Positions 1 through 36,084 of a stretch of 36,084 bases of DNA are shown piece after piece. Below the pieces are notes generated by a model. It saw nothing but the letters and a program-made list of their open reading frames with translations, was not told where the DNA came from and searched no databases. Location: NCBI GenBank assembly GCA_004402895.1, contig SORT01000016.1, positions 1 through 36,084 of the forward strand. The letters run 5' to 3'. The position numbers and the translations under genes were made by a program. Source of the DNA: Fidelibacterota bacterium MT.SAG.3 (lineage in GTDB: Bacteria > Fidelibacterota > SORT01). Every line of letters begins with the position of its first letter. Position 1 is the first letter of the stretch.

Positions 1-815
1 ATAAGGATATGCTTATTGAAGAGGATCTGGATATTATTAGTATTTGTGCGCCAACCGAATACCACTCAGAGATATTGGGAGAGATTGTAACACGAAGATC
101 GGTTAAAGCTATATTCTGTGAGAAACCAATGTCACACAACGATAATATCGCAAGAAAAATGGTGGATCTGTGTAAAGATCATGGTATTATTTTGGCAGTA
201 AACTACATGCGCCGATGGGATAAAAGGAATCTTGCAATAAAGGAGATCATCGAGAAGGAAGAGCTTGGTAATCTACTAAGTATTAGCGCTTATGGAGCTA
301 CCGCGATGTTGACAAGCGCGAGCCATTTGATTGATCTTGTACTGTTCTTTGCCGGAGAACCACTCTGGATCTGTGGAGATATTCAGACTGATTTTATCAG
401 GAAAGTTCATGGTAAAGATGATCCTGGCGGGATGGCATTTATAAAGTTCGAGAATGGAATTTATGCTTTCTTAAAATGTACAAGTAAAGATCCAATTTAT
501 TACATGTTCGAATTGGATTTGTTGTTTTCTGAAGGGCGAATTACGATTGCGGATGATGGTAGAAATTACATGCAGTATAAATTTGACGATATCGTCACAT
601 CCTCAGGTAGCGGTTATAAAAGCCTCGTAGAGACTGCTGCCAAATGGGATTCAGGTAAAAATGAGAGGATGTTGAACGCGATTGATGATATCATTGATTG
701 CATCGAAAATAACGGGACGCCGAAAAGCAATGGCTCTAATGCGGTAGATGTCTTGAAAGTGATAGGGTTGGTTCAAAAATCATATTCGAATGGAAATGAA
801 ACACAACCATTCTAA
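1..815 (+). CDS. Gfo/Idh/MocA-family sugar dehydrogenase, N-terminus cut off
   Basis: NAD(P)-dependent oxidoreductase of the Gfo/Idh/MocA family, probably acting on a nucleotide-sugar or sugar intermediate in the cytoplasm. The frame is open to the left edge (codons run from base 3), so the Rossmann GxGxxG start lies outside the window. Visible are the end of the NAD fold (DIISICAPTEYHSEIL), the family's EKP signature (FCEKPMSHN, the Lys being the usual catalytic/cofactor residue) and the beta-sheet C-terminal domain that carries the substrate pocket. The 3' end overlaps the next gene by 26 bases, so the two are co-translated. Followed by a DegT aminotransferase, it likely oxidises a sugar hydroxyl that is then transaminated (inference). 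Confidence 0.85.
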   Translation, partial: KDMLIEEDLDIISICAPTEYHSEILGEIVTRRSVKAIFCEKPMSHNDNIARKMVDLCKDHGIILAVNYMRRWDKRNLAIKEIIEKEELGNLLSISAYGATAMLTSASHLIDLVLFFAGEPLWICGDIQTDFIRKVHGKDDPGGMAFIKFENGIYAFLKCTSKDPIYYMFELDLLFSEGRITIADDGRNYMQYKFDDIVTSSGSGYKSLVETAAKWDSGKNERMLNAIDDIIDCIENNGTPKSNGSNAVDVLKVIGLVQKSYSNGNETQPF

Positions 816-2214
816 AATAGCGGAGAAGCATGATGATCTTGCTCTTTTAGGGGGTAATCCTGTCCGAACTAAGGATTTTCGCTCAGAGCCTATGATAGAT
901 GATCAGGAAATTTCATTAGTTGCCGAATTAATGCGGAAAAATCGGTTTTCAAAATTTGTCGGTTCTCCAATGGAGTCTACACGGGAAGATTTGAAAAAAA
1001 AGAGCGTTGATTTACTGTCTGAAGAGGACGGTTTTTCTTTTTTAGGCGGAGAATATGTCAGAAAGTTTGAAGCCGAATGGAGTAGACTTATAGGAGCTGA
1101 CTATGCCGTCTCAGTTAACTCAGCCACCTCAGGCTTAACCACAGCGTTGAGGGCGCTTGATTTAGAACCTGGCAGTGAAGTCATAACCACACCTTTTACA
1201 TTCACAGCAACTGCTGCTTCGATCGTCTTAGCGAACTGTGTTCCGGTATTTTGTGACATCGATCCTGAGACGTTCTGTCTTTCGCCAGCCGCGCTTGAGA
1301 AACTTATCAACCGAAATACCTGCTGCGTGATGCCTGTACACTGGTGTGGAAACGCAGGAGACCTTGATGAAATATTAGCCATATGTAATAAGCACGGCTT
1401 GAAAGTAGTAGAAGATGCAGCGCAATCCCCTCTTACATATTATAATGGCAAATCTTTAGGCACTTTTGGCGACGTAGGAGTCTTCTCATTTAACGAACCC
1501 AAGAATATCATGACCGGCGAGGGCGGTATCATCGTTACCGATGATCAGAGGATTGCGGAAAAATGCAGGTTAATAAGAAATCACGGCGAAGCTATAATTA
1601 CAGATGAAGACAGCGATGACTACCTTATAAATACCGTTGGTTATAACTTTCGATTGACTGAGATACATGCTGCTATTGCGTATATGCAATTGAAGAAAAG
1701 TAAAAAATTGAATTCGATACGCGCAAATAACTATAAGCATCTCAAAAAAAATGTCGAAGAAAAACTGGGTGAATATTTGACTCCGCAGAGGATTACGCAC
1801 CCGGAATCATATTTTGCTTACACAGCCGCTTTTCGTTGGGACAGCGCAAAATCCGGAGTTCATAGAGATATTATTGCCCAGGCAATGATCTCAGAAGGCA
1901 TTCCTCTTTTCAAAGGATATCATCGATTAGTGTGCGACCATCCAATGTTCAAGAGGAAACTGGCTTTCGGAGTTAATCATCATCCGTGGCACGAGGGATA
2001 CTATAGTGGGAATGTTGATTATAACGCTCTGCCCTTACCTAATGCGCGGCATTTGGTAGATAACGATTTCATTGGATTCTTGCTTATGGGGTGGCCAAAT
2101 ACAACTGATGATATTGACCATATAATTCTCGCTTTCGAGAAGGTGATACACAATCTCGAGCGATTGAGAGACTTAACTTTAAAAGGTGACATAAAATTTT
2201 CACTTGGGAGGTGA
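790..2214 (+). CDS. DegT/DnrJ/EryC1/StrS PLP-dependent sugar aminotransferase
   Basis: PLP enzyme (474 aa) that transfers an amino group from glutamate or glutamine to a keto sugar. The fold-type I signatures are present: VEDAAQS around residues 207-213, and SFNEPKNIMTGEGG with the Schiff-base Lys at about 238. It is longer than the usual 370-400 aa. The N-terminus (LLGGNPVRTKDF) resembles the glutamine:scyllo-inosamine aminotransferase branch, and there is an extra segment near residues 55-85. Start ATG 790 (or 796) overlaps the dehydrogenase; no strong ribosome site is visible, which fits translational coupling. The dehydrogenase-aminotransferase pair is the standard way to make an amino sugar. 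Substrate unknown. Confidence 0.88.
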   Translation: MEMKHNHSKIAEKHDDLALLGGNPVRTKDFRSEPMIDDQEISLVAELMRKNRFSKFVGSPMESTREDLKKKSVDLLSEEDGFSFLGGEYVRKFEAEWSRLIGADYAVSVNSATSGLTTALRALDLEPGSEVITTPFTFTATAASIVLANCVPVFCDIDPETFCLSPAALEKLINRNTCCVMPVHWCGNAGDLDEILAICNKHGLKVVEDAAQSPLTYYNGKSLGTFGDVGVFSFNEPKNIMTGEGGIIVTDDQRIAEKCRLIRNHGEAIITDEDSDDYLINTVGYNFRLTEIHAAIAYMQLKKSKKLNSIRANNYKHLKKNVEEKLGEYLTPQRITHPESYFAYTAAFRWDSAKSGVHRDIIAQAMISEGIPLFKGYHRLVCDHPMFKRKLAFGVNHHPWHEGYYSGNVDYNALPLPNARHLVDNDFIGFLLMGWPNTTDDIDHIILAFEKVIHNLERLRDLTLKGDIKFSLGR

Positions 2215-2220
2215 ATTACG
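2206..2220 (+). promoter_or_regulatory. Strong Shine-Dalgarno before a non-ATG start (ACG or ATT)
   Basis: GGGAGGTGA (2206-2214) overlaps the stop codon of the aminotransferase. The conserved N-terminus of the next gene (GIIPARGGS) begins only a few codons later. Between the in-frame stop at 2212-2214 and that motif there is no ATG, GTG or TTG. The candidates are ATT at 2215 and ACG at 2218; ACG has the better spacing (6 bases after GGAGG). The first TTG (2272) would delete the nucleotide-binding loop. A true ATT/ACG start or a base error (ATG to ATT) would explain this. Confidence 0.6.
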
Positions 2221-2943
2221 GGTAATATAGTTGGCATTATTCCTGCTCGTGGCGGTTCAGTAGGGGTACCATTGAAGAACATAAAACTTTTAAACGGTCG
2301 CCCCCTGATCGAGTATACGATAAAAGCGGCATTTGATTCACAATCGATGGATCGAGTTATTGTCTCTACTGATCATGACGAGATTGCTCGAATATCGAAA
2401 GAATGCGGGGCGGAGGTGCCGTTTAAAAGACCTGACGATATTTCTGAAGATGTGTCGACTGAATTGGTGCTTCAGCATGTCGTTAAGTATTTAGAGGAGG
2501 AGGAAGGATATGCGGTAGATGCTGTCGTCCTCTTGCAGCCGACATCTCCGTTCCGTAAAAGCAGTACAATTAAGAAGTGCGTTGACCTGTTTAGAGAAAA
2601 ACCGGATGCAGACTCAGTGGTCAGCGTCAATAATGTTGAAGGTTACAGACCCGAATGGATGCTGAGCGTTGACGAAGAAGGAATGATAACACCCTATGCT
2701 ACACCGTTTAAAGAGGGAGGGCATCCTGTCATAAAGCTGGTTGCCAGGCAGGACTTTCCCGAACTCTACAGGCAGAATGGAGTCGTGTGGGTAACCAAAA
2801 GAGATTTACTAATGGAGAAGAATCTGGTTATCGGACCTTACGCATATGCAGTCATAACCGATGAACAAGAGGCGGTTGATATTGATACACAAACAGATTT
2901 TCTGATCGCAGAATCTCTCATGAGCATAGAAAACAGTGAATAA
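2218..2943 (+). CDS. CMP-nonulosonate (acylneuraminate) cytidylyltransferase, NeuA-like
   Basis: Activates a nonulosonate or Kdo-like acidic sugar with CTP, giving the CMP-sugar donor (family knowledge). It is about 241 aa from the start chosen here, typical for the synthetase domain alone. Motifs seen: IIPARGGS at the N-terminus, LLQPTSPFR in the middle, and VDIDTQTDFLIAE near the end. The start was placed at the non-standard codon because the N-terminal loop is essential. Odd point: the usual ARGGSKG loop reads ARGGSVG, so the nucleotide-binding Lys is replaced by Val. The next gene, a phosphatase, overlaps its end by 8 bases. Elsewhere these two are sometimes fused or adjacent. Confidence 0.85.
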   Translation, partial: TGNIVGIIPARGGSVGVPLKNIKLLNGRPLIEYTIKAAFDSQSMDRVIVSTDHDEIARISKECGAEVPFKRPDDISEDVSTELVLQHVVKYLEEEEGYAVDAVVLLQPTSPFRKSSTIKKCVDLFREKPDADSVVSVNNVEGYRPEWMLSVDEEGMITPYATPFKEGGHPVIKLVARQDFPELYRQNGVVWVTKRDLLMEKNLVIGPYAYAVITDEQEAVDIDTQTDFLIAESLMSIENSE

Positions 2944-3421
2944 ATCAGATATAAGTCCAAAAAATATCGAGCTTATTGTATACGATTTTGACGGCGTAAT
3001 GACCGATAACACAGCTCTCATCTTTGAGGATGGTACCGAGGCAGTGTTTGTTAATAGAAGTGACGGTTTGGCAATTGCAAAAATTAAGGAGATTGATATC
3101 CCCCAAGTAATTATCTCAACCGAAAGAAACTCTATTGTTACAAAAAGGGGTGAAAAACTCAAGATTCCTGTATATCAAAATATAGGCGATAAGCTCACGT
3201 GTCTTAAGGAGGTAATCGAGACTCATCAAGTATCACCCCAAAATACGATTTATGTGGGAAACGATACTAACGATCTTGAGGCAATGAAATTTGTTGGCTG
3301 GCCCATCGCGCCGAAGGACGCGCACGAGCAAATAAAGGCATTAGCCAAGTTCATTACCGATTCCCCGGGAGGGAGTGGAGTTATCAGAGAAATCTTAGAT
3401 CTGTTAACCGGAAAGTTATGA
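2936..3421 (+). CDS. KdsC-like HAD phosphatase
   Basis: A 161-aa HAD hydrolase of the KdsC/NeuA-C-terminal type that removes the phosphate from a 3-deoxy-octulosonate or nonulosonate 8/9-phosphate. Motif I is YDFDGVMTD (nucleophile Asp about residue 17, acid/base Asp 19), motif II STERN, and motifs III/IV are a Lys followed by GNDTNDLEAM. It lacks a cap domain, as KdsC does (tetramers normally cap each other). Start is GTG 2936, overlapping the cytidylyltransferase by 8 bases, which means coupled translation. With the neighbouring NeuA-like and NeuB-like genes it supplies the dephosphorylation step. Confidence 0.88.
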   Translation: MNKSDISPKNIELIVYDFDGVMTDNTALIFEDGTEAVFVNRSDGLAIAKIKEIDIPQVIISTERNSIVTKRGEKLKIPVYQNIGDKLTCLKEVIETHQVSPQNTIYVGNDTNDLEAMKFVGWPIAPKDAHEQIKALAKFITDSPGGSGVIREILDLLTGKL

Positions 3422-3472
3422 GATCATCAAATATGTATGCTATTATAAATATTCACTATTTATTTGAGTTGT

Positions 3473-3813
3473 ATGCTATTAGATAAGGATATATTAGAAT
3501 TATTCTCCTTGCGTGAAAGAGTTGCTATCGTGACGGGGGCTTCACGGGGAATTGGAGCATTTATTGCTGAAGGATTTGTTGTTCGGCGTCAGCTGAAAGT
3601 GGACAATAAAGGCGTGATTTCGGAGAGACACTTTTCGTAACTTCATTAATAGGGAAGTTCGATAATGTCAAAGATGAAAAGGAATGACTCTGAGTCTAAT
3701 ATCAGGGATATCAAGAGGAGTACAGAGCAGCAGTGCAGTTCCTATGTTCTGATGCTTCGAAATACATGACAGGACAGAATATTTTAGTTGACGGTGGCCG
3801 CAGCATTATTTAA
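3473..3813 (+). pseudogene. Short-chain dehydrogenase remnant with a large internal deletion
   Basis: The two ends of a FabG-like SDR survive and the middle is gone. From ATG 3473 the frame reads an N-terminus with VAIVTGASRGIGA (the NAD-binding TGxxxGIG loop), then stops at 3638-3640. In another frame, from about 3696 to the TAA at 3811-3813, the typical SDR C-terminus is readable (FLCSDASKYMTGQNILVDGG). The catalytic SYK region is absent. A normal SDR is about 250 aa and needs 750 bases; here only 341 remain. It fills the gap between the phosphatase and the NeuB-like gene, so an SDR once belonged to this sugar pathway. Confidence 0.85.
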
Positions 3814-3932
3814 GTTGGCGCTCTATATTTGGAATTTAAAATCCAGTAAGCCAAATACTAAATATGAGAAAAAGTTGTTTTACACTGAAGAAATTTGAAT
3901 AATCATTTGAAGATAAAACCGAGGAGAGTGAA

Positions 3933-4784
3933 TTGAGTACATTTATCGTGGCTGACATTGGAATTAATCACAACGGGAATTTGAATATCGTTAAAGAGCT
4001 CATAGATGTAGCTGTATTCGCCAAGTGCGATGCAGTGAAATTTCAAAAAAGAACTATTACGGATGTTTATTCACCGGAAGAGCTTGATGTACCAAGAGAA
4101 AGTCCGTTTGGATCTACGAACAGGGAGCAAAAAGAAGGATTAGAATTAGGCAAAGAAGAGTATGATGAGATTGACAAATATTGCAAAGAGAAAGGAATTG
4201 AATGGTATGCATCCTCGTGGGATATTAAAAGCCAGGAGTTTCTGCGCCAATATGACCTCAAATACAATAAAGTGGCATCAGCTATGTTAACTATAAAACC
4301 TTTGTTAACGGAAATAGCGGAGGAGAAAAAGTATACTTTTATTTCGACCGGTATGAGTACAATGGATGAAATTGGTGAGGCAGTCGATCTCTTCAGAAAA
4401 TTCGATTGTCCTTTTGAGTTAATGCATTGCAATAGTACATACCCAATGCGAAATGAAGATGCAAATCTTAAAATTATCCAAGTACTTAAGGATAAATTTG
4501 ACTGTAAAGTTGGTTATAGCGGACATGAAAGGGGTCTTCAGATTTCTTTGGCGGCTGTTATGCTTGGCGCCAACAGTATCGAAAGGCATATTACGATAGA
4601 CCACATGATGTATGGCTCAGATCAGCCGGCGTCCTTAGAACCTCAAGGTATTGTCAGGTTGGTTCGTGATATCCGAATTATCGAAAATGCCATTGGTGAT
4701 GGCGAGAAGGTAATCACTGAAGGTGAAAAAATTGGAAGGAAGAAATTGGCAAATCCATACTGGTACAAATCAATCAATGGATGA
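3933..4784 (+). CDS. Short NeuB-like nonulosonate synthase
   Basis: Member of the NeuB family, which condenses phosphoenolpyruvate with an amino hexose (or its 6-phosphate) to form a nonulosonic acid. The TIM-barrel signatures are in order: ADIGINHNGN, AVKFQKR, the STGMST strand, LMHCNSTYPM, GYSGHERG, and SIERHITID followed by GSDQPASLEP. At 283 aa it lacks the C-terminal antifreeze-like SAF domain of typical NeuB (about 340-350 aa), which normally closes the active site of the partner subunit. Start is TTG 3933, preceded by GAGGAGA. Product identity (sialic, legionaminic, Kdo-like) cannot be told from sequence alone. Confidence 0.85.
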   Translation: MSTFIVADIGINHNGNLNIVKELIDVAVFAKCDAVKFQKRTITDVYSPEELDVPRESPFGSTNREQKEGLELGKEEYDEIDKYCKEKGIEWYASSWDIKSQEFLRQYDLKYNKVASAMLTIKPLLTEIAEEKKYTFISTGMSTMDEIGEAVDLFRKFDCPFELMHCNSTYPMRNEDANLKIIQVLKDKFDCKVGYSGHERGLQISLAAVMLGANSIERHITIDHMMYGSDQPASLEPQGIVRLVRDIRIIENAIGDGEKVITEGEKIGRKKLANPYWYKSING

Positions 4785-4904
4785 TAACTTCAGATTCCCG
4801 GATTCTTGGAGGCGGTTTTTAGTTGAGATAAGCAGTAATGAATATTAAGCTAACCAATACTTGTATTGCAATTAAACTGGAAGGTTGAAAGGAAATATAC
4901 TACA

Positions 4905-5642
4905 ATGAATTTGTTCACGAGGATTAAAAGAAAAATTAACGTGCGACTAGTAAGAGACTCAGGCAGCATTCGTTTAACTCTTGCGCTGAGTGGTAAGCCC
5001 TTTGCGAAAAAAATAGGTACTTCCAACAATCTGAAAACCGAGTTTTCAGAATTGAATGGAATTAAATTGAACATAGGAGGGGGCAAAGGGCATCCAAAGC
5101 TTGAAGGTTGGAGTATTGTTGACCTAAGGGACACTGCTGACATCCGAATGAATATTACCAAGGATCCCTTACCATTTGATGATAACAGTGTCGATGTAAT
5201 ATTCTGTTCTCATACCCTTGAACATATCTTCCCTGTACAGTTGGATTATGTGCTCGGGCAGTTTTACCGGGTATTAAAACCAGGTAAGAGCATATTGCGG
5301 ATTTTAGTTCCGGATATCGCATTGGCGATAGAGGCGTATTCCGAAAAAAACGAACAGTTTTTCTATGATGGCGAAGTCGGTTTGGTGGAAAAGAACGTAC
5401 CCATCACCGGGCTATTGGCATCGTGGCTGTATTCTTCGCGTATCTTCAAGGATCCTGAAGGTAAGGGTGGTCAAGGTCATGTGCACTGCTTCGATTACGA
5501 CTATATGCATTTTAGATTAACACGCATAGGGTTTGAGACTGTTTGGCAAAGTCAGTTCAGTGGTTCTGTGCTTCCGGAATTGAGATCACAGGACTTTGAC
5601 CGCCATCCTCATGATTCGCTTTGCGTTGAAGCGATGAAATAA
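4905..5642 (+). CDS. SAM-dependent methyltransferase (class I)
   Basis: Rossmann-fold methyltransferase of the Methyltransf_11 type. Motif I is LNIGGGKGHPKLEGW, the acidic strand-2 end is VDLRD, and DVIFCSHTLEHI with FYRVLKPGK form motifs II-III. Genes of this kind in polysaccharide loci usually O- or N-methylate a sugar or act as terminal cappers. The start was set to ATG 4905, with AGGAAA upstream, rather than the in-frame TTG at 4866. No membrane segments. Acceptor unknown. It is separated from the synthase by a 120-base non-coding stretch. Confidence 0.8.
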   Translation: MNLFTRIKRKINVRLVRDSGSIRLTLALSGKPFAKKIGTSNNLKTEFSELNGIKLNIGGGKGHPKLEGWSIVDLRDTADIRMNITKDPLPFDDNSVDVIFCSHTLEHIFPVQLDYVLGQFYRVLKPGKSILRILVPDIALAIEAYSEKNEQFFYDGEVGLVEKNVPITGLLASWLYSSRIFKDPEGKGGQGHVHCFDYDYMHFRLTRIGFETVWQSQFSGSVLPELRSQDFDRHPHDSLCVEAMK

Positions 5643-5664
5643 TCCGATTTATAAGAAGCCAAGA

Positions 5665-6492
5665 GTGAATAACTATATTTCATGTCCTATTTGTCACAAT
5701 GACAAATATAGACCAATATTCAAGAAATCGATTACGAAAAAATATAATGTTTCAATTGTCCAGTGCGAGCATTGTGAATTTGTTCTCTCCAAGTCAGCAG
5801 CGCTAGGCCAAGAGGTAAAGCAGGATTTTGTCTTTGAGAACTACTGGAGGAGTAAAAAAATTGGAAATCATATCGACAAAAGATTTATCAGACATTTCAC
5901 ACGCAGAGCTAGGAGCCATTTAAAACTCATTTCTGGATTTTACCCGAAAGGGTTTACTGGTAGAGCTCTTGATATTGGTTGTGGGGCAGGTTTATTTTTA
6001 GATGAGATCAGAAAACAAGGCTGGAGCGTCCATGGTATTGAACCAGATAAGGAATGTTATGATTATGCGATCAATACACTCAAATTAGATGTTGATCGCT
6101 GTCTATTTGCGGATTACCAGACTGAAGAAAAAGTAGATTTATTATATTTTTCCCATGTCTTTGATGATATAAACAATATTGACTTAGTATGCAGGAAAAT
6201 AAAATCGTTGCTTAGCTCTGAAGGTAGGGTGTTTATTGAGGTACCCAATTTAATTTCATACGGTGGTTTTGAAAATATTAATGATGAAGATCTAATAGTA
6301 AATAAATATTATTTTACAACTTCGACATTACGAAATTTACTCGAAGAAAATGGTTTCACATTTGAATATTTCAAGAGCAAAGAACCTATATACCTGAATA
6401 CAGTTGGCCAAGTTGTCTTAAGTCCATTTAAAGTTTATAAAAAAATGAAGAGTTCAAAGAAGAAAAGCCTAATTCGAGTAATCGCGAGTTGA
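5665..6492 (+). CDS. SAM-dependent methyltransferase with N-terminal zinc-binding motif
   Basis: A 275-aa class I methyltransferase. The N-terminus carries CPICHN and, about 27 residues later, CEHC: a four-Cys zinc site often attached to sugar C- or O-methyltransferases in polysaccharide and antibiotic clusters. Motif I is ALDIGCGAGLFLDEI, followed by HGIEPDKECY. LLYFSHVFDDI stands where the catalytic/motif II region lies. Start is GTG 5665. Composition is clearly more AT-rich than the first 5 kb, like the genes after it, suggesting this stretch was acquired separately. Substrate unknown. Confidence 0.8.
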   Translation: MNNYISCPICHNDKYRPIFKKSITKKYNVSIVQCEHCEFVLSKSAALGQEVKQDFVFENYWRSKKIGNHIDKRFIRHFTRRARSHLKLISGFYPKGFTGRALDIGCGAGLFLDEIRKQGWSVHGIEPDKECYDYAINTLKLDVDRCLFADYQTEEKVDLLYFSHVFDDINNIDLVCRKIKSLLSSEGRVFIEVPNLISYGGFENINDEDLIVNKYYFTTSTLRNLLEENGFTFEYFKSKEPIYLNTVGQVVLSPFKVYKKMKSSKKKSLIRVIAS

Positions 6493-6597
6493 ACTCTTTC
6501 GCTTACATATTTCTCGGAAAATATTCGAAAGATAATCATATATAAAAATATTGAAGAAACTGATACCTGATTTTTAATATACATCGTATAACTCGAC

Positions 6598-8202
6598 ATG
6601 AATAAACTAAAAAGAATTTTAAATATAATTACAGACTTAAATGATCTGAAAAGCCTTGCAGCTCATGAAAAGATTTTAAGTGCGATCATGAAGCTTGGCG
6701 ATTTAATCCCTCAGAAATACAGTCATATGAATCTAATCGATATTATCTTACCAAAAACTTATGGATACCATACAGGCTTTGATAATATCTTTCACGATTA
6801 TTGTCGTTTGGCACAATCTGTCAAAAAGGTTATTCGGCATGAACAATTATCTAAACAAGTATCGTATCACATCTTAAAAATAATTAATTCATCAAGGCTG
6901 AAGAAGCGAATGGAAAATAATAAGAACGAAATGGAAATCTACTTTCAGAGTGCGGGAAGCGGAAGAGGCGAACGCAGCAAAGACATTTTGTATAATCTAT
7001 TTTTCGCTAATTCGCAAACTTACTTGCGCGTTTTAGTTTTATACATACAGCAAAGTCAAAAAAAGAATAACTTGTTGGTAGTTCCAAAGTATCTTAGAAA
7101 CGTGGAAATTTTAAGAACAATAGATAAAAAGATGATAGTATATTTTGATGATTTCATTACGGATAATATTTATGAAATATATAACGACTCAATAAATGAA
7201 TTTACACATATCTTTAGAACAAATACCCACTCAATTAAAGAGATTTTCGCCATAGATGATTTTAATTTTTTCAAAATGATTGAAGTGGGAATCGAAAATG
7301 TTTTTAAATACTTGATTCCTCAAGCAATACTTTTTTATCTGACAGTAGAAGAAATATTCAGACATGTTGATGTGAATGCAGTTATAGGTGTAAGAGTAAG
7401 AAAAATATATGACAGGGCATTTTATACCTGTGCCAACCATCAAGGTATAAATAATTTTACCTTACTTCATGCAAACATCGGAAATGATTTTAGATATATA
7501 CATTCGATGGGGCATTTTAACGATTTAAAGGGTGTTTTTGTATGGTCTGAGCGACAAAAGCTTCTGATTGAAAGAGACAAGCTTTCAAACGTAGAGAATA
7601 TCTATGTGACCGGTTCTCCATTATTCATAAAATCAGTCAATTCTTTCAACAGGAGTAAAAAGATATGTATTTTATACGCGGGAGCCAAAAATGATTCGAA
7701 AGAGGTAAAAACATTAATTAAGATGATGAGTATGCTAAATAAAAAATATAAATTGATGATTAAAATTCACCCGGGGGTAGATGAAAGTTTATATGAACGA
7801 TTCGTCGATCAAGAAAATATCGTACTGATCCCAGGAAATCGTATCTTAGAAAATTATTTTAAAAATACTAGAATCTTAATAACAACAATATCGCTTGCAG
7901 CTATTCAAGCAATGTTAGAAGGTATACCAAGTATATTTTTATCCATAAATAATCGCTGGAAGGAAAGTCTTCAAACACTATACTATTTTGATAAGGTCGA
8001 AGAGGAGCAATTTGTAATTAAAGACAAAAAACATTTAATTTCGAAGGTTAACAATTTACTTGCTTCAGATAAATACTTAGAACGATTTATTTCTGAGCAG
8101 TTTAAATTTTTAGATAAGAGAATTCACTTACACTCAAATCTTCATGGAGCAGCTGAAAGAATAGGTAATATATTGGACAAGGGGAAATATGGAAAGAATT
8201 AG
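6598..8202 (+). CDS. Probable GT-B-type glycosyltransferase/surface-carbohydrate protein
   Basis: A 534-aa soluble-looking protein. Its C-terminal third resembles the donor-binding half of GT-B enzymes (CDP-glycerol transferase or capsule transferase-like): a Rossmann strand ICILYAGAKNDSKE, then IKIHPGVDE, then an ITTISLAAIQAMLEGIPSIF helix-loop typical of nucleotide-sugar binding. The N-terminal half is not recognised. It is very AT-rich (Asn/Lys/Ile-rich protein). A decayed copy of its C-terminal region lies downstream at about 9061-9382, so the gene once had a neighbour of the same family. The exact reaction cannot be assigned. Confidence 0.6.
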   Translation: MNKLKRILNIITDLNDLKSLAAHEKILSAIMKLGDLIPQKYSHMNLIDIILPKTYGYHTGFDNIFHDYCRLAQSVKKVIRHEQLSKQVSYHILKIINSSRLKKRMENNKNEMEIYFQSAGSGRGERSKDILYNLFFANSQTYLRVLVLYIQQSQKKNNLLVVPKYLRNVEILRTIDKKMIVYFDDFITDNIYEIYNDSINEFTHIFRTNTHSIKEIFAIDDFNFFKMIEVGIENVFKYLIPQAILFYLTVEEIFRHVDVNAVIGVRVRKIYDRAFYTCANHQGINNFTLLHANIGNDFRYIHSMGHFNDLKGVFVWSERQKLLIERDKLSNVENIYVTGSPLFIKSVNSFNRSKKICILYAGAKNDSKEVKTLIKMMSMLNKKYKLMIKIHPGVDESLYERFVDQENIVLIPGNRILENYFKNTRILITTISLAAIQAMLEGIPSIFLSINNRWKESLQTLYYFDKVEEEQFVIKDKKHLISKVNNLLASDKYLERFISEQFKFLDKRIHLHSNLHGAAERIGNILDKGKYGKN

Positions 8203-8220
8203 GGTAATGAGATCTCAAGA

Positions 8221-8928
8221 ATGAAAATCTCACTTATAAGCAACTTGAGGTCACCATTATTGGGTCTTACACTAAAAAGAATATTAGAGTATGATATTAA
8301 AATCGATTCAATAATTTTAGATTCCAGAGAAGAGACCCAAAAAACGCTATCAATATGGGAAGAGAGAACCCAAGGAGAACTCCTCCCCATACCATTGTAT
8401 GAATTTGAAGAAGAAAATATTCCAGTACTTTTTGTTAAAGACCATTCATCGACGGTGTTAGAACAATACGTCTCCGATCATAAAATTGATTTGTTGGTTA
8501 ATGCTGGAACACGCCGTATACTAAAAAAGAACATATTAGATGCGCCGCGAATTGGTATCTTGAATTGTCATCCAGGGCTATTGCCAAAATTTCGTGGGTG
8601 CACTAATGTTGAGTGGGCAATATTCTTAAATGAGAAAATAGGAAATACAGTACATTTGATGACAGAAGCTATTGATGAAGGACCTATTATACTTCAAGAG
8701 AGTTTGGTTTTTGACAAGAAAGATGAGTATCACCAAATAAGGATTAGGGTATATAAAAATTGGTTTGATTTGCTGGCAAGAGGAATTAGAAAGATTATTG
8801 ATGAGGAAATATTAGTTGACAAATTGGAACATACAGTGGGCGGAAGATATTTCAAAGTGATCGAAAAGGAAAAAATGAATAAAGTCTTAGAACAAGTAAG
8901 TAAAGGGAAGTATCGATATCAGTATTAA
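8221..8928 (+). CDS. Formyltransferase-fold protein (sugar N-formyltransferase-like)
   Basis: A 235-aa member of the formyl_trans_N family (methionyl-tRNA formyltransferase, GART, sugar N-formyltransferases). It uses N10-formyl-tetrahydrofolate to formylate an amine. The catalytic triad is visible: Asn115 and His117 in ILNCHPGLLPKFRG, and Asp152 in AIDEGPIIL. The protein stops soon after the catalytic domain, without the tRNA-binding C-terminal domain, which points to a sugar substrate. It fits a locus that makes amino sugars with aminotransferases. It starts 18 bases after the glycosyltransferase-like gene; the ribosome site is weak. Confidence 0.75.
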   Translation: MKISLISNLRSPLLGLTLKRILEYDIKIDSIILDSREETQKTLSIWEERTQGELLPIPLYEFEEENIPVLFVKDHSSTVLEQYVSDHKIDLLVNAGTRRILKKNILDAPRIGILNCHPGLLPKFRGCTNVEWAIFLNEKIGNTVHLMTEAIDEGPIILQESLVFDKKDEYHQIRIRVYKNWFDLLARGIRKIIDEEILVDKLEHTVGGRYFKVIEKEKMNKVLEQVSKGKYRYQY

Positions 8929-9060
8929 CAACGATAAAACAATCCTAATTAAACATCGAATCTATTTTTATTCTCAATGCCTATTTGGTTGTATCAACAC
9001 TGAACATTTACATTTAAGCAATTAATATTGGTTTTAAACCATAACCCGAACTACAATTTC

Positions 9061-9382
9061 GGAATCAAGCCTACAATCGATGCTATAAAGCATTACTACA
9101 CTATTTTTAGTAAGCAACGATTAATTTCGACGACCATTATTCTCCCTGTACAACTTCAATGAGCAAGAAGAAGAAATGTTTGTTGAAAGTAATAAAAAAC
9201 AATTAATCCTAAAGCTTAATAATCTGTTTTCTTCTAGAAAGTATTATGATCAGCTTAGAGTCTATCAATGTGATTTCCTTAGAAAAAGGATAATATTTCA
9301 TTCGAAAAATAATGGCGCATCGAGGAAGATAGATGATATTTTATGCTCTACGCCCAAAGTTAATCAGGTATTTTTATATTGA
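9061..9382 (+). pseudogene. Degraded paralogue of the 6598-8202 gene (C-terminal part)
   Basis: From ATG 9176 an open frame gives 68 residues that align with the last 60 residues of the 6598-8202 protein: QLILKLNNLFSSRKYY against HLISKVNNLLASDKYL, and RIIFHSKNNGASRKIDDIL against RIHLHSNLHGAAERIGNIL. The match extends upstream to YNFNEQEEE, which corresponds to YYFDKVEEE. Further upstream, in another frame (9061 on), KQRLISTTIIL resembles NTRILITTISL. A frameshift and a deletion therefore separate the two pieces. The N-terminal part is gone. The 8929-9060 stretch before it is AT-rich and I see no gene in it. Confidence 0.7.
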
Positions 9383-10608
9383 TTCAGAATTTTTACAACA
9401 TAGTCAGAGCCAATAAAGAAGTAATAACTAATCAATTTTATAATACGCTACGGTTCGTGCTTTCTGTTCTGATTTCGATGGCTTCAATTAAGTTAATCAC
9501 TTCTTATCTTGATCCCGAGCAATTCGGTATTTACAGATACGTTCTTTCGGTTGCAGGTATATGCAGAATTACGATAATGACGGGTGTAGGTAAGATTCTG
9601 AGCGGTTATGTTAGAAGGGAATACCATGGATCAGTTCAAGAAAGTACTTTACTAAGCTTTAAAACAGGATCTTTAGGAGTATTGGTATTGGTGATGTTTG
9701 GATTTTATTCGCTTATTGAAACGCAAAATCGTGTAGAGTCAATATTGTTTTTTGTATCTGCTGCGGTCTTTTTACCATATTATATTTTTCCTAGATTTGA
9801 ATTCATATTAGGTGGGTTAGAAAAATTTAAAGAAATCCTTTTATTTAGAATAGGATCAAAGATAATTTTAATTTCAGCTGCTTTGATAGTTCTCGTGTTA
9901 TTTGACCAAGGAATTTTGATCTATGGGATAAGCCAACTGGTTTTAGCATCATTCCTGTTCGCACTGCTTTTTATTTACAGCAAGAGACAATTGAGCAACG
10001 ACAAGGTAGATCTGGGTTTTAAAAGACATTCCTTTATGATATCATTGATCGCCCTCGGAAGTGTGATTACAGTGCCTGGCATTCAGGTTTACTTGAAAAG
10101 TTCCATAGGAATTACAGAGTTAGCTTATTTTGTTGTTGCTACGAGCATCTCCACAAGGATTACCGCTGTTGTAAAACCAATAATTCAACCAGTTACTCTA
10201 AAGATAATGAAAAATACCAAAAATCGCTATCGGTCTTACGTCATCAAACTAACGCTTCCAATGTTGTTTTTCGGATTGTTCCTGTATTTGATACTATATA
10301 TGAGCATAGATACCTTCGGTCAATATATAGTGAGTAAGGAATATGAGATTTCCCTTTTATACGCGAAATTATTAGGTATTGTAATTATTTTAGCTCCATT
10401 ATATTCATTATATAATTCATATGTAGTGTTTGAAAAGCTTAATAAAGCTTTCTCTGTTAGTTTATATTCTAATCAATTAGCTACAATAATCGGATATGTT
10501 CTGTTTGTCGATAAATTCGGCGTGAAAGCTATTGCTTTCTCAAACTTGGCTGCTGTATTTGTAAGTATAGTAGTAATGGCTTATAGTATACTAAGGGACA
10601 AGGAATAA
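9379..10608 (+). CDS. wzx: Wzx-type polysaccharide flippase (MATE/MVF-like)
   Basis: A 409-aa integral membrane protein with about 10-12 hydrophobic helices and few charged residues within them. The N-terminal amphipathic segment is followed by LVLSVLISMASIKLI-like and YLDPEQFGIYRYV sequence, characteristic of PST/Wzx O-antigen flippases that move lipid-linked repeat units across the inner membrane. The start is TTG 9379, which overlaps the stop of the upstream pseudogene by 4 bases. Other start codons a little downstream are possible. With the Wzy-like polymerase/ligase at 13130 it implies Wzx/Wzy-dependent assembly. Confidence 0.8.
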   Translation: MIQNFYNIVRANKEVITNQFYNTLRFVLSVLISMASIKLITSYLDPEQFGIYRYVLSVAGICRITIMTGVGKILSGYVRREYHGSVQESTLLSFKTGSLGVLVLVMFGFYSLIETQNRVESILFFVSAAVFLPYYIFPRFEFILGGLEKFKEILLFRIGSKIILISAALIVLVLFDQGILIYGISQLVLASFLFALLFIYSKRQLSNDKVDLGFKRHSFMISLIALGSVITVPGIQVYLKSSIGITELAYFVVATSISTRITAVVKPIIQPVTLKIMKNTKNRYRSYVIKLTLPMLFFGLFLYLILYMSIDTFGQYIVSKEYEISLLYAKLLGIVIILAPLYSLYNSYVVFEKLNKAFSVSLYSNQLATIIGYVLFVDKFGVKAIAFSNLAAVFVSIVVMAYSILRDKE

Positions 10609-10623
10609 GTGGCAGCTACTTAA

Positions 10624-10731
10624 GTTGAGATACAGCATTTCTTTGAAGTGATTACAAAACAAATCGAATGTCACACGAGGATAGAACATGCTAGAAGAGT
10701 TGTTCAGATTATAACCTCGGTATCGAAGTGA
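10624..10731 (+). pseudogene. C-terminal stump of a WbpB/WlbA-like Gfo/Idh/MocA dehydrogenase
   Basis: Between two stops a 35-codon frame reads VEIQHFFEVITKQIE, then RIEHARRVVQIITSVSK and TGA. The second half resembles the end of WlbA/WbpB-type UDP-sugar 3-dehydrogenases (pattern R-I-E-D-A-R-P-S-I-E-L-V). The rest of the gene is missing. It lies directly before a WbpD-like acetyltransferase remnant, which is where that dehydrogenase sits in wbp/wlb operons. The assignment rests on a short match plus context. Confidence 0.5.
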
Positions 10732-10995
10732 TTGATAATTAGCAAAACAGCGATTGTAAAGGACTTTGAGATAGTTAATGATACAAATATTTGGGAGTTT
10801 GCTAATATTTATAAATACGAAATTGGAAATGACTGTAACATTGGATCTTATGTAGAAATCCAGAATGGAGTTAAAATAGGTGATCGGGTAGCAATATCAT
10901 CCCACTCGTTCATATGCTCACTTGTGGAGGTGGAAGACGATGTTTTCGTTGGGCATGGAGTTATGACAATAAATGAGATAACTCACTTAAAGTAA
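10732..10995 (+). pseudogene. Truncated hexapeptide-repeat N-acetyltransferase (WbpD/WlbB-like)
   Basis: The first 87 residues of a left-handed beta-helix acyltransferase: WEFANIYKYEIGNDCNIGSY, VEIQNGVKIGDRVAISS, then VFVGHGVMTINE, the start of the loop that normally continues as ND-xx-P-R-A. A stop at 10993-10995 ends it after THLK. Family members are about 190 aa, so more than half, including the CoA-binding coils, is absent. Start TTG 10732 directly follows the stop of the dehydrogenase stump. The next bases belong to a convergent gene. It probably was the 3-N-acetyltransferase of a diacetamido-sugar pathway. Confidence 0.75.
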
Positions 10996-11017
10996 TATTT
11001 CACAGTAACTTTTATAT

Positions 11018-11998
11018 TTATCCTTCGACGTTTTTGTGCTCAACTGTAAACACTCCAGTATGGGATAAATCATATTTTTGCCAAAGCTCTCTAGGACTGA
11101 ATCTTTCACCTTTCTCTAAAAACTGCTCTATAACAATGAATCCGTCACCGGTTGCAATATATAGCTGGTCATGGCCGGAGCGTAAGAAAAAAGACCCCGG
11201 GGTCATATTTTCGAATTTTTCACTTGGGATTATCACTTTAAAAATATGGAATTCATTCTCTCCGTAAGACACGGTTGGACACTGAAATTGTGGAAATATG
11301 AATGCTCGAATATAATTAAATACTTCAACGCTGGATAAAGTCCAATCAATTTGTATATCAGTAAAGTCTATTGAGCTTAACGAATGATATGTAGCCTTAG
11401 ATTTATCTTGATGCTCGCCGACATGCTTACCTGTTATTAATTTAGGCAGAGTTTCAGCGAATAATTCAATTCCAGTACTTGTACATTTTTGGTAAACATC
11501 TTGAGCGTTGTATTCGTCTTTGATCCTGAAGGATTTTTCCCCAATAATATCACCTGTATCTATTCCTAGGTCCATATAATGAATAGTCACTCCGGCTTCT
11601 TCATCTCCATTAAGAAGAGTCCATGCAATTGTGTAAACACCCCGATTTCGTGGAAGAAGCGAAAAATGAACATTTATACATCCAAGTTCAGGATAATTTA
11701 GAACAGATCTCTTAATTATTTTTTCGTATTGGAAAGAAAATAGGAAGTCTAATTTTCTACCTCGGCATAGCTTCTCTATATCAGCTAGCGAAATCACTTT
11801 AGGTTTCAAAACCGGTATGTTTCGGTCGAGCGCAAATTTGATTAACGATTTCTGCCAGTTGTCTTTAGGAATATCTACACTGTGACCTATAATTCCTAAA
11901 ATGTTAATTTGTGGATTATCGACAAGAATCCTAGAACACTCTACACCAAGGTCATTTTTTCCTGAGATTATTACATTTAATGGATTACCGATTTCCAT
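11018..11998 (-). CDS. Two-domain formyltransferase (Fmt/ArnA-N-like sugar formyltransferase)
   Basis: A 326-aa protein with an N-terminal formyltransferase domain and a C-terminal OB-like domain. Catalytic residues are Asn109 and His111 (INVHFSLLPRNRG) and Asp in LGIDTGDII. The C-terminal part has the IDWTLSSVEVFNYIRAF pattern shared by Fmt and the ArnA transformylase domain. HFSLLP replaces the usual HPSLLP. It is the only minus-strand gene of the polysaccharide locus and sits between two broken genes of the same pathway. ATG 11998 has AAGGAA at 12004-12009 as its ribosome site. A housekeeping Fmt is unlikely in this position, but cannot be excluded. Confidence 0.75.
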   Translation of the reverse strand: MEIGNPLNVIISGKNDLGVECSRILVDNPQINILGIIGHSVDIPKDNWQKSLIKFALDRNIPVLKPKVISLADIEKLCRGRKLDFLFSFQYEKIIKRSVLNYPELGCINVHFSLLPRNRGVYTIAWTLLNGDEEAGVTIHYMDLGIDTGDIIGEKSFRIKDEYNAQDVYQKCTSTGIELFAETLPKLITGKHVGEHQDKSKATYHSLSSIDFTDIQIDWTLSSVEVFNYIRAFIFPQFQCPTVSYGENEFHIFKVIIPSEKFENMTPGSFFLRSGHDQLYIATGDGFIVIEQFLEKGERFSPRELWQKYDLSHTGVFTVEHKNVEG

Positions 11999-12158
11999 CT
12001 TGGATTCCTTATATATGCGTTACCAATATTTAGATTTACGAATTTATCTGGATAATTTAATCAATATCCATGAGCTTATCCTATTCCAATGTAATGTTTG
12101 GAATTATATATTATCAATATTATTTTTTCGGACGAAAAAGCTAGGAAGTCTTTATAAA

Positions 12159-12965
12159 ATGGAATCAACGATGAATGAAATAATAAATATACCTTTAGTA
12201 GATTTAAAGGCGCAGTATGATACAATAAAATCTGAAATAGATTCTGAAATGCAAGCTGTTATAAACAAAACAGCTTTTATTGGTGGGGAGTGGGTATCGA
12301 AATTTGAGGCAGCGTATGCTAAGGCATATGAAGTAAAACGTTGTATTAGCTGTGCAAACGGTACCGATGCGATTTATATTACCCTCAAAGTATTGGGCAT
12401 AGGGTCTGGTGATGAGGTAATAACAGTAGCAAGCTCATGGATTTCTACTTCTGAGACTATATCTCAAACTGGTGCCAAACCAGTTTTTGTAGATATTGAT
12501 CCAGATTATTACTTGATAGATATTTCAAAGATCGAGGAAAAAATTACATCAAAGACTAAAGCGATTATTCCCGTTCACATCTATGGACAACCCGTTCAGA
12601 TGGATGAAGTAAAAGAAATATGCGACTCCCATGGACTCTACCTCATAGAAGATTGTGCACAAGCAGTTTTTGCAGAATATAAGGGACAACGTGTAGGTAC
12701 ATTCGGAATCACTGGAACATTCAGTTTTTTCCCCAGGCAAAAATCTTGGTGCCTACGGTGATAGGGGAGCAATTATATCTAACGATGATGAATTCGCTTT
12801 ACGCTGAGCGATCAGGCTAGGAAGAAGATCACATCGATAAGCACATTAACAATCGATCGGATTGTTCAACACAGCGTGATTCTCGAACTCAATCTGCCTA
12901 GTTACACGCTTTAGAAGTCCAAAAAGAAAATAGCCGGATAGATCCATGATAAAAGCGAAAAAAGG
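12159..12965 (+). pseudogene. Frameshifted WbpE/WlbC-like DegT aminotransferase
   Basis: From ATG 12159 (AGGAAG upstream) the frame reads a clear DegT aminotransferase start: PLVDLKAQYDTIKSEID, then GTDAIYITLKVLGIGSGDEV and LIEDCAQAVFAEYKGQRVG. Near 12730 a run of four C has one base too many. The frame is lost at FSFFP; restoring it gives PGKNLGAYGDRGAIISND, the PLP-Lys segment. A TGA follows after FALR. Later scraps (SKKKIAG near 12920-12940) are broken by more stops. About 60% of the protein is recognisable. Together with the stumps at 10624-10995 it would complete a WbpB-D-E set. Confidence 0.85.
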
Positions 12966-13129
12966 AGGAATTACTCTACAAAAAAACGGGAATTATAATT
13001 GTCGTTGAACATTTTCGAATTTAGCCTTCCAGTCGGAATTAAATTCTAATTAGTTCGTCTGATGCTTTTATTGTTGTTTTTCATTAAATTGCTCCCGCTT
13101 CAATAATTATTTTAGGTTGGTTTTATAGA

Positions 13130-15322
13130 ATGAAATGGAACAGTGTCAAAATCCAAAGCTACTTACTAGTATTCTATCTTCTCCAAACACCATTTGACGG
13201 AGGAGGCTTCGAGCTTTACCAGCAGGCCATCTCCACTCTGTCGATACTTCTTTTTTGGGTTCTTCAATTTTCTAGGAGTAAAATTAAAGCGCAAGATCTA
13301 GTATTCAAAGCCCCAGTTACATTAAAGTATTTTGTAATATTTCTAATTCTTTCCTGTCTCTCCGTAATTTGGAGCGTAGATAGGGCAGTTAGCTCTTGGG
13401 TAATACTCTATTGGGTGAACCATTTTTTGTTCCTCATGGCAGTCTACAGACATTTCAGCGACCGAAACGAATACATGATGATAATTAAACAATACGTTCT
13501 ACCGCTCTCTGCCATTATGTCTATCTGGGGCATTTATCAATTTTGGACTGTTTCGGTAAAAACGATAGGATGGGAAGGCCACTCAGATTGGGGTCGCTCA
13601 GAAGCGATGTTTGCCCAAGCTAACAGCCTTGGCGGGTATCTGAGCATTATTCTTGTTCTATTAATAGTGTTATATCTCTATGAAAAAAGATTGCGAAGAT
13701 GCATCATTCTTTATTTCTTTTTCTTGTTAATATTTACAACCTTTATTACAACTTACTCGAGGGCCAGCTGGGTATCGTTTTTTATTTCTGCTTCCTTATT
13801 CTTATTTCTGATTGGATTGAAACATATTAAAGTACTACTGCCTAAGCTTATCTCTCTGCTATCGGGAATGGTCATGATATTCATGTTACTCTCTGAGATA
13901 CCGGAATCGAATGTTCTATCGAGGGTTCAATCAATTACCGCAGAAAACTATATGCCCACAGGGCTTCGAGGTAGAATAACAAATTTATGGATTCCCGCGT
14001 GGAAGCTCTTCTTAGAAAATCCCCTGGTCGGAACAGGAGTTGGGACTTATCACCTGACATTTTATTCGAAAAGTGAAGTAGATTATTCCGTTCAGATCTG
14101 GATGGCGCACAACGACTATGTGCAATTCTTATCAGAAATAGGATTTATAGGGACAGCGGCGATAATTACCTTCTTAATAATTTATCTTTTTTATGGATTT
14201 CGCATGTCGCTGAAATTAAAGAAATCAAAGGATCTCTTTTCTGACAAAGGCTTATTGGTTATTGGAGTATATGCTGCTACCTTAAGCCCCATTCTTCACT
14301 CGATAGTAGATTTTGACCTTCGCACTTCCGGTGTATTTGCTCTCTTTTTATTTCTTTCTTCGATGGTCTGGCATGAGAGTGAAAAACTTAAAATAGTAGC
14401 TCCTGTCAACTTAAACGTTAATTCTAAGTTCTTGCCATATTCAATTCTTAAAATTGTACTAGGCCTTCTTGCGTTTTTCATATTATATCTGTCGGCAACT
14501 ACAGTAATTGCTGATTACTACTTTGATAAGGCACTAAAAAGTGAATCGGAGGAAGCTTACATAAGCGGAATCAGTTACGCGAAAAAAGCTGTAAGTATAA
14601 AAGAAGGAGTCTCGAGCTACCACGAATTTCTCGGCAGGAATTATATGCGTTATGCGCTTTTCGCGGAAGATAGTCTAGATAGGGTAAATACCGCATTTAA
14701 GAGTGAAGAAGAGTACTTGCTGGCAATAAAGAAAAGCCGAATGACCTTTTTAAATTATCTTGGTCTGGCTGATCTTTACCAAAAGAGGAGTGATTTATTT
14801 GATTCGGTAGACGTTAAGGTGAACGATCTTTATGAAAAAGCGATTCAGGTCTATCCGGCTAATAACAATTTGAGATTTAAGTTCGCCGAGATTCTGATGA
14901 GGGTTGGCCTATATGATGAAGCGATTGAGAGCCTCGAACATACCTTGGGAAGGGGACGTCGAGTCAGCGACGCGCAAACCCTGCTTGCCGAAGCGTACCG
15001 GCTCGATGGCAGGAAGGATGATGCACTTGTTTCAGTTGAAAATAAACTATCCAAAGAACCAGATGATGGATTTGCCAACTTCATTAAAGGGAATATACTT
15101 GCGGATTTGGGCAGATTCGATGAATCTATAAATCATTATACGAGAGCGATTGAGGGAAGTGATGGTGATAATCGATTCGATGCCATGAAACAGCTTGCTC
15201 TGACCTATCTGAAAAGTGGTGACACTAAAAAATCAGAAGAAGCTTTGAATAATATATTGACGGAAAGACCCGAAGACAGATTCTCGATCGAATTGCTGGG
15301 TTTCCTAAAAGAGATTCCTTAA
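13130..15322 (+). CDS. O-antigen polymerase/ligase (Wzy/WaaL family) with C-terminal TPR repeats
   Basis: A 730-aa inner-membrane protein. Residues 1 to about 470 form 10-12 hydrophobic helices. The large periplasmic loop contains GLRGRITNLWIPAW, NPLVGTGVGTYHLTF and AHNDYVQFLSEIGFIG, the Wzy_C signature (Arg and His residues implicated in chain transfer). From about residue 540, helical TPR-like repeats follow (LADLYQKRSDLF, IYP-type turns, LAEAYRLDGRKDDA, LALTYLKSGDTKKSEEAL). Membrane ligase plus TPR is a known architecture for exopolysaccharide polymerases and glycan ligases. ATG 13130 has only a weak ribosome site. Confidence 0.85.
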   Translation: MKWNSVKIQSYLLVFYLLQTPFDGGGFELYQQAISTLSILLFWVLQFSRSKIKAQDLVFKAPVTLKYFVIFLILSCLSVIWSVDRAVSSWVILYWVNHFLFLMAVYRHFSDRNEYMMIIKQYVLPLSAIMSIWGIYQFWTVSVKTIGWEGHSDWGRSEAMFAQANSLGGYLSIILVLLIVLYLYEKRLRRCIILYFFFLLIFTTFITTYSRASWVSFFISASLFLFLIGLKHIKVLLPKLISLLSGMVMIFMLLSEIPESNVLSRVQSITAENYMPTGLRGRITNLWIPAWKLFLENPLVGTGVGTYHLTFYSKSEVDYSVQIWMAHNDYVQFLSEIGFIGTAAIITFLIIYLFYGFRMSLKLKKSKDLFSDKGLLVIGVYAATLSPILHSIVDFDLRTSGVFALFLFLSSMVWHESEKLKIVAPVNLNVNSKFLPYSILKIVLGLLAFFILYLSATTVIADYYFDKALKSESEEAYISGISYAKKAVSIKEGVSSYHEFLGRNYMRYALFAEDSLDRVNTAFKSEEEYLLAIKKSRMTFLNYLGLADLYQKRSDLFDSVDVKVNDLYEKAIQVYPANNNLRFKFAEILMRVGLYDEAIESLEHTLGRGRRVSDAQTLLAEAYRLDGRKDDALVSVENKLSKEPDDGFANFIKGNILADLGRFDESINHYTRAIEGSDGDNRFDAMKQLALTYLKSGDTKKSEEALNNILTERPEDRFSIELLGFLKEIP

Positions 15323-15904
15323 GATTGAGAATGAGCGTCTGATCTTAATCTTGCAAAAACTCTATTAAAAAGAAAACCTTCAAGAGTGTAGATACTCCAG
15401 ACCTTCTCGAAAGCAGCGTAGCAGGCGGAGCGATCCTGCTGATATGACTTTGCTAATATTTATTTTCTTTGTAGTCTCGATTTCCTTGATGAGGATCAGC
15501 GGTCTACTGCCGGCTTTGATCAAATAGTCTAAATATCACTATTGAAGATCATCTATCCTTACAACCGCGCTTTAAACGATTAAGATAAACTAAATCCGCT
15601 CATTCGTGCATCACAAATTATGTTTAAGAAAAGTAGAGACCGACAATCAGGCGTTGAGTCGATTCCTAAATGCCCATTAGCGAGTATTAAAAGAAATATA
15701 TGTAAATTTTTCAGTATATGTAAAGGGAGAGTGGAAGAGCTATTAGTAACGAAAATCTGGTGTTTTTACAACTGTGCGTCCTTTCTTCGCCAGATGAATA
15801 TTCAGCAGATAAAGTTACACTATTCTGCCAGTAAGATCCAGCTTTCAAATTTATCTCTATTCAAAGAAAGTTATTCGTTAAATATAAATCGAGAGAGGGT
15901 AAGG
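15323..15904 (+). other. Long gene-poor stretch after the polysaccharide locus
   Basis: No convincing gene. An inverted repeat AGCAGG/CCTGCT (15420-15425 and 15435-15440, 9-base loop) sits just before a 27-codon hydrophobic frame (ATG 15444) that might be a fragment of a membrane protein. An open frame from 15620 runs into the next gene, but its first 95 codons look non-coding (mixed, Cys-rich, no ribosome site), so the start of that gene was set at 15905. Confidence 0.4.
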
Positions 15905-16213
15905 ATGAAAAATAACCATTACAATTTTGAGGGGCTTTGGTTCGAAATATACAAAAAGATTCTAAAGTTGAACGATGGTCTCGGTGATAAAGGACTTGAC
16001 AAGGGGCAGCTAAGAGAAGTGGCGACCACGATCTTCATAGCTCAATCCAATAAAGGGGTCGTCCGGCCCTATAACTTCAGCAGGTTTCAGAGGGAAGTTC
16101 TCAAATTGACAGCTCCGGCAAAGGACAGAGCGCTCCAGCAGGCGATAATAGAGAGCATCAGCGACCTGACGGGAAATGGCAATGCGACGGAGGTCTATTC
16201 GGAGCAGAAATGA
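15905..16213 (+). CDS. Hypothetical protein, 102 aa
   Basis: Not recognised. The reading frame is open from 15620, but ATG 15905 has a good ribosome site (GAGAGGG at 15893-15899) and from there the composition becomes protein-like: a helical, charged small protein with IYKKILKLNDGLGDKG near the start and RPYNFSRFQREVLKLTAP in the middle. There are no Cys motifs and no membrane segment. It stands alone, followed by a 250-base spacer. It could be a regulatory or structural small protein; no function is proposed. Confidence 0.55.
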   Translation: MKNNHYNFEGLWFEIYKKILKLNDGLGDKGLDKGQLREVATTIFIAQSNKGVVRPYNFSRFQREVLKLTAPAKDRALQQAIIESISDLTGNGNATEVYSEQK

Positions 16214-16393
16214 GGCAAGAAGCGAAAATCTTTGTTTCCATGAGTATTGCAAGATAACCCCTCGGAGTATATCAACGATGTATCACCAGGGCAAAGTATC
16301 CAGCAGGAGTTTACAAAGGAGCTCTTTCAATCGCGCCTTGGAAGAGCTCTCTCTTAAGAAAAAGAGTCATGGCTCTATTAAAAAGGCTCGATC

Positions 16394-16431
16394 CCGTTAG
16401 ATTCACCGGTGCATCTGTTAAATCTAATCGG
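16394..16431 (+). terminator. Stem-loop in the spacer before the HAD phosphatase gene
   Basis: CCGTTAGATT at 16394-16403 pairs with AATCTAATCGG at 16421-16431 (10 pairs with one bulged T, 17-base loop), followed by TATTATTGT. The T-run is poor, so termination is likely weak. A second inverted repeat, GAGCTCTT/AAGAGCTC (16319-16326, 16342-16349), lies just upstream. Confidence 0.35.
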
Positions 16432-16470
16432 TATTATTGTACAAAGTGAAACTCAGTTCAGGTGGATATG

Positions 16471-17082
16471 ATGATCGAGGTGATAGTATTTGATTTAGGC
16501 GGCGTAATAGTCAACGTAAATTTTAACTCCGCCCTGGGAATGCTGTTTGATAATTCAGGAAAGTTGAACGCCGCGTTACCAAATTATTTATCTATTTCGA
16601 ATTTAATGCAAGAGTATGAGACCGGCAAGATCGGCGCGCCAGATTTTCATGAACGTTTGGTGGACCATCTTGGATTAGAGCTCTCTTTCGAGGACTTCAT
16701 AACCTCTTCAAACGAGGCGATTGAGCCGGGAGAGGACGGAATTGAAAGTATCGTAAGATCACTTGGAGAGGAGTACCGATTGGCTATTCTTTCAAATACG
16801 AACCCCATACATTTCGAGCATATAAAGAAAAAATATGCCATGATCGGATTGTTTGAGCACATTATACTCTCCTACGAGATCGGAGTCATGAAACCGGCGG
16901 TATTAGCTTATGAAAAATTAATTGCCGCTACTTCCAAGTCGCCTCTAAAGCTTCTTTTCATTGACGATAGGATCGAAAATATCAATGCCGCAAAAGAGTT
17001 AGGCATCGATGGAATACATTACAGATCTGTCGAAAATCTAAGAAGAGAGCTCGAGAAGAGGAATATAAAAGTGAAGGAATGA
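16471..17082 (+). CDS. HAD-IA family phosphatase (YihX/haloacid dehalogenase-like)
   Basis: A soluble hydrolase of the HAD superfamily, about 203 aa, which dephosphorylates a small phosphorylated metabolite. Motif I is VFDLGGVIVNVNF (nucleophile Asp), motif II AILSNTNPIHF (the Thr/Asn pair of HAD-IA), the Lys of motif III is in MKPAVLAYEKLI, and motif IV is LFIDDRIENI. The helical cap lies between residues 15 and 85. The start was chosen at ATG 16471, 5 bases after AGGTGG; GTG 16462 would place the ribosome site inside the gene. Neighbours give no clue to the substrate. Confidence 0.8.
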   Translation: MIEVIVFDLGGVIVNVNFNSALGMLFDNSGKLNAALPNYLSISNLMQEYETGKIGAPDFHERLVDHLGLELSFEDFITSSNEAIEPGEDGIESIVRSLGEEYRLAILSNTNPIHFEHIKKKYAMIGLFEHIILSYEIGVMKPAVLAYEKLIAATSKSPLKLLFIDDRIENINAAKELGIDGIHYRSVENLRRELEKRNIKVKE

Positions 17083-17126
17083 ATCTTTCGATTTTGATTT
17101 AGATAAGTCTGTTTAATCTGGTGTAA

Positions 17127-17153
17127 CTCTCTCCCGCGCGAGTATAGAGAGAG
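17127..17153 (+). terminator. Possible weak terminator after the HAD gene
   Basis: CTCTCTC (17127-17133) and GAGAGAG (17147-17153) form a 7-pair stem with a 13-base loop containing CGCGCG, 45 bases after the phosphatase stop. No T-run follows directly. Confidence 0.3.
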
Positions 17154-17250
17154 AAATTCCTACTTATTTTAGCGTATATGTATTGTAGAGGAGCCTATTT
17201 AATTCCCTTCATCTCAGTATTCTATTCTCATTTTCTGATCTTTACGTTGA

Positions 17251-17415
17251 AGAAGGGTTGGAGTAAGCTCCAAAAAGGTTGATGAGGAGAGGGTAGAATT
17301 TGATCGGTCTCTGCTTGAGGATAAATCAAACACTGTAACTGATGTCTGTAAGGCGCTCGGGATCAGAAAGTCGACACTCTACCACTATCTTAAAAAGTCG
17401 AAAAAAGATGAATAA
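17251..17415 (+). pseudogene. C-terminal stump of a serine recombinase (resolvase/invertase HTH)
   Basis: A frame open only between the stops at 17248-17250 and 17413-17415 reads RRVGVSSKKVDEERV, then SLLEDKSNTVTDVCKALGI and RKSTLYHYLKK. This matches the end of small serine recombinases: a basic linker, then the HTH_7 DNA-binding domain with the A-K-x-L-G-I-S-R-S-T-L-Y-R-Y-L pattern. The catalytic Ser domain is missing. It lies about 100 bases upstream of the unusual operon that begins at 17523, so it may be the relic of an integration or inversion enzyme. Confidence 0.7.
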
Positions 17416-17465
17416 TGATATAAAATAAATACGCTCAAAAGGGTATGTGCAGTAAAGTAACCGGA

Positions 17466-17486
17466 GATCACACGCGTGGTCTTTTT
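17466..17486 (+). terminator. Rho-independent terminator or attenuator before the cryptic operon
   Basis: GATCAC (17466-17471), loop ACGC, GTGGTC (17476-17481), then TTTTT (17482-17486). The stem has six pairs with one T-G. It lies only 36 bases before the first gene of the operon, leaving little room for a promoter between. It may end upstream transcription or act as an attenuator on a promoter further left (an AT-rich TATAAA is near 17420). Confidence 0.6.
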
Positions 17487-17522
17487 CCATTTCTAACAAA
17501 CAACACAAAGAAGGAGAATAAC

Positions 17523-17669
17523 ATGATCAATCCAGAAAACATCGAACGGATAGAAGTTACAACAAGGTGGGTTTCGGTAGTTGCTGCGGCTATCCTGGTA
17601 GGAATTCAGTTCACCCGGCTTGTCCAAACCCCGAACGAAGAATCTTCCGTTGACAAGCGAGAAAAGTGA
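17523..17669 (+). CDS. Small single-pass membrane protein, 48 aa
   Basis: First gene of the compact operon. ATG 17523 lies 6 bases after AAGGAG (17511-17516), a near-ideal ribosome site. The protein has a short polar N-terminus, one hydrophobic helix (about residues 17-33, VSVVAAAILVGIQF) and a charged tail. No family recognised. It overlaps the next gene in another frame. Tiny one-helix proteins at the head of an operon are common in phage and plasmid modules (general knowledge), but nothing specific can be claimed. Confidence 0.65.
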   Translation: MINPENIERIEVTTRWVSVVAAAILVGIQFTRLVQTPNEESSVDKREK

Positions 17670-17898
17670 CCCGAAGAAGAAACTCCCGGCGAAGGGCAAG
17701 GATAAAATAATCGAAGTGAACCTGAGGGAGGTGATAATCGGTTTTTTCTCACTCTTCGGAACAACATTTATACTTGCGTCGGGAATGATGTACTTAAGAG
17801 ATTTCTGGCGGTTCAGACGGCAACAAGCTCTGATCGAAGGAGCAAAAGAGATATTATACAAGTTCAGAAGAGGAGGTGACACAAGTGAAAAAGACTGA
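17650..17898 (+). CDS. Small basic membrane protein, about 82 aa
   Basis: The frame opens with a Lys/Pro-rich segment (KSDPKKKLPAKGKDK). One membrane helix follows (VIIGFFSLFGTTFILASG), then an Arg-rich helix (RDFWRFRRQQ), which suggests an N-terminus and C-terminus both near phosphate head groups or nucleic acid. Start is uncertain: TTG 17650 or TTG 17620, both inside the previous gene, neither with a clear ribosome site, so translation is probably coupled. The 3' end overlaps the next gene by 14 bases. No family recognised. Confidence 0.6.
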   Translation: MTSEKSDPKKKLPAKGKDKIIEVNLREVIIGFFSLFGTTFILASGMMYLRDFWRFRRQQALIEGAKEILYKFRRGGDTSEKD

Positions 17899-18025
17899 TG
17901 AAGGTTATAGTATTACAAACGAGGAGGTGCAAAAGGCTACACGCATACTTGGCTATGTAGGACTTGCCATGCTTGCAACACGGCTTTTCAAGATTCTCTT
18001 CTGGCCGCCCGTGGGTGAGAAATGA
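17885..18025 (+). CDS. Small single-pass membrane protein, 46 aa
   Basis: Too short for routine gene lists but well supported. GTG 17885 is 5 bases after a perfect AGGAGGTGA (17871-17879). The frame continues for 46 codons and its TGA overlaps the next ATG as ATGA. The protein has a polar N-terminus (MKKTDEGYSITNEEV), then a hydrophobic helix around residues 22-40 (ILGYVGLAMLATRLF) and an FWPPV end. Together with its neighbours it forms a run of four tiny hydrophobic proteins. Function unknown. Confidence 0.65.
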   Translation: MKKTDEGYSITNEEVQKATRILGYVGLAMLATRLFKILFWPPVGEK

Positions 18026-18273
18026 GCGTAACAAAATTACGGTTTAACTTAAGCTCAAGTTCTTTGGCTAAATCGATGACACTAATTTCTAACTCTTTGG
18101 TACTCGCGACGAACAGCTATTTGTTAGGAAGGTCTGTTCTCGATCATTTCAGAGATAGGAAGAGAGAGCGGATATTAGAGAATCTTGAGATCATCTCTCA
18201 AACACTCGGATCAATAGGATCGCTATCAAAAGTGATTACGAACGTCCTGGATGAAAATGCGAACCATCAATAA
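18022..18273 (+). CDS. Small hydrophobic/amphipathic protein, 83 aa
   Basis: ATG 18022 overlaps the stop of the previous gene by 4 bases (ATGA), meaning coupled translation. Residues 15-40 are Ser/Leu/Ala-rich and hydrophobic (LISNSLVLATNSYLLG), followed by a charged stretch (DHFRDRKRERILENL) and an amphipathic helix. It may be membrane-associated. It overlaps the next gene by 23 bases. No homologue recognised. Confidence 0.6.
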   Translation: MSVTKLRFNLSSSSLAKSMTLISNSLVLATNSYLLGRSVLDHFRDRKRERILENLEIISQTLGSIGSLSKVITNVLDENANHQ

Positions 18274-18793
18274 GACTTGGGAGCCAGAAGATAGAAGATA
18301 TGTTGAAGGAAACCTTCAATGCCAGTGGTGTGGAAACACTACCGGATTTTCTATCGATATGAGACTCAAGCATGAGGTTGCATTAAGCAGTTCAGGACTC
18401 GTTGTCGGGTTGAATAGTGATAAACAAAAAAGGATAGAGAAATCACTCTCGTCTAACATCCATAGGATAGTCGACAAATACCATGAGACAGGCAAGGAGA
18501 TAGTCAAGTGTTCCAACTGTGAGATGGCAGAAGGTGTCGACTTCCAGGAGCGTATCATAGACCAGTGCTGGCAGATGGGTTGTCCCGGCTGCTGGCACTG
18601 TGGCGAGTACATCGATGAAGAGGAGGTAAAGTCTCTTTGTGGAGAGTGCATCAGGGAAAAGCATGGCAATATAGACGAAGACGATTGCTCGACCATCTGT
18701 CCGAACTATGATCAGGGTCTCTCCGAGGTTAGAGAGCACTACGGATTGGATCTCGAAGAACTAAAGAGAGAAGAGGGTTACATCAATAACTAA
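18251..18793 (+). CDS. Cys-rich zinc-ribbon-like protein A, 180 aa
   Basis: Contains 12 Cys at about residues 24, 27, 87, 90, 106, 111, 114, 117, 130, 133, 146 and 150, nearly all as CxxC pairs, so it should bind several zinc ions. The first part (CQWCGN, then a strand segment with GFSIDM and SSSGLVVG, then a helix and CSNC) has the same layout as the proteins at 19705 and 20087. The second part (QMGCPGCWHCGEY, LCGEC) is extra and rubredoxin/ribbon-like. The C-terminus is acidic. ATG 18251 overlaps the previous gene; ATG 18257 is also possible. Nucleic-acid or protein binding is plausible; no family is recognised. Confidence 0.65.
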   Translation: MKMRTINKTWEPEDRRYVEGNLQCQWCGNTTGFSIDMRLKHEVALSSSGLVVGLNSDKQKRIEKSLSSNIHRIVDKYHETGKEIVKCSNCEMAEGVDFQERIIDQCWQMGCPGCWHCGEYIDEEEVKSLCGECIREKHGNIDEDDCSTICPNYDQGLSEVREHYGLDLEELKREEGYINN

Positions 18794-18822
18794 ATAGCCA
18801 AACAGCAGAACCTCAAACCAAG

Positions 18823-18857
18823 AAAGCCCGTGACTGATGACAAGGTTGCGGGCTTTT
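18823..18857 (+). terminator. Hairpin terminator inside the operon
   Basis: AAAGCCCG (18823-18830) pairs perfectly with CGGGCTTT (18849-18856); the loop is 18 bases and TTTT ends at 18857. It lies 30 bases after the Cys-rich gene. The GTG at 18830, which would otherwise be the start of the next open frame, is part of this stem. That argues for the downstream ATG 18878 as the true start. Confidence 0.6.
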
Positions 18858-18877
18858 CCTATCCGTGCGGAGGAGAG

Positions 18878-19708
18878 ATGAAAGATGATGAGATTAGGTC
18901 TACGAAAGAAAGAAAAGGATGGCTGCTGCCTTATCTCCTGAAGTTAGATGAGATCTTCTTCGGTCGATGGGAGTACTGGTTTAATATAATTGAATCGGAC
19001 AAGATCCTTAAGGGACCTATCCCTCAAATTCCGTTCAAGGCTGCGGAAGAATACACAGAACGATTGGTTCAGAAGAATATCAGAAGATGTCTTGATAGAG
19101 GGTCAAGAGAGCTTTCATACTCATTGGGTCTGTTTGTCGACTGGATCATGTGGGGACTTGGGAAAGAAGAAGAATTTCCTAACGTATCAGAGAAGTTAGA
19201 TGATTATTGGTATCGAACTTTCAACCTAGGTCTCTTTTACAAGGAACCTGCCGACCATTGGAGTATGATCGCCATGGAGTCAATGGGTAAGGGTAACGGT
19301 CATGGGTTCTTCCCCACTCCGGCAAGTGTGGTAAAGATGATGACGCAGATGACATTCTCCGGACAACCGATAGAAAAGCAGAAGAGAGCCTCATTGATGG
19401 ACCCCTGCTGTGGGACAGGAATCATGTTTCTCTACGCCTCAAACCATACACTCAACATTCAAGGAAACGATATAAGCCCGATCCTGGTCAAGATGGCTAA
19501 AATAAATGCCTCTATCTATATACCCTGGCTCGCTTACAGGCCGGATAGTTTAACGATCTTCGACAGATCAGTAGACAATCTCCAAACTATTAACTTGAGC
19601 GCACAGCATTCAGTTGAAAATGATGGACTTGGAGGGCTGTCCGTAGCAGAACCTGACATATCAAAAGAACTGTTAACAGAGATATCTAAAAAGGAGAGGG
19701 TTAAATGA
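18878..19708 (+). CDS. N6-adenine methylase-fold protein lacking the catalytic NPPY motif
   Basis: Residues 141-158 (GHGFFPTPASVVKMM) match the target/motif X region of type I-like N6 DNA methylases. Motif I, LMDPCCGTGIMFLYA, is at about 174-188 and the SAM-contacting NDISP at 197-201, so it should bind SAM. The protein (276 aa) ends about 75 residues later without any N/D-P-P-Y/F, which such enzymes need for transfer. The N-terminal 130 residues are not recognised. ATG 18878 is 5 bases after GCGGAGG. The end overlaps the next gene as ATGA. It may be an inactive regulator or a divergent enzyme. Confidence 0.75.
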   Translation: MKDDEIRSTKERKGWLLPYLLKLDEIFFGRWEYWFNIIESDKILKGPIPQIPFKAAEEYTERLVQKNIRRCLDRGSRELSYSLGLFVDWIMWGLGKEEEFPNVSEKLDDYWYRTFNLGLFYKEPADHWSMIAMESMGKGNGHGFFPTPASVVKMMTQMTFSGQPIEKQKRASLMDPCCGTGIMFLYASNHTLNIQGNDISPILVKMAKINASIYIPWLAYRPDSLTIFDRSVDNLQTINLSAQHSVENDGLGGLSVAEPDISKELLTEISKKERVK

Positions 19709-20118
19709 AGCTGATCTGTATCGACTGCGGTAACTATACATACTTTGCTGCTGATATCGAGATGCAGATGGCGGTTTTGTCTCATGATGGAAGTGTCTCA
19801 ATTGAGAATGCAGAGCAGGAGAGCTACGACTATACGTCAGACTCAGTAAGAAGATCCTTGGATGACTTGATCGGATACGTACTGAGAACAGGTGAAGATC
19901 TCCTGATCTATAACAGGAAGATCAATCGATATGAGAACAGGTATATAACATGTGTCTGGTGTGGATCATCCAGCGTCACACCACCGTCTTGTGAGTATAT
20001 CCAACCAGAAGAGTATCTGTCCATAGACGAAGAATTAAATAACAACCGAAATGAATATCTACGACTCAAAAAGGAGGGAAGAAGAGATGCATATCTATTG
20101 CCCGAACAGGGGTTGTAA
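19705..20118 (+). CDS. Split zinc-ribbon-like protein B, 137 aa
   Basis: Two Cys pairs, C5/C8 (CIDCGN) and C83/C86 (CVWCGS), flank about 75 residues containing a strand-rich part (FAADIEMQMAVL, HDGSVSI) and a helix (SLDDLIGYVLRTG). The order and wording follow the protein at 18251 (CQWCGN ... SIDM ... CSNC), so the two look paralogous. A long charged helix follows, rich in Glu, Asn and Lys. ATG 19705 overlaps the methylase stop, and AAGGAGAGG stands before it. Unknown function; zinc binding is inferred. Confidence 0.65.
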   Translation: MKLICIDCGNYTYFAADIEMQMAVLSHDGSVSIENAEQESYDYTSDSVRRSLDDLIGYVLRTGEDLLIYNRKINRYENRYITCVWCGSSSVTPPSCEYIQPEEYLSIDEELNNNRNEYLRLKKEGRRDAYLLPEQGL

Positions 20119-20362
20119 TAACGCAAAGAAGTTTCTGATCCCTCTATGGGTCCGGTGCACTTTCAGGTTCGATGATGACGGAAAGATAAAGCTGCTTCAT
20201 CTGAAACAGTTGGAGTCTTTGGAGGAGAAACTTGCCGCTACAGGTAAGAGCGACTTCTCACTCACCTGTCAGGAATGCGGCGAACCGGCGGAGATAGTTT
20301 TCAATGAGTATGAATCTGTAAGTGAAGAGAGTTCACAAAAAGAAGCGTTGGAGGGACTCTAA
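20087..20362 (+). CDS. Split zinc-ribbon-like protein C, 91 aa
   Basis: The shortest of three similar proteins. C5/C10 (YCPNRGCNN) and C61/C64 (CQECGE) flank a strand segment (VRCTFRFDDDGKIKLL) and a helix (LEEKLAATG). The whole gene overlaps its predecessor by 32 bases. The start was set to ATG 20087 because AAGGAGG lies 9 bases before it; the frame is also open from 20051. Its stop touches the ATG of the next gene. Unknown function. Confidence 0.65.
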   Translation: MHIYCPNRGCNNAKKFLIPLWVRCTFRFDDDGKIKLLHLKQLESLEEKLAATGKSDFSLTCQECGEPAEIVFNEYESVSEESSQKEALEGL

Positions 20363-21220
20363 ATGGACGATTATAAGCAGATGATCAGAGAGTCAATTGC
20401 GACAGAGATCGGAGAGTGGATTGAGCGGCTGAAGATTCAAACACCGGAGATAAAGCTTACACGACAGTGGAAGGTCTTCTTTCCGAGAGGTTTTGAACCG
20501 GGCAACAATGTTCTGCCTGTCATTACCGGTTCAAAGGAAGGCAAGCGGCTGATAGGTGAAGTGAGTTTCATACTTCCGGAGACCCTAGAACTCGATACCG
20601 AAGACTTAAGCCTGACACTCAAAGATGAACCATTCAAGGAAACAAAAGAGCCAACGGTCACACCCGAACCGATGGAGGACTCGCTTGATCTATTGAACAG
20701 GATGGTAGTGAGTATAAACGAGTTTCTCTCCGGTGTTGAGATTGAGCGTCCCGGAAGAGGTGAGAACCGAAGAGAGACACCATTCTTCGGAATAGATGTC
20801 GAGAAGAAGAGCAAGCTGAACGTGATCTCTTTTGATAACGGCCAGAGCGGAGAGACGAAACTGTCTGTGGACAAGCTCGACACTGTCAAACGTGAGATGT
20901 TGGCATCAAGCCATCTTCCAGAATGGTTCAAGACAATCAGTTCTTATGAGATCAGGGACTCTCTACTTGAGAAACTGACCGAAGGATATATACACTACAA
21001 AACCAAACTCGGTCGTGATGTTCCGTTAAGAGAATTCTTTAGTGAATACACCGCTCATCTCAAGAAAACAGATAAGCTCCACGACTACTGTCCCTACAAG
21101 GCAAAGCCTGTAAACCTCACGGAGAAGGGACATTGTTTAGAGGATTACTGTTCAAAAAAACCTTACAACGCGCCGTGCAGCGTTCCCGGTCTAAAATTCG
21201 GTAAGAAACCTAAGGAGTAA
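20363..21220 (+). CDS. Unknown operon protein with Cys-rich tail, 285 aa
   Basis: Not recognised. Residues 1 to about 80 look globular (WKVFFPRGFEPG, GEVSFILPETLEL). A Pro/Glu/Thr-rich linker follows at about 90-110 (KEPTVTPEPMEDSL), then a second domain. The last 50 residues hold four Cys (DYCPY, GHCLEDYCSKKP, APCSVPG), likely a small zinc or iron-sulfur knuckle. ATG 20363 starts directly after the previous stop, with GGAGGG at 20350-20355. It sits between the zinc-ribbon proteins and the sliding clamp, so a role with DNA is possible but unproven. Confidence 0.6.
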   Translation: MDDYKQMIRESIATEIGEWIERLKIQTPEIKLTRQWKVFFPRGFEPGNNVLPVITGSKEGKRLIGEVSFILPETLELDTEDLSLTLKDEPFKETKEPTVTPEPMEDSLDLLNRMVVSINEFLSGVEIERPGRGENRRETPFFGIDVEKKSKLNVISFDNGQSGETKLSVDKLDTVKREMLASSHLPEWFKTISSYEIRDSLLEKLTEGYIHYKTKLGRDVPLREFFSEYTAHLKKTDKLHDYCPYKAKPVNLTEKGHCLEDYCSKKPYNAPCSVPGLKFGKKPKE

Positions 21221-21226
21221 ATAAAT

Positions 21227-22294
21227 ATGCTACAGAATCTAATGAAATTTATTCAGTTGGCTCAAAAGATAGTACCAAAGAGATCGACTCTTCCGATACT
21301 AACTTGCGTTTGTGTTGAGGATGGCTATATAAGGGCGACGGATCTTGAAACGACCATCAGAATGCCGATCGACGATAAACGAAACTACACGCTCCCCTTC
21401 GGAGTCCTAAAGAGCATCATGAAATCGAAACCGCAGGAGATCGAGATCGATCTCCTGCCCAACCGGCAGGCCAAACTGAGCTACGACGGCAGAGATCTGC
21501 TTCTGAAAACACTCGATCCGGATGACTTTCCATTGTTGCCGAAGGGAAATTTCAAATCGATAGCTACGTGGCCCAACATGACTATCAAAGCTCTCGGGTG
21601 TATGACAGCCTTCACGTCAAAGGAGGAGCTTAAAGAGGCCCTCAGAGGCGTATATGTCAAAATAGGAGAGGATCTGACGTTCGCCGCGACCGATGGCCAT
21701 CTATTGCGCGAAACGAGGATAAAGCTAGATGGTTCTTATGAGAAAGCCGAGTTCAAGGGAATCATACCCGTTCTTCCACTGGATATTGTAACACGCTGTG
21801 CGGGAAGCTCCACAGAGGTATCTTGTTCCAAGAGTCATATAAAGTTCACGCTACCATCTGAGATAGAAATATTCATACGGCTTATCGATGAGAAGTATCC
21901 GCCGTATGAGGAGTTCGTCAATGGCGAAAAGGAAAACTCGGTCGAGTTCTTGAAAAACGATATGACGACGCTTATCAAGGAAGCAAAGGAGTTTACGGAT
22001 AAAACGACCTATAGAGCCGAGCTCGTCGCTTCAAATGGGTCGATAGAGCTAAGGACAGACGATCATGAGAGAGAACTCTCCTTTGAATCATCACTACCGG
22101 GAGAAAACAGGAAGGGCGGAAGTGAACGGACCGGCTTTAATCTCAAATACCTTGAGAAAGTCATTAAAAGTATCAACGGCGAAAGAATCAGATGGGAATA
22201 CTCTAAGCCGATCGAGGCGAGTTATTTTCGCGGAATCGGAAAAGAAGATGAAGGTATAACTAATCTATTGATGCCAGTGCGGCTGGAGGATTAG
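21227..22294 (+). CDS. dnaN: DNA polymerase III beta sliding clamp (DnaN) homologue
   Basis: A 355-aa ring-forming processivity clamp. The N-terminus has the clamp pattern KFIQLAQKIVPKRSTLPIL followed by RATDLETTIRMPI. Domain 2 shows LRGVYVKI, LTFAATDGHLLRETRI, and domain 3 YPPYEEFV. The C-terminus is LLMPVRLED, matching the family's MPMRL end. Length is near the usual 366 aa, so all three domains are present. ATG 21227 follows AAGGAG and lies 6 bases after the previous gene. It is unusual here: no dnaA, recF or gyrB is near, and the sequence is divergent. This suggests a second clamp carried by a mobile module rather than the housekeeping copy. Confidence 0.9.
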   Translation: MLQNLMKFIQLAQKIVPKRSTLPILTCVCVEDGYIRATDLETTIRMPIDDKRNYTLPFGVLKSIMKSKPQEIEIDLLPNRQAKLSYDGRDLLLKTLDPDDFPLLPKGNFKSIATWPNMTIKALGCMTAFTSKEELKEALRGVYVKIGEDLTFAATDGHLLRETRIKLDGSYEKAEFKGIIPVLPLDIVTRCAGSSTEVSCSKSHIKFTLPSEIEIFIRLIDEKYPPYEEFVNGEKENSVEFLKNDMTTLIKEAKEFTDKTTYRAELVASNGSIELRTDDHERELSFESSLPGENRKGGSERTGFNLKYLEKVIKSINGERIRWEYSKPIEASYFRGIGKEDEGITNLLMPVRLED

Positions 22295-22296
22295 TC

Positions 22297-23085
22297 ATGA
22301 ACGAAAACTTTATAATAGATCTTCCGGAGAGGATAGAAGACCGGATCGAGGATTTTAAACTCTCTGCCGCAGAAGATGAGAAGAACTACACGACAGCCAA
22401 GATAAAACTCTGCCGTGAACCGGAAACAGACAGACCACTTCTGTTTTACTCGCAGGAGCTCATCCGGAACTTTAAGGATCCTTATGACCCATTCGGTAAA
22501 AGACATCTGATTAAGGTCTTCACACCGTCCAATCATCAGGCAGTGGCCGACACCTCTCTTGAGGGGAAGTTCAAGGATACTGTTCTAGCCCATAAAGATC
22601 TGATACTGGATTACTCGCCACTCACCGATATCCATTCTCAAAATATGAATCTATTCATAGATGAGGATACGGCACAGTTCATGGATGATGTAGGGATCAA
22701 TGTAGAAGGAATGGGTGAGGATTTCCGGTCGATAGAGTCCGTAACGGCGTCGCCCTTTCATGAAGAGGTCTCACATGATGCCATGGAACTCAAGAAAGAG
22801 CTCCGTCTACTCGGGGAAAGAGTGACTAATATCAAAAGGATGATGTCGGACGAGTTCGAAGATTACACCGATCCGGAGATTCTTAGCGACGGAGAGTTCG
22901 ATACCAGACTCGCTAATGAGAACATATCCTCAAGCCTGAGTCAGGAGTACCTGACCGTCAAAGAGAAGATCGAGAGGGTGAAGTCTCAGCTGGGAGAGCT
23001 CTCCTCGGCGGTCTTCAGTGAAGTGTCAACGCTGATCAAACTACCCAAAGCGATCGACGTTACAGACGATATGTTCATCTTTTGA
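22297..23085 (+). CDS. Unknown acidic protein with clamp-tail-like C-terminus, 262 aa
   Basis: Starts 2 bases after the clamp gene with TGGAGGA at 22284-22290, so the two are made together. The protein is strongly acidic. Residues 160-245 contain heptad-like helices (ELKKELRLLGERVTNIKRM, EYLTVKEKIERVKSQLGEL), probably a coiled coil. It ends in VTDDMFIF. Hydrophobic-aromatic C-terminal peptides of this kind bind sliding clamps in T4-type phage polymerases, so it may be a clamp partner (inference). No family recognised. Confidence 0.6.
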   Translation: MNENFIIDLPERIEDRIEDFKLSAAEDEKNYTTAKIKLCREPETDRPLLFYSQELIRNFKDPYDPFGKRHLIKVFTPSNHQAVADTSLEGKFKDTVLAHKDLILDYSPLTDIHSQNMNLFIDEDTAQFMDDVGINVEGMGEDFRSIESVTASPFHEEVSHDAMELKKELRLLGERVTNIKRMMSDEFEDYTDPEILSDGEFDTRLANENISSSLSQEYLTVKEKIERVKSQLGELSSAVFSEVSTLIKLPKAIDVTDDMFIF

Positions 23086-23098
23086 CTTGAGTCAATTT
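23082..23098 (+). terminator. Possible weak terminator at the end of the cryptic operon
   Basis: TTGAC (23082-23086), loop TTGA, GTCAA (23091-23095), then TTTAAAAAA. It overlaps the stop codon of the last operon gene. The five-pair stem is AT-rich, so it is weak. Confidence 0.3.
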
Positions 23099-23120
23099 AA
23101 AAAACTAGTGAGGTGACGAG

Positions 23121-23333
23121 ATGCCGATATATGAATACAGGTGCAACAGTTGTGATAATCTTTTTGATCGACTCCAGAAGCGTGATGATGATGAACCCGA
23201 TTGTCCGGTATGCGGTCGTGCCGTCATGAGGATTTTCAGTCCTACAGGGCTACGGTTCAAGGGAACCGGTTTCCACGCGACAGATTATGGAAAAAGAGGA
23301 CCCAAGAACAGAGTGAGCGCAAGAAAGAGTTAA
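23121..23333 (+). CDS. FmdB-family zinc-ribbon protein
   Basis: A 70-aa protein with the classic FmdB/CxxC_CxxC_SSSS start MPIYEYRCNSCDNLFD and second pair CPVCGR, then RIFSPTGLRFKGTGFHATDY. Many bacteria have this small zinc-ribbon protein; it is named after a regulator of formamidase, but its function is mostly unknown. ATG 23121 follows GAGGTGA. It is likely the first normal chromosomal gene after the cryptic operon, although a place within it cannot be excluded. Confidence 0.9.
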   Translation: MPIYEYRCNSCDNLFDRLQKRDDDEPDCPVCGRAVMRIFSPTGLRFKGTGFHATDYGKRGPKNRVSARKS

Positions 23334-23399
23334 ACAGCGAATATGAAGAGTACTCTTTTGATCTTAAGGTAATTGTGTACATTTATTTGGAAATACAAG

Positions 23400-23427
23400 T
23401 TGATTCATCTACATTCGATTGTATATT
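23400..23427 (+). promoter_or_regulatory. Possible sigma-70-type promoter for the epimerase gene
   Basis: TTGATT (23400-23405), 16-base spacer, TATATT (23422-23427), 46 bases before the ATG. Hexamers fit the consensus moderately. Confidence 0.35.
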
Positions 23428-23472
23428 CAATGACTTTTAATTTGTATATCTTTAAGAAGAAGGGGCGGACCG

Positions 23473-24396
23473 ATGAAAATACTGGTCACAGGAGGCGCGG
23501 GCTTCATAGCATCTCATATAGTTGATAAATATCTCGAAGCAAACCATCAGGTCGAGGTGATAGATGACATGTCCAGGGGAAGGAAAGAAAATATGCGCGA
23601 TGATGTCGTCTATCACAAGATCGATATTAGAAGTGAGTCGGTCGCGAAGGTTTTCGAATCGGGAAAATTTGAAGTGGTAAACCATCATGCGGCTCAGATG
23701 GACGTTAGAAAATCGACCCAGGACCCGCTATTCGATGCAGGCGTAAATATTGTTGGAACACTGAATCTGCTTCAAAACTGTGTAAAGCACGGTGTGGGGC
23801 AATTCATCTTTGCTTCGACCGGTGGCGCGATCTATGGAGAGCAGGTAGAATATCCAGCGAGTGAGGAGCATCCGGCTCACCCGGTCTCACCGTACGGTGT
23901 CGCTAAACTCTCAGTCGAGCACTATCTTCATTATTATCATGTCGAGTACGCTCTTGATTATTCGATCCTACGCTATGCCAACGTATATGGCCCGCGCCAG
24001 AATCCATACGGGGAAGCGGGTGTCATAGCTATATTTGCAGCGAAACTACTCTCTGGCGAAGAGATAATCATAAACGGAGATGGCAAGCAGACAAGAGATT
24101 ATGTGTATGTGGATGACATAGCTCGACTGAACACTCTTGTGCTGGGAGAAAAAGGGACTCGTATACTAAACGCGGGAAGAGGAAGCGAGGATGACGTAAA
24201 TAGACTCTACTCGATCTTAAAAGAACTCACAGGCTATTCGGGCGAAGTTCATCATGGCCCGCCGGTAGCGGGTGAGCAGCGAAGAAGCTCTATCAGTTCA
24301 AGAAAGGCAAAGGAGCTATTCGGATGGGAGGGCAATGTTGATCTCGATGAGGGCCTTGCCAGAACGGTAAAATATTTTAAGGCTATTAATCGATAG
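23473..24396 (+). CDS. NAD-dependent sugar epimerase/dehydratase (GalE-like SDR)
   Basis: Extended SDR of 307 aa acting on UDP- or other NDP-sugars, probably a 4-epimerase. Start MKILVTGGAGFIASHIVDKY is the GxxGxxG NAD site; VNHHAAQMDVRKS is the NAD/substrate loop; STGGAIYGE carries the Ser/Thr, and SPYGVAKLSVEHYL the catalytic Tyr-x-x-x-Lys. RYANVYGPRQ and DYVYVDDIA are the usual sugar-contact strands. NHHAAQ instead of the more common HLAA is seen in archaeal and bacterial GalE homologues. Ribosome site AAGGGG precedes the ATG. It is separate from the main polysaccharide locus but may supply its sugars. Confidence 0.88.
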   Translation: MKILVTGGAGFIASHIVDKYLEANHQVEVIDDMSRGRKENMRDDVVYHKIDIRSESVAKVFESGKFEVVNHHAAQMDVRKSTQDPLFDAGVNIVGTLNLLQNCVKHGVGQFIFASTGGAIYGEQVEYPASEEHPAHPVSPYGVAKLSVEHYLHYYHVEYALDYSILRYANVYGPRQNPYGEAGVIAIFAAKLLSGEEIIINGDGKQTRDYVYVDDIARLNTLVLGEKGTRILNAGRGSEDDVNRLYSILKELTGYSGEVHHGPPVAGEQRRSSISSRKAKELFGWEGNVDLDEGLARTVKYFKAINR

Positions 24397-24831
24397 GGCA
24401 GAGAAATTATTAAACTTTTTAAAGAGTGATTTGATCCCGTATTGTTTCTGTGAGTTTACTCTTCTTAAAAATAACAATCGCATTTTTGTAGACCAATTGA
24501 TAAAAATGAATGACCCTGACAAACTCAGAATTATCGAGCAATCATAATAACGATAGTTTGATTAAAAGTAGTGTTACTTATTGTTATTACTATATTTATG
24601 GATATGACCATATGGTAAAACGATTGCGTATTTCGGTATAAAATTGGACACTTGTTAACGTTTATATTTAAAGTCAGGTCCGTATTTATCACCCTAGTCA
24701 TTCACTCAGCTTGAAAAAGATTTTTATATTTCTACTTCTGATGAGACTTGAATCAATGATATTTATTATTTAGATTCCTGTTAGTTCACAATTCGTTGAT
24801 CTGATTATATTAGTATATCTATATCATTAAA
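24397..24831 (+). other. AT-rich intergenic region, no clear gene
   Basis: Very AT-rich. TAATAAC (24545-24551) pairs with GTTATTA (24583-24589), continuing partly inward, as a hairpin. From about 24369 to TAA 24546-24548 one frame is open without an ATG and reads protein-like (RIFVDQLIKMNDPDKLRIIE), possibly the tail of a lost gene. Nothing else supported. Confidence 0.35.
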
Positions 24832-24861
24832 TTGATCGCGTTAGAATAAGAAGAGTATAAT
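24832..24861 (+). promoter_or_regulatory. Sigma-70-type promoter upstream of the SIS-domain gene
   Basis: TTGATC (24832-24837), 18-base spacer, perfect TATAAT (24856-24861). It gives a leader of about 75 bases before the isomerase start and is the best sigma-70-like site noted in the window. Confidence 0.6.
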
Positions 24862-24906
24862 ATTTAAAGACCTTCTTTTAGATCTTTGAGTCGAAGGAGG
24901 GAAACT

Positions 24907-24924
24907 ATGAAGGTACTGAAATGA
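24907..24924 (+). CDS. Five-codon upstream ORF (leader peptide) before the SIS gene
   Basis: ATG AAG GTA CTG AAA TGA, preceded by a strong AAGGAGG (24895-24901). Its stop overlaps ATG 24921, an alternative in-frame start of the next gene. Downstream the purine tract GGGAGGGAGGGAGG provides another ribosome site. It may tune translation of the isomerase or may be a by-product of the purine tract. Confidence 0.35.
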   Translation: MKVLK

Positions 24925-24941
24925 GGGAGGGAGGGAGGAAG

Positions 24942-25496
24942 ATGAAGTTTTTCGATAATTATTTTATAAAGATGATTGATGGTCTTCAAAGTGTCGATAA
25001 GAAGCTCTTGGAAGTTGCGGTAAAAAGCTTAATGGAAGTATCCGCAGGTGGTGGAAAGGTGATCATTGCGGGTAACGGGGGCAGCGCCGCAATGGCGAGT
25101 CACACGGCAGTGGACCTGACAAAGAACGCACAAGTTCGATCGATAAACTTCAACGAGAGCGATCTGATCACCTGTTTTGCCAACGACTTTGGATATGAAA
25201 AATGGATTGAAAAATCTCTTGAATATTATGCCGATCCGGGCGACTCTGTTATCTTAATATCCTCTAGCGGGAGCTCGATCAATATTCTAAATGCTGCGGA
25301 TAAGGCAAAAAAGATGGGGCTTAAACTTATTACCTTCAGCGGATTTTCTCCCGATAACCAGCTCAGGGATAAGGGGGATCTGAACTTTTATGTAAACAGC
25401 GAAGAGTATAATATAGTCGAGATGTCGCATCATATCTGGCTTGTTGCCATGGTGGATCGGATTATTGATCTGAGATCTGTCTCCTCATCTATTTAG
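24942..25496 (+). CDS. SIS-domain phosphosugar isomerase (GmhA-like)
   Basis: A 184-aa sugar isomerase domain resembling sedoheptulose-7-phosphate isomerase (first step of ADP-heptose synthesis). Seen: IIAGNGGSAAMASHTAVDL, the phosphate-binding SIS loop; LITCFANDFGYEKWIEK, typical for GmhA; ILISSSGSSINIL, the second phosphate loop; and EMSHHIWLVAMVDRI with the conserved His helix. In E. coli GmhA a catalytic Glu lies after the first loop; here Asp is at that place (AVDL), so the exact substrate may differ. Start is ATG 24942 with GGGAGG before it; ATG 24921 is an in-frame alternative. Confidence 0.85.
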   Translation: MKFFDNYFIKMIDGLQSVDKKLLEVAVKSLMEVSAGGGKVIIAGNGGSAAMASHTAVDLTKNAQVRSINFNESDLITCFANDFGYEKWIEKSLEYYADPGDSVILISSSGSSINILNAADKAKKMGLKLITFSGFSPDNQLRDKGDLNFYVNSEEYNIVEMSHHIWLVAMVDRIIDLRSVSSSI

Positions 25497-25730
25497 GATT
25501 AGCATTTTATGACAGAGTCTAAAGCCTGATGATACTCTGCCCGCTTAATGAGAAGCTTGGTAATAAAAGTGAGGTAATTATCTTCAAAGAGTTGCCAGGA
25601 GAGATGACAAAAAAGGCGGAGTGATCTTATTATATCATTCTGAACATCTTCTCAATTCTGTTAGTCCGCACGACCATATGTTATAAACATGTTAATTCAG
25701 GACAGAATAATTTCTGTCATACAGATCGGG
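25497..25730 (+). other. Spacer between convergent genes
   Basis: An inverted repeat CAGAGT/ACTCTG (16-base loop) near 25513-25540 may help end transcription. A 31-codon frame (25529-25624) reads MILCPLNEKLGNKSEVIIF and on to a TGA, but has no ribosome site and no recognised match. Confidence 0.3.
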
Positions 25731-26657
25731 CTATCGCGTAGAAGCTATTCCAAGTTGTTCTTTTACGACATTCCACAAATCATTTCTGATATTTATCGGT
25801 TTGAATAACATCGGAATATCCATTGCGTTCATCAATGTTTTGGCGCTTTCCTTTGATTTATCACCAGTGATCAAGATGATCTTCTGCTCAGGTTTAAGGT
25901 CACGAAATTTCTCTTGTAGAGTGAGCCCGTCCATGCCCGGCATCATAATATCAGATATAATGATATCCGGTTGGAAAGATTGAAATATGTTCAGCGCATC
26001 GTTCCCATTGCTTGCGGTCTGAACCAGAAAGCCCTTTTCCGTAAAAAATTCTCCGAATATATCTGTTATCGTCTCGTCGTCATCTATCACGAGAATTTTA
26101 CTGTTGAAATACTCAACGGCGCTCAAAAGTTCTGCGGAGGGAGAGGGGATCTCCTTCATTAGACGTGTTATCATATTATGACTACTGCCCAAGGCATCCT
26201 GAAATTGCTCTTCCACCCCTGCCAATAATTGATTATCATTTTTAAGAGTCTCGAGTTCGGACATTTGAACGGTTATATCTTTGACGAACCCCTCATTGAA
26301 TACGGGATTTTCATGTTCGTCTTTGACAGTTCGAAGTCTGATTTCAAGCCATACCTGTCTACCCTTTTTTGTCTTGAGCTTAATAACCGCCTGAGTTGTG
26401 ACCGGATTATCCGGGGAAGATACGGTCTTACCAAGCATATGTTTATTGAGATTAGCAGGAACGCCTGAAGAGACGAGCTCTTCACTGCTTTGATATTCCA
26501 ACAGGTTAGTTAACAGCTCATTGACTTGGAGAACTTTGCCGTCACGTGAACAGCGATAATATCCAAGTCCGATTTCGTTCGCTAATTCAATAGGGGTAAG
26601 AGTCTCTTGAATTGTATGGGTATTTTTTTCTAATTCATCGTCCACAATAATCTCCAT
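25731..26657 (-). CDS. PAS-domain protein with C-terminal response-regulator receiver
   Basis: A 308-aa cytoplasmic signalling protein. Residues about 20-140 form a PAS sensor (ELANEIGLGYYRCSRDGKVL, GFVKDITVQM, the PAC end), then a short helical linker. A receiver domain runs from about 188 to 305, with acidic pocket VIDDDE, phospho-acceptor Asp in IIISDIMMPG, Thr in LITGDKS and Lys in LFKPI. There is no output, kinase or DNA-binding domain, and the PAS-then-receiver order is unusual, so it probably passes phosphate or a signal to a partner. It is divergent from the pilin-like gene, sharing a 410-base regulatory region. Confidence 0.85.
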   Translation of the reverse strand: MEIIVDDELEKNTHTIQETLTPIELANEIGLGYYRCSRDGKVLQVNELLTNLLEYQSSEELVSSGVPANLNKHMLGKTVSSPDNPVTTQAVIKLKTKKGRQVWLEIRLRTVKDEHENPVFNEGFVKDITVQMSELETLKNDNQLLAGVEEQFQDALGSSHNMITRLMKEIPSPSAELLSAVEYFNSKILVIDDDETITDIFGEFFTEKGFLVQTASNGNDALNIFQSFQPDIIISDIMMPGMDGLTLQEKFRDLKPEQKIILITGDKSKESAKTLMNAMDIPMLFKPINIRNDLWNVVKEQLGIASTR

Positions 26658-26831
26658 GGTCTTAATGAAGTAAATACATAATTAAATCTTCATCTTACTT
26701 AACATAATTTACTAATAGCATGAAAATAATGCAAGGAAGCAATTTGACGAAGGGAATTAAAAGAGTATTACAGTTTGAGTGGGAGATAACCGCTGTAATT
26801 TCATTAATATAATGGTCTGAATAAACCATAA

Positions 26832-26849
26832 TTGGGGTATATACCCCAA
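26832..26849 (+). promoter_or_regulatory. 18-bp perfect palindrome, candidate activator site 1
   Basis: TTGGGGTATATACCCCAA reads the same on both strands. It lies about 160 bp upstream of the -24/-12 promoter, at the usual distance for an enhancer of a sigma-54 activator. A second, 13/16 matching copy begins 51 bp further on. Confidence 0.6.
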
Positions 26850-26882
26850 CAGCAATAATTATTCTCTCCAAAATGTTTGGTA

Positions 26883-26898
26883 TGGTGTATATAACCTA
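26883..26898 (+). promoter_or_regulatory. Imperfect copy of the palindrome, candidate activator site 2
   Basis: TGGTGTATATAACCTA matches TGGGGTATATACCCCA at 13 of 16 positions. Centres of the two sites are 50 bp apart, about five helical turns, so both would face the same side of the DNA. Confidence 0.5.
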
Positions 26899-26963
26899 TT
26901 ATTGATAAATTCTATAAGTACAATATTATTGTATGTTTATAAATATTATTTTATTTATCAATA

Positions 26964-26992
26964 TGACCTGCGTCACATGATTAATGTCACAT
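26964..26992 (+). promoter_or_regulatory. Short repeats just upstream of the sigma-54 promoter
   Basis: TGAC-ctgc-GTCA (26964-26975) is an inverted repeat. GTCACAT occurs twice (26972-26978 and 26986-26992), 14 bp apart; the second half also forms ACAT-gatta-ATGT. It could bind IHF-like or a second regulator. Confidence 0.35.
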
Positions 26993-27000
26993 AACCGTTG

Positions 27001-27016
27001 TGGCACAACACTTGCA
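27001..27016 (+). promoter_or_regulatory. Sigma-54 (RpoN) -24/-12 promoter
   Basis: TGGCAC-aacac-TTGCA matches the consensus TGGCAC-N5-TTGCA exactly, with GG at 27002-27003 and GC at 27014-27015. A start near 27026 gives a leader of about 40 bases to the pilin-like gene. Sigma-54 promoters need an AAA+ activator bound upstream; none is encoded next to it. Confidence 0.88.
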
Positions 27017-27067
27017 TCTATATTAGACAAACGAATTGAATAGAACTTAAGATTTAGGAGATAAAAA

Positions 27068-27454
27068 ATGGGACAACAACAATTACTTTTGATAGTATTA
27101 GGAACGATAATCGTCGGTGTAGCTGTGGTTGTTGGGATAAACATGTTCACTACAGGCGCTATAAACTCAGAGCGTGATGCTCTGATATTGGATATAAACA
27201 CCGTAGCTGCAACGGCTGCGTCATATTGGAGGAAGCCTGCTGCCTTAGGAGGCGGTGCCAGAAGTTTCGTGGGTATTAGCGATATAACATCTTTCGGGTC
27301 CGATTCATCAACAATGAATGGAAATTTTGTTATGTCGTCTGTTACAGCTAATCAATTCGTCTTGACCGCCACAGGTGCGAACGAAGGCGTTATCATAGTC
27401 GCAACCATCACCCAACAAGGTGTAACAGGTTCTCCCGCAATTACACTTCCTTAA
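27068..27454 (+). CDS. Pilin-like secreted/surface protein with short MG leader
   Basis: A 128-aa protein beginning MGQQQLLLIVLGTIIVGVAV, with a very short leader ending in Gly-2, then a hydrophobic helix of about 20 residues and a small polar, Thr/Gly/Ser-rich domain. This is the plan of type IV pilin-like proteins cut after Gly by a prepilin peptidase, but the Glu at mature position 5 that pilins need for assembly is absent. RpoN control is also typical of pilin genes (for example pilA of Pseudomonas). ATG 27068 follows AGGAG (27056-27060). It is followed by a terminator, so it is a single-gene unit. Confidence 0.7.
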   Translation: MGQQQLLLIVLGTIIVGVAVVVGINMFTTGAINSERDALILDINTVAATAASYWRKPAALGGGARSFVGISDITSFGSDSSTMNGNFVMSSVTANQFVLTATGANEGVIIVATITQQGVTGSPAITLP

Positions 27455-27477
27455 AATAATATTAAACTCTCCCTCCC

Positions 27478-27535
27478 GAAGGAGTCGGTCTGATGCTACA
27501 TCAGCGATAGCATGAGTCGGCTCCTTCAACTTTTT
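27478..27535 (+). terminator. Terminator after the pilin-like gene
   Basis: GAAGGAG (27478-27484) pairs with CTCCTTC (27521-27527). Inside, ATGCTA pairs with TAGCAT, giving a long branched stem, followed by AACTTTTT. Strong structure 24 bases after the stop codon. Confidence 0.7.
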
Positions 27536-27610
27536 ATTTAAGTTGCAATACCATTTTTCAACTAATATCTTTTACCCTAATTATTTATAGAGAGGAAAAA
27601 AATAATTATA

Positions 27611-28348
27611 ATGAATGATGAATATAAATATGAAAAAGTTGCTCGTGATTTTATCACATTGAACAGAACAGGATTTCTATCCACCATTTCAGTGTCGGAG
27701 GCAGGTTATCCATTTGGCTCAATAACACCTTATGACATCGACAGCGAAGGGCGATTGATAATTCTAATAGCGGATATTTCCGAGCATTACAAGAATTTGA
27801 CGGCTGACAATCGGGGGAGTATGTTGATATCCGATCAGTTTGGAAGCCATGACCCTCAATTGTATGCTCGGGCGACAGTTCTCGGTAAATTCGGAACAGT
27901 TCCCGATGACGAGCTTGAGGAAGTAAGTTGGTCATATAAAAGTCGATTTCCAGATGCCGTTGAAAGGGAGAGGCAGCACGGTTTTAATTATTGGAGGTGT
28001 GTGCCGTCTAAAGTCAGGTGGATAGGTGGATTCGGTCTTATCGGCTGGATCGATGGCGTGGCGTATTCCGACGTCGTTCCTGATCCTCTGGCGTATGTTG
28101 GTTGGGATATACTGCAACACATGAATATTGATCATGAAAAATCACTGTATACTTTACTGAAAACCTATGGCAAGATTGATATAGACGCCAAAAGGATCGA
28201 AATGACCGATCTGTGCGAGAACAATTTTACGCTCCAGTTTAGCGATGGGGTTAACTGGAAGAGAGTAACAATAGATTTTCCTGAAACAGCTGAAGATTCG
28301 ATCGGAGCACGCAAGCTGTTCATATCCATGTTGGAAAAAGTGTCCTAA
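27611..28348 (+). CDS. HugZ-like FMN/heme-binding protein (PNPOx fold plus DUF2470)
   Basis: A 245-aa cytoplasmic protein with an N-terminal split-barrel domain of the pyridoxamine 5'-phosphate oxidase fold (GFLSTISVSEAGYPFGSITP is the typical first strand pair). The C-terminal DUF2470 domain has HMNIDHEKSLYTLL, the HMN-x-DH pattern seen in HugZ heme oxygenases and CREG-like proteins. In HugZ both parts bind heme and break it down to release iron; here flavin or heme binding cannot be decided by sequence. ATG 27611 is preceded by AGAGGA. It may be an iron-acquisition or stress gene, unlinked to its neighbours. Confidence 0.8.
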   Translation: MNDEYKYEKVARDFITLNRTGFLSTISVSEAGYPFGSITPYDIDSEGRLIILIADISEHYKNLTADNRGSMLISDQFGSHDPQLYARATVLGKFGTVPDDELEEVSWSYKSRFPDAVERERQHGFNYWRCVPSKVRWIGGFGLIGWIDGVAYSDVVPDPLAYVGWDILQHMNIDHEKSLYTLLKTYGKIDIDAKRIEMTDLCENNFTLQFSDGVNWKRVTIDFPETAEDSIGARKLFISMLEKVS

Positions 28349-28425
28349 TCGAGATTGGAAATAGTCCGAATATGCATATCTGGTCATTTCTTTGTAAATA
28401 AACCAGAGATCGATCGGGAGTAAGA

Positions 28426-29262
28426 GTGGCAAAAAAGAAAAAGGTAGATTCAAGAGAGATTGGGCTCGAAATGGGCTTACTTCTAGGCAGGTACTTCCAG
28501 CAAAGTGAAGATCTCCACTACGGATATTGGCCCAAAGATCTTGAAGTTCAATTTTCCAACTTTTCCACGGCTCAAAAAAATCATTCAGAATATATTATCA
28601 AAAACATTCCTAAAAACACAAGGACTATTCTCGATGTAGGAGCCGGTGCGGGCGGTCTGGCATCAAAACTTGTCGCTAAAGGCTATTCGGTAGATTGCGT
28701 ATCTCCAAGCGAATTTCTTTCGAATAAAATTGCCGAAAAATTAAGCGCAAGTTCCGATATATTCCGATGTAAATTTGAAGACCTGAATACGGAAAAGAAG
28801 TATGATCTGATAATCTTCAGCGAAAGTTTTCAGTACATTAAATTAGAAATAGGATTAAGAAAATCGTTGGAACTCTTGAACGAAGCAGGTCACATGCTGA
28901 TATGCGATTTTTTTCGTACAGATGCTAAGGGTAAAAACCCGCTTCAAGCGGGTCACGATCTGACAAAATTCTATGCTTCGATAGAAAACACTGAATTCAA
29001 AAAAATCAAAGATGAGGATATCACTCGCGAAACGGCTCCGACAATTCAGATTCTCGACGAATTCCTCTCTGAATGTCTCGGACCTTTAACAGAGTTAGGA
29101 TCTATATATCTGGACGGAAATTATCCTCGTTTCATGAAGCTGCTGAAGTGGAAGTTTAGGCAAAAATTTGACAAGCTGAATCGGACCTACTTTTCGGGTC
29201 AGATAAACACTGAGGCTCATATGAAATATGTTAATTATCGGCTGTTGTTATACAAAATATAA
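28426..29262 (+). CDS. SAM-dependent methyltransferase (class I), 278 aa
   Basis: Motif I is ILDVGAGAGGLASKLVAKG, followed by VDCVSPSEF (strand 2) and LIIFSESFQYI (strand 4, motif II-like), then LNEAGHMLICDFFR. The N-terminus has GRYFQQSEDLHYGYWP, a pattern shared by methyltransferases of the cyclopropane/sterol-like UbiE group. The C-terminal third is helical and basic. Start GTG 28426 has CGGGAG about 10 bases before. The substrate may be a lipid or small molecule (inference). It sits 77 bases after the HugZ-like gene. Confidence 0.8.
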   Translation: MAKKKKVDSREIGLEMGLLLGRYFQQSEDLHYGYWPKDLEVQFSNFSTAQKNHSEYIIKNIPKNTRTILDVGAGAGGLASKLVAKGYSVDCVSPSEFLSNKIAEKLSASSDIFRCKFEDLNTEKKYDLIIFSESFQYIKLEIGLRKSLELLNEAGHMLICDFFRTDAKGKNPLQAGHDLTKFYASIENTEFKKIKDEDITRETAPTIQILDEFLSECLGPLTELGSIYLDGNYPRFMKLLKWKFRQKFDKLNRTYFSGQINTEAHMKYVNYRLLLYKI

Positions 29263-29465
29263 GCTTGAGAACTCTTTGTCTCGGCGATAATGGGTTTTCA
29301 CCATCGGATATGGAAGGAGGTCAATCTGATTGATACTAAACCTTCTACAAAGTAAGTTAATCCGATATATACTAATTTCATTTCACCGAAAAGTTAATGG
29401 AGAATGAAAAGTAGTTAACAATTATTAATTTTATTTATAATTAAGCATCCGGGAGATTGTCGTCT

Positions 29466-29525
29466 ATGGATATGCCAAACAGAAGATTTGCAGCTATCAT
29501 GATATCCGAGAAATACTGTTCATGA
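29466..29525 (+). pseudogene. N-terminal stump of a third cyclase copy
   Basis: ATG 29466 opens a 19-codon frame with PNRRFAAIMISEKYCS, stopping at 29523-29525. The two intact cyclases downstream begin PKRKLAAIMFTDMVGYTALM. The shared R-x-A-A-I-M start suggests a relic of the same duplication series. The match is short. The rest of 29263-29676 holds no gene. Confidence 0.45.
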
Positions 29526-29573
29526 TGACAATGGCCAAAATACAACTATCTCTTCGCTCGGAACGCTTTCCCC

Positions 29574-29614
29574 TCCTTCCCGCTCGCCTGACAATAGTCG
29601 GGCAGGGAAAAGGA
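29574..29614 (+). promoter_or_regulatory. Stable stem-loop in the leader of the first cyclase gene
   Basis: TCCTTCCC (29574-29581) and CCTGAC (29587-29592) pair with GTCGGG (29597-29602) and GGG-aa-AAGGA (29605-29614); the terminal loop is AATA. A GAC-GAAA-GTC mini-hairpin (29618-29627) and CTCC-TTC-GGAG (29645-29655) follow. No T-run, so it is more likely a leader RNA structure than a terminator. Confidence 0.4.
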
Positions 29615-29676
29615 TGGGACGAAAGTCGGGGTGTGTCAAAGATTCTCCTTCGGAGCCCTGACCGCAAGGAATTTAA

Positions 29677-31746
29677 ATGACCGAAAAGCCAAAAAGAAAA
29701 CTTGCCGCCATCATGTTCACCGACATGGTCGGCTATACCGCTCTTATGCAGAAAGACGAAAGCAAAGCGAGAGAGTTGATTCAACGGCATCGTGAACTGA
29801 TGAAGCCTCATGTGGAGAAACATGGCGGTGAGATACTTCAGTTTGTCGGTGACGGAACTTTCTGTACATTCGACAGCGCCATCGAAGCCGTAAATGCCGC
29901 TCTGGAAATCCAGTATGTGTTCAAATTGGAAGACGAGATGTCGCTGCGTATAGGCATTCACGTGGGAGATGTAGTGGTCGAAGGGGACGAGGTTTATGGT
30001 GACGGCGTAAACGTCGCGTCACGGATCGAACCGCTTGCCGAGCCGGGCGGAATTTGCGTCACGGATAAGGTTTATGATAATCTGAAAAATCAGCAGGGGA
30101 TGAAGATCACCTCTCTCGGCGAGAAGGAACTGAAAAATGTGCAGGATTCTCTTAAAATCTATTCAATAGAAGCTTCAATGGTTGAAGATTCCGGTAAAAC
30201 GGCAGATGCAACACCTCCCGACAAGGCAGTCGATGAATCAAAGAGAGAGAGCAAAACCGGTAAAAAGAAAATTATCTATATGGCAGTCGCGGCGTTAGCA
30301 ATCATCTTTCTTTCCGCCTGGCTGCTGCCCATATTTGAGCCGGGCGAGCGACAGCTGGAGGCATCGGGTGAGATACGCTCTATCGCAATCCTGCCTCTTG
30401 ATAATCTCTCGAATGATTCCGATCAGGAGTATTTCAGTGACGGGATGACCGAAGCGTTGATAGCGAACATAGCAAAGATACGTTCTCTTAAAGTCATCTC
30501 ACGCACTTCCGTTATGCGATATAAAGGAACGGATAAATCACTGCCCGAAATTGCTAAAGAATTAAATGTAGACGCCATTCTTGAAGGTTCCGTATTGCAC
30601 GCTGAGGGCGAAGTACGAATAACGGTCCAGCTGATTCGCGCTTCAACAGATGAACATTTGTGGGCAGAGAGCTACACAGACAGATTAGAAAATATTATGA
30701 TACTTCAATCCAAGATAGCAAGAGCGGTCGCCAAAGAGATCAAACTAACGCTTTCTCCCGAAGAAGAGCTAAGACTTTCATCGAATAAAAAAATAATTCC
30801 CGAAGCGCACGAAGCCTACCTGAGGGGAAAACATTTTTGGAATAAACGAACTTTCGATGATATACTAAAAGCATTAGAATTTTATAAGAGTGCGGTGGAG
30901 GTAGATCCCACATACGCATTGGCTTATATAGGCGAAGCTGAAAGTTATAGCCTGCTCCATGAATATGGGAATATGCCCTCGCAGGAAACTTATCCGAAAG
31001 CGGTGGCGGCTGCGAAAAAAGCGTTGGAGATCGATCCCACACTTGGAGAGGCTCACATTGTAATAGCGTATGCCTATTATGAGCACTACTGGGATTGGGA
31101 GAAAGCGGAGGAAGAATTCAAGATAGGAATAGAATTGAGCCCTAATTATGCAACTGGACACCAATGGTATGCTGAATTTCTTTTTAGAATGAGACGATTT
31201 GAGGAGGGGAGGAAGGAAATAAAGATCGCCCGCGAACTTGATCCGCTATCAATGATAATTCATCTAAATGAGGGTTTTGGCTATATATTGTCCGGTGATA
31301 GATACATTGGAATAGAAATTCTCCAAAATTTATCTAAGTTTAATCCTGAAAGCCCGTTTGTTCAATTTACCTTATATGCTTCATACAGAGTTGAAGGCAA
31401 TGATGAAGAAGCTTTTAAATCTTTTTTTCGTGAATTAGATTTAGTCGATGTCTCTACTGAAGAAATAGAAAAGATTAAAGTCGCTTATGAAACCGATGGA
31501 TGGAGAGGAATTGATTTGATGTTTCTTGAGCGGGATATTAAGGAGAGGGAGAGTCCTACCGATATTGCCAGGGATTACATTTGGCTAAAAGATTATGAAA
31601 AAGCGATAGATTGGCTTGAAAAGGGATTTGAAGAGAGGGACTTTGGAATGACTCAGATCTATTCATTTCCAATTTATCGTGCAGATGAACTGCTTCAAAA
31701 TAAACGATTCCAAGCGATACTAAAGAAAATGAATTTTCCTAAATGA
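29677..31746 (+). CDS. Class III adenylate/guanylate cyclase with TolB-like and TPR domains (copy 1)
   Basis: A 689-aa membrane-anchored protein. Residues 1-165 are the cyclase domain making cAMP or cGMP: metal Asp16 (FTDMVGYTALM), second metal Asp59 (QFVGDGTF), and transition-state Asn112 and Arg116 (YGDGVNVASRIE), so it should be active. A single membrane helix lies at about 200-222 (AVAALAIIFLSAWLLP). A FlgO/TolB-N-like domain follows (SIAILPLDNLS, YFSDGMTEALIANIAKI, AILEGSVLHAEGEVRIT). From about 370 on are TPR repeats (ALEFYKSAVEVDPTYALAYI, AKKALEIDPTLGEAHI). The last bases overlap the next gene as ATGA. Confidence 0.92.
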   Translation: MTEKPKRKLAAIMFTDMVGYTALMQKDESKARELIQRHRELMKPHVEKHGGEILQFVGDGTFCTFDSAIEAVNAALEIQYVFKLEDEMSLRIGIHVGDVVVEGDEVYGDGVNVASRIEPLAEPGGICVTDKVYDNLKNQQGMKITSLGEKELKNVQDSLKIYSIEASMVEDSGKTADATPPDKAVDESKRESKTGKKKIIYMAVAALAIIFLSAWLLPIFEPGERQLEASGEIRSIAILPLDNLSNDSDQEYFSDGMTEALIANIAKIRSLKVISRTSVMRYKGTDKSLPEIAKELNVDAILEGSVLHAEGEVRITVQLIRASTDEHLWAESYTDRLENIMILQSKIARAVAKEIKLTLSPEEELRLSSNKKIIPEAHEAYLRGKHFWNKRTFDDILKALEFYKSAVEVDPTYALAYIGEAESYSLLHEYGNMPSQETYPKAVAAAKKALEIDPTLGEAHIVIAYAYYEHYWDWEKAEEEFKIGIELSPNYATGHQWYAEFLFRMRRFEEGRKEIKIARELDPLSMIIHLNEGFGYILSGDRYIGIEILQNLSKFNPESPFVQFTLYASYRVEGNDEEAFKSFFRELDLVDVSTEEIEKIKVAYETDGWRGIDLMFLERDIKERESPTDIARDYIWLKDYEKAIDWLEKGFEERDFGMTQIYSFPIYRADELLQNKRFQAILKKMNFPK

Positions 31747-34043
31747 CAGATTCTCCCAAACGGAAATTAGCAGCCATCATGTTCACTGACATGGTAGGTT
31801 ACACAGCTCTCATGCAGAAAGATGAAACAAAAGCACGGGCGCTGATCGAAATGCAGCGCGCTCTTATGAAACCGTACCTGAAAAAGCATGGGGGTGAAGT
31901 GATCCAGTTTGTCGGTGACGGAACATTTTGCAGGTTTGAAAGCGCTATCGAGGCAGTGAACGCCGCACTTGAGATACAAAATATCATGGAAGTAGAGCCG
32001 GAGCTGAATCTTCGCATCGGAATACATGTTGGCGATGTTGTTATTGAAGGAGATGAAGTGTATGGTGACGGTGTTAATGTTGCGGCCCGGATAGAGCCGT
32101 TGGCAGAACCGGGGGATGTGTGTGTTTCTTCGCGTGTCAGAGACGATATTAAGAATCAATCAGGATTAAGTTTGACATCCCTCGGAATGAAGGGATTGAA
32201 AAATGTCGATGAAGAGATTGAGGTGTTTTCAGTTTCCAAAAGCGGTGAAACAAAGATACCGATCTCCGATATGCATAAAGAGAGCCCAAAAGGCGGAGTT
32301 GACAAACTTAAATGGTTTGGAACCGCTGCTCTGGTCACGGTTTTAGCCATTATCGGACTCAAAATTGACTTCGGCACCATGGATGCCGAGTCAACAGAAG
32401 AGCTGAATAGTTTTAGTATAGCTGTACTTCCATTCACTAATATGAGCGCGGATGCCGAGAACGAATTTTTCGCTGACGGAATTACAGAAGATATTCTTAC
32501 TCAGCTTTCTAAGATAAAGAGTTTAGAGGTGATCTCCCGAACCTCGATCATGCAATACAAGAACACGACTAAAAGTATGAGTCAGATAGCAGAAGAACTT
32601 GGAGTAGCGACGATTTTAGAGGGGAGCGTCAGGAGGGGCGGAAACCGCGTCAGAATAACCGCTCAGTTGATAGATGCGAGGACTGATAAACATATCTGGG
32701 CTAACAGTTACGACAGAGATTTAGACGATATCTTCGCCATACAGACCGACGTTGCTATCAAGATCGCAGCAGCTTTGGAGGCATCACTAACACCCGAAGA
32801 AGAGAAACGCATCAATGAAAAACCCACTGATAACTTGGAAGCATATGATTATTATCTGCGTGGTAACGAATATATGGCGAGGGATTTTCAATCTTCAAGT
32901 TTTACACTTGCTATTCAGATGTATGAACAGGCAATTGAGCTAGACAGGAATTTTGCCAATGCATATTCCAGATTATCATTTGCTCATTCGCAGATGTATT
33001 GGTTTTATCATGACAGGACAGAAGAACGACTTAGAAGATCTAAGAAAGCATTAGATAGAGCATTGATCATAAACCCCGATCTCCCGGAAGCGCACGCAGC
33101 ATTTGGATGGTATTATTATCATGGATATTTGGAATATGAAAATGCCCTTATGGAATTTCAAAAAGCAATTGATCTGGGACTAAATAATAGCCTGTTATAT
33201 GTGGGAATTGCCTCCGTTCATAGAAGACAAGGAAAAATGAAAGAAGCAATTGTCTATTTTCTCAAAGCAGAGGAATTAGATCCTCGCTCAACAGACGCAT
33301 ATTTTAATACGGCAGAGACTTATATGTTACTCAGACAGTATGATGAAGCAGTGAAGCACCTGAATAAGGCAATCTCTCTTGCGCCTGATCAAATGTTCAG
33401 TTATAATATTAAATTGTATCTCTATTTACAGAAAGATGCTGATCTTAAGAAAGCTAGATCAGTACTTGCTCAAGCAACAAAGAATGTCATCTCTGAATCG
33501 GATATCTTTTTCGTTTTAATGAATTACACAATAAATATTTTTGAAAGAAATTATGAAGATGCTTTGTATTCATGGTCTAAGGGAGATGAAGATGCCATTG
33601 ATGGTCAGTTCAATTATACTCACCACTATCATATTAAGGCATCGATATATAGATATCTTAAAAATCCTGAATTAGAGAAAACTTATTATGATTCTGCGTT
33701 GACAGTTTATAAAAGTATGATAGAAGAGAATCCAAAGGATAGCCGGCTTCATAGCTCTATCGGATTAGTATATGCTGGTTTAGGGAAAAAGGAAGAAGCA
33801 ATAAGAGCCGGTAAAAAGGGTGTGGAACTTCTGCCTATCAGCAAGGAAGCATGGCGAGGCGCGATTCGAGTTAGGGACCTCGCAAATATATATGCAGTTG
33901 TGGGAGAATTTGATCTGGCTCTTGATGAAATAGAACTACTGCTCTCTGTTCCAAGTACCTTGTCTGAGAATATTTTACGTCTTCATCCGAAATGGGATCC
34001 GCTTCGGAAGCATCCTCGATTTATTGCGCTCTTAAAAGATTAA
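31743..34043 (+). CDS. Class III cyclase with TolB-like and TPR domains (copy 2)
   Basis: 766 aa, paralogous to the preceding gene along its full length, with more TPRs. The cyclase domain keeps the same catalytic residues (FTDMVGYTALM, QFVGDGTF, YGDGVNVAARIE). The membrane helix is at about 190-208. TolB-like domain: SIAVLPFTNMS, FFADGITEDILTQLSKI, TILEGSVRRGGNRVRIT. About eight TPR-like repeats run to the C-terminus (ALDRALIINPDLPEAHAAFG, KEAIVYFLKAEELDPRSTDA, DEAVKHLNKAISLAPDQ). ATG 31743 overlaps the previous stop, so both are made together. Its stop overlaps that of the convergent NTF2-like gene by 2 bases. Confidence 0.92.
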   Translation: MTDSPKRKLAAIMFTDMVGYTALMQKDETKARALIEMQRALMKPYLKKHGGEVIQFVGDGTFCRFESAIEAVNAALEIQNIMEVEPELNLRIGIHVGDVVIEGDEVYGDGVNVAARIEPLAEPGDVCVSSRVRDDIKNQSGLSLTSLGMKGLKNVDEEIEVFSVSKSGETKIPISDMHKESPKGGVDKLKWFGTAALVTVLAIIGLKIDFGTMDAESTEELNSFSIAVLPFTNMSADAENEFFADGITEDILTQLSKIKSLEVISRTSIMQYKNTTKSMSQIAEELGVATILEGSVRRGGNRVRITAQLIDARTDKHIWANSYDRDLDDIFAIQTDVAIKIAAALEASLTPEEEKRINEKPTDNLEAYDYYLRGNEYMARDFQSSSFTLAIQMYEQAIELDRNFANAYSRLSFAHSQMYWFYHDRTEERLRRSKKALDRALIINPDLPEAHAAFGWYYYHGYLEYENALMEFQKAIDLGLNNSLLYVGIASVHRRQGKMKEAIVYFLKAEELDPRSTDAYFNTAETYMLLRQYDEAVKHLNKAISLAPDQMFSYNIKLYLYLQKDADLKKARSVLAQATKNVISESDIFFVLMNYTINIFERNYEDALYSWSKGDEDAIDGQFNYTHHYHIKASIYRYLKNPELEKTYYDSALTVYKSMIEENPKDSRLHSSIGLVYAGLGKKEEAIRAGKKGVELLPISKEAWRGAIRVRDLANIYAVVGEFDLALDEIELLLSVPSTLSENILRLHPKWDPLRKHPRFIALLKD

Positions 34044-34522
34044 TTTTTAGTCGGGGAAGGACTCGCATTTCCCATATCGACTATAACTTTCCACTTTCCG
34101 TCGGCTTGTTTTCGCCAGATATTGAGATACTTTCCAAACATTTTGGTTTCCGTGCCATCACTGTTCCGGACTACAACGACAAATTTTCCCCAAGTCCAGC
34201 CGAGATCGCCTGAACTCGCGACATCCGCTTTCACGGGTGTCCAAAGGAGGTCATAGTGGTCTCCCTTCATCGTTTCATAGATAGCGTTTTTGCCATAGAT
34301 AGGCAGGCTCCCTTCAGGAAGCTGCATCGCATTATCTGCGAGGTAGAGATAAAACGCCGCTGAAGGACCTTTTTTGACCGAGGTACGCGCGAATTCATAA
34401 TCTCTGTCGAGTAGGATCTTTCGTTCGGCTTCAATATCAACCTGAGCGAATGCTGCAGCGTAGCTGCCGAATGAGAGGAAGACAAAAAGAAACACTGTTT
34501 TTATTATTGAATTAAGTTTCAT
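34040..34522 (-). CDS. Secreted NTF2-like (DUF4440/SnoaL-like) protein
   Basis: 160 aa with a clear signal peptide (KTVFLFVFLSFGSYAAAFA, cleavage near residue 26). The mature part has the SnoaL/DUF4440 pattern: ERKILLDRDYEFARTSVKKG, then AAFYLYLADNAMQLPEG, YETMKG, GDLGWTWGKFVV and GKYLNIWRKQADGKWKVIVD. This cone-shaped fold holds small ligands or acts as a domain partner; no specific activity can be named. It lies 18 bases downstream of the MFS transporter with AGGAG before the start, so the two are one operon. Confidence 0.8.
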   Translation of the reverse strand: MKLNSIIKTVFLFVFLSFGSYAAAFAQVDIEAERKILLDRDYEFARTSVKKGPSAAFYLYLADNAMQLPEGSLPIYGKNAIYETMKGDHYDLLWTPVKADVASSGDLGWTWGKFVVVVRNSDGTETKMFGKYLNIWRKQADGKWKVIVDMGNASPSPTKN

Positions 34523-34540
34523 AACAACTGTTCTCCTAAT

Positions 34541-35782
34541 TTATCTGTTGCCTGATGCCATTTTAAGAGCTTCAGGCAGCTTTCTGAGTTTCAACATACT
34601 GATAGTTCCGAATATAGGTCCTGCTACGAGAATTATAAAAGCAAAGTTCCAGCCTATATTATCAGCTATAACAGGGATCAGTCTGATGCTTATCATCGTC
34701 AAAAGAAATCCCATGCTTGTTTGAAGCGCAAGCGTTGTTCCGACATATCTCGGATCTGAGAGTTCGCTGACCGCGGCGCTGAACTGAGCGCTGTCCGCTA
34801 CAACAGTGAAACCCCAGATAAGCGCAATAATTGTCATCAGCATCGGATTTTGAAAGAAAAACCCGATCGTCAGCGCGCAGCTGCCGGAGATTACCATGCT
34901 CCACGAAGTCAGTTTCGTTCTTCCGAGCCTATCGGCATATTTACCTGCAAGAACAGATCCTAATCCGCCGACGGCGATAACGCTGAACCCGAGTAGCTGC
35001 GCGGATTGTTCGCTCCAGCCAGCCGATCTGTAACTAAGTATAAGAAAGAGGGGAAGCCATGTCCACATCGCATAGAGCTCCCACATATGACCGAGATAAC
35101 CGAAATTTGCAAGCCGTGTAGGCCGGTCCAAAAGGATTTTGCTAATATACCGCCAATCAAATGGAGCTGTCTGACGGAGATAGGGACCGGCTTTCAGGAA
35201 GAACTGCGCAAGAAGCGCTCCCGTCACTGCCAAGAACGAAGAGAAATAGAGAACATTTTTCCATCCGGGAATTCCCTCAGCGCCGAGAAGCGGAATCGCG
35301 TTAAGTAGATGAGGGAGGGCGGAGCCGATGGTTATTGCCCCGACTAAAATCCCTATACCCAATCCGAGGTCTTCTTTACACCAGGTAGCCATCAGTTTCA
35401 TTCCTGGAGGATAAACTCCTGCGAGAAACATTCCCGTCATGAATCGAAGAAAAATAGCAACTTCCGGACTTGGGTTCAGCAATGGAATTGCAAGATTAAA
35501 GAGCGCCGCTGAAAGTGCGCTCAGGGTAAAGAGCCTACGAACCGAAATGCGGTCTGAAATGTTCGATACAGCGCTCAGCAGCGCTCCGACTACAAATCCG
35601 ATCTGAACGCTCATGGTCATCCAGGCTTTTTGCGAGTCACTCAATCCCCATTCTTCGGTCAATTGAGGCAAGACAGCGGAAGCGGAAAACCATAACCCCA
35701 TTGCTAAGAGCGCCGAAGCAGCCAAAATGGCGATGTTATACCATTTTCCGTCAAGCGCTTGTATATCGTTATTTGAACTCAT
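34541..35782 (-). CDS. MFS transporter (nitrate/nitrite or organic-anion type)
   Basis: A 413-aa permease with 12 hydrophobic helices in the inner membrane. Start region: ILAASALLAMGLWFSASAVL; helix 2-3 loop SNISDRISVRRLF is the MFS motif A with D-R-x-S-x-R; the symmetric loop after helix 8 is KYADRLGRTKL. GVYPPGMKLMATW resembles NarK/NasA and CynX-like proteins. The substrate cannot be decided. The start was set at ATG 35782, because the in-frame TTG at 35806 lacks a ribosome site; AGAAAGG lies upstream of the ATG. First gene of a two-gene minus-strand operon. Confidence 0.85.
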   Translation of the reverse strand: MSSNNDIQALDGKWYNIAILAASALLAMGLWFSASAVLPQLTEEWGLSDSQKAWMTMSVQIGFVVGALLSAVSNISDRISVRRLFTLSALSAALFNLAIPLLNPSPEVAIFLRFMTGMFLAGVYPPGMKLMATWCKEDLGLGIGILVGAITIGSALPHLLNAIPLLGAEGIPGWKNVLYFSSFLAVTGALLAQFFLKAGPYLRQTAPFDWRYISKILLDRPTRLANFGYLGHMWELYAMWTWLPLFLILSYRSAGWSEQSAQLLGFSVIAVGGLGSVLAGKYADRLGRTKLTSWSMVISGSCALTIGFFFQNPMLMTIIALIWGFTVVADSAQFSAAVSELSDPRYVGTTLALQTSMGFLLTMISIRLIPVIADNIGWNFAFIILVAGPIFGTISMLKLRKLPEALKMASGNR

Positions 35783-35884
35783 AAAACCGGTCTGCCTTTC
35801 TGTCAAGGAGACTGAAAAATAGCGTTAACGGGTCAATCAATCAAACTAATAATTACGAATTGAGCTTTGCTATGTAGAAATTCC

Positions 35885-35908
35885 TTACATAAATTCAAGT
35901 ATATGTAA
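35885..35908 (+). promoter_or_regulatory. Operator-like inverted repeat upstream of pstS
   Basis: TTACATA (35885-35891), 10-base spacer, TATGTAA (35902-35908), in the 175-base region between the divergent MFS and pstS starts. It could be a regulator site; it does not match the E. coli Pho box. Confidence 0.35.
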
Positions 35909-35957
35909 AAGTCAATTTTATCAAACATTTATATAACTTGAAAAAACGGAGAAATAA

Positions 35958-36084
35958 GTGAATAAAAAAACTTTTAATCTATTAATAATCTCATTATTAG
36001 TTGGCTCGGTTTTTATTTCAGGCTGTTCAAAAAGAGAAAAAGGCGCCGGCAGTATGGTTACCATAAAAGGTTCAGATACTATGG
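35958..36084 (+). CDS. pstS: Phosphate ABC transporter substrate-binding lipoprotein (PstS), 3' part cut off
   Basis: Start GTG 35958 follows GGAGAA (35948-35953). The N-terminus is a lipoprotein signal (NLLIISLLVGSVFISGC, lipobox ISGC, Cys at residue 23). The mature start SMVTIKGSDTM is the conserved first strand and phosphate-binding loop of PstS (GSDTM). The protein would sit in the periplasm, tethered to the membrane, and deliver phosphate to PstCAB. The window ends after 42 codons. Confidence 0.85.
   Translation, partial: MNKKTFNLLIISLLVGSVFISGCSKREKGAGSMVTIKGSDTM

Follow-up and report, generated by a model that had tools for sequence, protein, structure and literature searches.

A compact operon with a sliding-clamp gene as a candidate core of an undescribed integrative element family of Marinimicrobia

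The window analysed here, the whole 36,084-nucleotide stretch of DNA from Fidelibacterota bacterium MT.SAG.3, carries a compact block of genes, most of which belong to no recognised family, and the question is what kind of genetic entity such a block represents. We regard it, with a probability of roughly 0.5, as one copy of a conserved operon that forms the core of a hitherto undescribed integrative mobile element family of Marinimicrobia, with clamp-centred maintenance. That the block is the core of a mobile element family appears probable, and the maintenance mechanism given below is a tentative proposal; in other words, the mobility of the block family is well supported, and its function is something that we infer.

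The original prediction described eleven tightly packed genes on one strand, and eleven same-strand open reading frames (genes A to K) were indeed found at 17523-23085:

Gene A, 17523..17669, + strand: 48 aa, single hydrophobic segment
Gene B, 17620..17898, + strand: at most 92 aa, start possibly at 17650, one transmembrane helix
Gene C, 17876..18025, + strand: 49 aa, hydrophobic
Gene D, 18022..18273, + strand: 83 aa, weakly hydrophobic/amphipathic
Gene E, 18251..18793, + strand: 180 aa, 12 invariant Cys (alignment); zinc-ribbon-like domain at the N-terminus
Gene F, 18830..19708, + strand: 292 aa, N6-methylase fold (PF02384, motif check, alignment)
Gene G, 19705..20118, + strand: 137 aa, zinc-ribbon-like (alignment; hhalign with E 95.7%)
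Gene H, 20087..20362, + strand: 91 aa, zinc-ribbon-like (alignment; hhalign with E 85%)
Gene I, 20363..21220, + strand: 285 aa, no family; an N-terminal alpha/beta domain, then a helical part and a four-Cys motif at the C-terminus (alignment)
Gene J, 21227..22294, + strand: 355 aa, element-type DNA sliding clamp
Gene K, 22297..23085, + strand: 262 aa, no family; most conserved member, coiled-coil C-terminus

The junctions measured were overlaps of 23 nt (B/C and D/E) and 32 nt (G/H), ATGA overlaps at 18022-18025 (C/D) and 19705-19708 (F/G), and gaps of 36 nt (E-F), 0 nt (H/I), 6 nt (I-J) and 2 nt (J-K). The 14-nt overlap previously given for A and B is not fixed, because gene B may start at either TTG 17620 or TTG 17650. 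The operon had also been described as looking more GC-rich than the polysaccharide genes on its left, and its GC content is 45.2% (GC3 51%) versus 34.6% on the left (6-15.3 kb) and 41.6% on the right. No RNA family was found in an Rfam search of the window.

Four of the products had been taken for micro membrane proteins. This description fits B clearly and A and C plausibly, while D is a borderline, amphipathic case, its maximal 19-residue Kyte-Doolittle value being 0.95-1.8 across relatives. Homologues of A occupy the same place in L021, L023, L025, L048, L049 and L079/L080; B is conserved in about 10 loci and D in 11, and C has homologues in L023, L043, L101 and L103, some copies of the block lacking it. 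The three Cys-pair proteins of the original prediction correspond to E (present in 11 of the 245 Marinimicrobia genomes), G and H, which share one zinc-ribbon-like domain with the C-terminus of F. This fourth domain is kept in the relatives of F and degenerate in the window copy, and F is shrunk to the zinc ribbon alone in f7, f9 and part of f18.

The methylase fold assigned to F stood up in the match to PF02384 (30.1 bits; cut-off 20.4). F resembles type I HsdM in motif X (GFFPTP) and motif I (DPCCGTG), but differs from it in that motif IV, (N/D/S)PP(Y/F) or NPPY, was found in none of the four full-length F proteins, in the zinc-ribbon end of its relatives, and in having no HsdS or HsdR beside it, neither of which gave a match within the operon.

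Gene J had been recognised as a sliding clamp from the letters alone, in agreement with its matches to phrog_947 (E 1e-51) and, along the entire protein, to beta clamps of solved structure (E 1.6e-35). Judged by its sequence, J is a full-length three-domain clamp with a peptide cleft, the signatures of which are kept (TDxH and MP; T155, D156, H158, M349 and P350 are invariant). It is thus like bacterial DnaN (TIGR00663/PHROG 947) in full-length alignment and cleft, but its score of 111.1 bits lies below the DnaN equivalog cut-off of 137.65, the element clamps group together in a clade separate from chromosomal DnaN (support 100/100), and the operon contains no polymerase or clamp loader. The clamp is not essential to the block, because it is missing in one genome (G214), in which I runs straight into K. 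Gene I ends in four invariant Cys, and its AF2 model (pLDDT 68.5) matched no fold in the PDB or BFVD. K, found in 9 of the 245 genomes, has a conserved core with an invariant MxLFxD segment (alignment, motif check); only some members have Q at the first position of this putative clamp-binding motif, and the fold model of K was unusable (pLDDT 48).

Does this set of genes exist as a unit elsewhere? A search for the same gene order, which had been proposed as a check, recovered it in 12 of the 245 Marinimicrobia genomes, from eight families (K and E counts combined), with two to four copies in some genomes. The block counts eleven to thirteen genes, and at least 14 loci keep its order, A-K(-Z-RadC-L), a recurrence that chance cannot give. 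The block also occurs on one contig of a Brocadia metagenome-assembled genome (MAG); we do not take this as spread to Planctomycetota, since only 1 of 294 sampled Planctomycetota genomes has the block and the contig is therefore probably mis-binned. Some nine protein families for which Pfam, PHROG, NCBIfam and PADLOC hold no clear homologue make up one conserved, selected unit. Full-text literature searches returned nothing on a module of this kind.

Three further features, all missed by the original prediction, belong with the block:

Gene Z, 15905..16213, + strand: 102 aa, no family; upstream of the operon here
Serine resolvase C-terminus remnant (HTH_7 region), 17254..17406, + strand: preceded by stops
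Gene L, 23121..23333, + strand: 70 aa, FmdB-family zinc ribbon (TIGR02605/PF09723)

Z sits between K and L in relatives and is displaced upstream in the window; it has no Pfam match, but is 49% identical to L022:3851-4162 and L023:606-884, with a profile match too. In relatives, L comes after K (and Z or RadC), and a RadC gene is often part of the block in other genomes. The remnant resembles (35% over 51 aa, E 1e-6) the resolvase of G225 (L048:8173-8796; PF00239+PF02796), a gene that immediately precedes gene A.

The window copy lies at the boundary between a polysaccharide cluster and conserved genes. A site without the operon, which was to be looked for in related strains, was found in a congener, whose contig G001:C18 runs colinear with the right flank and has a different gene in the operon's place. 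Patchy presence combined with an orthologous site lacking the operon is the pattern of an integrative element. The same contig bears on the proposal that the block is a stable ancestral chromosomal operon of Marinimicrobia with a housekeeping or stress role, often lost, beside which the recombinases would be coincidental. A congeneric MAG has the same K-L-M junction on a contig (G001:C7) that is 95% identical, so the block was inherited at the window site, and dN/dS values of 0.05-0.18 for the genes compared between close copies indicate strong purifying selection, both as such an operon would have it. Nevertheless, the congeneric site lacking the operon, the multiple diverged copies per genome, the neighbours that differ in every family and the recombinases that directly touch gene A in several copies make this proposal improbable. 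A recombination breakpoint between K and L, suggested by a higher dS in K, was dismissed because the excess is confined to the variable coiled coil.

Five genomes (G225, G224, G221, G010 and G190) have recombinase genes of differing types next to the operon, which support the mobile element reading. Besides G225, a serine resolvase is located immediately upstream of A at two G224 contig ends, which agree exactly from A's start codon onward although they carry different resolvases. G221:C72 has a serine resolvase upstream with a tyrosine recombinase in between; this contig and G010 carry a short tyrosine recombinase, and G190 a full tyrosine integrase with an excisionase-like HTH gene near tRNA-Asn and tRNA-Phe. 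The window copy has lost its recombinase, only the resolvase end being left. As the type differs between loci, the recombinases could be features of insertion hot spots and not of the element. Primase/helicase genes (CHC2-Toprim, DUF3987, DUF5906) are no more than about 10 kb away in G010, G231 and G224.

These neighbours, together with the clamp and the small membrane proteins, would also suit a virus or phage satellite remnant, lipid-containing or satellite-like, with structural genes hidden among the unknown families. A single-chain phage-type RNA polymerase adjoins the G215 operon and an RNA polymerase fragment lies upstream in G221, again in line with this; the former is unique among the 245 genomes and was rejected as a core gene. 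Against it, none of the loci showed a gene for a capsid, a packaging ATPase, a terminase or a tail; capsid, terminase, portal and tail genes were likewise missing among the operon proteins (Pfam, PHROGs), and the PHROG search of these proteins gave no match beyond the clamp and the methylase fold. K, E, F, H and J had no relative in IMG/VR (pattern search), nor had K and I in GenBank phages or PLSDB plasmids, and we hold the viral explanation to be very improbable. As these searches of phage, plasmid and viral-contig sets gave no relative, the known phage or plasmid origin that had been considered is not supported; relaxase, type IV secretion and replication initiator genes gave no Pfam match in the operon or tested neighbours.

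The main rival to the mobile-element-maintenance reading is that mobile elements of several kinds carry the block as cargo and that it is a new system of anti-phage defence (or counter-defence), in which the clamp and the zinc-ribbon proteins would sense foreign replication and A-D would be membrane-damaging effectors. Defence cargo typically shows a constant core with varying recombinases, patchiness and small membrane proteins, and the block has all three. RadC genes alongside in f15 and f18 fit as well, as does the G010 copy, which lies a few kb from restriction-like helicase-like and methylase-like genes (L022:12008-18677, by eye only). Nevertheless, PADLOC gave nothing beyond generic methyltransferase models for F, the block encodes neither a nuclease or NTPase nor any other effector domain that is known, and A and D are only weakly hydrophobic, so that we consider defence unlikely.

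Returning to an element that maintains itself, J would be loaded onto DNA by the host clamp loader, because the operon encodes no ATPase, and could recruit partners, because its peptide-cleft signature is kept; the most likely partner would be K, via the MxLFxD segment. E, G and H, with their zinc ribbons, and F, as a non-catalytic methylase fold, may bind DNA or one another, A-D may anchor the clamp/zinc-ribbon/coiled-coil complex at the membrane, and the net effect would be replication-linked maintenance or copying of the element. At slightly short of even odds, the block may represent a new class of mobile system, so far almost confined to Marinimicrobia, in which an element clamp without an ATPase of its own organises a membrane-tethered complex of paralogous zinc-ribbon and pseudo-methyltransferase proteins that replicates or holds the element, or polices foreign replication. 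If the clamp recruits the other proteins of the block, this would be a clamp-centred accessory system without known counterpart.

The G010, G190 and G231 copies resemble PICI-like and ICE-like elements in their proximity to a tyrosine integrase, an excisionase-like HTH or primase-helicase genes. Unlike those elements, no capsid-hijacking, packaging, relaxase or conjugation genes were seen here, and the core instead holds a clamp, zinc-ribbon paralogues and membrane microproteins. Enterobacterial RadC-bearing islands (CP4-like) may offer a looser parallel, through short RadC JAB proteins and, near the G231 copy, an MMR_HSR1/DUF697 GTPase; to our knowledge they have no clamp, and no further common gene was seen. 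Spanning eight families of an uncultivated phylum that lacks genetics, the block offers a concrete and testable gene set with which to approach mobility, the control of replication or defence against phages.

As to element ends, neither the window nor G010 yielded convincing att sites, terminal repeats or target duplications. The 7306-bp contig of G025 has no terminal overlap and was not accepted as a circular plasmid. Inverted repeats of about 100 bp at the G025 contig ends are not claimed as termini of a linear element either, since the repeat occurs elsewhere in that genome, on another contig, where it adjoins an apparent tRNA gene.

All eleven open reading frames predicted at 17523-23085 are present and form one packed operon, A to K, whose surroundings in the window are listed below.

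11901-12761, DegT-type aminotransferase ORF, its end apparently truncated or frameshifted
15905-16213, gene Z, found after K in other copies and here upstream, beyond a HAD hydrolase gene
17254-17406, remnant of a resolvase HTH, at the position of the resolvase in relatives
17523-23085, operon A-K, all genes on the same strand
23121-23333, gene L (FmdB)
29677-34043, two tandem paralogous genes resembling adenylate/guanylate cyclases with TPR repeats

As claimed originally, the operon (GC 45.2%, GC3 51%) is more GC-rich than the polysaccharide genes to its left (34.6%, about 36%); the right flank lies at 41.6% (about 42%). The contig belongs to a Marinimicrobia MAG that is 69% complete.

The gene order is conserved elsewhere. 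Profile searches with K and E recovered the block in 12 of 245 Marinimicrobia genomes from eight families (K in nine, E in 11), and at least 14 loci carry several genes in identical order. The entire set, arranged as A B C D E F G H I J K Z L, is found on one 7.3-kb contig in G025. The f15 and f18 copies have an additional RadC JAB gene 3' of K, and J is missing from G214. The block was also detected on one contig of a Brocadia MAG; as it was absent from 293 other Planctomycetota genomes, this contig is likely mis-binned. Pairs of close copies gave dN/dS values of 0.05-0.18 for E, G, J, K, L and RadC, and these genes are therefore in use. The module is real, conserved and selected, and no described relative was found.

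A phage or plasmid origin, one of the possibilities raised originally, found no support among known elements: tblastn with K and I against 50,697 phages and 72,556 plasmids gave no match, and for K, F, J, E and H the IMG/VR pattern scans, sensitive only to fairly close relatives, were negative as well. The block is not a known phage, plasmid or restriction-modification system. By eye, two 1109-aa genes (L022:12008-18677; helicase-like and methylase-like) situated a few kb from the G010 copy resemble a restriction system.

Most of the eleven genes indeed lack a family: in Pfam, PHROGs, NCBIfam and PADLOC (Pfam only for A, Pfam plus PHROGs for C), the sliding clamp J, the N6-methylase-fold protein F and the neighbour L were the only ones recognised. 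The clamp assignment held, as J aligns end to end with solved beta clamps, and its invariant residues T155, D156, H158 and M349-P350 match TDGH and MPM(R)L, the signatures of the peptide-binding cleft of E. coli beta. The element clamps form one clade separate from chromosomal DnaN (support 100/100) in a tree including six chromosomal DnaN rows, with six others left out. The methylase-fold claim stood too: F keeps motifs X (FFPTP) and I (DPCCGTG), but the catalytic (N/D/S)PP(Y/F/W/L) is absent from all four full-length members, so that canonical adenine methylation seems unlikely. Profile comparison found one CxxC...CxxC domain in the predicted Cys-pair proteins E (N-terminus), G and H and also in the F C-terminus, which makes them a paralogous series within a single operon; F is reduced to this domain in some relatives (L022, L049, L101, L105). 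K, the most conserved protein, has an invariant M-x-L-F-x-D resembling the bacterial clamp-binding pentapeptide, its leading Q not being conserved. Of the structure models, that of K was unusable and the AF2 model of I (moderate confidence) had no structural match.

Because the core encodes no recognisable ATPase, polymerase, nuclease or relaxase, loading of J would fall to the host's clamp loader. Metal-bound contacts with DNA or protein may come from E, G, H and F, and A-D may serve as hydrophobic anchors. Replication-linked maintenance best fits the clamp, while defence fits the distribution of the block equally well.

That the block is the core of a mobile element family has good support. 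A serine resolvase lies directly 5' of A in G225 and at two G224 contig ends; upstream of A, G221:C72 has a resolvase followed by a short tyrosine recombinase, similar to one after L in G010. G190 has a full tyrosine integrase and an excisionase-like HTH near tRNA-Asn/tRNA-Phe, and three 130-bp tandem repeats (L102:1869-2267) adjoin these tRNA genes, close to the integrase. Primase and helicase genes are close to three copies. The two G224 ends are identical over 127 bases from the A start codon, yet carry different resolvases; since assembly yields such ends when two copies share a block, recent copying is suggested. In the clamp tree, one G224 copy groups with G225 and another with G221.

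Neither the window nor G010 showed clean element ends. Presence and absence could be compared in G001, where C18 has seven genes colinear with the window's right flank and a different gene where the operon ends, and C7 matches the window at 93-95% across the K-L-M junction (M follows L); one of the two contigs may not belong to the MAG. The G025 contig bears inverted repeats of about 100 bp at both ends (L023:113-212, 7206-7306), and a third copy (L087:232-451) lies on another contig beside sequence resembling a tRNA end.

Genes for large proteins with NPFNP sorting-type motifs abound in the flanks of f7, f9, f15 and f18 copies (8/34 flank versus 4/260 sampled background genes; Fisher p 5e-6); the sampling being small and not fully matched, this enrichment is a lead. 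Such large exoprotein genes flank L022, L043, L045, L047, L048, L080 and L101.

Divergent to the G215 operon is a gene for a 1597-aa single-chain RNA polymerase (L103:228-5021, minus strand; G215:C35:4227-9020) with Rpb2 domains 6 and 7 and Rpb1 domains 2 and 5, related to phrog_24349 and unique among the 245 genomes. A fragment (83 aa) of an RNA polymerase beta subunit from this phage-type family (L104:1246-1497) lies in G221:C72 between the resolvase, the tyrosine recombinase and the operon. In many Marinimicrobia genomes, rpoB and rpoC matches often share one open frame about 2,650-2,740 codons long, suggesting that the two genes are fused in these species.
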